Assembly: GCA_947449575.1 (NCBI GenBank) | Contig: CANFRV010000004.1 | Span: forward strand, 62,001 to 126,000 | Reading direction: 5' to 3' | Length of the DNA: 64,000 bases | Source: Flavobacteriales bacterium | GTDB lineage: Bacteria; Bacteroidota; Bacteroidia; Flavobacteriales_D; Crocinitomicaceae | Part shown: in pieces, positions 1 through 64,000 of the stretch | How the letters are laid out: each line of letters begins with the position of its first letter | How positions within the stretch are numbered: the first letter of the stretch is position 1 | The notes under the pieces: model-generated | Told to the model about the DNA's origin: nothing | Databases searched by the model: none | The model's input: the letters and a program-made list of their open reading frames with translations, nothing else | Position numbers and translations under genes: made by a program

Positions 1-241
1 AAAACTGAGACGTAAATTCCCAACAATGATCTTCTATCCAAGTAAATTTATCTTCATTGAGACCATAAAACGGGTCTGGAAGTTCTCCGTTTTCTATGAG
101 TGATTGCTGAACAGACCCATGAGTTCCTGCTTGAATCAACGTTTGTTTAATTGGATGCTTAAAACTCCAAGTCAATATTTTAGATTGTCCAAAACTTCCT
201 ATTGAAACAAAGTTAATACATAGTAAAAATAAATATTTCAT
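1..241 (-). CDS. Beta-mannosidase, GH2 family (N-terminal part, cut by window edge)
   Basis: The first 80 residues of a reverse-strand gene that runs off the left edge. It starts with a signal peptide (about residues 1-19, ending near SIGSFGQ), so the enzyme is exported. The mature start then matches the N-terminal sugar-binding-like domain of GH2 beta-mannosidases: W-S-F near residue 27, then the hallmark DPFYGLNEDKFTW at about residues 56-68 followed by W-E-F. The family removes beta-1,4-linked mannose, for example from the core of N-glycans. The catalytic domain lies outside the window, so activity cannot be verified. Its neighbour, glycosylasparaginase, acts on the same substrate class. 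The 156-base gap separating them (242-397) shows no clear promoter or terminator. Confidence 0.8.
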   Translation of the reverse strand, partial: MKYLFLLCINFVSIGSFGQSKILTWSFKHPIKQTLIQAGTHGSVQQSLIENGELPDPFYGLNEDKFTWIEDHCWEFTSQF

Positions 242-397
242 TCAAAAAGAAGTATTAAAAATATAATGCTTTACTTTATCTAGAAAAAATTGCTCTTCGA
301 GTAATTTAGAATCTCTATACCTTTAATGAAAAATAAAAATGGTTAAATTTTGCGAAAAAAATACAATTAAATGTGTAATATTAACAATACCAAAATT

Positions 398-1393
398 TCA
401 CCATTTACGATCAAATGAAGCGTCGACTAATTTTTCATCTGTTCTATTTTTTTTTGCATAGTTAAACCCTTCAAAAACTGAATAAGCACCTACTTCACCT
501 GACTTACTAATAGCTATAAAACCACATTGAAGCCCCGTCATATCTTTATTTTTTGAAATAATTCGTTCAACAGCTAATTTACATGCCTCTTGTGGTGAAA
601 ATCCTTGTCGCATTAATTCTACCACAGTATGACTTCCAGCAATTCGAATAATAACCTCACCTAAACCTGTAGCGCAAGCTGCACCCACCTCATTATCAAC
701 AAATAAACCCGCTCCAATTATAGGAGAATCTCCCACTCTTCCATGCAACTTGTAAGCCCAACCACTTGTAGTACAAGAACCACTTAAATCACCGTTTTCA
801 TCCATTGCAATGATACCAATTGTATCGTGATTTTCGTGATTAATTTTTGGTTTATTAAACAAATCTTTATTTTCATTTTTCCATTTTTTCCATTCAGCCT
901 TGACTGCCGGAATAGGTGTTTTTATCTTTGAAAAACCTTGTTCAATCGAAAATTGGTATGCACCTTCACCTACAAGCATTACATGTTGGGTTTTATCCAT
1001 GATACGACGAGCAACAGAAACAGGATGATCAATTCCTTCTAAAAAAGCAACCGACCCGCAACGTGATTGTTCGTCCATAATACATGCATCCAGTGTTACA
1101 TGTCCATCTCTATCTGGCATTCCACCTATTCCAACACTTCGATTGGTGATATCCGATTCAGTTACTCTCGCTGCAGCTTCCACTGCATCAATAGCTTTAC
1201 CGCCGGTTGATAAAATTTCCCATGCAGCTTTATTGGCTTCTAAACCATGTTTCCAAGTTGAAATAACAATAGGACCTTTCGTTTTTTTAGAATACGTCGC
1301 CGCAACCAATTCTTTAGCTTCTGAAGGTTTCACAAGTCCAAGAATCGCTCCAGTTAGTCCCCATTTAAAAAATGTTCGCCGTTTTACCTCCAT
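398..1393 (-). CDS. N4-(beta-N-acetylglucosaminyl)-L-asparaginase (glycosylasparaginase)
   Basis: An N-terminal nucleophile hydrolase that cleaves the GlcNAc-Asn bond left when N-glycoproteins are degraded. The 331-aa protein carries the autocleavage/nucleophile site HDTIG with Thr at residue 191, preceded by an acidic/Asn-rich linker. It is followed by the substrate loop HGRVGDSPIIGAG and by CATGLGE, all hallmarks of the aspartylglucosaminidase family. The start chosen is the ATG overlapping the mltG stop as TAATG; a longer reading would add 12 Lys/Arg-rich residues inside mltG. The N-terminus (MEVKRRTFFKWGL, then a hydrophobic stretch) looks like a Tat-type export signal (KRRTFFK), which suggests periplasmic action. 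It is last in the dapF-hypothetical-GNAT-mltG operon. General isoaspartyl peptidases are related but lack the same substrate loop. Confidence 0.88.
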   Translation of the reverse strand: MEVKRRTFFKWGLTGAILGLVKPSEAKELVAATYSKKTKGPIVISTWKHGLEANKAAWEILSTGGKAIDAVEAAARVTESDITNRSVGIGGMPDRDGHVTLDACIMDEQSRCGSVAFLEGIDHPVSVARRIMDKTQHVMLVGEGAYQFSIEQGFSKIKTPIPAVKAEWKKWKNENKDLFNKPKINHENHDTIGIIAMDENGDLSGSCTTSGWAYKLHGRVGDSPIIGAGLFVDNEVGAACATGLGEVIIRIAGSHTVVELMRQGFSPQEACKLAVERIISKNKDMTGLQCGFIAISKSGEVGAYSVFEGFNYAKKNRTDEKLVDASFDRKW

Positions 1394-2463
1394 TAATTTC
1401 CTTTCTTTTTTAACTCGCCTGCCAACCAATTTTGGAAAATAGAAGCATTTTTAGTGTGTTCAGCTCCAGAAACCGCAAAATTATGTCGTCCAGAGTAATC
1501 TGGTTTAGCACACATAAAAATAAAATCAACGTCAGCCCTATTTAATACGGCATCTACTACAACCGTAGCAGGAATGCAAATTGGCCCCGGAGGCAAACCA
1601 TTGATTTTATATGTATTATAAGGACAATCTATTTCTCTATGTATGTTCAGTAAACGTTGAACACCTATTAATTGGTCACCCCAACAAAATTTAAAAGTGG
1701 GATCAGATTGTAATTTTACACCTTGATTTATTCGATTTAAATATAATCCTGCAATAATAGGCCATTCATCTGGATTTTGAGATTGCTCGGAATAGACAAT
1801 ACTAGCTAAAGTGACTACTTGTGAAGGAGATTTTAAGCCAATTTTAGTTATTTTAGCCATTCTTTCAGGTGTCCAAAAGTTTTTAAACTCCTTTGCCATT
1901 CTAGTAATAAATTGTTCTTCATCCGTATCATAATACATTTTATAGGTATTAGGCAGAAACAATGCAGGGATTTGAGCTAAAGTAAAATCATATTTCCCCA
2001 AGGTCTTTCCATCCTCAATAATCGAAACCAATTTAGTACTATCAATAATCAAACATTTAGATACTTTCCCTGCTAATTGATAAATGTCCTTACAATTGTT
2101 AAAAGTAACATCTACTTCCACTTCTGCATTTCCATTCCCATTGCTATTTAATGTAAAACCATTCAATAATGCTCTATAGGATGTAGCAGGTTCAATAACA
2201 TATTTACCGGAAGCTAAATTATTCTTATCCAAATTTTTATATTCAGCAACCGAAAGAAACGCTTCACGATTATCTATTAATTGTAATTTCAATAATTGAT
2301 CTGCTAAACCTTCAGACCCTCCAATAGAATTAAAGAAAAAATCTATTTTACCCGAGTTTAAAGTAGACTTTCTTCCATCTAAAAATAACCCTATTTTACT
2401 TGATGCTAGTATAATTGCGATTACACCTACAATACCAACTCCTATACTTATTTTTTTAAACAT
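1393..2463 (-). CDS. mltG: Endolytic murein transglycosylase MltG (YceG-like)
   Basis: An inner-membrane lytic transglycosylase that cuts nascent peptidoglycan strands and sets glycan length. There is one N-terminal transmembrane segment (about residues 4-28), then a LysM-like region and the YceG catalytic domain. The catalytic motif is ASIVYSEQ, with the conserved Glu at residue 226, followed by the family signature GLYLNRINQGVKLQSDPT and later NTYKINGLPPGPI. Length (356 aa) is normal for Bacteroidota. The start overlaps the GNAT gene by 16 bases and the stop overlaps the next gene, so it sits mid-operon. Linkage with dapF, which supplies diaminopimelate for peptidoglycan, fits a cell-wall transcription unit. 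Confidence 0.92.
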   Translation of the reverse strand: MFKKISIGVGIVGVIAIILASSKIGLFLDGRKSTLNSGKIDFFFNSIGGSEGLADQLLKLQLIDNREAFLSVAEYKNLDKNNLASGKYVIEPATSYRALLNGFTLNSNGNGNAEVEVDVTFNNCKDIYQLAGKVSKCLIIDSTKLVSIIEDGKTLGKYDFTLAQIPALFLPNTYKMYYDTDEEQFITRMAKEFKNFWTPERMAKITKIGLKSPSQVVTLASIVYSEQSQNPDEWPIIAGLYLNRINQGVKLQSDPTFKFCWGDQLIGVQRLLNIHREIDCPYNTYKINGLPPGPICIPATVVVDAVLNRADVDFIFMCAKPDYSGRHNFAVSGAEHTKNASIFQNWLAGELKKKGN

Positions 2464-2969
2464 ACCTGAAATAATATTTCGTCAATCCTTTTACCTTTAT
2501 CTATATACCACCCTTTTCGCATACCCACTTTTTCAAACCCACATTTTTCAAAAAGTTTAATACTACCTTCATTATCTGCATGAATAGAACAGAACAAACT
2601 GTGAAAACCTAATACCGATAGAGCATATTCTTTTAAAATTTCTACACTTTCTGTCGCAAATCCATTTGAACGTTTGTCATGTTCACCAATTAAAATACCT
2701 ACTCCTGCCCTTCCATGTTTAAAATTAGCTTCAAATAAATCAATTACACCTATTTCTTCATCGGAACTGATTAAACAGATCACAAATCTCAATTGTCCAG
2801 TAGTTCTGATATTGTGCGCTTGATCAATTAAATAGAGAATATCTTGCATGGAAAAAGGTACCTCCGTATCAGAAACTTTCCAGTGAGCAGGATTGTTTTC
2901 CCAGAGTAAAATTTTTGCAGCATCCGCTGGTTCCACTAAGCGTAAATAAACATTTATTCCTTTAAACAT
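2448..2969 (-). CDS. GNAT-family N-acetyltransferase (RimJ/RimL-like)
   Basis: A 173-residue acetyl-CoA-dependent acetyltransferase. The N-terminus MFKGINVYLRLVEPADA is the usual RimJ/RimL opening, which is why this start is preferred to an in-frame ATG six codons upstream (2987). The acetyl-CoA binding region is visible around GVGILIGEHDKRSNGFATE. The C-terminal HADNEGSIKLFEKCGFEKVG motif is typical of ribosomal-protein or amino-sugar acetyltransferases. Substrate cannot be predicted. The gene overlaps the preceding gene by 8 bases and mltG by 16, implying translational coupling within the dapF operon. Confidence 0.85.
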   Translation of the reverse strand: MFKGINVYLRLVEPADAAKILLWENNPAHWKVSDTEVPFSMQDILYLIDQAHNIRTTGQLRFVICLISSDEEIGVIDLFEANFKHGRAGVGILIGEHDKRSNGFATESVEILKEYALSVLGFHSLFCSIHADNEGSIKLFEKCGFEKVGMRKGWYIDKGKRIDEILFQVCLKK

Positions 2970-3477
2970 TTCTAGTTTTCTTTTCACTCAATTGTTTTAA
3001 ACGAGCCTCAATGTCTTCTCTTCCATACGACAGGATTCCTTTAAAATCAGATTTCAAATTTAATCCAAAAAGTTGACCGATTTGCTGTTTACCTTTAAAA
3101 TAATTCAACAAATCTGCTAAGATGTATATTCGATTATTGATACCGCATATTTCGGTAATTGGCGAAAGACAAGTTGATTCACCAACTTTCGCGCACATAT
3201 AGTTAGAAAAAACTCTTTCAATTTCCATTCTATCCAAGTCTATGCGTATCTCGATAAAAACGACACTAATATTCTTTTTATTGATAATTTTTACGATTTC
3301 ATTAACAGGAATAGCTGTATCTTTTCCATTCACTTTTAAACTATAATAAGCACCTTTAAAGGAAATCCCTATGTGTGGTGGTATTTTATCTGCATGCCAT
3401 ACAAACAGAAAAAAACCCTCGTTAAGTTCTTGAAAATCTTTTAATTGAATAATGCTATCGAATTCAAAACTATACAT
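2962..3477 (-). CDS. Conserved hypothetical protein in dapF-mltG operon
   Basis: A 171-aa soluble protein with no signal peptide and no membrane segment. I do not recognise a named family. Two features stand out: a His in PPHIGISFKGAYYSLKVNG (His35), which resembles the H-x-G-I segment of permuted NlpC/P60 (LRAT-like) papain folds, and three downstream cysteines (95, 103, 111), one in STCLSPI. That order (His first, Cys later) is what a permuted papain fold would show, but similarity is slight and function is unknown. It overlaps dapF by 8 bases upstream and the GNAT gene by 8 bases downstream, so it is a coupled member of a cell-wall operon. Confidence 0.8.
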   Translation of the reverse strand: MYSFEFDSIIQLKDFQELNEGFFLFVWHADKIPPHIGISFKGAYYSLKVNGKDTAIPVNEIVKIINKKNISVVFIEIRIDLDRMEIERVFSNYMCAKVGESTCLSPITEICGINNRIYILADLLNYFKGKQQIGQLFGLNLKSDFKGILSYGREDIEARLKQLSEKKTRNV

Positions 3478-4252
3478 TCACTTCCCCTGAAAACACAAAT
3501 TTACCAGGTCCAATTAATTGAATATCACAAAATTCACCTTTCTTTTTTTGAACAAAAGACACTTTCAGTTCACCACCCTTCACTTTGATATCGATTACTT
3601 GTTTACCAAGTAAATTATTTTGAAATCCATACGCCAAGGCACATGCTGTAACACCTGTTCCACAGGAAAGCGTTTCATCCTCTACTCCTCGTTCATATGT
3701 ATTGACTATTAAACATTTATCACTAATCACTTGAACTAAATTTACATTAATTCCTTCTGCAGTAAATTCAGGAGAAAATCTAATTTCTTTACCAAAATCA
3801 ACGATATCGTCTGAATCAATATCGTTTGTAAATCGCACATAATGAGGCGATCCAGTATGTATTACGAAATCTTTTCCTCTACAGCTGATTTCTGATACAT
3901 CTTTCATTTGAAGTGAAATAACTTCTCCTATTTTACTGGCATGATGCAGGCCATCTATAGCAGAAAAAGTGGTATTAGAAATGTCTACACCTAATTTTTC
4001 AGCATAAACGACAGAACATCTAGCTCCATTACCACAAAAACTTTTGGAACCATCTGAATTATAGTAATCCATTTCAAAGTCAGCAGTTTCATGCGAATTT
4101 ATCTTAATTAACCCATCACCGCCAATTCCAAAACGACGGTCACAAAGAAACTGAATCATCTCAACGGACAAATCATTATATGTACCAGATAAATTATCTA
4201 GCATAATAAAATCATTTCCTGTCCCTTGATATTTAGAAAAATGCACAATCAT
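3470..4252 (-). CDS. dapF: Diaminopimelate epimerase DapF
   Basis: Converts LL- to meso-diaminopimelate, the penultimate lysine-pathway step and the source of the peptidoglycan cross-linking residue; cytosolic and cofactor-independent. Both halves of the catalytic cysteine pair are present: Cys73 in SDGSKSFCGNGARC and Cys197 in ETLSCGTGVTA. The opening FSKYQGTGNDFIMLDN and the substrate motif ERGVEDE are canonical. Length of 260 aa is normal. It is the first gene of the five-gene overlapping operon ending in glycosylasparaginase, and shares a divergent intergenic region with the HtrA protease gene. dapB lies elsewhere in this window (16737). Confidence 0.96.
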   Translation of the reverse strand: MIVHFSKYQGTGNDFIMLDNLSGTYNDLSVEMIQFLCDRRFGIGGDGLIKINSHETADFEMDYYNSDGSKSFCGNGARCSVVYAEKLGVDISNTTFSAIDGLHHASKIGEVISLQMKDVSEISCRGKDFVIHTGSPHYVRFTNDIDSDDIVDFGKEIRFSPEFTAEGINVNLVQVISDKCLIVNTYERGVEDETLSCGTGVTACALAYGFQNNLLGKQVIDIKVKGGELKVSFVQKKKGEFCDIQLIGPGKFVFSGEVNV

Positions 4253-4275
4253 CTTAACAACGAAGTTTAATAGAA

Positions 4276-4283
4276 CAAAAATA
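4276..4283 (-). promoter_or_regulatory. Candidate -7 box for dapF operon
   Basis: Reads TATTTTTG on the reverse strand, a full match to the Bacteroidota -7 consensus TAnnTTTG, and lies 23 bases upstream of the dapF ATG. No TTG is seen at the expected -33 distance, so the call rests on the -7 box alone. Confidence 0.45.
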
Positions 4284-4311
4284 CCGAAATATTTTGAACA
4301 TTATCTCTCGC

Positions 4312-4368
4312 AAAAAAATGACTTCCTTTTATAAAATCAATGAGATGTCTGATTTAAGTCATTTTTTT
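4312..4368. repeat. 13-bp perfect inverted repeat between dapF and htrA
   Basis: AAAAAAATGACTT (4312-4324) is exactly complementary to AAGTCATTTTTTT (4356-4368), with a 31-base spacer. On either strand it reads as a stem followed by a T-run, like a weak bidirectional terminator. Its position is odd: it sits between two divergently starting genes, where neither needs a terminator. Confidence 0.6.
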
Positions 4369-4439
4369 AAAAAGAAATAGGCTTAACATTCTTTAACAAT
4401 GAATAACAAAACAAAATATAAACTAATTCGTTATTTCCT

Positions 4440-4447
4440 TAATTTCG
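4440..4447 (+). promoter_or_regulatory. Candidate -7 box for HtrA protease gene
   Basis: TAATTTCG, one mismatch to TAnnTTTG, 29 bases before the ATG. No good -33 TTG is visible. Confidence 0.35.
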
Positions 4448-4476
4448 TAAAAAATCAGAAAAAATAAATTTATAGT

Positions 4477-5949
4477 ATGAAAAGCAACATGAAGTTTTTA
4501 GGACTAGGACTTTTAGCAGGAATGTTACCATTGAGTACATCTATAGTGTTGAGCGGCAACCCACTAAAAGGATCCATTGACACGGTCGTTTCGGGAGTTA
4601 AAAGTAAATTTGTAACTAGTGCAAGTGTAGGTGAAAACACTGGAATGACGGGTGATTTTGTGCAAGCTGCAGAAAATTCAATTAATTCCGTTGTGCATGT
4701 CACCACCAAAGTAGTAACAACCAATTTTCAACGTGATTTATTCTCAGAAATGTTTTATGGACCGGGTGCTGGAGGCAAAGAATTCAAACAATATGGTGCA
4801 GGTTCTGGATCTGGGGTCATCGTATCCGCCGATGGATATATTGTTACTAACAATCATGTCATTGAAAATGCAAGTGAAATTGAAGTCATACTAAATGACA
4901 ATTCTAAATACAAAGCAAAATTAATCGCTACAGACCCATCCACTGATATAGCGGTATTGAAAATTGAAGGTAAAAATTTGCAACCAATAGTTATTGGAAA
5001 TAGTGATAATGTCAAAGTAGGTGAATGGGTTTTAGCAGTGGGGAATCCATTCAATTTAACATCAACAGTTACTGCTGGAATTGTATCAGCGAAAGCTAGA
5101 AATATTAATTTATTATCAGACAGATCAAAATCAGATATTATTCCGATTGAATCTTTTATTCAAACAGATGCAGCTGTGAACCCTGGAAATAGCGGAGGTG
5201 CATTAGTTAATATACGTGGAGAATTAATAGGAATAAATACTGCAATACAATCTCAAACAGGCTCCTATGCAGGATATGCGTTTGCTATCCCTGTTAATCT
5301 TGTCACTAAAGTTCTAAACGATTTGATTGATTTCGGCATCGTTCAAAGAGCATTCCTAGGCGTACAAATTTCAGATATCACCCAAGAAATTAAAGAAAAA
5401 AATAATCTTCCTAATTTAAAAGGTGTATTTCTATCCAAAATAAATGAAGGAGGAAGTGCTGACAAAGCGGGTATTAATGATGGGGACGTAATTCTGAAAA
5501 TAGGAACGCAAGAGGTAAATTCAGTCGCTTCCCTGCAAGAAGAAGTTGGAAAAAGACGACCTGGCGATAAAATATCTATCACAATTCGTAACAAAAATAA
5601 TGAAGAGTTAGTAAAAGAATTAATATTAAGGAATTCTGATGGTGAAACTAAACTAGTCACAAAAACAGAAATACAAAAAAACATGGCACTTGGTGCCACA
5701 TTTATCGAAGCAACTGATAAAGAGAAAAAAGAGCTTTCCATCAAAAATGGAATAAAAATAAAAACTTTAAATGCTGGAAAATTAAAATCGCAAGGACTCA
5801 CAGAAGGTATGATTATCACTAAAGTTAACAATGAAGTAATACAGACAATAGAACAGCTTACTAATAAGCTTAATCAAGGTTCAAGCGTAGTTTGGCTAGA
5901 AGTGATATCATCAACAGGAGAAAAACTTTTCGTTGGATTTGAAATTTAA
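4477..5949 (+). CDS. HtrA/DegP-family periplasmic serine protease (Do-like)
   Basis: An envelope protease/chaperone that degrades misfolded proteins. The 490-aa protein has an N-terminal signal or anchor (about residues 5-26) and a trypsin-like domain with His127 (TNNHVIEN), Asp157 (DPSTDIAVL) and Ser239 (VNPGNSGGALVN). Two PDZ domains follow, the first from about residue 285 (AFLGVQISDI) and the second, weaker, from about 395 to the end. The L1/L2 loop TVTAGIVSAKAR is characteristic. It sits alone with its own promoter region, divergent from dapF and upstream of the primary sigma gene. DegP and DegQ cannot be told apart from sequence alone. Confidence 0.95.
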   Translation: MKSNMKFLGLGLLAGMLPLSTSIVLSGNPLKGSIDTVVSGVKSKFVTSASVGENTGMTGDFVQAAENSINSVVHVTTKVVTTNFQRDLFSEMFYGPGAGGKEFKQYGAGSGSGVIVSADGYIVTNNHVIENASEIEVILNDNSKYKAKLIATDPSTDIAVLKIEGKNLQPIVIGNSDNVKVGEWVLAVGNPFNLTSTVTAGIVSAKARNINLLSDRSKSDIIPIESFIQTDAAVNPGNSGGALVNIRGELIGINTAIQSQTGSYAGYAFAIPVNLVTKVLNDLIDFGIVQRAFLGVQISDITQEIKEKNNLPNLKGVFLSKINEGGSADKAGINDGDVILKIGTQEVNSVASLQEEVGKRRPGDKISITIRNKNNEELVKELILRNSDGETKLVTKTEIQKNMALGATFIEATDKEKKELSIKNGIKIKTLNAGKLKSQGLTEGMIITKVNNEVIQTIEQLTNKLNQGSSVVWLEVISSTGEKLFVGFEI

Positions 5950-6028
5950 TAAAAAAAGGCATAATTTTTGACAAAAGCAGAGGAAAAAAAATATACCATT
6001 AATATTTGGATAACACTTATTTTTCATC

Positions 6029-6036
6029 GACCTTTG
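6029..6036 (+). promoter_or_regulatory. Candidate promoter for primary sigma factor gene
   Basis: GACCTTTG as a -7 box with a TTG (6006-6008) 20 bases upstream, matching the Bacteroidota TTG-N17-23-TAnnTTTG layout apart from the first base. The start codon lies 48 bases downstream. Confidence 0.45.
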
Positions 6037-6083
6037 CAAATATTTTCGAATAAACACAGTTCTAAAACAGAGAGAATAGTAGA

Positions 6084-6950
6084 ATGAGACAGCTAAAAAT
6101 TACGAAGTCGATTACCAATCGCGAAAGTCAATCACTTGATAAGTATTTGCAAGATATTGGTAAGGAAGAGTTGATTACAGCGGAGGAAGAAGTAATTCTG
6201 GCGCAAAAAATTAGAGCAGGTGATCAAAAGTCACTCGAAAAATTAACAAGAGCAAATCTTAGATTTGTTGTATCTGTAGCAAAGCAATATCAAAATCAAG
6301 GCTTAACCCTACCCGATTTAATAAATGAAGGTAATTTAGGTTTAATTAAGGCAGCTCAGAAATTTGATGAAACTCGTGGATTCAAGTTTATCTCTTATGC
6401 GGTATGGTGGATTCGTCAATCGATTCTTCAAGCATTAGCGGAACAAGCACGTATTGTCCGTTTACCTTTAAACCAAGTAGGGTCATTAAACAAAATAAAC
6501 AAAGCTTTTTCTAGATTAGAACAAGAATTTGAACGTCAGCCATCTGCAGAAGAACTTGCGGAAGCATTGGAAGTTCCTGAAGATAAGATCAAGGAAAGTT
6601 TAAGTGTTTCTGGTCGACATGTATCTATGGATGCTCCATTATCATCTGCGGAAGACGGAGGAACATTAATGGATGTTATGGCTAATCCTGATTCTCCAAA
6701 AGCTGATCATGCTTTAATGGCTGAGTCACTTCAAAAAGAAATTGAGCGCTCATTAAGTACACTTACTGATAAAGAGCGCGAAATCATTCGTTTATTTTTC
6801 GGAATTGGAATGAATCATGGTTTAACTTTGGAAGAAATCGGTGCTAAATTTAATTTAACACGCGAAAGAGTTAGACAAATTAAAGAAAAGGCGATAAGAA
6901 GATTAAGACACGCCTCTCGAAATAAGTTATTGAAAGCATATTTAGGCTAA
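6084..6950 (+). CDS. rpoD: RNA polymerase primary sigma factor (RpoD/SigA)
   Basis: A 288-aa sigma-70 of the short form typical of Bacteroidota, lacking the long region 1.1. Region 1.2 is at about 17-50 ([20 protein letters not shown]). Region 2 runs about 55-125 with [17 protein letters not shown] and the -10 recognition helix [13 protein letters not shown]. Region 3 is at about 135-195, and region 4 at about 215-285 with the helix-turn-helix [21 protein letters not shown]. The opening [21 protein letters not shown] is nearly invariant in this phylum and fixes the start. It recognises the TAnnTTTG promoters seen throughout the window. It is transcribed singly and ends in a strong terminator. 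Confidence 0.97.
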
Positions 6951-6953
6951 AAT

Positions 6954-6990
6954 AAAAAAGGCTGCGCACGTTTAGTGCGCAGCCTTTTTT
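6954..6990 (+). terminator. Intrinsic terminator after rpoD
   Basis: A GC-rich stem GGCTGCGCAC / GTGCGCAGCC with loop GTTTA, an A-run before and a T-run after. It would work in both directions and starts just after the sigma factor stop codon. Confidence 0.93.
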
Positions 6991-7046
6991 ATTTATTCTT
7001 TTTTATTTAAATAAGGTAAATTATATTAATAGTAAATCAAAAAAAA

Positions 7047-8498
7047 ATGGCAACTGATTTAGGGTACGAAACAGTATTAAAAACTCATGTAGCAAGAGAA
7101 CGGGCTGCGGTAAAACTAACAAGTAAAGTAGGACAACTTTTATATGACAAAGGAATTGAATTAGTATTATTCCGAAATCATTTAACAGACGTGACAATCT
7201 CTGAAATTTTAAACCTTCATGAATATGCACGTGAGGTTGTAAATAAACCTATCGACATTTTTACAACTTCAGAATTAGCTGAAGAGATTTTGAAACTAAA
7301 TTTAGCTCCTTGTAAATTAGATATTGGAAAACTAGCAAGTGAATGGCTAGCTGACCAAGAAAAATATGATAGTAAAGTTACTTTTTTAAACGATAAGTTA
7401 TCAAATATTGGTCATTCTGAAGATAGCAGTACTGAACCTAGAGACGTTGTTTTATATGGTTTTGGCCGTATTGGTAGATTAGCTGCTCGTGAGTTGATAA
7501 AACAAGCTGGGAAAGGTCAACAATTAAGACTTCGTGCAATTGTGACACGAGGGTCTTCTGATGCTGACATTACAAAGAGAGCAGCATTATTGAGAAACGA
7601 TTCTGTTCACGGTGCATTCAAAGGTTCTGTTCAAGCGGATTTACCGAACAAATCAATTATTATCAATGGACAAATTGTACAAATGATAGATGCTAAAAAC
7701 CCTGAAGATATTGATTACACTGCGTATGGAATTTCCAATGCTTTAGTGATTGATAATACAGGAGTTTATACTGATCGTGCATCATTATCAAGACATTTAC
7801 AAGCGAATGGTGTGTCAAAAGTTATTCTTACAGCTCCAGGAAAAGAAATTCCAAACATTGTTTACGGAATAAATCATGGTGAAATCGATGTAGAAAATGA
7901 GGATATTTTTTCAGCAGCTTCTTGTACAACGAACGCTATTTCTCCGGTATTAAAAGTGATCAATGATAAATTAGGAGTTGTTAAGGGACATATTGAAACT
8001 GTTCACGCCTACACAAATGATCAAAATCTATTAGATAATATGCACAAATCTTCTCGAAGAGGTAGATCAGCTGCTGTGAATATGGTTATCACTTCCACTG
8101 GTGCAGGTGCAGCAGTCACAAAAGTAATTCCCCATTTAAAAGATAAATTGACTGCAAATGCAGTACGTGTTCCTACACCTAACGGTTCTTTAGCTATATT
8201 AAGTTTACAAATTGACAAAAAAACTACAGTTGAAGAAGTAAATGCAATTATCAAAGACGCTGCGTTAAATGGAGAATTAGTGAATCAAATTTATTACTCT
8301 TTTGACCCTGAATTAGTATCTTCAGATATTATCGGAAATACATGTTGCTCAGTCTATGATTCAAAAGCAACAATCGTTTCTGTAGATGGTCAAAACATCG
8401 TTTTATACGCATGGTATGACAATGAGTTTGGCTATACAAAACAAGTAATTCGTTTAGCAAAACATGTTGCTAAAGTTAGACGTGCTATTTATTATTGA
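7047..8498 (+). CDS. gap: Glyceraldehyde-3-phosphate dehydrogenase, long Bacteroidota form
   Basis: Oxidative phosphorylation of glyceraldehyde-3-phosphate in glycolysis and gluconeogenesis. The 483-aa protein has an N-terminal extension of about 130 residues not found in standard ~335-aa GAPDH. The Rossmann NAD motif LYGFGRIGRLAARELI begins near residue 136. The catalytic Cys293 is in SAASCTTNAISPVLK, with the base His in HAYTNDQNLLD and the C-terminal WYDNEFGYTKQV motif. The extension is predicted helical, lacks any targeting signal and has no function I can assign. The gene is monocistronic between two strong terminators. The extended form is common in Flavobacteriia and may be specialised for gluconeogenesis or NADP; that is a guess. 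Confidence 0.93.
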   Translation: MATDLGYETVLKTHVARERAAVKLTSKVGQLLYDKGIELVLFRNHLTDVTISEILNLHEYAREVVNKPIDIFTTSELAEEILKLNLAPCKLDIGKLASEWLADQEKYDSKVTFLNDKLSNIGHSEDSSTEPRDVVLYGFGRIGRLAARELIKQAGKGQQLRLRAIVTRGSSDADITKRAALLRNDSVHGAFKGSVQADLPNKSIIINGQIVQMIDAKNPEDIDYTAYGISNALVIDNTGVYTDRASLSRHLQANGVSKVILTAPGKEIPNIVYGINHGEIDVENEDIFSAASCTTNAISPVLKVINDKLGVVKGHIETVHAYTNDQNLLDNMHKSSRRGRSAAVNMVITSTGAGAAVTKVIPHLKDKLTANAVRVPTPNGSLAILSLQIDKKTTVEEVNAIIKDAALNGELVNQIYYSFDPELVSSDIIGNTCCSVYDSKATIVSVDGQNIVLYAWYDNEFGYTKQVIRLAKHVAKVRRAIYY

Positions 8499-8513
8499 TA
8501 TAAAATTGACGTA

Positions 8514-8554
8514 TAAAAAAAAAGACTCGGGATTATATTTCGAGTCTTTTTTTT
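8514..8554 (+). terminator. Intrinsic terminator after GAPDH gene
   Basis: The stem AAAAGACTCG / CGAGTCTTTT with a short loop, flanked by an A-run and a T-run. It is symmetric, so it may also stop reverse transcripts arriving from the 8651-9097 lipoprotein gene. Confidence 0.9.
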
Positions 8555-8650
8555 GTATTTTAAAGTGTAAAAAATCAACAGTTCATAACAAATTACTTTC
8601 GGACCAAAGAATATGTTTACACATAATTGAAATATGTCCAGCAAATCCTT

Positions 8651-9097
8651 TCAACGAATTCCTGCTGCTCTTAAACAATTTCTAATTTTCTTATCATGTT
8701 TCGCTCTCTCTTCAGGAGTACGTGTATTATCCATTACTAGAAATGATTTACATTTTATATCCACTTCATCAAATCTCTCCATTAATTTACCTGTAATATC
8801 TCCCGCTTTAACTGCCTTGTCAAGCGAATCATTGGCTACAACACATTTACAAAAATCCCACTGTTCTCCATAAATTTTTTCGATTTTAAGTTTATTCTCC
8901 TTGAATTCGGCATTACCAGCGGTGGAAGTGTCTGCTTGTTGTACTTGTAAAATAGCAGCTTCTGGATCTTCAGGTGTGTCTACCCTGTTCATATTCACCC
9001 CGCACAAACCACAATCCTCGTGAACCGTCTCTTGGTTACAAGAAACTAAGAGTAATAAAAAGCAAAATGCAAATAGGAAAACTCTCATAGTATACAT
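8651..9097 (-). CDS. Small cysteine-rich lipoprotein of unknown function
   Basis: A 148-aa protein beginning with a lipoprotein signal (hydrophobic core FAFCFLLLL, lipobox LVSC), so it is envelope-attached. The mature part has Cys pairs DCGLCG and CKC and the C-terminal segment TRTPEERAKHDKKIRNCLRAAG. I do not recognise a named family. Translation may start at the first ATG (9097) or at the ATG three codons later (9088); both give a good signal. A terminator separates it from yajC, so it probably has its own promoter, though no clear -7 box is visible. Confidence 0.75.
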   Translation of the reverse strand: MYTMRVFLFAFCFLLLLVSCNQETVHEDCGLCGVNMNRVDTPEDPEAAILQVQQADTSTAGNAEFKENKLKIEKIYGEQWDFCKCVVANDSLDKAVKAGDITGKLMERFDEVDIKCKSFLVMDNTRTPEERAKHDKKIRNCLRAAGIR

Positions 9098-9129
9098 GGA
9101 CTTTTATCATTAGATAATTTAAATATAAT

Positions 9130-9161
9130 AAAAAAGTCCGAACTAAACTAGTTCGGACTTA
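9130..9161 (-). terminator. Intrinsic terminator after yajC (reverse strand)
   Basis: The stem AAGTCCGAACTA / TAGTTCGGACTT; on the reverse strand it is followed by a T-run. It lies 20 bases past the yajC stop and ends the dehydrogenase-nusB-DUF1573-yajC unit. Confidence 0.9.
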
Positions 9162-9180
9162 AATATATCCTAAAAGAGGA

Positions 9181-9450
9181 TTAAGCAGTTGGTGTTAATT
9201 GATCTGCAGAACTAGTTGCAATAGCAGATTTATCTAATCGTAATTTACTACCTTCAGAACTAATTAAGACCGTTGAATCACTTAATTCTAAAATTTTACC
9301 ATGAATTCCTCCAATGGTAACTACTTTATCACCAGCTTTCATATTTTCTCTAAAAGCTTTTAACTCTTTTTGTTTTTTTTGCTGAGGTCTGATCATAAAG
9401 AAATAAAATACGACCAACATTAACACTAACATTATCACTTGTGGATTCAT
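9181..9450 (-). CDS. yajC: Preprotein translocase accessory subunit YajC
   Basis: A small inner-membrane partner of SecDF that assists Sec-dependent export. The 89-aa protein has one N-terminal transmembrane helix ending in the family signature FYFFMIRPQQKKQKE. It continues with the soluble YajC motif AGDKVVTIGGIHGKI and ends in a Ser/Ala-rich tail. Length and architecture are normal. It follows the DUF1573 gene by 24 bases and is closed by a strong terminator, so it is the last gene of the nusB unit, an arrangement common in Flavobacteriia. Confidence 0.94.
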   Translation of the reverse strand: MNPQVIMLVLMLVVFYFFMIRPQQKKQKELKAFRENMKAGDKVVTIGGIHGKILELSDSTVLISSEGSKLRLDKSAIATSSADQLTPTA

Positions 9451-9474
9451 CTTCTTATATATTAATTTAATTAT

Positions 9475-9873
9475 TTACTTGTTTAAGATATTTGCTTTTA
9501 CGATTACCTGCGTAACCGATGGCTCTGTATTAGCCACAATATTGATTGATTTATTAATGTTTCCGGCGATCGCATTCATTGTTGTAACATGCGCCTTGAT
9601 TTCTCCTTCTTCACCTGGAGCAATCGGTTTTTCCGGTTTTTCTGCAACAGTGCAACTGCAAGAACCTTTTGCATCACCAATAACTAAAGGATATTTTCCG
9701 GTATTTTTGAGTACAAATTTAGCATCGATAACTTCTCCTTTTACAACATTTCCAGCATCATAAACAAGATTGACCTTCATAGTTGTTTTATTTCCAACTT
9801 CCACTTTGGAAGTATCTGTACAAGATTGAGCGAAAAGTGCTAATCCAATAAAAAGTATACATTTATTCTTCAT
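9475..9873 (-). CDS. DUF1573-domain lipoprotein
   Basis: A 132-aa envelope protein. The signal peptide ends in a lipobox-like FAQSC (Cys18). The rest is one Ig-like DUF1573 domain with the core pattern KFVLKNTGKYPLVIGDAKGSCSCTV followed by PIAPGEEGEIKA, which is diagnostic for the family (a beta-sandwich related to ASPM/Hydin-type modules). Biochemical function is unknown. Position between nusB and yajC is conserved in many Flavobacteriia. Confidence 0.9.
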   Translation of the reverse strand: MKNKCILFIGLALFAQSCTDTSKVEVGNKTTMKVNLVYDAGNVVKGEVIDAKFVLKNTGKYPLVIGDAKGSCSCTVAEKPEKPIAPGEEGEIKAHVTTMNAIAGNINKSINIVANTEPSVTQVIVKANILNK

Positions 9874-9904
9874 TCTTTTTCTATTTGTTTCTATTTATTT
9901 AAGA

Positions 9905-10852
9905 CTAATTAATAAGCCCTCTTCCAACTTTAAGAATTTTATTTTCTTTTGTCAATCTATCTATGGCCTTGTCAAGAACCCCATTGATAAAGGTATGGCT
10001 TTTAGGCGTGCTGTAAAATTTGGAGATTTCAATGTATTCATTCAAGGTCACTTTTGTTGGAATACTATTAAAAATTTGAAATTCAGTAATTGCCATTTTC
10101 ATCAGCACAACATCCATTTTCGCAATACGATCTAATTCCCAATTTTTCGTTAAATCATCAATTAGGAGTTCATTTTCTTTATCCAAAGAAATCGTTTTAC
10201 GAAGCAATTCCGTTACAAATTGCTGTTCATCCTCTTTATCTTTGTATAATTTCAGGATATCATTATCTCCCTCCAATGTAAAAGATTTCATTGTTTTTAA
10301 AACCATTGAACACGCAAGATCGATGTCATCCATCCATTGAATACTCTTTTCTTCGAAAAAATCATACAGTAAAGGATAATTGGCAATCTCTGTTTTAAAA
10401 AGTGCTAATGCGAACTGTTTATCTTCTTCAAATCCACTTACTCCATTTTCCATAAATTCAAAATAGGTCTCACTTTCACGAATGTGAAGAAGCATTTTCT
10501 TGAACATTTCTTGGTGATCATCCCCTACCCAATTTACTTTTAAATCTTCAGAAATAGCTCTTAATTCTTTGTTTTCGATCAGTAATTTTATTAAATCGTT
10601 CTCAACAAATTTCATGTTTGGATTCAATTCAAGATCAGAAGGGCGAATTTTCTTTTTATTATCTTCAATTCTCCTAACTGCAATCGCGTTCAATTCACCA
10701 AATGTTAACATCAGATAAATGTACAAATCATAAATTCTTTCAATTGCCTGCATCATATCATTTTCAGTTCTTCTGTAACTGTCCTCATTGGATTGATAAT
10801 AAGCATAAAGAGCTTGTAATACTTTGATCCTTAAATGTCTTCTATTCAGCAT
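9905..10852 (-). CDS. nusB: Transcription antitermination factor NusB (long Bacteroidota form)
   Basis: An RNA-binding antitermination factor for rRNA operons. The N-terminus MLNRRHLRIKVLQALYAYYQ is the NusB opening with the arginine-rich RNA-binding patch. The C-terminal half (about residues 200-305) carries the conserved NusB helices, including LDRIAKMDVVLMKMAI and the signature IPTKVTLNEYIEISKFYSTPKS followed by FINGVLD. The ~100-residue insertion between the two parts makes it 315 aa against ~140 aa in E. coli; this is usual in Bacteroidota. It sits between the leucine-type dehydrogenase gene and the DUF1573 gene. Confidence 0.92.
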   Translation of the reverse strand: MLNRRHLRIKVLQALYAYYQSNEDSYRRTENDMMQAIERIYDLYIYLMLTFGELNAIAVRRIEDNKKKIRPSDLELNPNMKFVENDLIKLLIENKELRAISEDLKVNWVGDDHQEMFKKMLLHIRESETYFEFMENGVSGFEEDKQFALALFKTEIANYPLLYDFFEEKSIQWMDDIDLACSMVLKTMKSFTLEGDNDILKLYKDKEDEQQFVTELLRKTISLDKENELLIDDLTKNWELDRIAKMDVVLMKMAITEFQIFNSIPTKVTLNEYIEISKFYSTPKSHTFINGVLDKAIDRLTKENKILKVGRGLIN

Positions 10853-10902
10853 TCTGTTTATTTTATGAAAGTCCTTTTTAAAAAATATTTAAACTTTCAT
10901 TA

Positions 10903-12000
10903 TTACATTGGTAACTTAACTTTACCTATTGATTCTATTCTTTCCTCAGCCATTTTATTAGCAATCTGATACGTTGGAATATTTTCAGTTTTAGATCTTT
11001 TAACGATATTTAAAATCGTATTATAAATTTCATCCGCTTTTGACATTGCCCATTCAGAAGAATACCCTTTTACCTCTGAATAGCAATTAATTACACCTCC
11101 GGCATTTAAAGCAAAATCTGGAGCATAAATAATTCCCTTTTGCATAACGTTTAACCCATGAACATCTTCTTGCTGCAACTGATTATTAGCAGCGCCTGCA
11201 ATGATTGAACACTTCAAGCGAGATAAAGTATCACTATTAATTGTTGCTCCTAAGGCACATGGAGCATAAATATCCATCTCGATATCGTAAATATCATCTA
11301 GGCCAACCACTTTTGCGCCATACGTTTCAGATACTCTTTTTAAACTTTGTTCATGAATATCCGTAATAAAAACATCGGCTCCTTCTTTTGTCAGAAAATT
11401 AACTAAATATTCGCCAACATGACCAACACCTTGCACCGCAATTTTTTTACCTGATAAAGAATCTGAACCAAATTGCTCCTTAGCACACGCCTTCATTCCC
11501 ATATATACTCCATGCGCAGTAACGGGCGAAGGATCACCACTTTTTCCAGGTAAACCCACAACATGATCTGTTTCCATTTTTACATACGTCATATCTAACG
11601 TGGAAATACCAACATCTTCTGCAGTAATATATTTTCCAGCTAAACTATTAACGAATTTTCCGAAACGGCGCATTAAAGCCTCTGATTTCATTGTGTAGGA
11701 GTCGCCGATAATGACTGCTTTACCTCCCCCCAAATTTAAACCTGAAATTGAATTTTTATAAGACATTCCTCGAGAAAGGCGGAGAACATCGTTCAAGGCC
11801 TCTAATTCATTCGTGTATTGCCACATTCGTGTTCCACCCAAAGCAGGACCTAAAACCGTATTATGAACAGCTATAATTGCCTTCAGTCCTGTTGCATTAT
11901 CATTACAAAATAATATTTGTTCATGATTAAACTTGCTCATTTGAGCAATGACTGGATTAGACGCTAAATCCGTATCTTGAAATGCTTTTACTTCGAACAT
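10903..12000 (-). CDS. Glu/Leu/Phe/Val dehydrogenase (leucine dehydrogenase type)
   Basis: An NAD-dependent oxidative deaminase of branched-chain or aromatic amino acids; a cytosolic catabolic enzyme. The 365-aa length fits leucine dehydrogenase rather than glutamate dehydrogenase (~450). Visible signatures are the glycine-rich substrate site LGGTRMW, the catalytic-Lys motif ISGLNLGGGKAVIIGD, YITAEDVG, and the Rossmann motif GKKIAVQGVGHVGEYLV. The exact amino-acid preference cannot be fixed from sequence. It is the first gene of the reverse unit leading into nusB and is divergent from the ABC exporter at 12091. Confidence 0.93.
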   Translation of the reverse strand: MFEVKAFQDTDLASNPVIAQMSKFNHEQILFCNDNATGLKAIIAVHNTVLGPALGGTRMWQYTNELEALNDVLRLSRGMSYKNSISGLNLGGGKAVIIGDSYTMKSEALMRRFGKFVNSLAGKYITAEDVGISTLDMTYVKMETDHVVGLPGKSGDPSPVTAHGVYMGMKACAKEQFGSDSLSGKKIAVQGVGHVGEYLVNFLTKEGADVFITDIHEQSLKRVSETYGAKVVGLDDIYDIEMDIYAPCALGATINSDTLSRLKCSIIAGAANNQLQQEDVHGLNVMQKGIIYAPDFALNAGGVINCYSEVKGYSSEWAMSKADEIYNTILNIVKRSKTENIPTYQIANKMAEERIESIGKVKLPM

Positions 12001-12037
12001 ATAAAACGCTAATAAATATTATATCAAGTCAATTGTT

Positions 12038-12045
12038 TATTTTTG
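12038..12045 (+). promoter_or_regulatory. -7 box for ABC exporter gene
   Basis: TATTTTTG, a full match to TAnnTTTG. It overlaps a possible upstream TTG start (12043), which argues that translation really begins at the ATG at 12091. Confidence 0.5.
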
Positions 12046-12090
12046 CACCGTTATGCAACTTTTTTCGTTGCAAAAATAGGAAAATATCGA

Positions 12091-13845
12091 ATGAAGTCAC
12101 TTAGCTATTTGAATAAATATTTTTTTAAATATAAATGGCACGTCCTTTTGGGTGTGGTATTTATCATTATCTCGAACTATTTTGGTGTGCAAATACCTAT
12201 GTTTGTACAATCTACTGTGGATGAATTATTCAAAAAAACAGAGCTAAAAAACTTTTCAGATTTTTTGACATTGATGTTAAAAATTGGTGGATTTTATATG
12301 TTTTTGGCATTAATGAAAGGACTATTTCTCTTTTTTCAGAGACAAAGTATCATTATTATGTCACGATTAATCGAGTATGATTTAAAAAATGAGATTTACA
12401 ACCAATATCAAAGGTTAGATTATTCTTTTTTCAAAAGAAATAATACCGGCGATTTAATGAATCGAATAACAGAAGATGTAAGTCAGGTTAGAATGTATTT
12501 AGGACCAGGCGTGATGTATACTATTAATCTCGCGGTTTTATTTATCATGGTTGTTTCCCAAATGATACAAATAAGTGGGAAATTGACATTTTTTGTATTG
12601 CTACCCTTACCTGTAATGTCTTTTCTTATCTACAAAGTCTCTAATAAGATGAATAAGTTGAGTCATAAAGTTCAACAAGAGCAATCCAATATGTCGACAT
12701 TGATTCAGGAATTTTTCTCAGGAATACGAGTCATCAAAGCTTTCAGTCGAGAAGAAGAGATAAAAGAAAAATTTAATGTTTCTGCCGATGAGTATCAAAA
12801 AAGAAATATGAAATTAGTCCTGGTCAATGCTCTTTTTATGCCAACAATTACGTTTTTAATAGGCTTAAGTACGTTGATTGTCATCTATACAGGAGGAATT
12901 ATGACCTATGAAAAGTCTATTTCTTTAGGTGAAATTGTCTCTTTTATTATGTTTGTGAATATGCTAACATGGCCTTTTGCAAGTGTAGGATGGGTTACTT
13001 CTATTATACAAAGAGCTGCAGCATCGCAAGAACGAATCAATGAATTTCTGCGGGAAGAACCTGAAATAAAAAATGAAAACAGTTCTCCTTTTCATTTTGA
13101 GGGCTCCATTGAATTTAAAAATGTGAGCTATACCTACGATAACTCAGGAATAAAAGCAGTTCATAAGTTAAATTTCAGTATTCAGAAAGGAGATACATTT
13201 GCGATAATTGGAAAAACAGGAAGTGGAAAATCAACCATATTAAACCTAATAATGAGACAATTTGATACAGATGAAGGGGAAATATTGATTGATAACCAAA
13301 ATATAAAAAACATTAATATTCATGATTTCAGGAAGCAAACAGGTGTCATTCCACAAGATGTTTTTTTATTTTCAGATACGATAGGGAACAATATTAAATT
13401 TGGAATTGACAACAATGATGCTTCCAATGATGATTTAATAGCTATTACAAAGAAAGCCCATGTGTATCATAATATTGAACAATTCCCCGATCAATTTGAA
13501 ACGTTATTAGGCGAAAGAGGTGTGAATTTAAGTGGAGGTCAAAAACAACGAGTAAGTATTGCCAGAGCACTAATTAGAAAGCCTAACTTGCTATTGATGG
13601 ACGATTGTCTATCTGCTGTTGACACCGAAACGGAAGAAATTATCTTAGAAAATTTGAAAGATGAAAAAAACATAATTACCTCTATCATTGTGAGTCATCG
13701 TATTTCCTCCATTAGAAATGCAAATAAGATCATCGTTATAGACAATGGAGAAAAAGTAGAAGAAGGATCACATGCGGAATTATTAGATTTACGAGGGATC
13801 TATGCCGAAATGTATAAGAAACAATTGAGCGAAGAACAAAACTGA
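12091..13845 (+). CDS. ABC transporter, fused permease/ATPase (MsbA-like exporter)
   Basis: A half-transporter of 584 aa: six transmembrane helices (about residues 18-300) followed by an ATPase domain. It has Walker A GKTGSGKST (374-382), the Q-loop FRKQTGVIPQDVF, the signature LSGGQKQRVSIARAL, and Walker B LLLMDD ending at Asp504-Asp505. The residue after the Walker B Asp, normally the catalytic Glu, is Asp here (DDCLSAVD), the form found in degenerate sites of heterodimeric exporters. The His switch SHRIS is present. Start at the ATG before KSLSYLN, because the longer reading overlaps the -7 box. Substrate unknown (lipid or drug). It is divergent from the leucine-type dehydrogenase gene. 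Confidence 0.9.
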   Translation: MKSLSYLNKYFFKYKWHVLLGVVFIIISNYFGVQIPMFVQSTVDELFKKTELKNFSDFLTLMLKIGGFYMFLALMKGLFLFFQRQSIIIMSRLIEYDLKNEIYNQYQRLDYSFFKRNNTGDLMNRITEDVSQVRMYLGPGVMYTINLAVLFIMVVSQMIQISGKLTFFVLLPLPVMSFLIYKVSNKMNKLSHKVQQEQSNMSTLIQEFFSGIRVIKAFSREEEIKEKFNVSADEYQKRNMKLVLVNALFMPTITFLIGLSTLIVIYTGGIMTYEKSISLGEIVSFIMFVNMLTWPFASVGWVTSIIQRAAASQERINEFLREEPEIKNENSSPFHFEGSIEFKNVSYTYDNSGIKAVHKLNFSIQKGDTFAIIGKTGSGKSTILNLIMRQFDTDEGEILIDNQNIKNINIHDFRKQTGVIPQDVFLFSDTIGNNIKFGIDNNDASNDDLIAITKKAHVYHNIEQFPDQFETLLGERGVNLSGGQKQRVSIARALIRKPNLLLMDDCLSAVDTETEEIILENLKDEKNIITSIIVSHRISSIRNANKIIVIDNGEKVEEGSHAELLDLRGIYAEMYKKQLSEEQN

Positions 13846-13973
13846 TTCATTTCCTTTGCTCATCTATTGCATTGTTTTTTTTTAATAACAAATCAATCTA
13901 TTTTATTCACAATCAGCATAGCAATCAAAAAAATCAGCATATTTGTCTTGTTAATCTGAAAAAACATAAGACA

Positions 13974-14288
13974 ATGGAAAATGATAATAACAACGAAGTA
14001 TATTCAAAAGTAGTAAGAGCAGGAAAAAGAACTTATTTTTTTGATGTTAAAGCCACCAAGGGAAAAGACTTGTATATCATTTTAACCGAAAGCAAGAAAA
14101 CGTTCTCAGAAGGTCGAGACAATTTCGAAAAACATAAACTTTTTCTATACAAAGAAGATTTTGACAAATTTCAAGAAGGACTTGAAGATGTGTTAGCGAA
14201 AATCAAAGAATTAAAACTTTCAGGTGATTTTATTGAAAAAGAAGATCAGGACTCCAATTATTCGTCCATTTCGTTCGAAGATCTTTAA
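13974..14288 (+). CDS. DUF3276 (PUR-alpha-like) nucleic-acid-binding protein
   Basis: A 104-aa protein matching the Bacteroidota DUF3276 family, a bacterial PUR domain. The hallmark is YSKVVRAGKRTYFFDVKATKGKDLYI, followed by a second strand-rich unit FEKHKLFLYKEDFDKF. PUR proteins bind single-stranded nucleic acid; the physiological target in Bacteroidota is not established. Start chosen at MENDNNN, since the 34 extra upstream residues of a longer frame look like untranslated AT-rich sequence and no homologue begins there. It precedes parA by about 100 bases. Confidence 0.88.
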   Translation: MENDNNNEVYSKVVRAGKRTYFFDVKATKGKDLYIILTESKKTFSEGRDNFEKHKLFLYKEDFDKFQEGLEDVLAKIKELKLSGDFIEKEDQDSNYSSISFEDL

Positions 14289-14364
14289 GATAATATTTTC
14301 AAAACCCACTTGAAAATGTTAATAAATACGTAAAACTATTAGCTTTTTAAAGCATGATTTGGCG

Positions 14365-14373
14365 TATCTTTAG
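14365..14373 (+). promoter_or_regulatory. Candidate -7 box for parAB operon
   Basis: TATCTTTAG, one mismatch from TAnnTTTG, 18 bases before the parA ATG. A near-identical element (TACTTTAG) precedes the gene at 24796. Confidence 0.35.
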
Positions 14374-14390
14374 CGTTCAAATTTAATCTA

Positions 14391-15203
14391 ATGGGTAAAA
14401 TTATTGCAATTGCAAATCAAAAAGGTGGTGTTGGAAAAACGACAACAGCTATTAATTTAGGTGGTTGTTTTGGTGTATTAGAATACAAAACACTTCTAGT
14501 CGATGCTGATCCTCAAGCAAATGCTACATCAGGACTTGGTTTTGATCCCAAAAGCACAAAGAACATTTATGATTGTTTGATAAACGGTGTTCACCCTAAA
14601 GAACTTATTCTTACGACACAAAATCCAAATTTAGACATACTTCCTTCACATATTGATTTAGTTGGTGCAGAACTAGAAATGATTGATTTGCCCAACCGGG
14701 AATACATGTTAAAATTGGCGCTAGACAAGGTGAAGGATGAATATGATTTCATTATTATTGATTGTTCACCATCCTTAGGACTAATTACTGTTAACGCATT
14801 AACTGCTGCAGATTCTGTCATGATTCCGGTGCAGTGTGAATATTTTGCACTAGAAGGATTGGGTAAATTATTAAATACGATAAAAATTATTCAAGGGCGA
14901 CTAAATGAAAATCTTGAAATTGAAGGTATCATTTTAACCATGTATGATTCTCGTTTACGTTTGGCAAATCAAGTTGTAGACGAAGTGAAAACACATTTTC
15001 AAGAATTAGTTTTTGATACTGTAATTCATAGAAATACAAAGTTAGGCGAAGCTCCAAGTTTTGGTGAGACCATTATTATGCACGATGCTTCGAGTAAAGG
15101 ATCTTTTAATTATCTTAACTTTGCCAGAGAGGTTCTGCAAAAAAACGACGCGACAAAAATAAATAACGAAACTAAAAAAATTGAATTAGACAATGAACTC
15201 TAA
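14391..15203 (+). CDS. parA: Chromosome-partitioning ATPase ParA (Soj)
   Basis: A 270-aa deviant Walker ATPase that dimerises on DNA and moves ParB-parS complexes during segregation. It opens with the deviant Walker A KGGVGKTTT (residues 11-19), followed by VDADPQANATSGLG, Walker B DFIIIDCSPSLG and the PVQCEYFALEGL motif. The absence of an N-terminal DNA-binding domain marks the chromosomal type rather than plasmid type Ia. It overlaps parB by 11 bases. Gene order parA-parB-DUF5683-dapB-lepB-WbqC is conserved in Flavobacteriia. Confidence 0.96.
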   Translation: MGKIIAIANQKGGVGKTTTAINLGGCFGVLEYKTLLVDADPQANATSGLGFDPKSTKNIYDCLINGVHPKELILTTQNPNLDILPSHIDLVGAELEMIDLPNREYMLKLALDKVKDEYDFIIIDCSPSLGLITVNALTAADSVMIPVQCEYFALEGLGKLLNTIKIIQGRLNENLEIEGIILTMYDSRLRLANQVVDEVKTHFQELVFDTVIHRNTKLGEAPSFGETIIMHDASSKGSFNYLNFAREVLQKNDATKINNETKKIELDNEL

Positions 15204-16110
15204 TACTACAAAACGTTCTGCATTAGGAAAAGGTTTAAGCGCTTTATTGGAAAATGCAAGTACAGACATAACAACAAGAAATGCCTCTTCCGATGTCGTT
15301 GGATCAATTGCTATGCTTTCCATCGCGAATATTGAAGCGAATCCTTTCAATCCACGTTCTAATTTTGAAAAATCATCTCTTGAAGAATTGCGTCAGTCCA
15401 TTGCTGTTCATGGAATAATTCAACCATTAACCGTTCGAAAATTAGGGAGAGATAAATACCAATTAATTTCTGGTGAACGACGTTTCAGAGCTTCGCAATT
15501 AGCTGAATTAACGGAAGTCCCAGCCTACATTCGAGTTGCTAATGACCAATCAATGTTAGAAATGGCATTGGTAGAAAATATTCAACGCGAAGATTTAAAT
15601 TCTATAGAAGTTGCCCTTTCATATCAACGATTAATTGATGAATGTTCGCTTACACAAGATCAATTAAGTCAAAAAATATCTAAAAGTCGTTCTAGTATTA
15701 CTAATCATATCCGGTTATTAAAACTACCTGCTGATATTCAAGCTGGTGTGCGCGACAACCTAATATCTATGGGGCATGCAAGAGCTTTAGTTTCTGCAGG
15801 AGAAGAGCAAATACAACTAGCTATTTTCAATAAAATTCTTTTAGAAAGTCTATCTGTTCGCGACGTTGAAATATTAATCAAACAAGGAAATACGGGTGAA
15901 ATTTCTAGAGAAGAATCCCAAAAACCAAGGGAAGTAAATGGAGTAAAATCTTACTTAACAAGCAACCAAGTTGTTTTTAAAGAACATTTAGCAGACAAAC
16001 TTTCCTCAAAAATTGAACTGAAGAAAACAAGTAACGGGACCGGAAAAATAATCATCAATTTTAATTCAGATGTAGATTTTAACCGAATTATTGAACTTTT
16101 AAATAAATAA
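15193..16110 (+). CDS. parB: Chromosome-partitioning protein ParB (Spo0J)
   Basis: A CTP-dependent DNA clamp that loads at parS. The 305-aa protein begins with the typical RSALGKGLSALLENA segment that contacts ParA. Next is the N-terminal CTPase domain with NPFNPR and the signature SGERRFRASQLA (about residues 95-106). A helix-turn-helix follows at about 150-185 (LTQDQLSQKISKSRSSITNHIRLL), and then a C-terminal dimerisation domain. It overlaps parA upstream and shares a base with the next gene (TAATG). No parS site was found in the window. Confidence 0.96.
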   Translation: MNSNTTKRSALGKGLSALLENASTDITTRNASSDVVGSIAMLSIANIEANPFNPRSNFEKSSLEELRQSIAVHGIIQPLTVRKLGRDKYQLISGERRFRASQLAELTEVPAYIRVANDQSMLEMALVENIQREDLNSIEVALSYQRLIDECSLTQDQLSQKISKSRSSITNHIRLLKLPADIQAGVRDNLISMGHARALVSAGEEQIQLAIFNKILLESLSVRDVEILIKQGNTGEISREESQKPREVNGVKSYLTSNQVVFKEHLADKLSSKIELKKTSNGTGKIIINFNSDVDFNRIIELLNK

Positions 16111-16682
16111 TGAAATTTCCGTTTGCTTTTGTTTTTATCTTGCTAACTAACTTTTTATTTTGTCAAGATAAAAGTCTTGACAGTGTGCAAATTGATACAA
16201 TATCCAAATTTTCAGTAAAAAAAGCGGTCATATATTCTGCTGTATTACCAGGTGCTGGTCAATTTTATAATTATTTAGAAACTAGAAAAGGCACAAAAGG
16301 AAGAAATAATGTCTTTTGGAAGGTCCCACTTTTCTATGCTGCAATTGGCGCTAGTGGATACTTCCTCATCAAAAATCAATCTACTCAACTTTCACTAAAA
16401 CACGAATACGATTATAGAATAGCAAATCCTGGAATTATCTCCGATCCTAAATGGGCTTCATACGATTCTCTAGGTGTTTTAACATTATACAACACGTATT
16501 CCTCTCAAAGAGATTTATCTATTTTAACATTTGGGATTGCCTATTTATTTCAAGTACTTGATGCTGGAATTGGAGCACATTTTGTAAAATTTGATATTTC
16601 TGATGATTTAACTTTGCAAATTAAACCCAAGATACTAAACAACAATACCGCAGGATTAGGATTAACCTTTAATTTTCGTTAA
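16110..16682 (+). CDS. DUF5683-domain membrane protein
   Basis: A 190-aa protein with a signal peptide (to about residue 18, FLFCQDKS). It then has the DUF5683 hallmark KKAVIYSAVLPGAGQFYN, a membrane segment (VPLFYAAIGASGYFLI) and a second hydrophobic segment near residues 135-155. The start overlaps the parB stop. The family has no known biochemical role; it is a routine neighbour of parB in Bacteroidota. Confidence 0.85.
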   Translation: MKFPFAFVFILLTNFLFCQDKSLDSVQIDTISKFSVKKAVIYSAVLPGAGQFYNYLETRKGTKGRNNVFWKVPLFYAAIGASGYFLIKNQSTQLSLKHEYDYRIANPGIISDPKWASYDSLGVLTLYNTYSSQRDLSILTFGIAYLFQVLDAGIGAHFVKFDISDDLTLQIKPKILNNNTAGLGLTFNFR

Positions 16683-16709
16683 AAAATTAGGTTAACAAAT
16701 TTTTAAACC

Positions 16710-16717
16710 TACTTTTG
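16710..16717 (+). promoter_or_regulatory. -7 box upstream of dapB
   Basis: TACTTTTG, a full match to TAnnTTTG, 19 bases before the dapB start. It suggests dapB-lepB-WbqC has its own promoter in addition to readthrough from parAB. Confidence 0.5.
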
Positions 16718-16736
16718 TTTTAATTCAAAGAAAAGA

Positions 16737-17459
16737 ATGAACATAGCACTTATAGGATACGGAAAAATGGGGAAAGCAATTGAAAAAATTGCTGAACAAC
16801 GTGGTCATTCCGTCGTATTAATTTGCAACAGCGAACTTAGTGTTCAGCATGCTGACTTTTCAAATGTTGAGATGGCAATTGAATTTTCACAACCAAAATT
16901 AGTTGTGAACCATATCCTTTTTTGCCTTGAACGAAACATTCCTATTATAGTTGGAACAACAGGTTGGAATGATAATCTAACTTTTATACAAGAAAAAATA
17001 AAAAAATTGGATGGAAGTCTCCTACATGCTTCCAACTTTAGTATTGGAGTGAACATTTTTTTTGAATTAAATAAAAAACTAGCACAACTTATTTCTGGCA
17101 AGAAAGACTATGTAGCATCCATTGAAGAAATTCATCACCTTCAAAAATTAGATGCTCCAAGTGGAACAGCAATCACTTTAGCAGATGGGATTATAGAAAA
17201 CAATGTCGATTACAAATCGTGGGTTCTTGGGAGAGATGAAGTACCATCAACAAATAATAACCAATTATCTTTAACTTCATATAGATTACCTGATGTTCCT
17301 GGAACACATACCATTAACTATACTTCAGAGATTGACACAATATCTATCTCCCATGAAGCTCACAGTAGAAAGGGATTTGCTTTAGGAGCAGTCATCGCAG
17401 CAGAATTTCTAGAAGGTAAAAAAGGTGAATTTCAAATGAATGATGTATTAAATTTTTAA
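16737..17459 (+). CDS. dapB: 4-hydroxy-tetrahydrodipicolinate reductase DapB
   Basis: The NAD(P)H-dependent step of the diaminopimelate/lysine pathway, cytosolic. The 240-aa protein has the nucleotide-binding motif IGYGKMGKAIEKIAEQRGH at its N-terminus, GTTGWND, ASNFSIGVNIFF, and the catalytic/substrate signature IEEIHHLQKLDAPSGTA with the tandem His and the Lys. It is slightly shorter than the E. coli enzyme (273 aa), as usual for Bacteroidota. It ends 3 bases before lepB. With dapF at 3470 it links two pathway steps in one region, although they are not co-transcribed. Confidence 0.96.
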   Translation: MNIALIGYGKMGKAIEKIAEQRGHSVVLICNSELSVQHADFSNVEMAIEFSQPKLVVNHILFCLERNIPIIVGTTGWNDNLTFIQEKIKKLDGSLLHASNFSIGVNIFFELNKKLAQLISGKKDYVASIEEIHHLQKLDAPSGTAITLADGIIENNVDYKSWVLGRDEVPSTNNNQLSLTSYRLPDVPGTHTINYTSEIDTISISHEAHSRKGFALGAVIAAEFLEGKKGEFQMNDVLNF

Positions 17460-17462
17460 ATA

Positions 17463-19343
17463 ATGAACGCAATTTATTTTTACTTATTTTTAGTTGTCCA
17501 CCCCTATTTAGCTATGTGGTGGAAAAGTTTTGAGCAAGCTGATAGAAAACAGTGGGAAGCACTTGTTCCTGGGTATAATTACTATGTTGCTTTTAAGATA
17601 AGTTGTAAAAAACCATGGTGGGCATTTTTGATGGTTTTTCCAGGTATACATTTAGTGATGTGGTCAGTTGTTAACACCAGTTACATCCGCAGATTTGGTT
17701 ATTATTCTTTTCTAGATACTCTTCAAGGTATTTTCTTTCCCTACATCATTCTTTCAAAAATAGCCTCCTCTAAACAAGATATTCTTCCTGAAACGAACTG
17801 GATGAATGGAAAAGAAGTAGATGAACGCGCTTGGGGAGACCATTTAGCACTATTTCTTTCACTCCCTATTATTGGAAATGCATTAGCGCTTGCATTAAAT
17901 GCTATTTCGAGAGAAAAACCAGGACAAAAAACAAAAGTGAAAGAATGGGGTGATTCCATCATGTTTGCATTGGTGGCAGCGAGTATCATTCGAACGTATG
18001 TTTTTGAACCTTTCCAAATACCAACGGGATCGATGGAAAAAACTTTGTTGGTTGGTGACTTTCTTTTTGTAAACAAATTAGCATACGGACCAAAAGTACC
18101 CGTCACTCCGCTATCCTTTCCATTGGTTCACAACACCATTCCTTGGGTGATCACAAAGTCTTATTCAACGCTTGAAACAGTAAATTACACTAGACTTCCT
18201 GGCTTTGGAAAAGTGAATAGAAATGATGTGGTTGTATTTAATTATCCATCTGGAGATACGGCTGTTTATGATCCAAGAATGCCAGATGGTTTAATGGGAC
18301 ATGATTACCATGGTATTGTTAACGATGAGGCCTTTTTTCTCTTTAAGACAGATGCCGAAACTAGCAGAAATGGCAGTATTGTTCAGCAATATTATACTGA
18401 TAGCTTAAAAAAAGTTGGAATTACAGATGAACAAACCATAAATATCTTAACAAATAACTATATGTTATTGCAATTCTTTAAAGATAATAAAAAATGGAAG
18501 AATAAAGCGATACAAGAAATGTCTGAAGAAAAAATTACACACAGACAGAATGAAACAGGTGAATATGATATTATCAATCATTATGGTTTAATTTATAGAC
18601 CAGTTGACAAAAGAGAAAATTACATCAAAAGATGTGTTGCAATCGCAGGTGATTGGATTGAAATTAAAAAATCTATATTATATGTAAATGATAAAAAAGC
18701 TTTTGTTCCTGAATTTCAAAATCTTCAATACAAAGTTACAAATATTCAATCTGTTGATAGTAAACAAATGTTTTCATGGGGAATTGAGCAAGCTCGAGGA
18801 GATTACAAAAAATACGACAACTACTGGGAAATGCAGTTAACGCAGAATCAAAAAAGAATTCTTCAAAATAAATATCCCGCTGCTAAATTTGAAGTCATTT
18901 TACGTCCGCAATATTCCGACACAAGTGATGTAAATCCAAGTGGAGAACAAATGCTAATGAATCTCTCTACTTTTCCAAAAGATCCATATATTAATAATAC
19001 GATAACAGATTTTACAAGATTTCAAATACCAAAAAAAGGACAAACTATAAAAATAAATTCTGGGAACATCGCATGGTATAGACGAATAATCACTGCGTAT
19101 GAAGGTCATAAGTTGTCTGAAACAAAATCAGGAATTTTTATTGATGGAAAAAAAGTAACAACGTATACTTTTGCGATGAACTATTATTGGCTCATGGGAG
19201 ATAATCGATATAACTCTGCAGATTCGAGAATTTGGGGTTGCGTACCTGAAGATCATATTGTTGGAAAAGCGTCAATGGTATGGTTCTCTAAAGATCCTTA
19301 TGCTGGAGTAAGATGGGACAGGGTGTTTAAGTTTATTCACTGA
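17463..19343 (+). CDS. lepB: Signal peptidase I LepB (extended Bacteroidota form)
   Basis: An inner-membrane protease that removes Sec signal peptides. At 626 aa it is about twice the E. coli length. Residues 1-155 form an N-terminal hydrophobic region with about four membrane segments. The catalytic Ser190 is in FQIPTGSMEKTLLVGDFLFVNK. Lys389, the general base, is in YIKRCVAIAGDWIEI. The last conserved box is YWLMGDNRYNSADSRIWG. The ~200-residue insertion between Ser and Lys and the second insertion after Lys are characteristic of this phylum. It follows dapB by 3 bases and overlaps the WbqC gene at TGATG. Confidence 0.94.
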   Translation: MNAIYFYLFLVVHPYLAMWWKSFEQADRKQWEALVPGYNYYVAFKISCKKPWWAFLMVFPGIHLVMWSVVNTSYIRRFGYYSFLDTLQGIFFPYIILSKIASSKQDILPETNWMNGKEVDERAWGDHLALFLSLPIIGNALALALNAISREKPGQKTKVKEWGDSIMFALVAASIIRTYVFEPFQIPTGSMEKTLLVGDFLFVNKLAYGPKVPVTPLSFPLVHNTIPWVITKSYSTLETVNYTRLPGFGKVNRNDVVVFNYPSGDTAVYDPRMPDGLMGHDYHGIVNDEAFFLFKTDAETSRNGSIVQQYYTDSLKKVGITDEQTINILTNNYMLLQFFKDNKKWKNKAIQEMSEEKITHRQNETGEYDIINHYGLIYRPVDKRENYIKRCVAIAGDWIEIKKSILYVNDKKAFVPEFQNLQYKVTNIQSVDSKQMFSWGIEQARGDYKKYDNYWEMQLTQNQKRILQNKYPAAKFEVILRPQYSDTSDVNPSGEQMLMNLSTFPKDPYINNTITDFTRFQIPKKGQTIKINSGNIAWYRRIITAYEGHKLSETKSGIFIDGKKVTTYTFAMNYYWLMGDNRYNSADSRIWGCVPEDHIVGKASMVWFSKDPYAGVRWDRVFKFIH

Positions 19344-19942
19344 TGATTCCTGTTTTTCCAACAGTATATTTTGGTAATCTTACTTATTATCGTGCTCTAG
19401 CTCTTCATAAAGAAGTTCTAATTGAAGCGAAGGAACATTTTATAAAACAAACCTTTAGAAATCGCTGCGAAATTCTCACAGCGAACGGCGTGCAAGCTTT
19501 ATCTATTCCAGTTTTTCGAAGGAATGGTTCAAAAACATCCATTGATGAAGTTGAAATTTCTTACGATATTGATTGGAGAAAAGACCATTGGAAGGCGATT
19601 GAAAGTGCTTATTCTTCCTCTCCCTACTTCGAACATTATGGTGTAGAAATTAGGGAACTTATTTTTCAAAATGAATCCAATTTATTAAAATTCAATAAAA
19701 CGATTCAAGATAGAATTTTTGCTTGGTTTGATTTCGACCTATCAACTGCTTTTTCAACCGACTATAGTATTCAAGAAAAGGACTTTAGAACCATTTTAAA
19801 CCAAAATACCAACCTAGAATCAACCTCAAAAAATAAATATATTCAAGTTTTTAGCCCTTCACACAATTTTATCGACAATCTATCAATTCTAGACGCATTA
19901 TTTTGTCTTGGGCCAATGACGAGGAAATTAATAGTAGAATAA
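19343..19942 (+). CDS. WbqC-family protein
   Basis: A 199-aa protein of the WbqC-like family, with the opening PVFPTVYFGNLTYYRAL and the core IPVFRRNGSKTSIDEVEI then DWRKDHWKAIESAYSSSPYF. The family was named from O-antigen loci. It is proposed to act in glycan or nucleotide-sugar metabolism but has no proven reaction. There is no signal peptide. The ATG overlaps the lepB stop, so it is coupled to lepB; this pairing recurs in Flavobacteriia. Confidence 0.88.
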   Translation: MIPVFPTVYFGNLTYYRALALHKEVLIEAKEHFIKQTFRNRCEILTANGVQALSIPVFRRNGSKTSIDEVEISYDIDWRKDHWKAIESAYSSSPYFEHYGVEIRELIFQNESNLLKFNKTIQDRIFAWFDFDLSTAFSTDYSIQEKDFRTILNQNTNLESTSKNKYIQVFSPSHNFIDNLSILDALFCLGPMTRKLIVE

Positions 19943-19971
19943 AAAAGAGCCAATACATGCTATTGGCTCTA
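19940..19971 (-). terminator. Intrinsic terminator for the lipocalin-like gene (reverse strand)
   Basis: The stem AGAGCCAATA / TATTGGCTCT with a 5-base loop. The T-run lies on the reverse-strand side, so it mainly stops reverse transcripts from 20001-20411 just before they invade the convergent WbqC gene. Confidence 0.8.
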
Positions 19972-20000
19972 GTAATAAATCATTTTAATTATTGAAAAAA

Positions 20001-20411
20001 TCAACTTTTCTTTAATACATAAACATCCGTTCCTGAAGATGTTACTATAGATAATGTCATGTCCGCTTTAGAAAAACTCACGATATTCATCACAGTTATA
20101 GCGCTACCAGAAGTCACAACGGGCGCAACTTGTGTTTTAGTGATTTTTGTATCACTTGTTATCGCATAAGTTCCGGTTTCAACTGTAGGGAATGATAAAA
20201 TAGTTGTCGTCATTGAATAATTACCTACTCCTTTTTTATCTTTTGTAAATGTAATACTGCGCGTTAATCCAGTCATATTAAAAGGAGTTCCATTTTGCGT
20301 GTAGGATTGCACATTCCAAGTTCCTTTTAATTTCCTATTTAATCTTGCTTCTTTAGAACAGGATGTTACTAATAAAGTAGCAGCAAACATCAATACTAGT
20401 ATTTTTTTCAT
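20001..20411 (-). CDS. Lipocalin-like lipoprotein
   Basis: A 136-aa envelope lipoprotein. The signal MKKILVLMFAATLLVTSC has a clear lipobox. The mature domain has the lipocalin-like opening LKGTWNVQSYTQNG and alternating beta strands ending in VYVLKKS, as in small Bacteroidota lipocalin-like proteins. Ligand unknown. The start 7 codons inside the longest frame is chosen because the longer one would begin inside the promoter -7 box (20430-20437). Confidence 0.8.
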   Translation of the reverse strand: MKKILVLMFAATLLVTSCSKEARLNRKLKGTWNVQSYTQNGTPFNMTGLTRSITFTKDKKGVGNYSMTTTILSFPTVETGTYAITSDTKITKTQVAPVVTSGSAITVMNIVSFSKADMTLSIVTSSGTDVYVLKKS

Positions 20412-20429
20412 CGTTTTATTTTTTTTTAG

Positions 20430-20437
20430 CAAATGTA
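20430..20437 (-). promoter_or_regulatory. -7 box for lipocalin-like gene
   Basis: Reverse strand TACATTTG, a full match to TAnnTTTG, 18 bases upstream of the chosen ATG. Confidence 0.5.
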
Positions 20438-20467
20438 AATATTAATTCGGTTAATCAATAAATAATA

Positions 20468-21697
20468 CTAACCAACGAAACCTGCACTTCCCTCTGATAA
20501 CAGAAAATGACAATAAAAATAGACTTGGAAGAATAAATTAACACTGATAAAAGAAACTATTGCCATTTTTCTAAGTGCAGAATGTTCTGACTTAATCATA
20601 AAGAACAACAATACATAAACAGAAACTGCAAAATATTTCAAAAAGGCTTGTATGTGCACATATGAAGCAAAACTTAACCAATAAATGATTAAAATAAATA
20701 GGATTAATATCAATTTTCGATTTGAAAAACTAAAATTTTGCTTCAAGAAATAATTTACAGCTACGATTATAAAAGGTGTCGCAAAAAGAAATCTATTCAA
20801 GCTAAATAAAGCTCCGCCTCTAAAAAGAAAAACGGTTAAAGTAATACCTCCCAAATACGCCAAGGATAAAATAACATCTTTCGGGATTGACTTTGCTTTC
20901 ATAAAGTTCACGCGAAGAATATATAAAACTAAACAAACACCTGAAATCAATCCGAAAATAAATGCAACACCATCTAATCTCGCGATCATATTACCTCCCC
21001 AAGAGGATAATGGAAAATGAGGTATTTGCAGATGATTGCCCCACCCTTCTTGAACACTGAAAAATTCAAACCACTTTTTTGTATCCTGATATTGAATCAA
21101 TCCAACGATTGCGATAGCTATAAGCGAAATGAAACAATACATAAAAATTCGAAAAACCATTTGGAAGTTCCGTTTTTCACAAACAAGTTCCATTAAAATC
21201 AATGCTGGAATCAATATTGTAAAAGCAGGTCTTGAAAGTGTGCAAAAAAACAAGGATAAAAGAGTCAACCAAAAAAGTTTTTTTCGCACACTCCAAATCA
21301 ACGCCACAGAAAGTGCGAAAAAAACAGATTCTGAGTAAGGAAGGTAAAAGAAAATAAAACTGGGAATGCTTAAATAAAGTACTGTTTCAAACCTTTTTAA
21401 TTGCAGTGACTTCATTAAAAAATAAAATGAAATCAAGAAAAGAAGTGCATTAAAAATGACTATACCAGTTGCTCCTACCGTTAAAAACCTCCAAATCAAA
21501 GGGAAAAGAGGAAAGAAAGCAACTCGAAATCCCTCATACCCTTTACTTGCAATCCATTGATAATGTATAGCATCCCAATTTAAAAAATGAGAATGCGTCA
21601 AAAGATTGGGAGAAATAAACATATGAATCAAGCCTAAAACTCCTGCAACCGAAAGAAGGTAAAAACTTATTATTTTAATTTCAATGTTTTTTTTCAC
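20468..21697 (-). CDS. PIG-V-like polytopic membrane glycosyltransferase (GT-C)
   Basis: A 409-aa protein with roughly ten hydrophobic segments and little soluble sequence. The first periplasmic loop holds the PIG-V/GT76-type signature: NWDAIHYQWIASKGYEG followed by VAFFPLFPLIWR, with the catalytic-type Asp in WDAIHY. Eukaryotic PIG-V is a dolichol-phosphate-mannose-dependent mannosyltransferase; in bacteria the acceptor is unknown. The gene stands alone between the lipocalin-like gene (55 bases downstream, same strand) and the divergent M1 peptidase. A candidate -7 box lies 62 bases upstream. Confidence 0.82.
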   Translation of the reverse strand: MKKNIEIKIISFYLLSVAGVLGLIHMFISPNLLTHSHFLNWDAIHYQWIASKGYEGFRVAFFPLFPLIWRFLTVGATGIVIFNALLFLISFYFLMKSLQLKRFETVLYLSIPSFIFFYLPYSESVFFALSVALIWSVRKKLFWLTLLSLFFCTLSRPAFTILIPALILMELVCEKRNFQMVFRIFMYCFISLIAIAIVGLIQYQDTKKWFEFFSVQEGWGNHLQIPHFPLSSWGGNMIARLDGVAFIFGLISGVCLVLYILRVNFMKAKSIPKDVILSLAYLGGITLTVFLFRGGALFSLNRFLFATPFIIVAVNYFLKQNFSFSNRKLILILFILIIYWLSFASYVHIQAFLKYFAVSVYVLLFFMIKSEHSALRKMAIVSFISVNLFFQVYFYCHFLLSEGSAGFVG

Positions 21698-21759
21698 CGG
21701 GAAGCTTTTAGTATTTTAATCGCTAAATGAATGACTACAAACGTTACTATTTTACACAA

Positions 21760-21767
21760 CAAATCTA
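21760..21767 (-). promoter_or_regulatory. Candidate -7 box for PIG-V-like gene
   Basis: Reverse strand TAGATTTG, a full match to TAnnTTTG, 62 bases upstream of the start. Confidence 0.4.
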
Positions 21768-21792
21768 AACTTATTTTATGAGAAAAAAACCT

Positions 21793-21800
21793 TATATTTG
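21793..21800 (+). promoter_or_regulatory. -7 box for secreted M1 peptidase
   Basis: TATATTTG, a full match to TAnnTTTG, 21 bases before the ATG. It overlaps an in-frame TTG at 21798 that would otherwise lengthen the gene. Confidence 0.55.
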
Positions 21801-21821
21801 AACAACTCATTTTTTTTAGCC

Positions 21822-23780
21822 ATGAAAAAATTAATAACGTATTATTTTATCGGTTGTGCATTTTTATACAGTTCTGCTCAAGAAGAGTGTTCAAAATTGA
21901 AATCAATTCAAAAAAACGAAAAAAGCAATACGTTAACAATAGCTCAAATTGCAGAAGCAGAGCGATATGATGTGCATTTCTATTCTTTGAACGTCTCACT
22001 TACAAATTTGAACCCATTTATTTCTGGTACCGTTGAAATCCATGCCTCTGCTCGTGAAAATTTAGATTCTGCTTTGTTTGAATTATACCAAACCATGTTA
22101 ATTTCTGATATTCGAGTAAATGGTACTTCCGTTTTTTATTCAAGAAATATTTCTGCTGTTAAAGTTCCTGTTTTAAAACTTGCGAATGAATCTTTTATTA
22201 TTGCCATAGATTACAGTGGAACTCCCCCAAATTCTGGAACAAACCCAATGGGTGGTTCTGGTTTAACAAGTCCTATTGATATCACCTACAACGCCCAAGT
22301 AACAGCTTCCTTATCAGAACCTTTCTCTGCTTACGAATGGTGGCCATGTAAACAATCATTAAAAGACAAAGCTGATAGCTGTGAAGTAAAAATAACTGTT
22401 CCAAACAATTGTAAAGCAGGATCAAATGGACTTTTAACACAAGTTGTCGACCTAGGTAATGGGACTTCACGTTATGAATGGAAGCAAATTTACCCAATTG
22501 ACTACTACCTTATCTCAGTGGCAGTTGCTGAATATATAGACTATTCTATTTATTGTAATCCCATTGGCGCTCCAAATCCAGTGTTAATCCAAAACTATAT
22601 TTTCAATAATCCTCAAGTATTATCCGATTGGAATTATCAACTTGATCAAACGGCTGATTATATTGAATTATATTCAACCCTATTTGGATTATACCCATTT
22701 TACAAAGAAAAATATGGGCATTGCATGGCTCCAATCGGAGGTGGAATGGAACACCAAACAATGACTACTCAGGTGAACTTTGGTAAAAACTTAACGGCAC
22801 ATGAATTAGGACATCAGTGGTTTGGTGACAACGTCACGTGCGCATCATGGGCAGATATTTGGGTCAACGAAGGTTTTGCTACTTATTGTCAGTATTTGAT
22901 GTTGGAAAACATGTATCCTCTTGAAAGAGCCTCACAAATGGATGCATACCACCTTGCTGCGATGCAATATCTAGATGGAAGTGTTTACATTCATTCCGAC
23001 ACTTTGTCAGCAAATCGGATATTTAACTACCGATTAACATATGCAAAAGGTGCGGCAATTATTAATACAATGCGCTTCGTCATTAATAACGATGAAGCTT
23101 TTTTTCAAGGATTGAAGGATTATCAAACTAATTTTAAAGGAGGAACAGCCACAGGATTAGATGTGAAAGCCACTTTAGAAAATGCATCAGGAGTAGATTT
23201 AACAAAAACGTTTGAAGAGTGGTATTATGGTGAGGGATATCCAACCTATAACCTAAGATGGAATAGAATAGGATATAATTTATCCCTCGAAATATCCCAA
23301 TATCCTTCCGGAGAATTTTTGACTCAAATTTTCACAAACCCGCTAGAAATAAGCTTTGAAAGAGAAAACAAAAGTGACACCACCATTCGATTTGAAATCA
23401 ATCAACTAGTAAATCAATATTTGATCAAAGACATTGGTAGAGTGACCAATATCGCTTCAATAGATCCTTATAATTGGATAATAAACAACTCAGGGACATT
23501 AACTTACGATCCTGAATTTGAAGTATCACTTAATGATAATTCTCAAATTCCCGCTTTGCAAGTCTCTCCCAACCCGACTGAAGGACCGTTTTTAATTGTT
23601 GCTAATTCACCTGGAATACATTACTTAAAAATAATTGATTCCAAGGGAAAATTAGTCTCAGAGAAAGTATTTACGAAAGATCTCGAATTTGATATTACCA
23701 CTTTAGCGCAAGGAATGTATGTGTTATTGGTTACTTCTGAGTTCGGAGTTAAAGATTCTATTAAAGTAATTAAGCGATAG
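21822..23780 (+). CDS. Secreted M1-family aminopeptidase with T9SS sorting domain
   Basis: A zinc aminopeptidase of 652 aa. The signal peptide ends near YSSAQEE. The M1 N-terminal beta domain is at about 45-240, and the exopeptidase motif is GGGMEHQTM, a GAMEN variant. The zinc site is HELGH (His327, His331) with Glu350 in WVNEGFATY. The C-terminal ~75 residues form a type A T9SS sorting domain (QVSPNPTEGPFLIVAN, then YLKIIDSKGKLV and GMYVLLVT), so it is exported across the outer membrane by the type IX system. The ATG at 21822 is chosen because the longer TTG start lies inside the promoter. It likely feeds on extracellular peptides. Confidence 0.95.
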   Translation: MKKLITYYFIGCAFLYSSAQEECSKLKSIQKNEKSNTLTIAQIAEAERYDVHFYSLNVSLTNLNPFISGTVEIHASARENLDSALFELYQTMLISDIRVNGTSVFYSRNISAVKVPVLKLANESFIIAIDYSGTPPNSGTNPMGGSGLTSPIDITYNAQVTASLSEPFSAYEWWPCKQSLKDKADSCEVKITVPNNCKAGSNGLLTQVVDLGNGTSRYEWKQIYPIDYYLISVAVAEYIDYSIYCNPIGAPNPVLIQNYIFNNPQVLSDWNYQLDQTADYIELYSTLFGLYPFYKEKYGHCMAPIGGGMEHQTMTTQVNFGKNLTAHELGHQWFGDNVTCASWADIWVNEGFATYCQYLMLENMYPLERASQMDAYHLAAMQYLDGSVYIHSDTLSANRIFNYRLTYAKGAAIINTMRFVINNDEAFFQGLKDYQTNFKGGTATGLDVKATLENASGVDLTKTFEEWYYGEGYPTYNLRWNRIGYNLSLEISQYPSGEFLTQIFTNPLEISFERENKSDTTIRFEINQLVNQYLIKDIGRVTNIASIDPYNWIINNSGTLTYDPEFEVSLNDNSQIPALQVSPNPTEGPFLIVANSPGIHYLKIIDSKGKLVSEKVFTKDLEFDITTLAQGMYVLLVTSEFGVKDSIKVIKR

Positions 23781-23823
23781 TTTTTTTTTACTAATCACTG
23801 TTAATCAAAAAGTAGTCAATTGA

Positions 23824-24594
23824 TTATTCATGTTGCATAATTATGTACTTTTTTTTTGCCTCTGCTCTTGTACAAGCATTAAAATGCCACCATTCAGTTG
23901 CAATATTGGAAAAATCTTGTGAGGCCATTATTTTGCGTAATAATTTTCTATTTTCGACTTGATCAACAGTCAATTCTCCATTTGCAAGAAACTTTTTTTC
24001 TAACTTAGGATACGCTATTTCTCTAATATCGTCATATCCTGCTCCCATATCTAAAGGATGTCCTTTCTGATCGCAAATTGTTAAATCTACCGCAGCCCCA
24101 TAGTTATGAATACTTCCATTTTTAGGATTTGATACAAATTTGACACGCGCCGAAACAGGAATTGAATCCAAGGCATCCCACATTTTTTGTTGAACACTTA
24201 GCGGGCGAATCGCGTCATACACTAACAAGTGAAGACTGGCGTCAATCTTTGTCAAATAAATCTGACATGCACTTAATCTTTTCGCTACCTCTTTCTGTAA
24301 TAATGCTTTATTTAATTTTTCATATAATTTCATTTTCATAAAATTATCTTTTCCAGCATATTTCAAATCAACGAAAATATCCTTATTTATGGCTTGAATG
24401 TCTATTAAACCTAAACCACTGTATGTAGCCTTTTCAAGTGAATCCAATTTTTGAATTCTCATAATATTCTCCAATGAATCTAGTAAATCTGTATTTGATA
24501 ATTCACAACTTTTACATCCATCTTTTGTAGGATTAGAGCATGAAAAAAGAAAAAAGAAAAAAAGAAAAAGAAAACCCGAAAAGTAATTTTGCAT
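23824..24594 (-). CDS. VanX-type D-Ala-D-Ala dipeptidase lipoprotein (M15D)
   Basis: A 256-aa lipoprotein: hydrophobic core with lipobox LFSC (Cys19). The catalytic domain shows the M15D zinc motif SIHNYGAAVDL (His163, Asp170), Arg in YDAIRPLS, and the second half TEWWHF (Glu234, His237). Members hydrolyse D-Ala-D-Ala. Outside vanA-type clusters they serve in peptidoglycan dipeptide salvage, and nothing nearby suggests glycopeptide resistance. The start is placed at the ATG before QNYFSGF because the longer reading overlaps the -7 box at 24625-24632. Confidence 0.88.
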   Translation of the reverse strand: MQNYFSGFLFLFFFFLFSCSNPTKDGCKSCELSNTDLLDSLENIMRIQKLDSLEKATYSGLGLIDIQAINKDIFVDLKYAGKDNFMKMKLYEKLNKALLQKEVAKRLSACQIYLTKIDASLHLLVYDAIRPLSVQQKMWDALDSIPVSARVKFVSNPKNGSIHNYGAAVDLTICDQKGHPLDMGAGYDDIREIAYPKLEKKFLANGELTVDQVENRKLLRKIMASQDFSNIATEWWHFNACTRAEAKKKYIIMQHE

Positions 24595-24624
24595 GTTGAT
24601 TTTACAATTAAAAAAAATGTGACA

Positions 24625-24632
24625 CAAAATTA
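24625..24632 (-). promoter_or_regulatory. -7 box for VanX-type gene
   Basis: Reverse strand TAATTTTG, a full match to TAnnTTTG, 30 bases upstream of the chosen start and overlapping the longer alternative. Confidence 0.5.
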
Positions 24633-24758
24633 GTAAACATTATGAAGAATTTTCATTTTTTAAACTTTCAATCCCAACGTGTATAGCGATATAAAAACGA
24701 TGGCTTTTTAATCAATAAAAGAACTGATATTTATTTCTTTTTAGTCTACAAATATGAG

Positions 24759-24766
24759 TACTTTAG
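24759..24766 (+). promoter_or_regulatory. Candidate -7 box for outer-membrane protein gene
   Basis: TACTTTAG, one mismatch to TAnnTTTG, 29 bases before the ATG at 24796 and downstream of an alternative ATG at 24754. Confidence 0.35.
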
Positions 24767-24795
24767 CGAAAAAATTACACTTAAAAACGAGTTCT

Positions 24796-25797
24796 ATGAA
24801 AAAGGTATTTTTTTCAATTATTTTTATTTGCCTATTACTACAAAGTAATGCATCAATCTCACAAGTTAATACTGAAACTGACAGTACTTTAAAAGATGTG
24901 AAATTGACACTTATCGTAATGAACAATGGAGAACAAATAGTTGGTGAATTATTAAGTGATGATGGGAGAGAAGTATTATTATTAACGAAAAATAAAGGTA
25001 AAATTTATATTCCTAAATTTGAAATTAGAGAGATCAAAGATTTTACTGAAGATAAAATAATTTCTGATGGAGAATACGTTATTGAAGGATCTTTTACTAC
25101 TCGATACGCTTTTACAACGAATGCACTTCCTATTAAAAAATATGTAAATTATGCGATGATTAATCTTTATGGGCCTGAAATACATTTTGCTGTTACAAAC
25201 AACCTATCATTGGGAGTTATGACTACTTGGTGGGGAAGTCCTATAGCACTTGCTGCCAAGTACTCTCTTAAAACAAAAAATAAAAATCTAAATTTTGCAA
25301 TTGGAAGTTTGACAGGAACAACACTTTATCACTCCATTTTTAATTCGTCTTTCGGTTCTCTAAACTGGATAACATCAACTTATGGAAATAGAATTAATAA
25401 TGTCAGTTTTTCTGCTGGTTATGTAGTAAGTAAAATGGATCTTAAAAACAGTTCTAGCATCACAAATCGTTTAAGCTCAGGTCCTATGTTTTCAATTGCT
25501 GGAATATATAAAGTCGGAAAAAAAACAAGTGTATTTTTTGATTCTATGTTCGCATCCACAAAACTGCAGACAGATAATGTGATTATGTATGACCAATTTG
25601 GAAATTATTCTACCGTAAATCAACTAAGCGAAAAGATTTCTTTTTTCTTTATGCCAGGCATACGCGTTCAACAAACAGAAAGTAGAGCATTTCAATTTTC
25701 ATGTGCTGGAGTAAATGTGTTATCACGCACAAATAAAGGAGCATATATCAAACAATCTTTCCCTATCCCTATGTGTTCCTGGTTATTTAAGATCTAG
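24796..25797 (+). CDS. Predicted outer-membrane beta-barrel protein
   Basis: A 333-aa exported protein of no family I can name. The signal peptide is MKKVFFSIIFICLLLQSNASISQ. Residues about 35-75 (LIVMNNGEQIVGELLSDDGRE, then IYIPKFEIREI) resemble a small SH3/LSM-like beta domain. From about 105 to the end the sequence alternates hydrophobic and polar residues with many aromatics, as in an 8-10-strand barrel. Start chosen at the ATG that gives a clean signal peptide; an upstream ATG at 24754 would put 14 polar residues ahead of it and precede the -7 box. Confidence 0.72.
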   Translation: MKKVFFSIIFICLLLQSNASISQVNTETDSTLKDVKLTLIVMNNGEQIVGELLSDDGREVLLLTKNKGKIYIPKFEIREIKDFTEDKIISDGEYVIEGSFTTRYAFTTNALPIKKYVNYAMINLYGPEIHFAVTNNLSLGVMTTWWGSPIALAAKYSLKTKNKNLNFAIGSLTGTTLYHSIFNSSFGSLNWITSTYGNRINNVSFSAGYVVSKMDLKNSSSITNRLSSGPMFSIAGIYKVGKKTSVFFDSMFASTKLQTDNVIMYDQFGNYSTVNQLSEKISFFFMPGIRVQQTESRAFQFSCAGVNVLSRTNKGAYIKQSFPIPMCSWLFKI

Positions 25798-25897
25798 AAA
25801 CAAGACCTTTTTATAGTCAGAATACAAACTTTTATAATACTATTTATACTGTATTTGAATAAGAATCAACACATCATAAAAATATAATACTGAAACA

Positions 25898-27940
25898 ATG
25901 AGTAATATACAAAATCCGTTATTAGAAGCTTTCGATTTAGCTCCTTTTTCTAAAATAAAAAATGAAGATTTCTTACCAGCCTTTCGCTTTTTAATTGAGC
26001 AAACAAAGTTAGAAATTAATGAAATTACATCAAACACTGAGCTTCCTTCTTTCACTAACACAATTGAAGCTTTAGAATATTCAGGTGAACAATTAGATCG
26101 AGTATCAAGTATCTTTTTTAATTTAAATTCTGCCGAAACCAATGCTGAAATTCAAAAAATAGCCCAAGAAGTTTCTCCAATGCTCTCTGAATTTGGAAAT
26201 GACATCACCTTGAATATCGATTTATTTCAAAGAATTAAAATTGTCTATGATCAAAAGGATTCTTTAATCTTGACAACTGAGCAAATGACACTGCTAGATA
26301 AAACATATAAAAGTTTTTCTCGAAATGGAGCTAATTTGTTGGATGAAAAAAAAGAGATTCTTCGGGAAATAGATAAGGAACTTTCAACTTTAAAATTAAA
26401 ATTTGGGGAAAATGTGTTGGCTGAAACCAATGCCTATGAGATGCATATTACTGATGAAGATGATTTAAAAGGGCTACCAGAAGGGGAAAAAGATGCGGCT
26501 GCACAAATTGCAAAATCAAAAGGAAAAGATGGTTGGATTATCACTTTAGCGTATCCAAGTTATATCCCATTTATGAAATATGCAGATAATCGAGATTTGC
26601 GCAAAAAACTTGCTTTAGCAGCAGGTGCTCAATGTTTTAAAAATAATGAATTCAACAACGAAGAAATCGTTTTAAAAATTACAAAAAGACGTTTTGAAAG
26701 AGCTAAATTACTAGGATATAAAACACATTCACATTTTGTCCTAGAAGAACGAATGGCTGCTACGCCAGAAAAAGTTATTGCTTTTTTAAATGATTTATTG
26801 GATAAAGCAAAACCTTTCGCACAAAAAGAATTTGATCAATTAGAGGATTTTGCAAAAGATTTAGATGGTATTGACCATTTAGAAAAATGGGATTCAGCTT
26901 ATTATTCTGAGAAACTTAAAAATAAACTTTTTAATCTCGATGATGAAAAATTAAAACCCTACTTTCAATTAGAAAATGTGATCGAAGGTGCTTTTATCGT
27001 TGCTAATAAACTTTTTGGTTTAACTTTCAAACAAGTTACTTCGATAGACACCTACCATCCTGATGTGAAAACATACGAAGTATACAATATGAATGAGCAG
27101 TTGATTTCTATTTTTTATGCTGATTTTCATCCAAGAGAAGGTAAGCGAAATGGAGCGTGGATGACATCATTCAAAGGACAAAAATATCAAAATGAAAAAA
27201 ATGATAGACCACACATTTCTAATGTTTGTAATTTCACAAAGCCTACCAATTCAAAACCTTCACTTTTAACTTTCGGAGAAGTAACTACCCTATTCCACGA
27301 ATTTGGTCACGGTTTACATGGAATGCTAGCGAATACTATTTACCCAAGTCTTTCTGGAACCAGTGTTTATTGGGATTTTGTAGAACTTCCTAGTCAAGTT
27401 TTCGAAAATTGGTGCTACGAAAAGGAATGTTTAGATCTGTTTGCAAAACATTATGAAACAGGCGCTACTATTCCGATGGAATATGTTCAAAAAATAAAAG
27501 AATCTGCTAGTTTTCTAGAAGGAATGGCGACAGTGAGACAAATTAGTTTAGGTCTTCTAGATATGTCTTGGCATGGATCTGACCCAAGTGCAATAGTGAA
27601 TGTGAAAAATCATGAAATTGAGGCTTTAGAAAAAACAAAATTGTTTCCAGACGTTTATGAAAACTGCACCAGTGTTTCTTTTTCTCACATATTCCCAGGA
27701 GGTTACTCGTCAGGATATTACAGCTATAAATGGGCAGAAGTTTTAGATGCTGATGCATTCGAATATTTTAAAGAAAATGGTATTTTCAACCCAACCATTG
27801 GGGCCTCATTTGTAGAAAATATTTTAAGTAAAGGAGGAACGGAACATCCGATGATTTTATACAAGCGATTTAGAGGGCAAGAACCGAAACCAGAAGCACT
27901 TTTAAAGCGAGCAGGCTTAGTGTCTTCTGAGAAAAACTAA
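25898..27940 (+). CDS. M3-family oligopeptidase / peptidyl-dipeptidase (Dcp-like)
   Basis: A zinc metallopeptidase of 680 aa without a signal peptide, so cytosolic. It begins MSNIQNPLLEAFDLAPFSKI, the usual Dcp/OpdA-type start. The helical N-terminal domain is followed by the zinc motif TTLFHEFGHGLHGML (His467, Glu468, His471) and, about 25 residues later, VELPSQVFENW providing the third ligand. FSHIFPGGYSSGYYSY near residue 600 is the conserved substrate-recognition loop. It cleaves short peptides and probably recycles peptides imported or made by the other proteases in the region. Dcp and oligopeptidase A cannot be separated with certainty. Confidence 0.94.
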   Translation: MSNIQNPLLEAFDLAPFSKIKNEDFLPAFRFLIEQTKLEINEITSNTELPSFTNTIEALEYSGEQLDRVSSIFFNLNSAETNAEIQKIAQEVSPMLSEFGNDITLNIDLFQRIKIVYDQKDSLILTTEQMTLLDKTYKSFSRNGANLLDEKKEILREIDKELSTLKLKFGENVLAETNAYEMHITDEDDLKGLPEGEKDAAAQIAKSKGKDGWIITLAYPSYIPFMKYADNRDLRKKLALAAGAQCFKNNEFNNEEIVLKITKRRFERAKLLGYKTHSHFVLEERMAATPEKVIAFLNDLLDKAKPFAQKEFDQLEDFAKDLDGIDHLEKWDSAYYSEKLKNKLFNLDDEKLKPYFQLENVIEGAFIVANKLFGLTFKQVTSIDTYHPDVKTYEVYNMNEQLISIFYADFHPREGKRNGAWMTSFKGQKYQNEKNDRPHISNVCNFTKPTNSKPSLLTFGEVTTLFHEFGHGLHGMLANTIYPSLSGTSVYWDFVELPSQVFENWCYEKECLDLFAKHYETGATIPMEYVQKIKESASFLEGMATVRQISLGLLDMSWHGSDPSAIVNVKNHEIEALEKTKLFPDVYENCTSVSFSHIFPGGYSSGYYSYKWAEVLDADAFEYFKENGIFNPTIGASFVENILSKGGTEHPMILYKRFRGQEPKPEALLKRAGLVSSEKN

Positions 27941-27992
27941 TTTAGGCACTCACTTATAATTTACTTACGGAATTTCGATTTTTAGTAATTCA

Positions 27993-28100
27993 ATGAGAGT
28001 AATGAAAAAATTAAAAGCTTGTAAAATATCTTTATTCAACTTGCTTTTAGTATTTTTGATGACAGTTTTAAGTAAAAATTGCAGAATCTATAAAATTTAG
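27993..28100 (+). CDS. Possible 35-residue membrane peptide
   Basis: A short frame in the 183-base gap between the M3 peptidase gene and the next gene. It would encode a basic N-terminus (MRVMKKLKACK) and a hydrophobic stretch (LFNLLLVFLMTVL), then SKNC and a basic tail. It resembles an isolated signal peptide or a small membrane peptide. There is no promoter box or homology evidence; it could be chance. Confidence 0.2.
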   Translation: MRVMKKLKACKISLFNLLLVFLMTVLSKNCRIYKI

Positions 28101-28123
28101 TACTTATTAGAAAAAATAGAAAA

Positions 28124-28831
28124 ATGAAAAAAAATATTTCTTTGACTTTAATATTATCTTTCTTTTCTCTTGTTGCTTTTTCTCAGAGGGAAAAAATTAA
28201 CAACGAGGATGAAAATACAGAAATTGATTCCGTTTTTGGAAATTTCCTGTTAGTTAATTCTGCTGATTCTTCCAAATCATTTAAACTTAGAGACAATAGT
28301 TCTTATACTTTAACCTATGTTGAACATCCTAAAGATGGTATCACAAGAGAAAGTACTTATTTTGTAAATGGAAACATCCGTGATTTATATGATACAAAGT
28401 TAGATTTTGATGTACTAAATGAATCCATCGAACAAAACCTGTATAATGAATCAACAATTAACACAACGGTAGATTACTCAAGTTACTATTATTCCGCACT
28501 AGAACAACCGAGATCTATTAACATTAAAGATCTTCAGTACGTTAATTATTCCTCACCGCTAAGAAGCGGTATTCATAATGTTGGTGTCGGCGCTATGATA
28601 GTTTCATCTACTATTGTTATTGCACTTGCCCCTCTTTTAAACATTAAATTTAAAGGGGGTATGTCAATCAATGAAGCTGGATATTTTAATATGACAAAAG
28701 TTGGATTAATTGGTTTTGCTGCAGGATTTCCAATTGCTTATTTTAGTAAAATAAAGCGATATCGTGTAACTGATAAAAAGATTTTAAATGATAAGGACTT
28801 TTGGTATTTAGCAAAAGAAAGAGGATACTAA
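28124..28831 (+). CDS. Exported hypothetical membrane-associated protein
   Basis: A 235-aa protein with a signal peptide (SLTLILSFFSLVAFSQ) and an acidic linker. A polar domain of about 110 residues follows, including SYTLTYVEHPKDGIT, then two hydrophobic segments (about 150-175 and 190-215: VGVGAMIVSSTIVIALAPLL and KVGLIGFAAGFPIAYF). The C-terminus KDFWYLAKERGY is polar. I do not recognise the family. It precedes ribBA by 48 bases but the functions look unrelated. Confidence 0.72.
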   Translation: MKKNISLTLILSFFSLVAFSQREKINNEDENTEIDSVFGNFLLVNSADSSKSFKLRDNSSYTLTYVEHPKDGITRESTYFVNGNIRDLYDTKLDFDVLNESIEQNLYNESTINTTVDYSSYYYSALEQPRSINIKDLQYVNYSSPLRSGIHNVGVGAMIVSSTIVIALAPLLNIKFKGGMSINEAGYFNMTKVGLIGFAAGFPIAYFSKIKRYRVTDKKILNDKDFWYLAKERGY

Positions 28832-28879
28832 TTTTTTATTTTTTTTACAAACACCAACTTAAGATTTACACAAGGCAGA

Positions 28880-30094
28880 ATGAAGTTTACTTTAAACACT
28901 ATTGAAGAAGGAATTGAAGAGATTAAAAATGGGCGTGTAATCATCGTTGTTGATGATGAAGACAGAGAAAATGAAGGTGATTTTTTAACAGCAGCTAGAA
29001 ATGTTACTCCCGAAATAATAAACTTTATGGCTACCCATGGCCGTGGATTAATTTGCGCGCCATTATTAGAAGATAAATGTGATGAATTAGGCTTGGACTT
29101 GATGGTGAAATCAAATTCTGCTGCCTATGAAACTCCTTTTACCATTTCCGTTGACCTGAATGGACATGGCTGCACCACAGGAATTTCAGCAAGTGATAGA
29201 TCAAAAACCATACAAGCACTAATCGATCCTACGATTCATCCTTCTGAATTAGGGAAACCTGGTCATATTTTCCCTTTACGTGCTAAAAAAGAAGGGGTTT
29301 TGCGAAGAGCAGGGCACACAGAAGCTGCAGTTGACTTATCACGATTGGCCGGTTTTGAGCCAGCAGGTGTTATTGTAGAAATTCTAAATGAAGATGGTAC
29401 GATGGCTCGTCTTCCTCAATTAGTGAAAATTGCAAAAAAATTCAATCTAAAAATCATTTCGATTGAGGACTTAATTGAATACCGAATAAAAACAGAATCA
29501 CTCATTGAACGAATTGTTGATGTAAAAATGCCTACTAAATGGGGTGATTTCCAATTACATGCCTATAAAGAAATTAATTCTGGAAAAGAACATCTAGCAC
29601 TTGTAAAAGGCACTTGGAATAAGGATGAAAACATTCTTGTTCGTGTACATTCATCTTGTATCACTGGAGATATTTTTGGATCATGTCGTTGTGATTGTGG
29701 TCCTCAATTACATGCTGCCATGCAAACTATTGAAAAAGAAGGAAAAGGCGTAATTGTATATATGAATCAAGAAGGGCGTGGGATTGGTTTAGTTAATAAA
29801 TTAAAAGCCTATAAACTTCAAGAAGATGGCTTTGATACGGTAGAAGCAAATCTAATGCTTGGTTTTAATGCGGATGAAAGAGATTACGGAATTGGTGCTC
29901 AAATTATTCGTGATTTAGGTATTTCTAAAATGAAACTAATGACCAATAATCCAACAAAAAGAACGGGATTAGTAGGTTATGGACTTGAAATCGTTGAAAA
30001 TATTTCGTTGGAGATTGAAAGCAATGAGCATAATGAAGAGTATTTAATCACCAAACGTGATAAAATGGGTCATTCTATTAAAATGAAAAAATAA
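28880..30094 (+). CDS. ribBA: Bifunctional riboflavin-biosynthesis protein RibBA
   Basis: A 404-aa fusion of two enzymes that start flavin synthesis. Residues 1-205 are 3,4-dihydroxy-2-butanone-4-phosphate synthase, with [26 protein letters not shown] and [11 protein letters not shown]. Residues about 210-400 are GTP cyclohydrolase II, with [13 protein letters not shown] followed by CRCDCGPQ (the three zinc cysteines) and [11 protein letters not shown]. Both active sites look intact. No FMN riboswitch fits in the 48-base upstream gap. The stop overlaps the lolD start (TAATG). Confidence 0.97.
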
Positions 30095-30750
30095 TGCTCA
30101 AAGCGACAGATTTAACAAAGTCATATGGCTCCTTACAAATTTTAAAAGGAATCGATCTTTATGCAGAACAAGGTGAAATCGTTTCTATCGTTGGTTCTTC
30201 TGGCGCAGGGAAAACAACTCTTCTGCAATTACTTGGAACTTTAGAAAAACCAGATACAGGTATAATTACCCTAGATGATATCAACCCATTTTCATTATCT
30301 GCTAGAAAACTTTCAGAATTTAGAAATACACAAATCGGTTTTATTTTTCAATTTCATCAACTACTACCTGAATTTTCGGCAATTGAAAACACGTGTCTTC
30401 CTGCTCTAATTAAAGGCCTTTCGCTCACCGACGCAAAGAAAGAAGCTGCTAAATTATTAGATATGTTAGGCTTAACTTCTAGATTGAATCACAAACCAAG
30501 TGAATTGTCTGGTGGTGAGCAACAAAGAGTTGCAGTAGCTCGTTCATTAATAAACAGACCAAAAGTTATATTTGCTGACGAACCTTCGGGGAATTTAGAT
30601 TCAGCTAATTCTCAAGAATTACATTCATTATTTTTCGATTTGAGAGATCAATTTAATCAAACATTTGTAATAATTACTCACAACGAAAATTTGGCAAATA
30701 TGGCCGATAAGAAATTAGTAATGATGGATGGAAAATTAACTAATTATTAA
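30094..30750 (+). CDS. lolD: ABC transporter ATPase, LolD type
   Basis: A 218-aa stand-alone ATPase of the LolD/MacB/FtsE group. Walker A is GSSGAGKTT (about residues 34-42), the signature [16 protein letters not shown], Walker [12 protein letters not shown], and the switch His ITHNE. The LolD-like Q-loop [17 protein letters not shown] is the best family clue. The usual LolD role is extracting lipoproteins from the inner membrane with LolC/E; no permease gene is nearby. It is translationally coupled to ribBA. Confidence 0.88.
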
Positions 30751-30857
30751 TACAAGTTTTCTTATTTTCTAGGTTATCCACCTTTTTCTTAATAAGTATG
30801 TGGAAATCTTGTTTTTGTATTTCGATTTTGCAAGTATAAAATCACGACTTTCGTTAT

Positions 30858-32093
30858 ATGTTAAACAAAATATTTATTGGAATGTTTCTTATTGCCATGT
30901 TCATGGGACTTGGTAAACTTATATTTTGGCATGATTTAAATATTTTTGATCAATTGGTCAAATCACTTTTTACGGCTGCAGAAACTGGTTTTACGCTGTC
31001 ACTCGGTCTTGTGGGTGTACTCTGTCTTTGGATGGGAATTATGAAGGTAGGTGAAGAAGGTGGGGCAATTAAACACATGACAAAAATTGTTTCACCTTTA
31101 TTTTCAAAAATTTTCCCTGAAGTTCCAAAAGAACATCCGGCAATTGGCTCCATGATGTTGAATATTTCTGCCAATATGCTAGGACTAGATAATGCAGCAA
31201 CCCCTGCAGGATTAAAGGCAATGAAGGAACTTCAAACGTTAAATCCAAATCCAGACGTTGCTACCAATGCTCAGATTATGTTCATGGTTTTAAATGCATC
31301 TGGTTTAACTATTATCCCTGTCAGTATTTTAGCATTTAGAGCCACTGCAGGGTCATCATCGCCTGCTGAAGTTTTCTTACCTATCCTAATTTCAACATTC
31401 TTTGCAACGCTTGCGGCGCTAATCTACGTCGGAATTAAACAAAAAATCAATCTACTAAACAAAGTTATTGTGCTATATGTAGGAACGTTAACGGTTTTGA
31501 TTTGTGCTTTAATGTTTTATCTGAGTAGTCATCCTGAAATGGTTCAACCTATCTCATTAGTAGGAAGTAACTTGATTTTATTTTCCTTTATCGGTGTCTT
31601 TTTTATCTTAGCTATTCGTTCAAAAGTAAATGTTTTCGAGTCATTTATTGAGGGAGCAAAAGGAGGTTTTGAAGTGGCATTAAATATAATTCCCTATTTG
31701 GTTGCAATGCTTGCTGCGATAGCTGTTTTTAGAACGTGTGGAGCAATGGAGCTACTTCTAAAAGGTATTAAGTTTTCTTTAGAATATCTTGGAATGGTTC
31801 ATACCGAATTTATCGATGCGTTACCTGTAGCCTTTATGAAACCATTTTCAGGAAGTGGAGCTAGAGCTTTAATGGTTGATACGTTTACATCTAATGGAGT
31901 TGATTCTTTTGTAGCTAAACTTGCCGCTACATTTCAAGGAAGTACAGAAACCACTTTTTATGTTCTAGCCGTTTATTTTGGTTCAATAAGAGTCAAAAAT
32001 ACGCGTTACGCAGCAATGGGAGGAATCATTGCTGATATAATTGGGGCTTCGACTGCAATTATTGTCGCATACCTATTCTACAAAATAAAATGA
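30858..32093 (+). CDS. SpmA-SpmB fusion, nucleoside-recognition (Gate) membrane protein
   Basis: A 411-aa polytopic protein in which the two halves match spore-maturation proteins A and B of Firmicutes. The first (about 1-195) contains SLGLVGVLCLWMGIMKVGEE and MLGLDNAATPAGLKAMKEL. The second (about 235-411) contains FIEGAKGGFEVALNIIPYLVAMLAA and the substrate-site-like FMKPFSGSGARAL and GSTETTFYV. Gate-domain proteins are putative transporters; no substrate is known. This organism is not a spore former, so the name is historical. The stop overlaps the start of the next gene (ATGA), coupling the two. Confidence 0.9.
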   Translation: MLNKIFIGMFLIAMFMGLGKLIFWHDLNIFDQLVKSLFTAAETGFTLSLGLVGVLCLWMGIMKVGEEGGAIKHMTKIVSPLFSKIFPEVPKEHPAIGSMMLNISANMLGLDNAATPAGLKAMKELQTLNPNPDVATNAQIMFMVLNASGLTIIPVSILAFRATAGSSSPAEVFLPILISTFFATLAALIYVGIKQKINLLNKVIVLYVGTLTVLICALMFYLSSHPEMVQPISLVGSNLILFSFIGVFFILAIRSKVNVFESFIEGAKGGFEVALNIIPYLVAMLAAIAVFRTCGAMELLLKGIKFSLEYLGMVHTEFIDALPVAFMKPFSGSGARALMVDTFTSNGVDSFVAKLAATFQGSTETTFYVLAVYFGSIRVKNTRYAAMGGIIADIIGASTAIIVAYLFYKIK

Positions 32094-32584
32094 GTTGGTT
32101 TAATAAAAATAAGAAAATTGGGACAGTTCCAAAAGCTGAAAAGGCGAGAATAATTACCCCTGTACCAATTAAACCTCTTGATTACCCGACTCGAATAATC
32201 TTAGCTTGGTCCGAATCCATTGGAGGAAATATTCAAATTTCGAAATGGCTGAATGAAAATGGTTATCCTGAATTAGTAATTGCTGCTTCTGCTATCTATT
32301 TAAAAAACAACGCTAGATCTTGGTTGGTAGAAAATGGTTACGCACACTTAATGGCGATGATACATGCTGCAGAAGGAGATGAAAAAGCGCAAAACTGGCT
32401 CAAGAAACATAAATTCACCTTGCTTTATCATATGGCGATGGCCATCGAAAATGAAAATTCTAGTTGGATTTGGTTGAAACAAAACTCAACTCCAGATATT
32501 TTTATTCTGACCACTAAAATTAAAATAGTTAAAGATAAAATTGAAGAAAATCATAATGATATTCATTCATTCGGTGTTGATTAA
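32090..32584 (+). CDS. WL-repeat hypothetical protein coupled to SpmAB fusion
   Basis: A 164-aa soluble protein that I cannot assign to a family. After a basic, proline-rich N-terminus (about 40 residues) it shows four imperfect helical repeats of about 33 residues. Each is marked by W-L-x3-[GK]: ISKWLNENGYPELVIAA, ARSWLVENGYAHLMAMIHAA, AQNWLKKHKFTLLYHMAMAI and SWIWLKQNSTPD. Such repeats often form a curved alpha-solenoid for protein binding. The start codon overlaps the SpmAB stop, so the two are made together and may interact. Confidence 0.78.
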   Translation: MSWFNKNKKIGTVPKAEKARIITPVPIKPLDYPTRIILAWSESIGGNIQISKWLNENGYPELVIAASAIYLKNNARSWLVENGYAHLMAMIHAAEGDEKAQNWLKKHKFTLLYHMAMAIENENSSWIWLKQNSTPDIFILTTKIKIVKDKIEENHNDIHSFGVD

Positions 32585-32597
32585 TGAAAAGCAGTGA

Positions 32598-33053
32598 TTA
32601 AAGTATTTTATACAATTCGCTGTCCTTCACTTGAATTAAAAAAGACTCATTTAACTTCTCAACAGTATTTATCAATGTATCGTATATTTTCCACTCCGAA
32701 TAAACACCTAATTCAGAAAAAGGAATAATTTTCTTTTCTGAATCTTTTTCAACAATTAACTTCAATCGATCAAAAAAATCAATATTAAATTTCTGACCAA
32801 TTTCCTTCATTAATTTCACCGAACTATCTATTGAACATCCTGAAGCAGCCTCCTGTTTTTCATCGACAGCAAAAATAATAAAATGATCTTTTATTACTAA
32901 TGTTTCAGCCTTTAAAGGAATACCATGCGCAGCCCACGAAGAGATAAACTGATTTAAAATCGTTGAAATTTCGGCTTGTTCATTCTCATTAATACATCTA
33001 TTCGATTGATAAACCCACAATCGAGCATCCTTTGGTAGTTCTTGAAAATACAT
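32598..33053 (-). CDS. Conserved Bacteroidota protein next to Fe-S genes
   Basis: A 151-aa cytosolic protein of a family conserved in Bacteroidota, often labelled 'ABC transporter ATPase'. That label is wrong: no Walker A, signature or Walker B motif is present. Recognisable boxes are FQELPKDARLWVYQSNR at the start, FISSWAAHGIPLKAE, IIFAVDE and ASGCSIDSSVKLMKEIGQ, with a conserved Cys near residue 75. Function unknown. It is the last gene of the Fe-S/MCE/amidase unit, 5 bases after the CCG-domain gene, and ends 13 bases from the convergent WL-repeat gene with no terminator between. Confidence 0.85.
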   Translation of the reverse strand: MYFQELPKDARLWVYQSNRCINENEQAEISTILNQFISSWAAHGIPLKAETLVIKDHFIIFAVDEKQEAASGCSIDSSVKLMKEIGQKFNIDFFDRLKLIVEKDSEKKIIPFSELGVYSEWKIYDTLINTVEKLNESFLIQVKDSELYKIL

Positions 33054-33058
33054 ATTTT

Positions 33059-33853
33059 CTATAAATCTGATGCCGAAGCGATTAATTCAGCGATATCTAG
33101 AACTTTCACATCTGCTTCTTTACCCGCTAATTTAACACCGTCTGTCATCATTGTATTGCAAAAAGGACACCCTGTTGCTATAATTTCAGCTGTAGTTTCT
33201 AAGGCTTCCTCTGTACGTTCTATGTTAATTTCTTTATTTCCCTTTTCTGCTTCTTTAAACATCTGTGCACCACCTGCTCCACAACAAAGTCCATTCGTTT
33301 TACAGCGTTTCATCTCAACTAACTCGGCATCTAATTTTTCAATTAAGGAACGAGGAGCTTCATACACATCATTCGCACGTCCTAAATAACATGGATCATG
33401 AAATGTTATTTTCTTCCCTTTGAATTGCGCTCCACCTTCCAATTTTAATTTCCCAGAATTAATCAATTCTTGAATTAGCTCAGTATGATGAAGCACTACA
33501 TAATTACCTCCTAATTCAGGATACTCATTCTTCAACGTATTAAAGCAATGAGGACATCCCGTTACGATCTTTTTAATTTCATACCCATCTAATACCTGAA
33601 TATTCATCATTGCTTGCATCTGAAAAAGAAACTCATTTCCTGCTCGCTTCGCTGGATCACCAGTACAACTTTCTTCAGCTCCTAATACGGCAAATTTGAC
33701 GTGACAATTTTGTAATATTTTTACGATTGCCTTTGTTATTTTTTTAGCTCTATCATCGAAACTTCCTGCACAGCCAACCCAAAACAATACATCTGGAACT
33801 TCACCTGATGACATCATTTCTGCCATTGTAGGCACTTTTAATAGATTACTCAT
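33059..33853 (-). CDS. CCG-domain Fe-S protein (heterodisulfide reductase HdrB/HdrD-like)
   Basis: A 264-aa soluble protein with two cysteine-rich CCG domains. The second is complete: HDPCYLGR, then RCKTNGLCCGAGGAQM, then ATGCPFCNTMM, the ligand set for the noncubane 4Fe-4S cluster in heterodisulfide-reductase-like proteins. The first is partial: WVGCAGSFD, AEESCTGDPAKR and TGCPHCFN, with no Cys-Cys pair. It sits directly after the membrane Fe-S protein, with which it probably forms an HdrDE-like complex moving electrons between the quinone pool and an unknown thiol or disulfide. This function is inferred from the family only. Confidence 0.88.
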   Translation of the reverse strand: MSNLLKVPTMAEMMSSGEVPDVLFWVGCAGSFDDRAKKITKAIVKILQNCHVKFAVLGAEESCTGDPAKRAGNEFLFQMQAMMNIQVLDGYEIKKIVTGCPHCFNTLKNEYPELGGNYVVLHHTELIQELINSGKLKLEGGAQFKGKKITFHDPCYLGRANDVYEAPRSLIEKLDAELVEMKRCKTNGLCCGAGGAQMFKEAEKGNKEINIERTEEALETTAEIIATGCPFCNTMMTDGVKLAGKEADVKVLDIAELIASASDL

Positions 33854-33903
33854 AATAGTATATTTTAAAATGTAGTAGGGATAAGAAATTCCTAACCCAA
33901 CAA

Positions 33904-35235
33904 TTATTGTTCATCAGCCCACTTTAACCTATCCGCTTGCGCAAATTGCCATGGTGCACCATTATTTTCGATTTTCGTAAACATTCCTGCTAATTCTGTT
34001 GGCATCTTTGAATCTTCCATCACTAAATTTCTTCTCAAATCGATAATAATAGACAAAGGATCAATATTGACTGGGCACGCCTCAACGCATGCGTTACATG
34101 AAGTACAGGCCCAAATTTCTTCCTCCGTTATATAATCAATCAATAAACTTTTCCCGTCCGAATATTCCTTCCCATGTTTTCTATAATTGTCTCCAACCTC
34201 TGTTAATCGATCTCTTGTATCCATAATTATCTTTCTGGGAGATAATAATTTACCTGTAATATTTGCAGGGCACGAAGAAGTACATCTCCCACATTCTGTG
34301 CACGAATAAGCATCTAGCAAATTCTTCCAAGTTAAATCACGTACATCTTTTGCACCAAAAGTAACAGGTTCAGTATTTTCTGCTGGAGCGGCATAAGGAT
34401 CTGCATTTGGATCCATCATTAACTTCACCTCGTTTGTAACAGACTCAAGATTTGTTAACCTTCCTTTTTTGTTTAAATTGGAATACCATGTATTAGGAAA
34501 CGCTAATAAAATATGTAAATGTTTTGAATAAGGTAAATAATTCAAAAATGCAAAAACCATTGATAAATGACCCCACCATCCTACTCTTTCCACTATATGT
34601 AAACTATGTTCAGACATTCCTCCAAAAAATAAAGGACCCAACCAACTGCTCACAGAAAGACCTAATGTTCCTTCTCCTAAGTTTGCAGCGTGCGATAATC
34701 CTTTAGAATAGAGAACCTCATCTGCACCATTCATCATGAAAATGAAACTTACTAAGATTAGTTCCATAATTAAAATCATATTGGCATCTTTTTTTGGCCA
34801 ACCTATCAATTCTTTCATGTTCAAGCGAGGAAGTTTTAATAAATTTCGTCGAGATAAAAAAGCAATTGTTGCAACGGTAGCTAAAACAGACAAAATCTCA
34901 ATAAAACTTACCATAAAAGTATAGAAACCTCCTAATGCAGGGCGGAAAATTCGATGTGAACTACTGATTCCATCAACAATAATTTCAATTAGCTCAATTT
35001 GCGTAATGACAAAAGCCGCGTATAACGCAAAGTGCAACATAGCAGGTATTGGACGAGCAAACATTTTCTTTTGACCTAAAGCAACTAAGGTCATTATTTT
35101 CCATCTTTCTGACTTGTTATCAGTCCGATCTAAATCTCTACCTAAAAGGATATTCTGTCTAATTTTTAATGCATTCCACGTGAAAAAACCAAAACCAAAA
35201 ATAGAAAGTAGTATGAAAATAATAGAAGATACCAT
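33904..35235 (-). CDS. Membrane Fe-S oxidoreductase (HdrE/NarI-like cytochrome b fused to 2x[4Fe-4S])
   Basis: A 443-aa protein. The N-terminal ~270 residues hold about six hydrophobic helices with several histidines suited to haem b binding (MLHFALYAAFV, and GWWGHLSMVF then YSKHLHILLAF). A ferredoxin-like domain follows at about 305-395 with two canonical clusters, CTECGRCTSSCPANI and CTSCNACVEACPVNI. The layout matches quinone-linked subunits such as HdrE/DsrM joined to the ferredoxin part of HdrD/DsrK; the CCG part is encoded by the next gene. Electron donor and acceptor are unknown. It follows the MlaD gene by 13 bases. Confidence 0.9.
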   Translation of the reverse strand: MVSSIIFILLSIFGFGFFTWNALKIRQNILLGRDLDRTDNKSERWKIMTLVALGQKKMFARPIPAMLHFALYAAFVITQIELIEIIVDGISSSHRIFRPALGGFYTFMVSFIEILSVLATVATIAFLSRRNLLKLPRLNMKELIGWPKKDANMILIMELILVSFIFMMNGADEVLYSKGLSHAANLGEGTLGLSVSSWLGPLFFGGMSEHSLHIVERVGWWGHLSMVFAFLNYLPYSKHLHILLAFPNTWYSNLNKKGRLTNLESVTNEVKLMMDPNADPYAAPAENTEPVTFGAKDVRDLTWKNLLDAYSCTECGRCTSSCPANITGKLLSPRKIIMDTRDRLTEVGDNYRKHGKEYSDGKSLLIDYITEEEIWACTSCNACVEACPVNIDPLSIIIDLRRNLVMEDSKMPTELAGMFTKIENNGAPWQFAQADRLKWADEQ

Positions 35236-35248
35236 AGCAATCAGTTAT

Positions 35249-36292
35249 TTATTTTTTTAAAATTGTTGAATCTAAAACTTGATGTAATTTATGTTCATCT
35301 ACATCTGATAATTCCAATCCTTTCACTTTCCTACCGCTTATTGAAAAATGTACATAGCGTTCAGGGTGAGCTTGTAAATCAGTTACTAACGTTTGAAGAT
35401 CCTTGTTAGATTTTACTAATTCATTGTATAGCGTTTCATCTTTTAGTAACTTACCTAATGTTCCACTGCCTTTACTAGCATCTTCCAGAATCACATTTAA
35501 TTTTTTAATAGTCTGCTGAGCATCGCCTATCACCACTTTAAAATCTGCTGTCACCATGTCATCTGTAATTTTTTTAGTATTTCCTAAAATTGATGTAATT
35601 TCATCATTACTTTTTTTGATGTTTGATGAAATACTTTCAACATTTGACATTATATTGCTCAACTTCAACTTTTCCTCGGCTATAAGACCTTCCGCAAGAA
35701 AAGCTACATTGCCAAACCGAGTAATAGCTATTTTCAGCTCAATCATACTTGTTTGAATAGACGTTGTGGCTGTTGTGTCCCAAAATGAAGAAAAGGAAAC
35801 AACTAACTTATCTACTTTTTCCATCATTCCTTGCAATCTTGCTGAAACTGGGTCTGCATAAGCTTTCACTTGAGAAAACATATCTACACCAACTCGGCCT
35901 TGTAAAGAGTTTCCATATTTCAGATACCCTGCTTTAGTATCGGGATTTAAGATTAAAATTAAACCCTTATTAAACAAGTCAATAGAACCAATTTCTAATG
36001 TAGAGCCCACCGGGATTTTAATATTATCTTCTTGTATATTGAATTTTACCCTAACTTGACGATTCGGAGAACCGCCTATTACATTTTCAACGGACAATAC
36101 CTTTCCTACTCCTACTCCATTTAAAACAACAGAACTAGCAGCGGCAATTCCTCCTGAATTTGGAAAATATGCATAATAGACTTTGTCTCCTCCAAAAAAA
36201 CTATTTCCCTTCAAAAAATTAACACCAAGTATTAATAAAGTAATAGCTAAAAGCGCTATAATTGCCGTTTTTATTTCTTTTGCTTTCTTCAA
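35249..36292 (-). CDS. MCE-domain lipid-transport protein (MlaD family)
   Basis: A 347-aa protein anchored by one N-terminal helix (IIALLAITLLILGVNFLKG). It carries one MCE domain at about 35-125 (YYAYFPNSGGIAAASSVVLNGVGVGKV and so on). Long helical, Ser/Lys/Asp-rich sequence continues to the C-terminus, likely a coiled coil spanning the periplasm. MlaD proteins shuttle phospholipids between membranes with an MlaEF ABC transporter; no mlaE or mlaF gene is in this window. It lies 4 bases from the amidase gene and so is cotranscribed. Confidence 0.92.
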   Translation of the reverse strand: MKKAKEIKTAIIALLAITLLILGVNFLKGNSFFGGDKVYYAYFPNSGGIAAASSVVLNGVGVGKVLSVENVIGGSPNRQVRVKFNIQEDNIKIPVGSTLEIGSIDLFNKGLILILNPDTKAGYLKYGNSLQGRVGVDMFSQVKAYADPVSARLQGMMEKVDKLVVSFSSFWDTTATTSIQTSMIELKIAITRFGNVAFLAEGLIAEEKLKLSNIMSNVESISSNIKKSNDEITSILGNTKKITDDMVTADFKVVIGDAQQTIKKLNVILEDASKGSGTLGKLLKDETLYNELVKSNKDLQTLVTDLQAHPERYVHFSISGRKVKGLELSDVDEHKLHQVLDSTILKK

Positions 36293-36296
36293 AATC

Positions 36297-37436
36297 TTAT
36301 TTTTCCGCTAATTTAATAGCTTTTTCTATATTAATACGCTCTCCATTCAAAAATGCTACAACAAACGCATGTTCATATCCTTGTGAAATCAACACTTTTT
36401 TGTATTGACTTGCAGCCTTAAAATCATTTTCATAATTACCTGCCGTATATTTAAACAGGTTATCTTGCTTGTATTCAGACACTTTTAGATTCTTAAATTT
36501 AGAATCTGTTAGTGCTACTTTTTTATCCGATGTTTCAATTTGAACTTTAAAAATAATTTTATCTTTTTCACTTGTAACGATTGATGGAGAAACTTCTTTG
36601 ATAATTTTCACCGGTGATGCATCATCAGTTACTTTTACATCCATTCCTTCCAATTCATTTCTATATTTTTCAAACGCCGTGAAAATAGAATTTGCCATTT
36701 TTACTTGAGAAACAGAATCACTTAAAAACTTTTCCTCACTTGCATTTGTCAAAAAACCTGTTTCTATTAAAACACTAGGCATGGTCGTTTTATATAATAC
36801 TAAAAAACCGGCCTGCTTAACTCCTCTATCAGAGCGCCCTATCTTTTTAAATTCAGTTTGAATTTTTGTAGCAAAACTAATAGATTGATCTAAAAAAACC
36901 GATAATTGAATTTGACGGGCTATTAAAGCGTCAGGCGATAAGTCAAAATCTTTGTATTTCGCGCCTTTATCCTCCTCCAGAAAAATGGTTGAATTTTCTC
37001 TTTCTGCAATCAATTGTTGAGCTTCCGTTTTATGCAAACCAAGCACATACGTTTCAACACCATAAACGACTTCTCCTGCAGCATTTGCGTGTATACAAAT
37101 AAAAAGATCTGCCTTATTTCTATTTGCAATTTTTGCACGTTCATCTAATTCCACAAAAACATCTGTACTTCTCGTGAAAATAACTTTTATTGTAGGGTAT
37201 TTTTTCTTGATCATTGCACCCAATTTCAAAGCCATAGATAAGCAAACATTCTTTTCATGAGCTGAATGACCATGGCATCCTGGATCTTTACCACCATGTC
37301 CAGCGTCAATTACAACCGTTTTTATACTCGGACGTAAATTATCGCTGTTTTGAGAAAACGAAAAACAAACACTGAATATCACATAAAAAACCAATGTGGC
37401 ATAGTTTCTGATATAATTCGATCTTTTATCCTTCAT
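36297..37436 (-). CDS. N-acetylmuramoyl-L-alanine amidase (Amidase_3) with SPOR-like C-terminus
   Basis: A 379-aa periplasmic zinc amidase that cuts stem peptides from peptidoglycan at septation. A signal peptide or anchor (YATLVFYVIFSVCFSFSQ) is followed by the amidase motif VVIDAGHGGKDPGCHG (zinc His) and later FICIHANAAG. The catalytic Glu is in MPSVLIETGFLTN. The last ~75 residues (FKVQIETSDKK, then YKQDNLFKYTAGNYEN) resemble a SPOR domain that binds denuded glycan at the division site. Start set 14 codons inside the longest frame because the first ATG (37478) lies at the expected transcription start of the -7 box at 37483-37490. Confidence 0.92.
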   Translation of the reverse strand: MKDKRSNYIRNYATLVFYVIFSVCFSFSQNSDNLRPSIKTVVIDAGHGGKDPGCHGHSAHEKNVCLSMALKLGAMIKKKYPTIKVIFTRSTDVFVELDERAKIANRNKADLFICIHANAAGEVVYGVETYVLGLHKTEAQQLIAERENSTIFLEEDKGAKYKDFDLSPDALIARQIQLSVFLDQSISFATKIQTEFKKIGRSDRGVKQAGFLVLYKTTMPSVLIETGFLTNASEEKFLSDSVSQVKMANSIFTAFEKYRNELEGMDVKVTDDASPVKIIKEVSPSIVTSEKDKIIFKVQIETSDKKVALTDSKFKNLKVSEYKQDNLFKYTAGNYENDFKAASQYKKVLISQGYEHAFVVAFLNGERINIEKAIKLAEK

Positions 37437-37452
37437 AAACAAGGGATTTTTA

Positions 37453-37460
37453 TAATTTTG
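37453..37460 (+). promoter_or_regulatory. -7 box for lptD
   Basis: TAATTTTG, a full match to TAnnTTTG, 40 bases before the TTG start of lptD and inside the divergent intergenic region shared with the amidase gene. Confidence 0.5.
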
Positions 37461-37482
37461 CCGTAATATGCATTTCAAAAAA

Positions 37483-37490
37483 CAAATTTA
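37483..37490 (-). promoter_or_regulatory. -7 box for amidase/MlaD/Fe-S operon
   Basis: Reverse strand TAAATTTG, a full match to TAnnTTTG, 46 bases upstream of the chosen amidase start. It lies beyond the lptD -7 box, so the two transcripts overlap at their 5' ends. Confidence 0.5.
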
Positions 37491-37500
37491 CTCCTAATAG

Positions 37501-40038
37501 TTGATTAAAAATCGTATCATATTCTTATTTATCTTAAGGACATTGTTAATAATGTCCTTTCTAAATAATTCGTACGCACAACTATTAGATAAAAAAGCGA
37601 GAGACACCATTTACGTCAATGATGATTCTTTCGAAGAGCTAGCCAAATACGGTGCCAAGGATTCCATTTATTTAGATGTCAAAGAAAATAAAATTCATTT
37701 ATACGGCGAAGCACATTTAGAATATCTTGAAACCAATATGAAGGCCGGGTATATACTCGTTGACCTTAAAAAAAATGAAGTTTTCGCCTCATACATTCTA
37801 ACGAAAGACAGCAATAAAATTGAAATGCCGCAGTTCAAAAATGGTGCGGAAGAAATTCAAGCCTCTCGTATCCGATATAACTTCAAAACGCAAAAAGGAT
37901 ACATTGAAGAAGTGAAAATAAAACAAGATGAAATTTTCTTGTATATGGGAGTCGCCAAGAGACAACATAACGGAGATATTCATTTTAAGCAAGGTCGATT
38001 TACTACGTGTGAATTAGATGACCCTCATTATCATTTTAATTTATCCAAAGCAGTAATGATTCCGGACAAAAGAATTGTTACTGGTCCAATGAATTTATGG
38101 ATTAAAGGAGTTCCAACACCTTTTGGATTACCATTTAGTATTATTCCTCAAGCGAAGGAAAGAACACACGGACTTTTGTTTCCTCAAATAATTCCTATGT
38201 CTGCTCTTGGTTTTGGAGTGAATGATCTCGGGTATTTCTTTCCTATCAACAAGTCGCTTCACACAAGTGCTTTTATCACACTATACAACAGAGGAAGTTG
38301 GGGAGTAAAAAATACAACTGATTATTTTACTTTATACAAACGAAAAGGTTCATTTAATATAGATTTTCAGCAAATGAAACAAGGTTTTCCTAGTACCAAA
38401 GACAATAATAAATTAAGCGTAAGCTGGGATCATTTGAAAGATCCAAAATCAAATCCCTTTTGGTCATTTTCAGCTAAAGTGAATTATATTTCTGATAATA
38501 ACGCGAAAACTAGTTTATATCCTCAGAATGTTCAATATTTTAACAATCAATTGAATTCAGATATTAATTTACAACGACTTTTTCCAGGAAAACCTCTAAC
38601 CATGGGATTAAAAATAGGTTTGAAACAAAGTACACAAACAAAGAATATTTCGCTAACAAGCCCCATCTACAATGTCAATTTAACAAGAATATTTCCTCTT
38701 AAAAAATTTATTCATGGTGATCAAGAATGGAAAAAAGTATTTTCTTCACTATCATTTGCATATACCGGAGAAATTCAAAACAAATCGACTTTTAAAGACA
38801 CTTTATTAACACAGCACAACTATTCTCAAATACAAAATCAGTTTTTAAATGGTATTTCCCAAAATATGACGATTCAGACCACAGCAGGGTTATTTAAAAA
38901 CACTTGGAAATTCAATCCTTCTGTTACCTACTCCAACCGAATCAACTTTCAGCAAATAGAGAAAAACTACGTTGTAGATTCCGTTATAACTAATTTAACT
39001 CAAAAAACAGGTTATTCACATGATTTATCGTTCAATGCATCTTTAACGACAGTTGTTTACAGCTATTACCGATTTATTGGAAAAAGTAAACCCTTATTAA
39101 GACATATTCTGACGCCCACTTTCGGATTTAAATTCATACCGAATTTAAACACTTTTTCGACGCTTGATACCGGTACCGTTGCAATAAAGACAATTAGATA
39201 CTCACCTTTTGAGCAAAGTGTTTATTCGTCCAACCCAACAAATAGTGCCGGTTTGATTACGTTCGGAATAAACAATACGTTTGAATTGAAGAGAAAATCA
39301 GACAAGGATACAATTACTGGATTTAAGAAAACGAATATTATAGATGTCCTTTCCTTAAATGGTAACTATGATGTTTTAAAAGATTCTATGAAGCTTTCTA
39401 CGATTGAGATCAATTTAAGAATTAGCCCTGCTAAATCAATAAGTTTTGTCGCTTCATCAAATTACAGCCCCTATGCTTGGGATAGTACAACAGGAATGGA
39501 TATTGGAAAGTATGCTTTAAATTCAACAGGAAAAATAGGTCGACTTCTTTCTACCAATTTAAACACCTCTTATGTAGTCACATCAAAAGTAAGCAGAGAA
39601 AAGCTAGAAGAAGTATCCAAAAAAAGCGGGACTAATTGGAATACAGACTATACGTATTTCTCGCTCTACCCAGAACGTGTGGTTAATTTTGAAATTCCAT
39701 GGAAAATTACTTTTACACATATTTATAGCATCAACGCTAATACCACAAAAACGGCTTCAAATTCAAATAATTTCAGACAAGTACAAACAATTTCTACCAA
39801 TGGTGATTTAAGTTTTACGAAACGTTGGAAAATTATTGGTACGGTCAATTTTGACGTTCAAACAGTAAAAATAACCTACACCACATTAACGCTAACAAGA
39901 GATATGCATTGCTGGAATCTATCTTTTAACTGGATTCCCATTGGACAAAATCAAAGTTTTCTATTTAGTTTGCGATCCACTTCTTCCATGTTTAAAGATG
40001 CAAAATTGGATCTACGAAAACCACCTTTATTTTTCTAA
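37501..40038 (+). CDS. lptD: LPS-assembly outer-membrane protein LptD (Bacteroidota type)
   Basis: The outer-membrane translocon that inserts lipopolysaccharide. The 845-aa protein has a signal peptide (RIIFLFILRTLLIMSFLNNSYAQ). An N-terminal OstA-like periplasmic domain follows (about 30-200: YGAKDSIYLDVKENKIHLYGEAH, and FTTCELDDPHYHF). The C-terminal barrel starts after GLPFSIIPQAKERTHGLLFPQ. Translation must begin at TTG: an in-frame TAG sits directly upstream, and the only nearby ATG would remove most of the signal peptide. It is divergent from the amidase gene, a pairing conserved in Bacteroidota. Confidence 0.9.
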   Translation: MIKNRIIFLFILRTLLIMSFLNNSYAQLLDKKARDTIYVNDDSFEELAKYGAKDSIYLDVKENKIHLYGEAHLEYLETNMKAGYILVDLKKNEVFASYILTKDSNKIEMPQFKNGAEEIQASRIRYNFKTQKGYIEEVKIKQDEIFLYMGVAKRQHNGDIHFKQGRFTTCELDDPHYHFNLSKAVMIPDKRIVTGPMNLWIKGVPTPFGLPFSIIPQAKERTHGLLFPQIIPMSALGFGVNDLGYFFPINKSLHTSAFITLYNRGSWGVKNTTDYFTLYKRKGSFNIDFQQMKQGFPSTKDNNKLSVSWDHLKDPKSNPFWSFSAKVNYISDNNAKTSLYPQNVQYFNNQLNSDINLQRLFPGKPLTMGLKIGLKQSTQTKNISLTSPIYNVNLTRIFPLKKFIHGDQEWKKVFSSLSFAYTGEIQNKSTFKDTLLTQHNYSQIQNQFLNGISQNMTIQTTAGLFKNTWKFNPSVTYSNRINFQQIEKNYVVDSVITNLTQKTGYSHDLSFNASLTTVVYSYYRFIGKSKPLLRHILTPTFGFKFIPNLNTFSTLDTGTVAIKTIRYSPFEQSVYSSNPTNSAGLITFGINNTFELKRKSDKDTITGFKKTNIIDVLSLNGNYDVLKDSMKLSTIEINLRISPAKSISFVASSNYSPYAWDSTTGMDIGKYALNSTGKIGRLLSTNLNTSYVVTSKVSREKLEEVSKKSGTNWNTDYTYFSLYPERVVNFEIPWKITFTHIYSINANTTKTASNSNNFRQVQTISTNGDLSFTKRWKIIGTVNFDVQTVKITYTTLTLTRDMHCWNLSFNWIPIGQNQSFLFSLRSTSSMFKDAKLDLRKPPLFF

Positions 40039-40142
40039 AGAAAAGTCAATTTAGTAAGGTGTGAATTCGTACCATTTAATGAAAGATTGCACTATTTTAA
40101 TCTCAAATTTTCAAGGCATTCACAAACAACAAAATCTTTTCG

Positions 40143-40150
40143 TAATTTTG
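40143..40150 (+). promoter_or_regulatory. -7 box for algH
   Basis: TAATTTTG, a full match to TAnnTTTG, 16 bases before the TTG start. This implies a leader of only about ten bases. Confidence 0.5.
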
Positions 40151-40166
40151 TTAAAAACAGTTTAAA

Positions 40167-40742
40167 TTGATTGATTTATCATTTACAAATCCAGTAGAAC
40201 CAGAGAAGGCAAAATTTCTTATCTCTGACCCTTTTTTGCAGGAAGATTATTTCAGCAGGTCCATCATTTTTTTATGCGAACACAATAATGAAGGCAGTTT
40301 TGGATTCGTTATAAATAATTTCATCTCTGTCAATTTGCATGAATTAGATGAAAATTTCCCAGAGATAGAAACACAAATTAGTTTAGGAGGTCCAATTGAA
40401 GTTAATAGTTTATACTTCATTCATGCTTTTGGGGAACAAATTCAAAATAGTGCGGTCATTTCAGAAGGAATTTACTTAGGTGGTGATTTTCAAGAACTAT
40501 CTAATTTAATAAAAACAGAACCAGCGCTTATTGATAAAGTTCGCTTTTTTATTGGATATGCGGGATGGTCAGCTGGTCAGTTGCAAAAAGAAATAACCAC
40601 TAACTCATGGGTAACCATTGACATACCAGCTACCAGTATATTCAAAGCAAAAACAAAGCAAAATTGGAAAAGATACATGTATGATTTAGGAGGGAAATTT
40701 AAAATTATGTCCAAATTTCCAAAAGATCCAAATAATAACTAA
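40167..40742 (+). CDS. algH: YqgE/AlgH family protein
   Basis: A 191-aa conserved protein of unassigned biochemical role, named from alginate regulation in Pseudomonas. Family signatures are FLISDPFLQEDYFSRSIIFL, the core GSFGFVINN, SLGGPIEV and RFFIGYAGWSAGQLQKEI. There is no signal peptide. The start codon is TTG: no ATG occurs between the -7 box and the conserved N-terminus, and the first in-frame Met lies inside the conserved region. A 6-bp hairpin (ATAGTC/GACTAT, 40742-40760) directly follows the stop but lacks a T-run. Confidence 0.9.
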   Translation: MIDLSFTNPVEPEKAKFLISDPFLQEDYFSRSIIFLCEHNNEGSFGFVINNFISVNLHELDENFPEIETQISLGGPIEVNSLYFIHAFGEQIQNSAVISEGIYLGGDFQELSNLIKTEPALIDKVRFFIGYAGWSAGQLQKEITTNSWVTIDIPATSIFKAKTKQNWKRYMYDLGGKFKIMSKFPKDPNNN

Positions 40743-40907
40743 TAGTCGAACGAGGACTATAATTCATTTACTTCTCGCATTATTACTAAAACCTTGCACC
40801 TAAATATTTTCAAACTGCACCATTCAGAATACTTAAAATAGAATAATAAAATACGTGTATTATAAAAATTCACTTGACTATCTGCTTTGATATAAGGACA
40901 AAAAGAG

Positions 40908-40915
40908 TACTTTTG
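40908..40915 (+). promoter_or_regulatory. Promoter of the lpxL-rarA-lpxL cluster
   Basis: TACTTTTG with a TTG (40887-40889) 18 bases upstream, the best full match in the window to TTG-N17-23-TAnnTTTG. The start codon lies 16 bases downstream. Confidence 0.65.
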
Positions 40916-40931
40916 ACACCATTCTGAAAAT

Positions 40932-41807
40932 ATGACGAATTTCTTTAGTCGAATTTTATTTTATGGTCTTGCTCTTCCGATTTCGTATCTACCTTTTCGG
41001 CTGCTTTATTGGTTCGCGGACTTTTTATACATAATATGCTATTATTTAATTGGTTACAGGAAGAAAGTTGTCAGAAAAAACTTAAAAAATTCTTTTCCTG
41101 AACTCTCCGATTCTGAGTTAAAAGTAATTGAAAAAAAATTCTACCATCATTTTGCCGATTTCCTAGTTGAAAGTGCAAAATCGTTTACAATTTCAGAAAA
41201 AAACATTCAAAAGAGATGTTCGATAATTAACCCAGAGTTACCCAACTCTTATTTCGAAAAAAATAAGAGTATTATTATCCTCTGCGGACATTATAATAAT
41301 TGGGAATATTATGCGGTCGGTCTTCAGCAACAAATGAAGCATAAGACCTTAGCTGCATATCACCCACTAAAAAATAAATTCTTTGACCGAATTATCATGA
41401 AATCACGTCAGCGATTTGGAATGAAAATGGTCAGCATGCGAGAAACACCTCGCTATTTTGCAAGTAAAGGGGAAAAGCCGACCATGACAATAATGGTCAA
41501 CGATCAATCACCTGCTGATCCTAAAAAAGCATATTGGAACACTTTCCTGCACCAAGATACTGGTTGGATGAAAGGTACAGAAAGATTAGCTGCAAAATAT
41601 GATCAAGCGGTTCTATTTGGATGTATTCGTAAAGTAAAAAGAGGGTTTTACGAAGTGACTTTTTATCCTATAACGGACGAGCCTGCTGCCGTGAGTGAAG
41701 GATTTATACTTGATAAGCATACCGAATATCTTGAGATGGTGATTGCTGAACATCCTGAGTATTGGCTATGGTCTCACAGACGATGGAAACATAAACGACC
41801 AACTTAG
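40932..41807 (+). CDS. LpxL/HtrB-family lipid A acyltransferase (first copy)
   Basis: An inner-membrane acyltransferase of 291 aa that adds secondary acyl chains to lipid A. One N-terminal hydrophobic region (about 1-38) contains the family start FYGLALPISYLPFRLLYWFADFLY. The catalytic motif is GHYNNWE (HX4E, about residues 120-126), followed by KNSRQRFGMKM-like sequence (KSRQRFGMKMVSM) and the substrate motif NDQSP. The C-terminal WLWSHRRWKHKRP is diagnostic. It heads a tight run with rarA 1 base downstream; the second copy is at 43094. Confidence 0.92.
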   Translation: MTNFFSRILFYGLALPISYLPFRLLYWFADFLYIICYYLIGYRKKVVRKNLKNSFPELSDSELKVIEKKFYHHFADFLVESAKSFTISEKNIQKRCSIINPELPNSYFEKNKSIIILCGHYNNWEYYAVGLQQQMKHKTLAAYHPLKNKFFDRIIMKSRQRFGMKMVSMRETPRYFASKGEKPTMTIMVNDQSPADPKKAYWNTFLHQDTGWMKGTERLAAKYDQAVLFGCIRKVKRGFYEVTFYPITDEPAAVSEGFILDKHTEYLEMVIAEHPEYWLWSHRRWKHKRPT

Positions 41808-41808
41808 C

Positions 41809-43092
41809 ATGACAATTCTAGCACCATTAGCAGAACGTATGCGTCCGAAAACATTAAATTCATACATCGGACAACAACATCTTCTGAAAGAAGGTGCTTC
41901 TCTTCGTCGTGCATTGGATTCAGGATTAATTCCTTCCATGATTTTATGGGGTCCCCCAGGCGTTGGAAAAACAACCTTAGCACACTTAATTGCTGACTAT
42001 TTGCAAAGACCTGTTCATGTATTATCTGCAATATCCTCTGGAGTAAAAGATGTTAGAGAAATAATACAAAAAGTGGAGCAAAGTGGAATGTTTCAGCAAA
42101 AAGGAACTCTGTTATTTATTGATGAAATTCACCGTTTCTCTAAAGCACAGCAAGATTCACTATTAGGTGCGGTAGAAAAAGGAACCGTTACGTTAATTGG
42201 AGCCACCACTGAAAACCCTTCTTTTGAGGTTATTTCCGCACTTTTATCTCGTTGTCAAGTTTATACATTACAAAATCACACAAAAGAAGATTTATTAGAA
42301 TTATTGATTCGCGCCATTAATGAAGATCAACTGCTAAAAAAGAAGAAGATTGAATTAAAAGAAACGAATGCTTTACTTGCTATTTCTGGAGGAGACGCTC
42401 GAAAATTATTGAATGTTTTTGAAATTATTATTGGTACCTTCCAAAATCAAACCACCATTGAAATAACAGATGAAATAGTTATGGCGTGCGCACAGCAAAG
42501 CCTTGCAATGTATGATAAAGATGGGGAGCAGCATTACGACATTATTTCTGCTTTTATTAAATCTATTCGAGGAAGTGATGCCAATGCAGCAATTTATTGG
42601 CTCGCAAGAATGGTTGAAGGTGGCGAAGATCCAAAATTTATTGCACGAAGACTTATTATTTCTGCTGTAGAAGATATAGGATTAGCTAATCCAAACGCCT
42701 TACTTATTGCTAATAATTGTTTTCAAGCGGTGGAAGTAGTTGGCTGGCCAGAATCAAGACTTATTTTAGCACAATGCACTATCTATTTAGCTACTTCCCC
42801 AAAAGGAAATGCATCCTACCAAGCCATTAATTTAGCACAAGAAGAAGTAAGAAAATCTGGGAATCTAGGGGTTCCTCTTCCACTGAGAAATGCACCAACG
42901 AAATTAATGAAAGACCTAGGATATGGAAAAGGATATAAATATTCGCACAGTTACCCTGGAAATTTTTCTGAGCAAGAATTTCTTCCAGATGAACTAAGTA
43001 ATGCCTCTTTTTTCAAAGCAGGAAGTAGTGTAAAAGAAAAAGAAATTGAAGAAATTATTCACAAATTGTGGGGTAATAAATACAAAGAATAA
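41809..43092 (+). CDS. rarA: Replication-associated recombination ATPase RarA (MgsA)
   Basis: A 427-aa AAA+ clamp-loader-like ATPase acting at stalled replication forks. N-terminus [21 protein letters not shown], Walker [15 protein letters not shown], Walker [17 protein letters not shown], sensor TENPSFEV. The C-terminal tetramerisation region has [16 protein letters not shown] and [16 protein letters not shown]. The start is the ATG 1 base past the lpxL stop; a longer frame would run through lpxL by 66 bases and add residues not seen in the family. It is flanked by two LpxL genes in the same operon. Confidence 0.94.
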
Positions 43093-43093
43093 G

Positions 43094-44023
43094 ATGTTAG
43101 CCAAACTATTATATTATCTCATAATAATTCCAGCCTCTTATCTTCCTTTAAGAGTCATCTATTTTTTTACAGACATCTTCTACCTTCTATTAATTCTATT
43201 TATCCCTTACAGGAAAAAAGTAGTTAGAACAAATTTAATAAAGTCCTTTCCTGAAAAATCTTTAAAAGAAATTAAGAAAATCGAACGAAAATTTTATCGA
43301 CATTTCACTGATTTATTGGCTGAAGGAGTGAAAAATTTTACTATTTCTAAAAATGAATTATCAAAGAGGATGATTGTTGATAATCCAGAAATACTTGATG
43401 ATCTGTACGCGAAAAACAAGAGTGTAATTTTAGTTTCAGGGCATTATAATAATTGGGAATGGCTAGTTACATCACAGAACTATTTATTTAAACATCAAGC
43501 GTTAGGAATTGGAATGCCTTTGTCTAACAAGTTTTGGGATGAAAAGATTAATAATCATCGCTCTCGTTTTGGAATGAAAGTGGTGCATGCTAAAAATTTT
43601 AAAGAAGTCATTTCTAAAGAGGTAAACTCCCCTATTGCTATTTTAGTGCTTGGAGATCAAAGTCCACCTGATTCCAACAAAAGTTATTGGATGAACTTCC
43701 TGCATCAGCAAACTGCGGTATTATTTGGGACAGAACAAATGGCCAATGAATATGGATTCTCAGTCGTATTCTTTGCAATGGAAAAGGTGAAAAGAGGTTT
43801 TTATAAAATGCGTCTTGAATTGATTACAGAAGATCCAAAATCTATGAATTGGGGAGAAATTACCGAATCGCACACAAAATTATTAGAAAAAGAAATAAAT
43901 CTAAAACCACAATTCTGGATTTGGTCTCACAAGCGATGGAAAAGAGCTATTCCGGAAAATTTAGAGCAACTAAAAAAAGATCAATTGGATAAATTTAATT
44001 CAAAATACCGTACTAAAATATGA
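43094..44023 (+). CDS. LpxL/HtrB-family lipid A acyltransferase (second copy)
   Basis: A 309-aa paralogue of the gene at 40932. It has the same order of signatures: hydrophobic start LLYYLIIIPASYLPLRVIYF, RKKVVRTNLIKSFPEKS, catalytic GHYNNWE, RSRFGMKV, GDQSPPDSNKSYW and C-terminal FWIWSHKRWKR. It has about 20 extra residues at the C-terminus. Start at the ATG 1 base after the rarA stop. The two copies are clearly diverged, so they probably differ in acyl chain or position. Its stop overlaps the next gene (ATGA). Confidence 0.92.
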   Translation: MLAKLLYYLIIIPASYLPLRVIYFFTDIFYLLLILFIPYRKKVVRTNLIKSFPEKSLKEIKKIERKFYRHFTDLLAEGVKNFTISKNELSKRMIVDNPEILDDLYAKNKSVILVSGHYNNWEWLVTSQNYLFKHQALGIGMPLSNKFWDEKINNHRSRFGMKVVHAKNFKEVISKEVNSPIAILVLGDQSPPDSNKSYWMNFLHQQTAVLFGTEQMANEYGFSVVFFAMEKVKRGFYKMRLELITEDPKSMNWGEITESHTKLLEKEINLKPQFWIWSHKRWKRAIPENLEQLKKDQLDKFNSKYRTKI

Positions 44024-45045
44024 ATCAGTTTTCTTTTTTTTCATTGGTAGGGATTGCTTTTTGTTTACAAAATTGTTCTGTAGTGAAAGAAAAAGAATTG
44101 ATTCAAAAAAACGACAACTTCACTTCTATACAATATACGGATTCAACCTGTTATTCAAGATCATTGATTACTGATGGACGAGTTGTTTATGCCGCTAATT
44201 CCAATGGAAAGATTTATTCATACAACGTACATTCTGAAAAGAAACGAACATTAAATAGTAACACACAACTCGAAGAATTGAGAGATATTTCGATAGTAAA
44301 TAAATTTATTTTCGGATTGCAAAGTGGAACAACTGGAAAATTAATTGAAATATCTCCTAAAAATAAAATTAGAATAATCGAATACGATTTTTGGAAAGGA
44401 ATCTTTCTGGACGCGATGGATTTTCATGCTAAAACAGGATTTATTTTAGGAGATCCTGTAGATAATAAATTTTCTCTTTTTTTCTCAAAAGATGGCGGGA
44501 AATCATGGAATCCTTGTAAAGGAGAAGTGAATTCTTTTGAAGGAGAAGCAGCCTTCGCAGCTAGTGGATCAACTGTTCAAGTTTTAGATGATTCAACTTT
44601 TATTTTTGTATCAGGCGGAAGCACGAGTCGATTCTTTAAATCAACAGATTGCGGTAAAACTTGGTCAAATTCAATAATCCCTTTTCGCAGTGGTGAAATT
44701 ACTGGCGCATTTTCTGTATGTTTTAAAAATAACATGGAAGGTGTTGCAGTGGGTGGTGATCATTCAAAATTTTCTACTACTGAAAAAACTTCTTTTTATA
44801 CAGCCGACGGCGGAATCACTTGGAATGAATCATTTTCTGGTTTAACAGGTTATAAATCTTGCGTGTATTATAAAAATGGAATCTATTATTCTTGTGGAAC
44901 AAATGGACTTGATTTTTCACGTGATAACGGTAAAAATTGGACTCATTTACTAACGAACAACTTTTTCTCTATGACCGCAAATAAACATTTTTTATTTGTT
45001 TCAGGACCCAAGGCAACGATAACTAAAATTAAATTAATTAAATAA
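44020..45045 (+). CDS. Asp-box (BNR/YCF48-like) beta-propeller lipoprotein
   Basis: A 341-aa envelope protein with a short lipoprotein-like signal (LVGIAFCLQNC). The mature part has at least four Asp-box motifs of the S/T-x-D-x-G-x-x-W type: FSKDGGKSWNPC, STDCGKTWSNS, TADGGITWNES and SRDNGKNWTHL, spaced about 45-60 residues apart. This indicates a sialidase-like or YCF48-like beta-propeller. Catalytic residues of true sialidases (arginine triad, Tyr/Glu) are not evident, so a binding or assembly role is more likely. It is coupled to the second lpxL by a 4-base overlap. Confidence 0.82.
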   Translation: MNQFSFFSLVGIAFCLQNCSVVKEKELIQKNDNFTSIQYTDSTCYSRSLITDGRVVYAANSNGKIYSYNVHSEKKRTLNSNTQLEELRDISIVNKFIFGLQSGTTGKLIEISPKNKIRIIEYDFWKGIFLDAMDFHAKTGFILGDPVDNKFSLFFSKDGGKSWNPCKGEVNSFEGEAAFAASGSTVQVLDDSTFIFVSGGSTSRFFKSTDCGKTWSNSIIPFRSGEITGAFSVCFKNNMEGVAVGGDHSKFSTTEKTSFYTADGGITWNESFSGLTGYKSCVYYKNGIYYSCGTNGLDFSRDNGKNWTHLLTNNFFSMTANKHFLFVSGPKATITKIKLIK

Positions 45046-45051
45046 GAAAAA

Positions 45052-45711
45052 ATGGATTACAACAATTTAGTTAAAGTAATAAAAGAACTCATTCAAGAAG
45101 ATTTTAAAGAAGAATCCACTGGTCACGATTGGCATCACATTCAACGTGTTTATTCTACCGCATGTTATATCCAAACAAAAGAAGGTGGAGACAGAATTGT
45201 CGTTGAATTAGCAGCCTTGTTGCATGATATTTCTGATCACAAATTTAACGGGGGGAAATTAAATGAAGGTGGAAAAGTAGCTTATGAATTGCTAATTGAA
45301 AATAATTGTGATGAAGTAATCGCACAACAAGTAAAAAAGATAATAGATAAAGTTTCATTCAAAGGTGCGAAGGTACATGATGAAGTTGAATCGTTAGAAG
45401 GTCAAATTGTTCAAGATGCTGATAGACTAGATGCTATTGGAGCTATTGGAATTGCTCGTGCTTTTGCTTTTGGAGGAAATCGAAACAGACCCATATACGA
45501 ACCGAGTTCTTTGCCTACTTTACATGATACTTTTGATTCATATGCAAATTCAAAAAGTCATACAATAAATCACTTTCATGAAAAATTACTACTTTTAAAG
45601 GATAGACTGCACACTGAAACAGCAAAAACGATTGGAAAACAAAGACATTCATATATGGAAGATTTTCTAATGCAGTTTCATGCAGAATGGGATTTAAATT
45701 CAACATTATAA
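45052..45711 (+). CDS. HD-domain phosphohydrolase (YedJ-like)
   Basis: A 219-aa metal-dependent hydrolase. HD-superfamily ligands are in order: HDWHHIQRVYSTA (His near residue 25), ALLHDISDHK (His-Asp near residues 65-66), and VQDADRLDAIGAIGIARAFAFGG (Asp near residue 123). The final motif and length match the YedJ subfamily, whose substrate is unresolved but likely a phosphorylated metabolite. It is cotranscribed, 6 bases after the propeller gene and 3 bases before the ROK kinase gene. Confidence 0.9.
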   Translation: MDYNNLVKVIKELIQEDFKEESTGHDWHHIQRVYSTACYIQTKEGGDRIVVELAALLHDISDHKFNGGKLNEGGKVAYELLIENNCDEVIAQQVKKIIDKVSFKGAKVHDEVESLEGQIVQDADRLDAIGAIGIARAFAFGGNRNRPIYEPSSLPTLHDTFDSYANSKSHTINHFHEKLLLLKDRLHTETAKTIGKQRHSYMEDFLMQFHAEWDLNSTL

Positions 45712-45714
45712 TCA

Positions 45715-46653
45715 ATGTTAAAACAGTTCGCATTAGGAATTGATATCGGAGGAACTAATTCAGCGTATGGATTGGTAGATAATTTAGGCAATATCGCTTA
45801 TGAAACAAGTATTCCCACAACTAATTTTGATCAAGCAGAAGATTTAGTGCTGGCTATTTTTAATGACCTACAACAACGAGATTTAATCGATTCTATCATT
45901 GGAATAAGTATTGGTGCGCCAAACGGGAATCACTTCACCGGAAATATAGAATACGCACCCAATTTAAAATGGAAAGGCATTATTCCTTTGGCTAAATTAT
46001 TTCAGGAAAAATTCAATAAACCATCTCAACTAACCAATGATGCCAATGCAGCAGCGATTGGAGAGAAACTATTTGGAAATGCGAAAGATTTGGCAAATTT
46101 CGTAACCATTACTTTAGGCACGGGACTTGGCAGTGGAATTATAATTGATAACAAAATTGTTTATGGAGAAGAAGGTTTTGCAGGAGAATTTGGTCACATC
46201 AGAGTTATTCCCAATGGCAGAATTTGTGGATGCGGAAGAAAGGGCTGCCTGGAAACATATGCATCTTCAACAGGAGTTAAACGCAGTATTCAGGAGCTAG
46301 ATTCAATCAATAAAAGTTCATCCATTCTTTTAAATATAGAACATCCAGAAGCGATAGATGTTTTTGAGGCAGCTAAAAATGGTGATTTATTTTCCAACGA
46401 GATCATTGAATTTACCGCTCAAATATTAGGATCATCACTAGCCGATTTTGCTTGTTTCTCCAATCCAAAAGCATACGTTTTATTTGGAGGAATTGCTCAA
46501 AGTGGAGAAAAGTTTGCTGAACGTGTTAAATTTTATTTAGAAGAAAGTCTTCTTTCGATATTCAAAAATAAAATAGAAATTAGGATCTCTTCATTACATG
46601 ATAAAAATGCTGCTATTCTTGGTGCTGCAGCGACCGTTTTTCTTAAAAAGTAA
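45715..46653 (+). CDS. ROK-family sugar kinase (glucokinase-like)
   Basis: A 312-aa ATP-dependent kinase for hexoses. N-terminal phosphate motif GIDIGGTNSAYGLVD, catalytic Asp region LTNDANAAAIGE, the ROK motif VTITLGTGLGSGII and the zinc site GHIRVIPNGRICGCGRKGCLETYASS. No DNA-binding domain, so an enzyme rather than a repressor. Glucose is the usual substrate, but GlcNAc or mannose is possible given the GH92 mannosidase gene 15 bases downstream. Confidence 0.92.
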   Translation: MLKQFALGIDIGGTNSAYGLVDNLGNIAYETSIPTTNFDQAEDLVLAIFNDLQQRDLIDSIIGISIGAPNGNHFTGNIEYAPNLKWKGIIPLAKLFQEKFNKPSQLTNDANAAAIGEKLFGNAKDLANFVTITLGTGLGSGIIIDNKIVYGEEGFAGEFGHIRVIPNGRICGCGRKGCLETYASSTGVKRSIQELDSINKSSSILLNIEHPEAIDVFEAAKNGDLFSNEIIEFTAQILGSSLADFACFSNPKAYVLFGGIAQSGEKFAERVKFYLEESLLSIFKNKIEIRISSLHDKNAAILGAAATVFLKK

Positions 46654-46668
46654 TAAAACTTTAGATAA

Positions 46669-49600
46669 ATGAAAAATCTACTCATAGTAATTTGCGCTTT
46701 GATTCCCTGCTTTGGTTATTTCGCTCAAGTTAAAACGAGTGTAGACGAACTAAAAAATGCTCAATCTATCAGGCAGAAATATATTGGTGCAGATCAACAT
46801 GATGTAGAGTTGAAGGTCAGTAAAACCTATTATGTGGATCCTTTTATTGGAACAGGTGGTCATGGTCATACTTACCCAGGAGCAAGCGCACCTTTTGGAA
46901 TGATGCAATTGAGTCCTGATACTCGATTTGATGGTTGGGATGGTTGTTCTGGTTATCATTATTCGGATTCAATTATTTACGGCTTTAGTCATACGCATCT
47001 GAGTGGAACCGGAGTTCCTGACTACTGTGATTTACTAATTGTGCCTCAATCTGGATCAGCTAAAATTAAACCTGGATATAGTCACAAGGATGGATATGGT
47101 GATAAATTTAGTCATGCTTCTGAAAAGGCAAGCCCAGGTTATTATGAAGTCCAACTATTGCAGCAACATATAAATGTGCGACTTGTTGCAGGCGATCACT
47201 CAGGTTTTCATGAATATACATTTCAAAATAAGAATGATAAAAAATTTATTCTTATCGATTTAGATCACAGAGATAAGTTACTGGATGCTCAAATCAAAAT
47301 AAATAATAAAAATTCAATTTCCGGGTTTAGAACTTCGCAAAGTTGGGCATCTGAACAACATTTTTACTTTCAGTTAGAAACAAATATTCCCTATAAAGAT
47401 GCTAAAATAATAACGAAAGATAATCAGCATAAATTACTCTTAGAATTCCCAATAGAGACTGAAAAAATAATGGTCAAAGTAGGGATTTCAGCTGTTGATA
47501 ACGTAGGTGCAAAAGCTAATTTGGACAAAGAAATACCAGGCTGGGATATGAATGCCCTTCGAGCTCAAACTGTCAAAAAATGGAATGAAGAATTAGAAAA
47601 AATAGACTTTTATTCAGACGACAAAGAGGTAATGATTAAATTTTACACCTCACTGTATCATTCTTTTCTAAATCCAAATCTTTTTAGTGATAGTGACGGT
47701 CGCTATAGAGGACGCGATAATACTATCCATTCATTAACAGGAAATGATAAACAATACAGTGTTTTTTCACTTTGGGACACCTATCGAGGAACGCATCCTT
47801 TGTTTACAATTACCCAGCAGAAAAGAACAAATGAATTTATTAGAACGTTCCTCAGGCAATATGACGAAGGAGGGGATTTACCAGTTTGGGAATTAGCAGG
47901 AAATGAGACTGAATGTATGATTGGATACCATTCCGTGTCAGTTATAGCAGATGCCTTTACAAAAAAAATAGTAGGATTTGATGCTGAAAAAGCTTTGAAA
48001 GCAATGATTGCTACCTCTAATTTCAATGAATCTGGTAAAGTTTCATTTACTAAAAATGGCTTCATTAGTCTTTCTGACGAGCCTGAATCAGTTTCAAAAG
48101 CACTAGAATATTCGTATGACCAGTTTTGCATCAGTCAAGTAGCTTCTGCAATTGGTGATAAGGTAAATCAAACTCATTATGAACTAGGAAGTTTAAATTT
48201 TATTAACAACTTTGATCCAAGGACAAAATTTATGAGAGCTCGAAGAAGTGGGCTTTGGTATTCTCCATTTGACCCATCTGAAGTGAACTTTAATTATACG
48301 GAAGCAAATAGCTGGCAATATTCACTTTATGCTCCTCATGCAGTTGGAGTTCTTAGTGATTTACTAGGAGGAAAAGATTCGCTTGCGATTTGGTTAGACA
48401 GATTATTTACAACAAAATCATCGCTTTCAGGCCGAAATCAAGCAGATATTACGGGATTAATTGGTCAATATGCGCATGGAAATGAACCTTCTCACCATAT
48501 TGCATATCTATATAATTACACCAATACCCCTCATAAAACACAATTCTACGTAGACAAAATACTGACAGAAATGTACAGTATTCAACCTGATGGTCTTTCT
48601 GGTAATGAAGATTGCGGGCAAATGTCATCCTGGTATGTCTTAAGTGCTTTAGGATTGTATCAAATTGCACCTGGAAATCCTTATTATGACTTCGGAAGAT
48701 GCCTGGCACAGAAAGCTTCCATCAATTTAGAAAATGGAGGAAAATTTACGATCTCTACCAGTAATAATTCAAATGAAAATAAATATATTCAGAAAATAAT
48801 ATTAAACAGTAAGGAAATTAAACGGCTTTATATCAGTCATTCCGAGATTATGGAAGGAGGAGAGCTTATTTTTGAGATGGGAAACTCACCAAACAGCGAA
48901 GTGGACTCTTATGAACACGCACCAACGATCTCAAAAATTCCAACTGATTTTACCCCTATCCCCTATTTTGAGCAAGAAAATAGAACTTTTAGTGATTCTA
49001 TGCAAGTTTCTATTAATTATCCACACCTCCAAAACAATACGTTTAGTATAAAATACACACTAGATGGCACAGACCCAACGGTAAAATCCAATGACTACTC
49101 CTCACCTATTAAACTTTCAAAATCGACCTTAATAAAAACTGCTCTCCTAAATAATACTTCGAAAAATATGGGATTTGCCGTTGAAAATGAATTCATAAAA
49201 AGAGATGCAACAATTTCTCTAGAACTGAAATCGACGTATTCTCATCAATATGCCGCAGGTGGGAAAAACGCTTTAATAGATGGAATAAAAGGTGGAAATG
49301 AATTTAGAACAGGAGATTGGCAAGGTTTTGAAGGTCAAGATTTAATGGCGGAAATATCTTTTTCAGAACCACGAATTTTATCAGAAATTGGGCTAAGTTG
49401 CATTCAAGACACCAAATCTTGGATATTCTTTCCACAATCAGTGACCTATGAAATTTCAATGGATGGGATTACTTTTAAACCACTAACAACTGCTGTCAAT
49501 ATTTCAAATAATGTAGGTAAACCAAATGCAAATTGGATATACACCTCTCAAACCAATACAAAAGAGCCAATTAGAAAAATAAGAGTTACAGGGAATAGTA

Positions 49601-49677
49601 TTGGAAAATGTCCTAAAGGTCATCTGGGAGAAGGTTTTGATGCATGGTTGTTTGCGGATGAGATTATTCTTCGTTAA
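46669..49677 (+). CDS. GH92 alpha-mannosidase with accessory C-terminal domains
   Basis: A calcium-dependent exo-alpha-mannosidase of 1002 aa. The signal peptide ends near CFGYFAQ. The GH92 N-terminal beta domain starts at YVDPFIGTGGHGHTYPGA. The catalytic (alpha/alpha)6 region includes SLWDTYRGTHPL and the active-site segment GLSGNEDCGQMSSWYVLSAL (about residues 640-660). Two extra domains follow: a chitobiase C-terminal-like module (YTLDGTDPTVKSNDY, near 796) and a discoidin-like sugar-binding domain at about 850-1000. The family trims alpha-linked mannose from N-glycans. It directly follows the ROK kinase gene, so cotranscription is likely. No T9SS signal is seen at the end. Confidence 0.94.
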   Translation: MKNLLIVICALIPCFGYFAQVKTSVDELKNAQSIRQKYIGADQHDVELKVSKTYYVDPFIGTGGHGHTYPGASAPFGMMQLSPDTRFDGWDGCSGYHYSDSIIYGFSHTHLSGTGVPDYCDLLIVPQSGSAKIKPGYSHKDGYGDKFSHASEKASPGYYEVQLLQQHINVRLVAGDHSGFHEYTFQNKNDKKFILIDLDHRDKLLDAQIKINNKNSISGFRTSQSWASEQHFYFQLETNIPYKDAKIITKDNQHKLLLEFPIETEKIMVKVGISAVDNVGAKANLDKEIPGWDMNALRAQTVKKWNEELEKIDFYSDDKEVMIKFYTSLYHSFLNPNLFSDSDGRYRGRDNTIHSLTGNDKQYSVFSLWDTYRGTHPLFTITQQKRTNEFIRTFLRQYDEGGDLPVWELAGNETECMIGYHSVSVIADAFTKKIVGFDAEKALKAMIATSNFNESGKVSFTKNGFISLSDEPESVSKALEYSYDQFCISQVASAIGDKVNQTHYELGSLNFINNFDPRTKFMRARRSGLWYSPFDPSEVNFNYTEANSWQYSLYAPHAVGVLSDLLGGKDSLAIWLDRLFTTKSSLSGRNQADITGLIGQYAHGNEPSHHIAYLYNYTNTPHKTQFYVDKILTEMYSIQPDGLSGNEDCGQMSSWYVLSALGLYQIAPGNPYYDFGRCLAQKASINLENGGKFTISTSNNSNENKYIQKIILNSKEIKRLYISHSEIMEGGELIFEMGNSPNSEVDSYEHAPTISKIPTDFTPIPYFEQENRTFSDSMQVSINYPHLQNNTFSIKYTLDGTDPTVKSNDYSSPIKLSKSTLIKTALLNNTSKNMGFAVENEFIKRDATISLELKSTYSHQYAAGGKNALIDGIKGGNEFRTGDWQGFEGQDLMAEISFSEPRILSEIGLSCIQDTKSWIFFPQSVTYEISMDGITFKPLTTAVNISNNVGKPNANWIYTSQTNTKEPIRKIRVTGNSIGKCPKGHLGEGFDAWLFADEIILR

Positions 49678-49775
49678 TAAGTTTTAGTAAAAATAGAATC
49701 TATGAGCGAGGAACTAATTAATAAAATAGATAAATTTACGCTGATTAAAAAAATAGAAATTTAATTTAAACTAAA

Positions 49776-51926
49776 ATGAAACAAATTAACATCTTACTTA
49801 TTACAATTACAATCTTTTTAACTTCTTTCTCGAGGGCTGACGAGGGAATGTGGTTTTTGATGAATATTGAAAGACTCAATCATAGAGATATGCAAAAAAT
49901 GGGACTTCAATTAACAACAGAAGAAATATATAGTATAAATCATTCCAGCTTAAAAGATGCCATCGTACAATTTAATGGGGGTTGTACAGCTGAATTAATT
50001 TCTAAAGAAGGATTAGTTCTTACGAATCATCATTGTGGATTTGATGCGATAGCTGAATTATCAACACCGGAAAAAGATTTATTAACGGATGGATACTGGG
50101 CAGCTAGTAGAAAAGAAGAATTAAAACCTGCTAGTCTTTATGTAAGATTCTTTGTGAGAATGGATGACGTTTCTAAACGAATTTTATCAAAATTAAACGA
50201 TAAAATGACGGAAGATGAAAGAAGTAAAGCAATCAATGCAGAAATTGCAGTTATAGAAAAAGAAAACAATGAAGGTGGAAAATACACTGTTTCTGTTCGT
50301 TCGTTTTTTCAAGGAAATGAATTTTATTACTTTGTATATCAAGATTACAAAGATGTTCGTTTAGTAGGAAATCCTCCAAGTAGCATTGGGAAATTTGGTG
50401 GAGATACTGATAATTGGGAATGGCCTCGACATACTGGAGATTTCTCCATGTTCAGAATTTATGCAGATGCAAATGGAAATCCTGCTGAATATTCTCTTTC
50501 TAACGTACCACTTGCCCCAAAACAACATTTGAAAATTAATATTGGTGGTGTGAAAGAAAATGACTTCGCAATGATTTTAGGATATCCTGGTCGTACAAAT
50601 CGTTGGATGCCTGCTGGAGGAATTGAACAAAATGTGAAATATGCTTATCCTGCGTGGGTTGAAGGTTCAAAACTAGGAATGGATAAAATGAAAATATATA
50701 TGGATCAATCAGATGAAGTTCGTCTGAACTATGCTGGCGCTTATGCTGGAATTGCCAACTACTGGAAAAATCGTCAAGGAATGATTGATGCTTTAACAAA
50801 AGCAAAAACTGCACAATTAAAAGCGATACAAGAAACTAAATTTGATAAATGGGCGAACAAAGCAGAAAATAAAGGGAAGTATGGCAATGTTATTAGCAAC
50901 ATTAACAAGTTTTACAGTTTAACTAATGAAAAATCACGTCATGATAATTATTTACAACAATTATTAAGAACTAGCGCATTTGGAACTATTTCTCGTTCTT
51001 TAGGAAAACAATTGGACAATTATGCAAAAGCAGATCCAAGTAAAAGAGCAACCATGGAAAATGAAATAAATGCTATGATTGATGATTTTTTCAAAAACAT
51101 TTATCTACCTGTAGAAAAAGATGTTTTAATTGCTCAATTAAATTTATACTCAACTAAATCTGTTGGATATCAAGTTTGCCCATTTGTTGAAAAATTAGGG
51201 AAAGAAAACAATTTCGATTTCTCTAAATACGTAAATGCAGCGTTCGAATTAAGTATGTTTACTTCGAAAGAAAGAATGAAAGCTTTCTTAGTTTTTCCAA
51301 ATGAAAATTTCTTAAACAATGACCCTCTGTTCCAACTTTCAACTGATTTGATAACTCACTTAAGTTCTAAATCGGATGAAATTGCTGCTGCCCAAAATGA
51401 TTTCATAGCCTCACAAAGATTACTTGTGGAAGGTTTGCGAGTTTCTAAAATTGGAACAATTCAGTATCCTGATGCCAATTCAACATTGCGATTAACCTAC
51501 GGAAAAGTCCGTGCTTTACCTGCGGACAAACGTAATGATGCAAAAGTGAATAACTACACTACAATGGATGGTATGGTCAAAAAATATAAAAAAGGAGATG
51601 CTGAATTTGACCTTCCTGTGAAATTACTAGAAATGAATAAAGCAAAAGATTACGGTCGTTTTGTAGACAAAGATGGTTCTTTCCACGTTTGTTTCTTAAC
51701 TGACAATGACATTACCGGTGGTAATTCAGGGTCTCCCGTATTAAATGGAAAAGGAGAATTGATTGGGTTAGCTTTTGATGGAAATATTGAAGCCATGGCT
51801 GGTGACGTAATCTTTGATCCTTCTTTGCAAAGAACAATTAATGTTGATATTCGTTACGTGTTATGGGTAATTGAAAATCTTTCGGGAGCAAAACATATTG
51901 TCTCTGAGATGGATGTAATAAAATAA
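49776..51926 (+). CDS. S46-family dipeptidyl-peptidase (DPP7-like)
   Basis: A 716-aa periplasmic serine exopeptidase releasing dipeptides, a Bacteroidota specialty in asaccharolytic nutrition. The signal peptide ends near residue 21 (FSRADEG). The protease halves carry His85 (VLTNHHCGFD), a central helical domain at about 290-560, and Ser651 (ITGGNSGSPVLN). Eighteen residues after the Ser is Gly669 (LAFDGN), where DPP11 enzymes have Arg. By the known rule this points to DPP7-like preference for hydrophobic P1 residues rather than Asp/Glu. It is monocistronic and closed by a strong terminator. Confidence 0.94.
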   Translation: MKQINILLITITIFLTSFSRADEGMWFLMNIERLNHRDMQKMGLQLTTEEIYSINHSSLKDAIVQFNGGCTAELISKEGLVLTNHHCGFDAIAELSTPEKDLLTDGYWAASRKEELKPASLYVRFFVRMDDVSKRILSKLNDKMTEDERSKAINAEIAVIEKENNEGGKYTVSVRSFFQGNEFYYFVYQDYKDVRLVGNPPSSIGKFGGDTDNWEWPRHTGDFSMFRIYADANGNPAEYSLSNVPLAPKQHLKINIGGVKENDFAMILGYPGRTNRWMPAGGIEQNVKYAYPAWVEGSKLGMDKMKIYMDQSDEVRLNYAGAYAGIANYWKNRQGMIDALTKAKTAQLKAIQETKFDKWANKAENKGKYGNVISNINKFYSLTNEKSRHDNYLQQLLRTSAFGTISRSLGKQLDNYAKADPSKRATMENEINAMIDDFFKNIYLPVEKDVLIAQLNLYSTKSVGYQVCPFVEKLGKENNFDFSKYVNAAFELSMFTSKERMKAFLVFPNENFLNNDPLFQLSTDLITHLSSKSDEIAAAQNDFIASQRLLVEGLRVSKIGTIQYPDANSTLRLTYGKVRALPADKRNDAKVNNYTTMDGMVKKYKKGDAEFDLPVKLLEMNKAKDYGRFVDKDGSFHVCFLTDNDITGGNSGSPVLNGKGELIGLAFDGNIEAMAGDVIFDPSLQRTINVDIRYVLWVIENLSGAKHIVSEMDVIK

Positions 51927-51943
51927 AGCAATAAAACTTCAGT

Positions 51944-51981
51944 GAAATAGGGTGATCAAATCAGGTCACCCTATTTTTTTT
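51944..51981 (+). terminator. Intrinsic terminator after S46 peptidase gene
   Basis: The stem AATAGGGTGA / TCACCCTATT with a 10-base loop and a T8 tail. It faces the convergent TerB/DnaJ gene. Confidence 0.9.
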
Positions 51982-52015
51982 CTCATTTTTCAAACTTCAG
52001 CAAGTTAAAAAATAA

Positions 52016-52879
52016 TTAATTTAAACTCTTTAAAACATATTCATAAGCCTCGTTTATTTTCACGAAGCGCTCATGTGCTATTTTTTGTTGAACTGCATTT
52101 TCGTTTGAAAAGGTATCTGGATGGTGCAGCTTTGCCATTTTACGATACGAAGCTTTAACTTGCGCTATTGTTGCGCCATTATCTAAGGATAGAATCTTAA
52201 AAGCACTGGTTAACATCGATGTATCAACTGATTTAGACCTAGAACTACTTGTTCTCTTTTTCTTGAATCCATAATAAGAATAGGTATTCAAGATACTTTC
52301 TAAATCCTCTTCCGCGACATTTAACAATAAAGCCATCTCCCTTAACAAAGCCATTTCGGCAGGAACTATTTCCCCATCAACCATGGAAATTCCTGCTAAA
52401 AAGTATAAAATGTGCGTTTTTTTCCCATAGTCTTTCACAAAATTATTGATCCACAATGCTACACTATCAACCTGAATCGGTTCTGACTTGTAGTATTCTA
52501 AAATTGTTTCTGAAAAGTTATAATAATTTTCAGGGAAATAAGTAAGAAAATATTTTTTTATATAGATATGTTTCTTCCCTGCATCTACTGTTTCCTTTTG
52601 AATCATTAAAACTGCCAAACAAAGATAGGCTTCAAATAAATTATCTCTTGTATGCGGCAAATTTTGTTTGAAAACTCCTTTCTCAACTTTTCTTAAGCCA
52701 TATCTTCGTTTCTGATATAAAAGCACAAGAATTAGAATTAGAATCGGAATTAAAAAAGCTAATGTTGCCGCCCAAACTGGTATAGATTCTTCTTTTACCG
52801 GCTGTTTTAAAATCGTTCCTACTGGACTTATTATCACTATAGAATGATGTATAGCGATTATAGAAAGTGATAGTGCCAT
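52016..52879 (-). CDS. Membrane-anchored TerB/DnaJ (DjlA-like) protein
   Basis: A 287-aa protein. It has an N-terminal hydrophobic region and a clear transmembrane helix (WAATLAFLIPILILILVLLY, about residues 34-53). A TerB-like helical domain lies at about 78-195 (HILYFLAGISMVDGEIVPAEMALL). A C-terminal J domain at about 225-287 retains the essential HPD (MAKLHHPDTF). The order membrane-TerB-J matches DjlA, a co-chaperone that recruits DnaK to the membrane. It lies 4 bases after the M16 peptidase gene and is the last gene of the DUF4494-pdxH-M16 run. Confidence 0.88.
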   Translation of the reverse strand: MALSLSIIAIHHSIVIISPVGTILKQPVKEESIPVWAATLAFLIPILILILVLLYQKRRYGLRKVEKGVFKQNLPHTRDNLFEAYLCLAVLMIQKETVDAGKKHIYIKKYFLTYFPENYYNFSETILEYYKSEPIQVDSVALWINNFVKDYGKKTHILYFLAGISMVDGEIVPAEMALLREMALLLNVAEEDLESILNTYSYYGFKKKRTSSSRSKSVDTSMLTSAFKILSLDNGATIAQVKASYRKMAKLHHPDTFSNENAVQQKIAHERFVKINEAYEYVLKSLN

Positions 52880-52883
52880 ACCT

Positions 52884-54125
52884 TTATTTTTCGATATCGA
52901 ATATTAATTGAGAAATAGTAGCTTCTGAGAAATATTCATTGGCAGTTTCAAGTAATTCTTCAGCGGTTAATTTATCGATTGATTCATAAATTTCTTGGAT
53001 GGTATCTATTTGATTGAACATCAATAAACTCTTCCCTAAACCAAGCATTAATCCAGAATTACTATCTAAACCTAACGCTAGATGACCTTTTAATTGCTCT
53101 TTTGAAGCATTTAGTTGCTGCGTTCCTAATTTTTTATCGCGCAATAATTTCAATTCCTTATGCACCAATTCAACAGACTTTTTAATATATTTTGGATCGG
53201 TTCCTAAATATACAGCCCAATATCCTGTGTCAAAAAATGTGGAATAAGTAGCTTCGATATTATAAGAGTAACCATATTTCTCACGAATCGACAAATTTAA
53301 TCTAGAATTCAATGCTGGTCCTCCTAAAATATTGGTTAATAAGGTCATGCTTCTGCGTGAATCGTTTATATAACTAGGAGCTAATCCACCAATCATCGCA
53401 TGAACTTGAAAATTTGATTCTTGGGTTTTTATTTTAAATGGAGAATTTCCTGAATAATCATTTTGAATTATCTCCACTTTTTTTTGTTGACAACCAATGA
53501 AATCAGCTTCAAGTATCTTTTCTAATTGTTTTCTTGGCACATCACCAACGAATGAAATAACCATATTGTCAGAGGTGAAAAAGCGACTAACATAATTCAA
53601 TAAATGCTTTCTCCCAAAACTTTTTACACTTTCTTTAGTTCCTAAAATATTATTTCCCAGTGCATGCCCCTTGAAAAGATGCGCCTCAAAATCATCAAAT
53701 ATCTTTTCACTAGGACTGTCTAAATATGAATTAATCTCATCTAAAATAATTTCTTTTTCCTTTTGAATTTCCTTCAAAGGAAAAGAAGAATTAAGAGTAA
53801 TGTCTGCTAATAATTCCGAGGCTCTTTTGCAATGATTTTTAGTGAAGGACGCATAAATACAAATTTCCTCTTTGCTCGTAAAAGCATTAAGTTCGCCTCC
53901 TACGGAATCTAATCGCGACAATACATGAAATGCCTTACGCTTATTTGTTCCTTTAAAAATACAATGTTCTAAAAAATGAGCAAGCCCTTCTTCATCTGGA
54001 TTTTCAAATCGTGAACCAGCTAAAATAGTCACCCCCATATGCGCAACTTGAGCAAATGCGTGTAAATAAACTACGCGAATACCATTCGACAACTGAAATA
54101 CTTCAGGCTTTATTTCGTACATCAA
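52884..54125 (-). CDS. M16-family zinc peptidase (single-chain half, active-type)
   Basis: A 413-aa pitrilysin/processing-peptidase-like protein without a signal peptide. The inverted zinc motif is HFLEH (His50, Glu53, His54) in EEGLAHFLEHCIFKGTNKR, with the distal Glu in the KEIILDEINSYLDSP segment. A second, inactive homologous domain makes up the C-terminal half and includes LNSRLNLSIREKYGYSYN, the R/Y substrate motif. It overlaps pdxH by 4 bases (ATGA). Cytosolic location suggests peptide turnover or processing. Confidence 0.92.
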   Translation of the reverse strand: MMYEIKPEVFQLSNGIRVVYLHAFAQVAHMGVTILAGSRFENPDEEGLAHFLEHCIFKGTNKRKAFHVLSRLDSVGGELNAFTSKEEICIYASFTKNHCKRASELLADITLNSSFPLKEIQKEKEIILDEINSYLDSPSEKIFDDFEAHLFKGHALGNNILGTKESVKSFGRKHLLNYVSRFFTSDNMVISFVGDVPRKQLEKILEADFIGCQQKKVEIIQNDYSGNSPFKIKTQESNFQVHAMIGGLAPSYINDSRRSMTLLTNILGGPALNSRLNLSIREKYGYSYNIEATYSTFFDTGYWAVYLGTDPKYIKKSVELVHKELKLLRDKKLGTQQLNASKEQLKGHLALGLDSNSGLMLGLGKSLLMFNQIDTIQEIYESIDKLTAEELLETANEYFSEATISQLIFDIEK

Positions 54126-54766
54126 GGGTTTTTTCTATAGATTTTCCATTCATTATTTTCTTTTTCAAAAATAATGCGGTCATGCAAGCGAGATGGCCTC
54201 CCCTGCCAAAATTCAATTAATCGTGGCTTTAGCAAATACCCACCCCAATGCGGAGGTCTAGGAACAAAGTCTGGAAATTTAGCTGCCATTTCACCAACTC
54301 TTTTTTCTAGAACACTTCGTTCAGCTAAAGTATCACTTTGATTGGAAGCCCATGCTCCAACTTGACTTCCTCTTGGCCTTGTAGAAAAATAAGCATCACT
54401 CATCTTATTACTAACTTTTTCAACGACGCCTTCAATGCGAATTTGACGTTCATTTCCAGGCCAGAAAAATAACATCGATGCATTATTATTCTTTTCTAAA
54501 TCTTGTCCTTTGTGACTATTATAATTTGTAAAAAAAACAAAAGACTCATCTATTAACTCCTTTAAATACAAAATTCTAGAACTTGGCCTGTTTTCAGAAT
54601 CAACCGTAGACAAAACAAAAGCATTTGACTCTAATTGCTTGGAATCAAACGCCTCTTTATACCATTTATTAAAAAAAGTAAAAGGTTCTTTTCCAAAAAA
54701 ACCATCTAACTGTCCGTGATCAAAATCTCGGTGATCATTTTTGATTTGTTCTAGAAAATCTTCCAT
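54122..54766 (-). CDS. pdxH: Pyridoxamine/pyridoxine 5'-phosphate oxidase PdxH
   Basis: An FMN-dependent final step of pyridoxal-phosphate synthesis and salvage. The 214-aa protein has the N-terminal segment DPFTFF-like (EPFTFFNKWYKEA), the FMN-binding SSRILYLKEL and FFTNYNSHKGQDL, and RIEGVVEKVS. The signatures STRPRGSQVGAWASNQS and, near the C-terminus, EFWQGRPSRLHDRI complete the active site. It sits 11 bases after the DUF4494 gene and overlaps the M16 gene. It supplies the cofactor used by aminotransferases such as the one at 62627. Confidence 0.96.
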   Translation of the reverse strand: MEDFLEQIKNDHRDFDHGQLDGFFGKEPFTFFNKWYKEAFDSKQLESNAFVLSTVDSENRPSSRILYLKELIDESFVFFTNYNSHKGQDLEKNNNASMLFFWPGNERQIRIEGVVEKVSNKMSDAYFSTRPRGSQVGAWASNQSDTLAERSVLEKRVGEMAAKFPDFVPRPPHWGGYLLKPRLIEFWQGRPSRLHDRIIFEKENNEWKIYRKNP

Positions 54767-54777
54767 ACTTTTAATTT

Positions 54778-55404
54778 TTATTCATCATCACTAAAACCAT
54801 CTTCTAGCTCGCTGTCTTCATCTTCTTCATCATCAAAATCCACTTCTTCATCATCAAAATCTGAACTAGGTGCTGAATACACTTTTTTTCCTGTAGGAAT
54901 TTCTGTCTCAACTTCAATCTCTTTTTTATCTTCAAGAGGTTTTCGACTAATTTCCTTGTCTAATTCTTCTCTGTAAGGGAAAATATCTACAATTGGGGAA
55001 ACGATAATGGAAGGAATTAAGTAATCAACCATTAAAGTGGATAAACTTTCTTTTAGTTTATCAAAAGCATCTTTCACAGAATTGGCAGTAACCAAGAAAT
55101 TTTGAGCTACTTTTTTCTTTTTCTCAACTTCACCATCAACACTTGACCCTTCACTTTCAAAAGTGATTTTACATTTATACCACACATCACATTCTTCATA
55201 ATGAAAAATATCGTGAATTTCAGTACGACTTATTCCAACTACGTTAAATTCGCCTCTAATAATTTGACCTAATTCTTCATAGATTCGTGTTTCAGCATCT
55301 GTAAACGTCATTGCGCATAGCAAATAAGGCTCAGAAACACGTTTAAAAGTTCCATTTTCTAGTTGTTTTGTATATTTAACTTTTACTGTAAACCAATTAT
55401 TCAT
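54778..55404 (-). CDS. DUF4494 protein with very acidic C-terminal tail
   Basis: A 208-aa protein. The first ~155 residues fit the Bacteroidota family DUF4494, with NNWFTVKVKYTKQLENG, YLLCAMTFTDAETRIYEEL and a CDVWYKCKITFE box. It then has a charged linker and a C-terminal ~30-residue tail of almost only Asp, Glu and Ser. Such tails can mimic nucleic acid or act as flexible inhibitors, but here no function is known. Its promoter may be the -7 box at 55479-55486; it starts the reverse run into pdxH, M16 and the DnaJ gene. Confidence 0.88.
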   Translation of the reverse strand: MNNWFTVKVKYTKQLENGTFKRVSEPYLLCAMTFTDAETRIYEELGQIIRGEFNVVGISRTEIHDIFHYEECDVWYKCKITFESEGSSVDGEVEKKKKVAQNFLVTANSVKDAFDKLKESLSTLMVDYLIPSIIVSPIVDIFPYREELDKEISRKPLEDKKEIEVETEIPTGKKVYSAPSSDFDDEEVDFDDEEDEDSELEDGFSDDE

Positions 55405-55478
55405 ATTCTTTTGTTTAGTTCTTTTTTCTGTATTTTATTCTATTTATTTCTTTGCTGCACAAATAAAATCGTACAAGG

Positions 55479-55486
55479 CAAATATA
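55479..55486 (-). promoter_or_regulatory. Candidate -7 box for DUF4494-pdxH operon
   Basis: Reverse strand TATATTTG, a full match to TAnnTTTG, 74 bases upstream of the start codon. Confidence 0.4.
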
Positions 55487-55549
55487 AACAGAGTAATTGA
55501 GTTTTTTAGGAGGACGTTATCAATTTTTATGCACAATTTAGAAAATAAA

Positions 55550-56620
55550 TTATGAGTTATATTTTATACCTTTTTTCAGAATAATGTAGGCACTGTTGAA
55601 CAACTTTACAATGACAGACGATCCCAAAATATCATACTGAGAGTCTGGTTGATTTGTTATTTCATAGTTCACCCCATCAACAACGGCGCTAACACCTCCC
55701 ATGATATTTCGATATGCAAAAACATTATTTTTTAATTGATAATCCGTTGGAATAAAATTGGAAACTTTTATTTTTTCATTATTTGAAAAAACGTAGACAT
55801 AACTATTTTCACTCCACACTACCAAATCATCTTTCACTTCCCAAAATTTAGCAGAAAAATTACTTAATTGCTGTTTATTTCCTTTCCCATAATAATTCAA
55901 ATTTCCATTTAAATCCTCATAGACAACAAACCCCCTTCCAGCTCGATATTTCCCCATAAAAAAAGATTCCACATCTATAAATTCTCCTTTATCAAAGACG
56001 GAAAAAGTTCTATTAGTTGGATCATTTAAAGTAATTATATCTGTTCCACCTTGAAATTCAATCGTTCCATTCCAAACGCCTAGATCATATATATTCCCAT
56101 TCCAAAATATTTTATAAAAATTGCCATTATCCTTAAAAGCAACAATATTTTCCCCTATAAAAACAGGCATGTATAAATCATCAACCACCGTGTATAGCGG
56201 GTAAACAGATCCTTTCCAATACGCATTCACAGTATTATATCGTAAATCCTCATACACAATAATACTATCTTTCACTTCAAATGATCGACCATAATACGTC
56301 AATGTTCTCATTTTTCCAGCATCCCACATATTAATGGTTCCTGCCACTTTCCAACCTAATAAGTGATCAGAAACCTTATATTCAACTGTTAAGTTGGTCA
56401 AATCTTTCGGTGAAGTGCCATCGTACAGTCTCAAATTCCCTTTATTATCTATATAGGTAACAAACTCATCACCCGCTTTGTATTCAACAATTTTCTGAAA
56501 TTCGACAATCTTAAAATTGTTCTCCTGAAAACTTTTGAAATAATTATTAAAATCAACGAAAGGAATTACATTTTGAGAAAAACTCAAGAAAGGAAAGAAT
56601 AAAACAAAGAAATATTTCAT
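55550..56620 (-). CDS. Secreted hypothetical protein, probable beta-propeller
   Basis: A 356-aa protein with a short signal peptide (MKYFFVLFFPFLSFSQ). The rest is beta-rich with about seven or eight imperfect repeats of roughly 40 residues. Each has an aromatic-rich hairpin such as VTYIDNKGNLRLYDG, IIVYEDLRYNTVNAYWKG, VAFKDNGNFYKIFWNG, FVVYEDLNGNLNYYGKG and LVVWSENSYVYVFSN. The pattern [VI]-x-[YF]-x-D-x2-G-x-L/F-x2-[YF] suggests a beta-propeller. No catalytic motif, sorting domain or named family is apparent. A -7 box sits only four bases upstream of its ATG. Confidence 0.75.
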   Translation of the reverse strand: MKYFFVLFFPFLSFSQNVIPFVDFNNYFKSFQENNFKIVEFQKIVEYKAGDEFVTYIDNKGNLRLYDGTSPKDLTNLTVEYKVSDHLLGWKVAGTINMWDAGKMRTLTYYGRSFEVKDSIIVYEDLRYNTVNAYWKGSVYPLYTVVDDLYMPVFIGENIVAFKDNGNFYKIFWNGNIYDLGVWNGTIEFQGGTDIITLNDPTNRTFSVFDKGEFIDVESFFMGKYRAGRGFVVYEDLNGNLNYYGKGNKQQLSNFSAKFWEVKDDLVVWSENSYVYVFSNNEKIKVSNFIPTDYQLKNNVFAYRNIMGGVSAVVDGVNYEITNQPDSQYDILGSSVIVKLFNSAYIILKKGIKYNS

Positions 56621-56624
56621 AATT

Positions 56625-56632
56625 CAAAAGTA
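56625..56632 (-). promoter_or_regulatory. -7 box abutting the start of the propeller-like gene
   Basis: Reverse strand TACTTTTG, a full match to TAnnTTTG, leaving four bases before the ATG. Transcription would start at or next to the start codon, implying a leaderless or nearly leaderless mRNA. Confidence 0.45.
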
Positions 56633-56851
56633 AGCAATAATTAAACCGAAAAAAATAGGCATTTGTATTTTCATGACTTTTTTGTATGACATTTAAATTC
56701 ACCCGAGAATTTGCGAATCATTTAATCACTTTTTTATTCCACTCGACCTTTGTGAATGAGCATTAGAAAGTTATTTAAAACCTTTCATAACTTTTATTCC
56801 GTTTTTTGAATATTCTTAACTAGTTTTACAATTCAAAAAAATCAAAACTTA

Positions 56852-58321
56852 ATGAATAAACTTTTTATCACAGCATTTTTGAGTGCGACTGCTCTTTCTT
56901 CCTTTTCTCAAAAGAAAATAGAATATGTAGAGTACAATTTACCAAACGGAATTCATGTTATTTTGCATGAAGAACACGCTACACCTATCGTAGCAGTATC
57001 GATCTTATATCACGTTGGGTCTAAAAATGAAAAAGCAGATCGAACTGGATTCGCACACTTTTTTGAACATTTGTTATTTGAAGGGTCAGAAAACATCAAA
57101 CGAGGCGAATATAGTGCTTTGGTTGAAAAAAATGGAGGTGCATTGAATGCAAACACTTCCAACGATCGTACTTATTATTATGAAGTTTTGCCTTCTAATC
57201 AGTTAGAATTAGGTTTATGGCTAGAAAGTGAGAGATTACTTCACGCTAAAGTTGAAACCACTGGAATTGAAACACAACGTTCAGTTGTAAAAGAAGAAAA
57301 AAGACAGCGAGTAGATAATCAACCATATGCAACTTTTATAGGTGAAATATTTAAAAGAATGTTTACTGTGCATCCTTATAATTGGCAGCCAATTGGAAGT
57401 ATGGAACATCTTGATGCTGCGGTTGAAAAAGATTACATTGATTTTTACAGAACTTTCTATGTACCAGCCAATTCAACATTGTCAATTGCTGGAGATATCA
57501 ATATTGAGCAAACAAAAAAATGGATTTCTAAATATTTCTCTACAATTCCTAAAGGTCAAGCAATTAATCTTTTTCGTGATTTTGAAACGTTATCAAATGA
57601 GGCATTTCTAGCTAAATATGCTGTTGAAAAATCTAAATTTGATTCAAAGGATTTTATGAATTCAAAAGATCCAATCGCAAAAAAACTAATCGCAGCTGAG
57701 TCAGCAAAACCAACGATTATTCCTCGACCTGAAAAACCTACAGAAAAAACGGTTGGAGTGACAAAAGATATTATTTACGATAATATCCAACTTCCTGCTT
57801 TATTTATGGCATATCGACTTCCTGCTGAAACGAGTAAGGATTTCCCTGCATTAGAAATGTTGAACGAAATATTATCTGGAGGATCTAGCTCACGAATGAA
57901 TAAAGTAATCGTTGAGAAAAAACAAATGGCGATGCAAGTATTTACTTTTGCATATGGTTTAGAAGATGCTGGTCTGGGAATATTTGGTGCAATTGGTTCT
58001 AATGATGTCAATCTTGATACATTACAAATAGAGTTAGATACCCAAATTGATTTAATTAAAAAAGAATTAATATCTCAAGAAGAATTTGAGAAAATTAGAA
58101 ACCAATTTGAAAATCAGTTAGTTACATCTAATTCTTCCATTGAAGGCATTTGTGAAAATTTGGCTAATAATTATGTGTATTTTGGAAATGCCAATCGTGT
58201 AAATAATTTACTGGAAAGTTATATGAAAGTAACACGTGAAGATATCCAAAGAGTTGCTGTGCAATATCTAACTCAAGATGCACGCATCATTTTGCATTAT
58301 TTACCAAAAAAAACTAATTAA
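56852..58321 (+). CDS. Exported M16 zinc peptidase, active subunit
   Basis: A 489-aa periplasmic peptidase. The signal peptide ends near LSSFSQK. The zinc motif HFFEH (His69, Glu72, His73) is intact in TGFAHFFEHLLFEGSEN, with the distal Glu in SVVKEEKRQRVDNQPY. The C-terminal homologous domain (about 250-489) contains LSGGSSSRMNKVIVEKKQ. It is followed 82 bases later by a second M16 gene whose zinc motif is lost. Such active/inactive pairs act as heterodimers, as in mitochondrial processing peptidase and PqqF-like or bacterial YmxG-type pairs. Likely substrates are exported peptides. Confidence 0.94.
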   Translation: MNKLFITAFLSATALSSFSQKKIEYVEYNLPNGIHVILHEEHATPIVAVSILYHVGSKNEKADRTGFAHFFEHLLFEGSENIKRGEYSALVEKNGGALNANTSNDRTYYYEVLPSNQLELGLWLESERLLHAKVETTGIETQRSVVKEEKRQRVDNQPYATFIGEIFKRMFTVHPYNWQPIGSMEHLDAAVEKDYIDFYRTFYVPANSTLSIAGDINIEQTKKWISKYFSTIPKGQAINLFRDFETLSNEAFLAKYAVEKSKFDSKDFMNSKDPIAKKLIAAESAKPTIIPRPEKPTEKTVGVTKDIIYDNIQLPALFMAYRLPAETSKDFPALEMLNEILSGGSSSRMNKVIVEKKQMAMQVFTFAYGLEDAGLGIFGAIGSNDVNLDTLQIELDTQIDLIKKELISQEEFEKIRNQFENQLVTSNSSIEGICENLANNYVYFGNANRVNNLLESYMKVTREDIQRVAVQYLTQDARIILHYLPKKTN

Positions 58322-58403
58322 TAATAAAAAATAAAATGTTTATTAATTTTTCTTTTTTTCAAAACTGAATTTTCATAAAACATTTAAAATAAAATATATA
58401 GCA

Positions 58404-60488
58404 ATGACTAAACACATTTTATACATCGGCTTATTACTTCCTTCGATATTATTTGGGCAATTGGACCGTTCAATTGTGCCAATAGCAGGAAAAGCACCGG
58501 TTATCAATATTAAAGATTCTGAAGTTTTTACTACTGAGAATGGAATCACAGTAATTTTATCTGAAAATCACAACCTGCCTAAAGTATCCTTTAGATTGGT
58601 AACCGATTCTTCTCCTATGGTGGAAGGACAAAAAGCAGGATTATCTAGTATAGCTGGAGAGTTAATTATGTCAGGAACGACTAATCGCTCAAAAGATCAG
58701 CTAGACAATGAAAAAGATTACATTGGAGCAACTTTAAACGCTGATAACCAAATAATTTCGTTATCATGTCTAACAAAGCATTTAGACAAAGGATTGGCTT
58801 TGATGTCAGATGTGATGATGAATGCAAACTTTCCTTTGAGTGAATTTGACCGGGTAAAGAATCAAAATATCGATAATTTATTGGCTGCAAAATCGGACCC
58901 TGGATCAATGGCTTCAAACGCTGAATCAAAAGCAAACTTTTCAAAAGGTCACCCATATGGAGAAGTAATGACAGAAACAACATTGAATAATATTACGTTG
59001 GACGATGTGAAAAATTATTACTCAAAAACGTTTACTCCAGATGGTAGTTATTTAGTAATTGTGGGCGATATTTCCATTGAACAAGCCAAATTAATGGTTG
59101 GAAAATATTTCTCTAATTGGAAAGGTGGTAAGGTATATAAGCAAGAATTAGTCGATGCTAATTTCCACAAGGGAAACCGAGTTATTTTTGTAAAAAAGCA
59201 AGGAGCAGTTCAATCTGTTGTTCACGTTTCTTTTCCAATTAAAATGAAACCAGGAGAAGCGAATCAACTTCCTTTAAATGTGTTGAATGGCATACTTGGA
59301 GGCGGTGGTTTTGGAACGAGATTCATGGCTAATTTAAGAGAAGACAAAGCTTTTACATATGGCTGCTATTCATCTGTCAATATTGATGAAGATGGAAGTT
59401 GGTTTTCAGCTGCTGGAAATTTTAGAAATGATGTTACAGATAGTGCAATAACTGAAATTTTGTTTGAACTTGATAATATTGCAAATGGATACGTTAAAGA
59501 TGATGAATTAAATTTGACTAAAATGGCGATGGCAGGAAGTTTTGCACGATCACTAGAAAACCCTCAAACCGTTGCACGTTTCGCATTAAACATCATTAAA
59601 AATAAATTAAACAAAGATTACTATCAGACATACTTAAAACGTTTAGAATCAATAACAAAAGAAGATGTTTTAACAATGGCTCAAACATATTTCACGGCTA
59701 AAAATTGCAATATCATTGTGGTGGGAAATGAAGAAGTTTTAGCGAAAATAAAAAAGTTTGATTCAGACGGAATAATTGAACTTTTAGATGCTTATGGAGA
59801 AGAAGTGAAAGAAATGAAACCTGCAACAATTGCGAAAGAGGTGTTAATTGAAAAATATATTCTTGCAGTTACTCAATCAGCAACTTCTAAGTCCGCACTT
59901 AAAAAAATAGCTAAAATAAAGTCAACTGAGGAAATAGCAGAATTGACGATGGCTCAAATTCCATTTCCATTAAAATCAACAAAAGTATGGGCGTCTCCAT
60001 CAACTGAAGCTGAAAAATTGGAAGGCCAAGGAATGGTTTTTCAACGTAGCTACTTTGATGGAAAAACAGGTGCAACTAATTCTATGCAATTTGGGAAAAA
60101 AGAATTTACAAATGAAGAAATTGTTGCAAAAAACAGTTCTTTTGGAATTATTCCGGAAGTGAATTATTCTAAATCTACGATGAAGTATGAATTGCTTGGC
60201 ATTGAAAACCTGAATGGTAAAGATTATTATGTTTTAAAAACAAACGATGGACTAAAAGAAGGTTTCAGCTATTTTGATGTGGTAACCTTCTTGAAAGTGA
60301 AAAGCGTTGAAATTAAAAAAGAAGGAGATCAAATAGTTGAGTCAACGACCACTTTTGCTGATTTTAAAGATGTAAATGGAATATTATTTCCTCAGACGTT
60401 TACGTTAGCTGCTGGAGAAAACGTATTTACCGGAAAAGTTATATCAACAATCATCAATGGAAAACCAGATTTTAAACCGTATATGTAA
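58404..60488 (+). CDS. Exported M16 family protein, inactive partner with C-terminal extension
   Basis: A 694-aa protein with a signal peptide (LYIGLLLPSILFGQ). Two M16 domains span about 35-455, but the zinc motif is destroyed: the position of HxxEH reads SIAGE (Ser82, Gly85, Glu86) in AGLSSIAGELIMSGTTN. The substrate-binding part is kept (GGGGFGTRFMANLREDKAFTYG). The last ~240 residues are extra: a linker, then a beta-rich module (MKYELLGIENLNGKDYYVLKT, then FADFKDVNGILFPQTFTL) resembling lipoprotein-sorting (LolA/LppX-like) folds. It probably pairs with the preceding active M16 protein. Confidence 0.92.
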   Translation: MTKHILYIGLLLPSILFGQLDRSIVPIAGKAPVINIKDSEVFTTENGITVILSENHNLPKVSFRLVTDSSPMVEGQKAGLSSIAGELIMSGTTNRSKDQLDNEKDYIGATLNADNQIISLSCLTKHLDKGLALMSDVMMNANFPLSEFDRVKNQNIDNLLAAKSDPGSMASNAESKANFSKGHPYGEVMTETTLNNITLDDVKNYYSKTFTPDGSYLVIVGDISIEQAKLMVGKYFSNWKGGKVYKQELVDANFHKGNRVIFVKKQGAVQSVVHVSFPIKMKPGEANQLPLNVLNGILGGGGFGTRFMANLREDKAFTYGCYSSVNIDEDGSWFSAAGNFRNDVTDSAITEILFELDNIANGYVKDDELNLTKMAMAGSFARSLENPQTVARFALNIIKNKLNKDYYQTYLKRLESITKEDVLTMAQTYFTAKNCNIIVVGNEEVLAKIKKFDSDGIIELLDAYGEEVKEMKPATIAKEVLIEKYILAVTQSATSKSALKKIAKIKSTEEIAELTMAQIPFPLKSTKVWASPSTEAEKLEGQGMVFQRSYFDGKTGATNSMQFGKKEFTNEEIVAKNSSFGIIPEVNYSKSTMKYELLGIENLNGKDYYVLKTNDGLKEGFSYFDVVTFLKVKSVEIKKEGDQIVESTTTFADFKDVNGILFPQTFTLAAGENVFTGKVISTIINGKPDFKPYM

Positions 60489-60510
60489 TCCATTAATATC
60501 TTACTTTTGT

Positions 60511-60540
60511 AGCGTCCTTATTAGCTAAGGACGCTTTTTT
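60511..60540 (+). terminator. Intrinsic terminator after M16 pair
   Basis: A 10-bp stem AGCGTCCTTA / TAAGGACGCT with loop TTAGC, followed by a T-run continuing past 60540. It lies 22 bases after the M16 stop. Confidence 0.9.
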
Positions 60541-60554
60541 TTATAAAAAAATTG

Positions 60555-60562
60555 TATATTTG
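60555..60562 (+). promoter_or_regulatory. -7 box abutting the start of the triple-OmpA gene
   Basis: TATATTTG, a full match to TAnnTTTG, ending three bases before the ATG at 60566. As for the gene at 56620, this predicts a leaderless or nearly leaderless transcript. It also argues against the in-frame TTG at 60560 as the start. Confidence 0.5.
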
Positions 60563-60565
60563 ATA

Positions 60566-62407
60566 ATGCGCTATTTCGTTTGCCTCATTGTATTCCTTTG
60601 TTTCTCTGGTTGTTTGTACTCTCAGACCCTAGAAGACTTGGAAACAAAATCTTTTTATTATGATGTAAACAATTATAGTCTTACTCCTGAATCAATGCTA
60701 CTTTTAGCTGAATTTGTGGAAGAAGTAAAACTCAATCCGATTGAAATCGTGGAAATTATTGGATATGTTGAAAAACATGGTTCTGAGACTTATAATAAAA
60801 TAAAATCAAAAAGACGAATGAGCTCTATAAAAGGAGTAATCGATTCTGCTATCGTTATACACCAATATAAACCTGAAAATATTGATTATCCTCCCTCCTT
60901 CTTATACAGTTATAGCGATGGTTATAATTGGAGGCGAGTTGATATTACATTCCGAAAAATGCCTGAAAGATTAATTTTACCTATAACAACCAATCAAAAG
61001 ATAAATACGACAGATCAAATTCAAGATATAAATAATAACACGTCTCCTAATGCAATTGACAATGAGTCAAAGATTGATCCAACAATCACCAACGTTACAG
61101 GTGAAAAAATAGAAGATCTAGTCAAAAATACTGACAAGTCTATTATAACAACTCCTGAAAAGATAGATGAGAAAATCTCAAATCCTGAAAAAAATAAAAT
61201 CATTGAAGCTGTTAAACTGGCCGAAGAAATTGAAATTCAAAAATTAAATAACAATATAATTATATTAGATTCTACTCAAAAAGATTTAAACTTAAATCTT
61301 AAACCGGATGAAACAGGGAAAATTTCAACCATAGGTAAATCTCAAGAGGATATTGATAAAATGGTAATTCGTGAAAAATCAAGGGAATCAAACGGTAATA
61401 GAAAAACAGCACATCCTGAAGTCGGCGTGAGACTTTCAAAAATAGATGTTTCCAATATGGATAATTCTGTAGTCCTAATCAACTTAAATATTCAGTTTAT
61501 AGGAGATGCTCCGATAATTAACAGTTCTTCTATAAGTGAAATGGATGATCTTGTTAGGTTTCTCCAGAAAAATAATTCTATTGATGCGTTTATTCGAGGA
61601 CATGTATGTTGTGGTGATGAAATGCCATTGAGTAAAAAACGGGCAAAAACAGTCTATCTTGAATTAATTAGACGAGGGATTAATCCTGACAGATTAAGAT
61701 TTCAAGGTTTTAGCAATACGATTCCTGCTGTATCTCCTGAAAAGACAGATTTGGACAGAAGTAAAAATCGACGCGTTGATGTCATGTTCTCTAAAACAAG
61801 TAGAAGTAATGATCCAATTATTCCTATAACACAAATTAATGACACTAATTCGAATGATGTGAATGCTATTTTCAGCACGGATGTAAATATCCCTCTTGAA
61901 ATGGATAAAAATGGCAGTATCGAATACAAGACATCAGGAAAAACGCAAGATCAAATTGACCAAATGTTGGTGAGAGAAAAATCTTCATTAAAACCAAAAA
62001 AGGATCTGCAAGACATGCAAGCAAAATTAGCTAATATCAATATTGAGAATCTTACAAGTTCTGTTTCTCTTGTTATTCTTGCTCTGCAGTTTAATGATGT
62101 TGATCCAATTCTAGATGAAACTTCGTTGAAAGAAATGGATGATTTATTTAATTTCTTGAACCAAAACAATCAAATTCATGCTTTTATCAGAGGTCATGTT
62201 TGCTGCGGAGACAATTTAAAACTAAGTAAAAAAAGGGCCAAGTATGTATATCAAGAATTAATCAAAAGAGGTGTAAATCCCGACAGATTGCGCTACCAAG
62301 GATTTAGTAACACTTTATTACTTGTTAACCCTGAAAGAACTGAAGCAGACAGAACAAAGAACAAAAGAGTTGATATAATTTTTTCTATCACTACAAAAGT
62401 GAATTAA
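60566..62407 (+). CDS. Exported protein with three tandem OmpA-like domains
   Basis: A 613-aa protein. The signal peptide ends near CLYSQ. OmpA-like domain 1 is at about 29-135 (SFYYDVNNYSLTPESML, IIGYVEKHG, YNWRRVDITF). A 120-residue low-complexity linker rich in Asn, Asp, Ile and Lys follows. Then two copies of a ~200-residue unit, starting at about 257 and 458. Each has a short lead-in (KSQEDIDKMVIREKS / KTQDQIDQMLVREKS), a linker and an OmpA domain (AFIRGHVCCGD, LSKKRAK, NPDRLRFQGFSNT, NRRVDVMF). The peptidoglycan-contact Arg in LSKKRA is kept; the usual GHTD reads GHVCCGD. No membrane barrel is present, so it is probably a multivalent peptidoglycan anchor. Confidence 0.85.
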   Translation: MRYFVCLIVFLCFSGCLYSQTLEDLETKSFYYDVNNYSLTPESMLLLAEFVEEVKLNPIEIVEIIGYVEKHGSETYNKIKSKRRMSSIKGVIDSAIVIHQYKPENIDYPPSFLYSYSDGYNWRRVDITFRKMPERLILPITTNQKINTTDQIQDINNNTSPNAIDNESKIDPTITNVTGEKIEDLVKNTDKSIITTPEKIDEKISNPEKNKIIEAVKLAEEIEIQKLNNNIIILDSTQKDLNLNLKPDETGKISTIGKSQEDIDKMVIREKSRESNGNRKTAHPEVGVRLSKIDVSNMDNSVVLINLNIQFIGDAPIINSSSISEMDDLVRFLQKNNSIDAFIRGHVCCGDEMPLSKKRAKTVYLELIRRGINPDRLRFQGFSNTIPAVSPEKTDLDRSKNRRVDVMFSKTSRSNDPIIPITQINDTNSNDVNAIFSTDVNIPLEMDKNGSIEYKTSGKTQDQIDQMLVREKSSLKPKKDLQDMQAKLANINIENLTSSVSLVILALQFNDVDPILDETSLKEMDDLFNFLNQNNQIHAFIRGHVCCGDNLKLSKKRAKYVYQELIKRGVNPDRLRYQGFSNTLLLVNPERTEADRTKNKRVDIIFSITTKVN

Positions 62408-62408
62408 C

Positions 62409-62428
62409 TCAATCTCTGAATAGATTGA
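62409..62428. repeat. 7-bp inverted repeat after triple-OmpA gene
   Basis: TCAATCT / AGATTGA separated by CTGAAT, starting 1 base after the stop. It could be a weak terminator but lacks a clear T-run. Confidence 0.4.
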
Positions 62429-62500
62429 AACTTTATTACAATTAAAAATTCAATCGATTTTCTTTAATCTACCTTCAATAAATACAATTTGGATTATATA

Positions 62501-62518
62501 TGACCTATTATGAGGTCA
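62501..62518. repeat. Palindrome TGACCT-N6-AGGTCA upstream of aminotransferase gene
   Basis: Perfect 6-bp half-sites with a 6-base spacer (ATTATG), 83 bases upstream of the candidate -7 box. The size fits a dimeric regulator site, but the regulator is unknown and chance is possible. Confidence 0.3.
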
Positions 62519-62600
62519 AAAAATAGTATTCTTACCATTTTGGAAATAATTTGACTATTTAAATAATTCTAAGAGAGTTAAAAAGTAAAACTTTTGACGT

Positions 62601-62608
62601 AAATTTGG
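62601..62608 (+). promoter_or_regulatory. -7 box for aminotransferase gene
   Basis: TAAATTTG, a full match to TAnnTTTG, 18 bases before the ATG. No -33 TTG at the right distance. Confidence 0.5.
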
Positions 62609-62626
62609 TGAAAAATTAATAATAAC

Positions 62627-63832
62627 ATGCCAAAGATTTCACAAAAAGCGGTAGACATGCCAGCTTCTCCAATTCGTAAATTGGTTCCTTATTCGGAAAT
62701 TGCAAAAAAACAAGGAAAAATTGTTTATCACTTGAATATTGGTCAACCGGACATTGAAACACCTGAAGTAGCTTTAAATGCTATTAAAAACATGGATCGT
62801 AAGGTGATTGAATATAGTCACTCAGCTGGTTTCGAATCGTACCGAAATAATTTATCAGCCTATTACAAAAGAACTGGAATAAATGTAAATCCTGAAGATA
62901 TCCTTATTACAACTGGAGGTTCTGAAGCGTTAATTTTTGGTTTCATGACTACCTGCAACGTTGGTGATGAAGTAATTATCCCGGAGCCATTCTATGCAAA
63001 CTACAATGGCTTCGCTGTCACAGCTGGTATAAATGTAGTACCAGTTACTTCAACCATAGAAACAGGATTTGCTTTACCAGCGGTAGAAGAAATTGAGAAA
63101 AAAATCACTTCAAAAACGAGGGCTATCGTCATTTGTAATCCAGGTAATCCAACAGGATATTTATATTCAAAAAGTGAGTTGGAGCAGTTGCGCGACTTAG
63201 TTAAAAAACATGATTTATTTTTATTTGCTGATGAAGTATATAGAGAATTTTGTTACGATGGAGCAATACCATTTTCAGTAATGAATTTAGAAGGTATAGA
63301 TGAAAATGTAATTATGATTGACTCTGTTTCCAAGCGTTACTCCATGTGTGGAGCAAGAATCGGTGCTCTAATTACAAAAAATAAAGAAGTGATGGCGGCA
63401 GCTTTGAAATTTGGACAAGCTAGATTATCACCTCCAACCATCGATCAAATTGCATCTGAAGCAGCATTGAATACACCTCAATCCTACTTCGATAACGTTG
63501 TTGCTGAGTACGTAGAAAGAAGAAACATTATGGTTAAAGGATTAAATTCCATTCCAGGTGTGTTTTGTCCAAACCCAAGCGGTGCTTTTTATTGTGTAGC
63601 AAAATTCCCAGTTGATGACGCTGAGAAATTTTGCCAGTGGTTATTAGAAGATTTTCAATTTGAAGGTCAAACAGTTATGATGGCGCCAGCAAATGGATTC
63701 TATTCCACAAAAGGTGCCGGAAAGCAAGAAGCTAGAATTGCTTATGTTTTAAACCAAGATTCTTTGAGAAAAGCAGTTATTTGCTTGGAAGAAGCATTAA
63801 AAGTATATCCTGGAAGAATTAGTGAGCAGTAG
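62627..63832 (+). CDS. Class I/II pyridoxal-phosphate aminotransferase (aspartate-aminotransferase-like)
   Basis: A 401-aa fold-type I aminotransferase. It has the substrate/cofactor loops LNIGQPDIETP, TTGGSEALIFGF and CNPGNPTGYLYSKSEL, the PLP Asp/Tyr in FADEVYREF, the Schiff-base Lys in DSVSKRYSMCGARIGAL, and the C-terminal Arg in EARIAYVLN. It groups with bacterial aspartate aminotransferases of the Igamma/AT-I type, but the exact amino-acid pair is not certain. No signal peptide. Monocistronic, with its own promoter and terminator. Confidence 0.93.
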   Translation: MPKISQKAVDMPASPIRKLVPYSEIAKKQGKIVYHLNIGQPDIETPEVALNAIKNMDRKVIEYSHSAGFESYRNNLSAYYKRTGINVNPEDILITTGGSEALIFGFMTTCNVGDEVIIPEPFYANYNGFAVTAGINVVPVTSTIETGFALPAVEEIEKKITSKTRAIVICNPGNPTGYLYSKSELEQLRDLVKKHDLFLFADEVYREFCYDGAIPFSVMNLEGIDENVIMIDSVSKRYSMCGARIGALITKNKEVMAAALKFGQARLSPPTIDQIASEAALNTPQSYFDNVVAEYVERRNIMVKGLNSIPGVFCPNPSGAFYCVAKFPVDDAEKFCQWLLEDFQFEGQTVMMAPANGFYSTKGAGKQEARIAYVLNQDSLRKAVICLEEALKVYPGRISEQ

Positions 63833-63869
63833 AAATTAGAGAAAAGTAATTAATCAAATAGTATTGAAA

Positions 63870-63900
63870 AGTGGTTGTTCCAAAAGAGCAACCTTTTTTT
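63870..63900 (+). terminator. Intrinsic terminator after aminotransferase gene
   Basis: The stem GGTTGTTC / GAGCAACC (one G-T pair) with a 5-base loop and a T7 tail. The remaining 100 bases to the window end contain no supportable gene. Confidence 0.85.
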
Positions 63901-64000
63901 GTGAGAAAATGTGAGTAGTTGTTAGAGACAATTAACTAACATATTAAAAATCAATAAATAATATAAGAACTATCTATTTAATAGAATGATAAAATGTAAA

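Follow-up and report, generated by a model that had tools for sequence, protein, structure and literature searches.

OmpA-like domains and the binding of DAP

In genome annotation, OmpA-like domains are as a rule labeled peptidoglycan-binding. Within the Asp/Asn/Arg triad that contacts diaminopimelate (DAP), the Asn sits in the loop that follows the GHTD motif, and the Arg belongs to the LSxxRA motif. The structure of PorE with bound wall peptide indicates how the triad works: the side chains of Asp576, Asn584, and Arg591 hold DAP (PMC7192894). In Acinetobacter OmpA, D271 and R286 hold DAP, and Asp-to-Ala variants of this protein lose DAP binding (PMC6572160). A natural case is provided by the OmpA-like domain of Tp0624, in which the Asp is Ala and the Arg is kept; binding of DAP by this domain was not demonstrated (PMC5104382).

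The window analyzed here, a stretch of DNA of 64,000 nucleotides from a freshwater Flavobacteriales bacterium, encodes an exported protein of 613 aa with three OmpA-like domains (D1, D2, and D3), and the canonical Asp is missing from all three of its pockets. The gene (60566..62407; this and all other coordinates in the window refer to the + strand) is a 613-codon ORF whose ATG lies at 60566 and whose stop codon ends at 62407. When the gene is compared with an ortholog that is 88% identical, dN/dS is 0.06-0.08 in the three domains, 0.30 in linker 1, and 0.10 overall, and the values in the domains argue that the gene is under purifying selection. Together with three PF00691 matches and the presence of orthologs, these values indicate that the three-domain gene is real and that its domains are constrained.

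An exported, soluble protein

The first 20 residues (60566..60625) form a signal peptide, as judged from the hydrophobic N-terminus and a conserved S-Q end. The protein is probably processed by signal peptidase I at this end (~...LYSQ), with the exact cleavage site predicted from the sequence. Although the window protein carries a weak lipobox-like sequence, FSGC, with its Cys at residue 16, several orthologs do not have this Cys (the corresponding ends read, for example, NSLFSQ and TFLNSQ), while the ...SQ end is kept in all full-length orthologs. Because Cys16 is not conserved, identity as a lipoprotein of the Pal/OmpA type has been rejected. The protein is likewise not an OmpA porin: its N-terminus is an OmpA-like globular domain rather than a beta-barrel, and scans with Pfam and NCBIfam models matched neither a beta-barrel family nor any domain other than the three OmpA-like ones. 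Thus, the original prediction of a soluble periplasmic multi-domain protein is supported by the export signal and by the absence of a conserved lipobox, and its statement that there is no beta-barrel agrees with the scans; its statement that there is no lipobox holds for the orthologs as a group and has to be qualified for the FSGC site of the window protein itself.

Three OmpA-like domains

As a whole, the protein scores 86.5 bits with PF00691, which places it in the OmpA family by the curated score. When the segments are scored singly, D2 (32.2 bits) and D3 (38.4 bits) lie above the gathering cut-off of 27.2 bits, and D1 (24.5 bits over residues 31-89) lies below it. D1 (residues ~28-131; 60647..60958) is a diverged N-terminal domain that ends in a strand, WRRVDI, resembling that of other OmpA domains, and it can be aligned with the N-domains of 81 relatives. 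It is followed by linker 1 (60959..61333), which varies in length and sequence among the aligned proteins and is predicted to be disordered (pLDDT mostly <45). Alignment of the repeated units then defines lead-in motif 1, GKSQEDIDKMVIREKS (residues 257-272; 61334..61381), which lies within the duplicated unit and precedes D2 (residues ~300-410; 61463..61795), and lead-in motif 2, GKTQDQIDQMLVREKS (residues 458-473; 61937..61984), which precedes D3 (residues ~498-608; 62057..62389), the duplicate of D2. A profile of the Cys-pair domain, described below, gives D2 155 bits.

Structure prediction, which had been proposed as a check on the domain assignment, yields an OmpA fold for D3. The AlphaFold2 model, made with an input that included 12 related domains, has a pLDDT of 76, and comparisons by Foldseek and VIA-align place it near the domains of MotB, OmpA, Pal, and RmpM (Z 10.7-13.4). 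Specific VIA Z values are 12.1 for 3td5, 10.9 for 6top, 12.3 for 5wtp, 11.4 for 5jir, and 10.7 for 1r1m; this list is a second look at the Foldseek matches, and other PDB families may also fit. The full-length model (pLDDT 50) contains three OmpA-like modules joined by low-confidence linkers and is too weak to define how the domains are arranged. The claim that three segments of the protein are OmpA-like has therefore been borne out by the three PF00691 matches (that of D1 being weak), by the final strand of D1, and by the predicted fold of D3.

Internal duplication and its history

The units that contain D2 and D3 share 85 identities over 155 positions (55%), with a BLOSUM62 score of 437. Shuffled sequences give scores of 53 or less, and eight other compared OmpA proteins of the same genome reach at most 134, so the two units are clearly closer to each other than unrelated OmpA domains are. 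An internal duplication of a unit comprising a lead-in, a linker, and an OmpA domain, as was originally proposed, is thus confirmed.

The same three-domain layout, sought among relatives, is present in five further genomes of the genus (53-90% identity; the copy in genome G004 is interrupted by a contig end before D1). Five congeners instead carry two-domain versions of ~284 aa at the same locus, immediately downstream of the M16 peptidase gene, with the version in G005 disrupted or shortened. A tree built from 53 domains groups every D2 and D3 in a single clade (support 98/98), within which the D2 domains form a clade of their own (56/99) and the D3 domains are consistent with one (AU p 0.43). 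The sister group to D2 and D3 (87/96) includes the C-domains that come from two-domain versions at the M16 locus. Taken together, the domain tree and the shared locus argue for a single duplication in the ancestor of six species, which converted a two-domain into a three-domain protein. A recent duplication confined to this genome is rejected by the tree and by the five further genomes. The lead-in, GK[ST]Q..ID...REKS, occurs twice in each of the six three-domain proteins, and no other instance was found in the genus.

In the window, a pair of neighboring M16 peptidase genes (56852..60488, comprising 56852-58321 and 58404-60488) ends 77 bp upstream of the OmpA-like gene on the same strand, and an aminotransferase gene lies downstream. 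This M16 arrangement is also seen with the two-domain versions in congeners. Among three-domain loci (that of the window and L046, L048, L049, and L050), the gene follows the M16 pair in two genomes and lies beside an unrelated 214-aa gene in four, indicating that either the gene itself or the DNA around it has been relocated within the genus. One contig of a relative (G007:C1) has two inverted copies of the three-domain gene with identical scores, at 14570-16423 (+) and 53144-54997 (-), which are possibly an assembly palindrome.

The pockets of the three domains

Alignment places GHVCC at the position of GHTD both in D2 (residues 345-349; 61598..61612) and in D3 (residues 543-547; 62192..62206), and the DAP-coordinating Asp is therefore Cys in these two domains. 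The loop after GHVCC is four residues shorter and has no Asn, and the Arg is thus the sole DAP-contacting side chain that is left. In D1, the pocket reads GYVEKHGSETYN...KRRM. Consequently, in place of the Asp/Asn/Arg triad, D2 and D3 have Cys/absent/Arg, and D1 has Glu/Asn/Arg. The original prediction took GHVCCGD for the peptidoglycan motif, with a Cys pair added to it. This reading does not hold, since a Cys replaces the Asp and the Asn loop has been cut.

These substitutions bear directly on the idea that all three domains bind peptidoglycan and that the protein serves as a clamp or cross-linker of glycan strands. Such an activity would be compatible with a soluble multi-domain build on flexible linkers, with the OmpA fold and pocket Arg kept by D2 and D3, and with the Asn and Arg retained by D1, where Glu takes the place of Asp. 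However, of the three DAP-holding side chains, D2 and D3 lack two, the Asp and the Asn; DAP binding is lost in the Asp-to-Ala variants of Acinetobacter OmpA (PMC6572160) and was not demonstrated for the natural example, Tp0624 (PMC5104382). Together with the Glu of D1, this makes a trivalent glycan clamp doubtful; with the Arg and the fold retained, the protein could possibly act in this way, but this is not the favored reading and we regard it as improbable. Of the multivalent glycan clamp first proposed, then, the soluble, periplasmic, multi-domain character stands, and the binding of glycan by D2 and D3 is in doubt.

A Cys-pair lineage in the Fluviicola family

The Cys pair extends well beyond this gene. 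Within the order, a strict pattern searched at the DNA level, GHVCC-x5-L[SA]xxRA, matches 22 of 199 genomes, in two families, and among 395 genomes of the phylum it matches the window genome only; the reversed pattern, used as a control, gives zero matches. When 120 genomes of the family were searched with a profile of the Cys-pair domain to lessen motif selection, both Cys residues were found to be kept in 48 of 50 distinct domains (89-90 of 91 overall), with the proviso that the profile was built from GHVCC sequences and may therefore give low ranks to distant members that lack the pair. One of the exceptions is a true variant, GHVYC (L134), and the other, GHVNAP (L162), belongs to a different OmpA protein of 438 aa. 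L162 is one of a separate type of ~430 aa in the order (also L026, L030, and L034) in which GHTD is likewise altered, to GHVN, and the DAP Asp is again missing. The 91 domains of the Cys-pair lineage have a mean identity of 38%, and the loop after the pair ranges from ~5 to 18 residues.

Outside the genus, proteins of this lineage are mostly exported and 250-310 aa in length, with an N-terminal OmpA-like domain and one GH[VI]CC domain, and some are short, single-domain GHVCC proteins. The window protein has the features of the lineage, with GH[VI]CC before the LSxxRA helix and an N-terminal OmpA-like domain ahead of it. Since the pair is already found in one-copy relatives across two families, an origin of the pair through the duplication is rejected; by comparison of these sequences, the Cys pair is older than the duplication, ancestral, and constrained. 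At the DAP positions of 81 N-domains from relatives, the Asp is kept in 64 (with Glu in a further 10), the Asn in 75, and the Arg in 80. With the triad mostly kept in the N-domain and the pair kept in the C-domain, the two domains of one protein have been maintained under different demands, a division of labor within a single chain. In other genera, two different GHVCC genes are often found side by side (L084, L085, L079, L127, and L144), and some genomes carry four or more GHVCC genes.

One explanation for this conservation is that the pair is a chemical site: it could bind a soft metal ion, or it could close into a reversible vicinal disulfide and so serve as a redox switch of the pocket. 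The duplication would then double the number of sites. The pair is as invariant as the Gly and Arg residues of the fold even though the loop length varies, and the four Cys residues of the two GHVCC pairs are the only ones in the mature protein. An ordinary structural disulfide made by an enzyme is less likely, because neither DsbB nor VKOR was found in the genome and its only match to the DsbA family (PF01323), L096 (G000:C2:108174-108788), has no signal peptide; this apparent lack of a periplasmic Dsb oxidase is based on three Pfam models in all. (L096 is FrnE-like and has a C-terminal tail that reads SCSPGGGCC.) Against a chemical site, there is no additional invariant Cys or Asp nearby that would complete a metal site, the conserved His is part of the OmpA fold itself, and metal-handling genes are absent from the neighborhood. 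Within one collection of papers, a search for vicinal disulfides in OmpA, or for OmpA in Crocinitomicaceae, found no paper. We consider a chemical role of this kind unlikely.

The duplicated domain could instead be a protein-protein adaptor that works through surfaces like those of RmpM or Pal, in which case the Cys pair would belong to the structure of the altered loop and have no chemistry of its own, and the duplication would be a lineage-specific elaboration. Protein partners are common for OmpA-fold proteins, and RmpM, which is OmpA-like and has no barrel, associates with porin complexes (PMC4226279). In addition, the conserved GK[ST]Q..ID...REKS motifs are unique to the three-domain proteins within the genus. 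However, both Cys residues are strictly kept across diverged loops, which is more than packing usually demands, and an adaptor with an inert Cys pair therefore seems a doubtful candidate.

A model for the three-domain protein

The observed domains, D3 fold, duplication, loss of the Asp, conservation of the Cys pair, and export signal can be accommodated in a model to which we give about an even chance: a soluble exported periplasmic OmpA-like scaffold, with D1 as a weak wall anchor and D2 and D3 as two rewired Cys-pair domains that probably recognize a ligand other than DAP. In the two-domain ancestor, the N-domain, for which most relatives show Asp/Asn/Arg, would anchor the protein to peptidoglycan, and the pocket of the C-domain presents two adjacent Cys residues at the places of the DAP-gripping Asp and the residue next to it. 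The C-terminal unit, consisting of lead-in, linker, and Cys-pair OmpA domain, was then duplicated. In the window protein, D1 (Glu/Asn/Arg) may make a weakened contact with the wall or none, and D2 and D3, carried on flexible linkers, may double the valency of the protein toward a ligand or partner, probably one other than DAP, in its proposed role as a scaffold. Two considerations go against this scaffold model. An Asp or Asn often lies 1-2 residues after the Cys pair (GD, DD, or ND) and may substitute for the missing one, and the Arg of the pocket is invariant, so that main-chain contacts might still retain a stem peptide.

More broadly, we tentatively suggest, at less than an even chance, that in an OmpA lineage of the Fluviicola family the DAP pocket became a Cys-pair site for a new ligand, beside a classical wall domain, and that this site was duplicated in the genus of the window. 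Possible ligands include a soft metal, a thiol-reactive or redox-controlled one, or another envelope molecule; the neighboring genes revealed no partner that would point to one. The lineage is of more interest than the single gene, and it is not visible from one gene. In two families of Flavobacteriales, a strictly kept Cys pair has taken the place of the key Asp, and the same chain also retains another domain that is usually classical. Should the pocket indeed bind a new ligand, this very common fold would have acquired a further function, and the automatic label 'peptidoglycan-binding' would be wrong for dozens of proteins. The question of the Cys pair can be put to the test, since Fluviicola taffensis is a cultured member of the lineage.

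Comparison with known systems

Neisseria RmpM/PIII (1r1m) resembles the window protein as an exported OmpA-like protein that has the OmpA fold and no barrel; it differs in having a single OmpA domain, a short N-terminal extension, and an association with porins. Acinetobacter OmpA (3td5), PorE (6top), and the Capnocytophaga protein (5wtp) share with D3 the fold, the LSxxRA helix with its DAP-binding Arg, and the final NRRV strand. In contrast to these domains, D2 and D3 of the window protein have GHVCC for GHTD and a loop that is four residues shorter and lacks the Asn, and the protein as a whole has tandem Cys-pair domains plus a third domain, without a barrel, TPR, or lipid anchor. Treponema Tp0624 (5jir) is similar in being a multi-domain protein with a divergent OmpA-like domain that has lost the DAP Asp and kept the Arg; however, its Asp is replaced by Ala rather than by a Cys pair, and its other two domains are not OmpA-like. 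The two-domain GH[VI]CC proteins of the Fluviicola family (for example, that of genome G523) share with it the signal peptide, the N-terminal OmpA-like domain, and the C-terminal GHVCC domain of the window protein. These differ from the window protein in that they have one Cys-pair domain, no lead-in motif, and an N-domain that usually carries the Asp.
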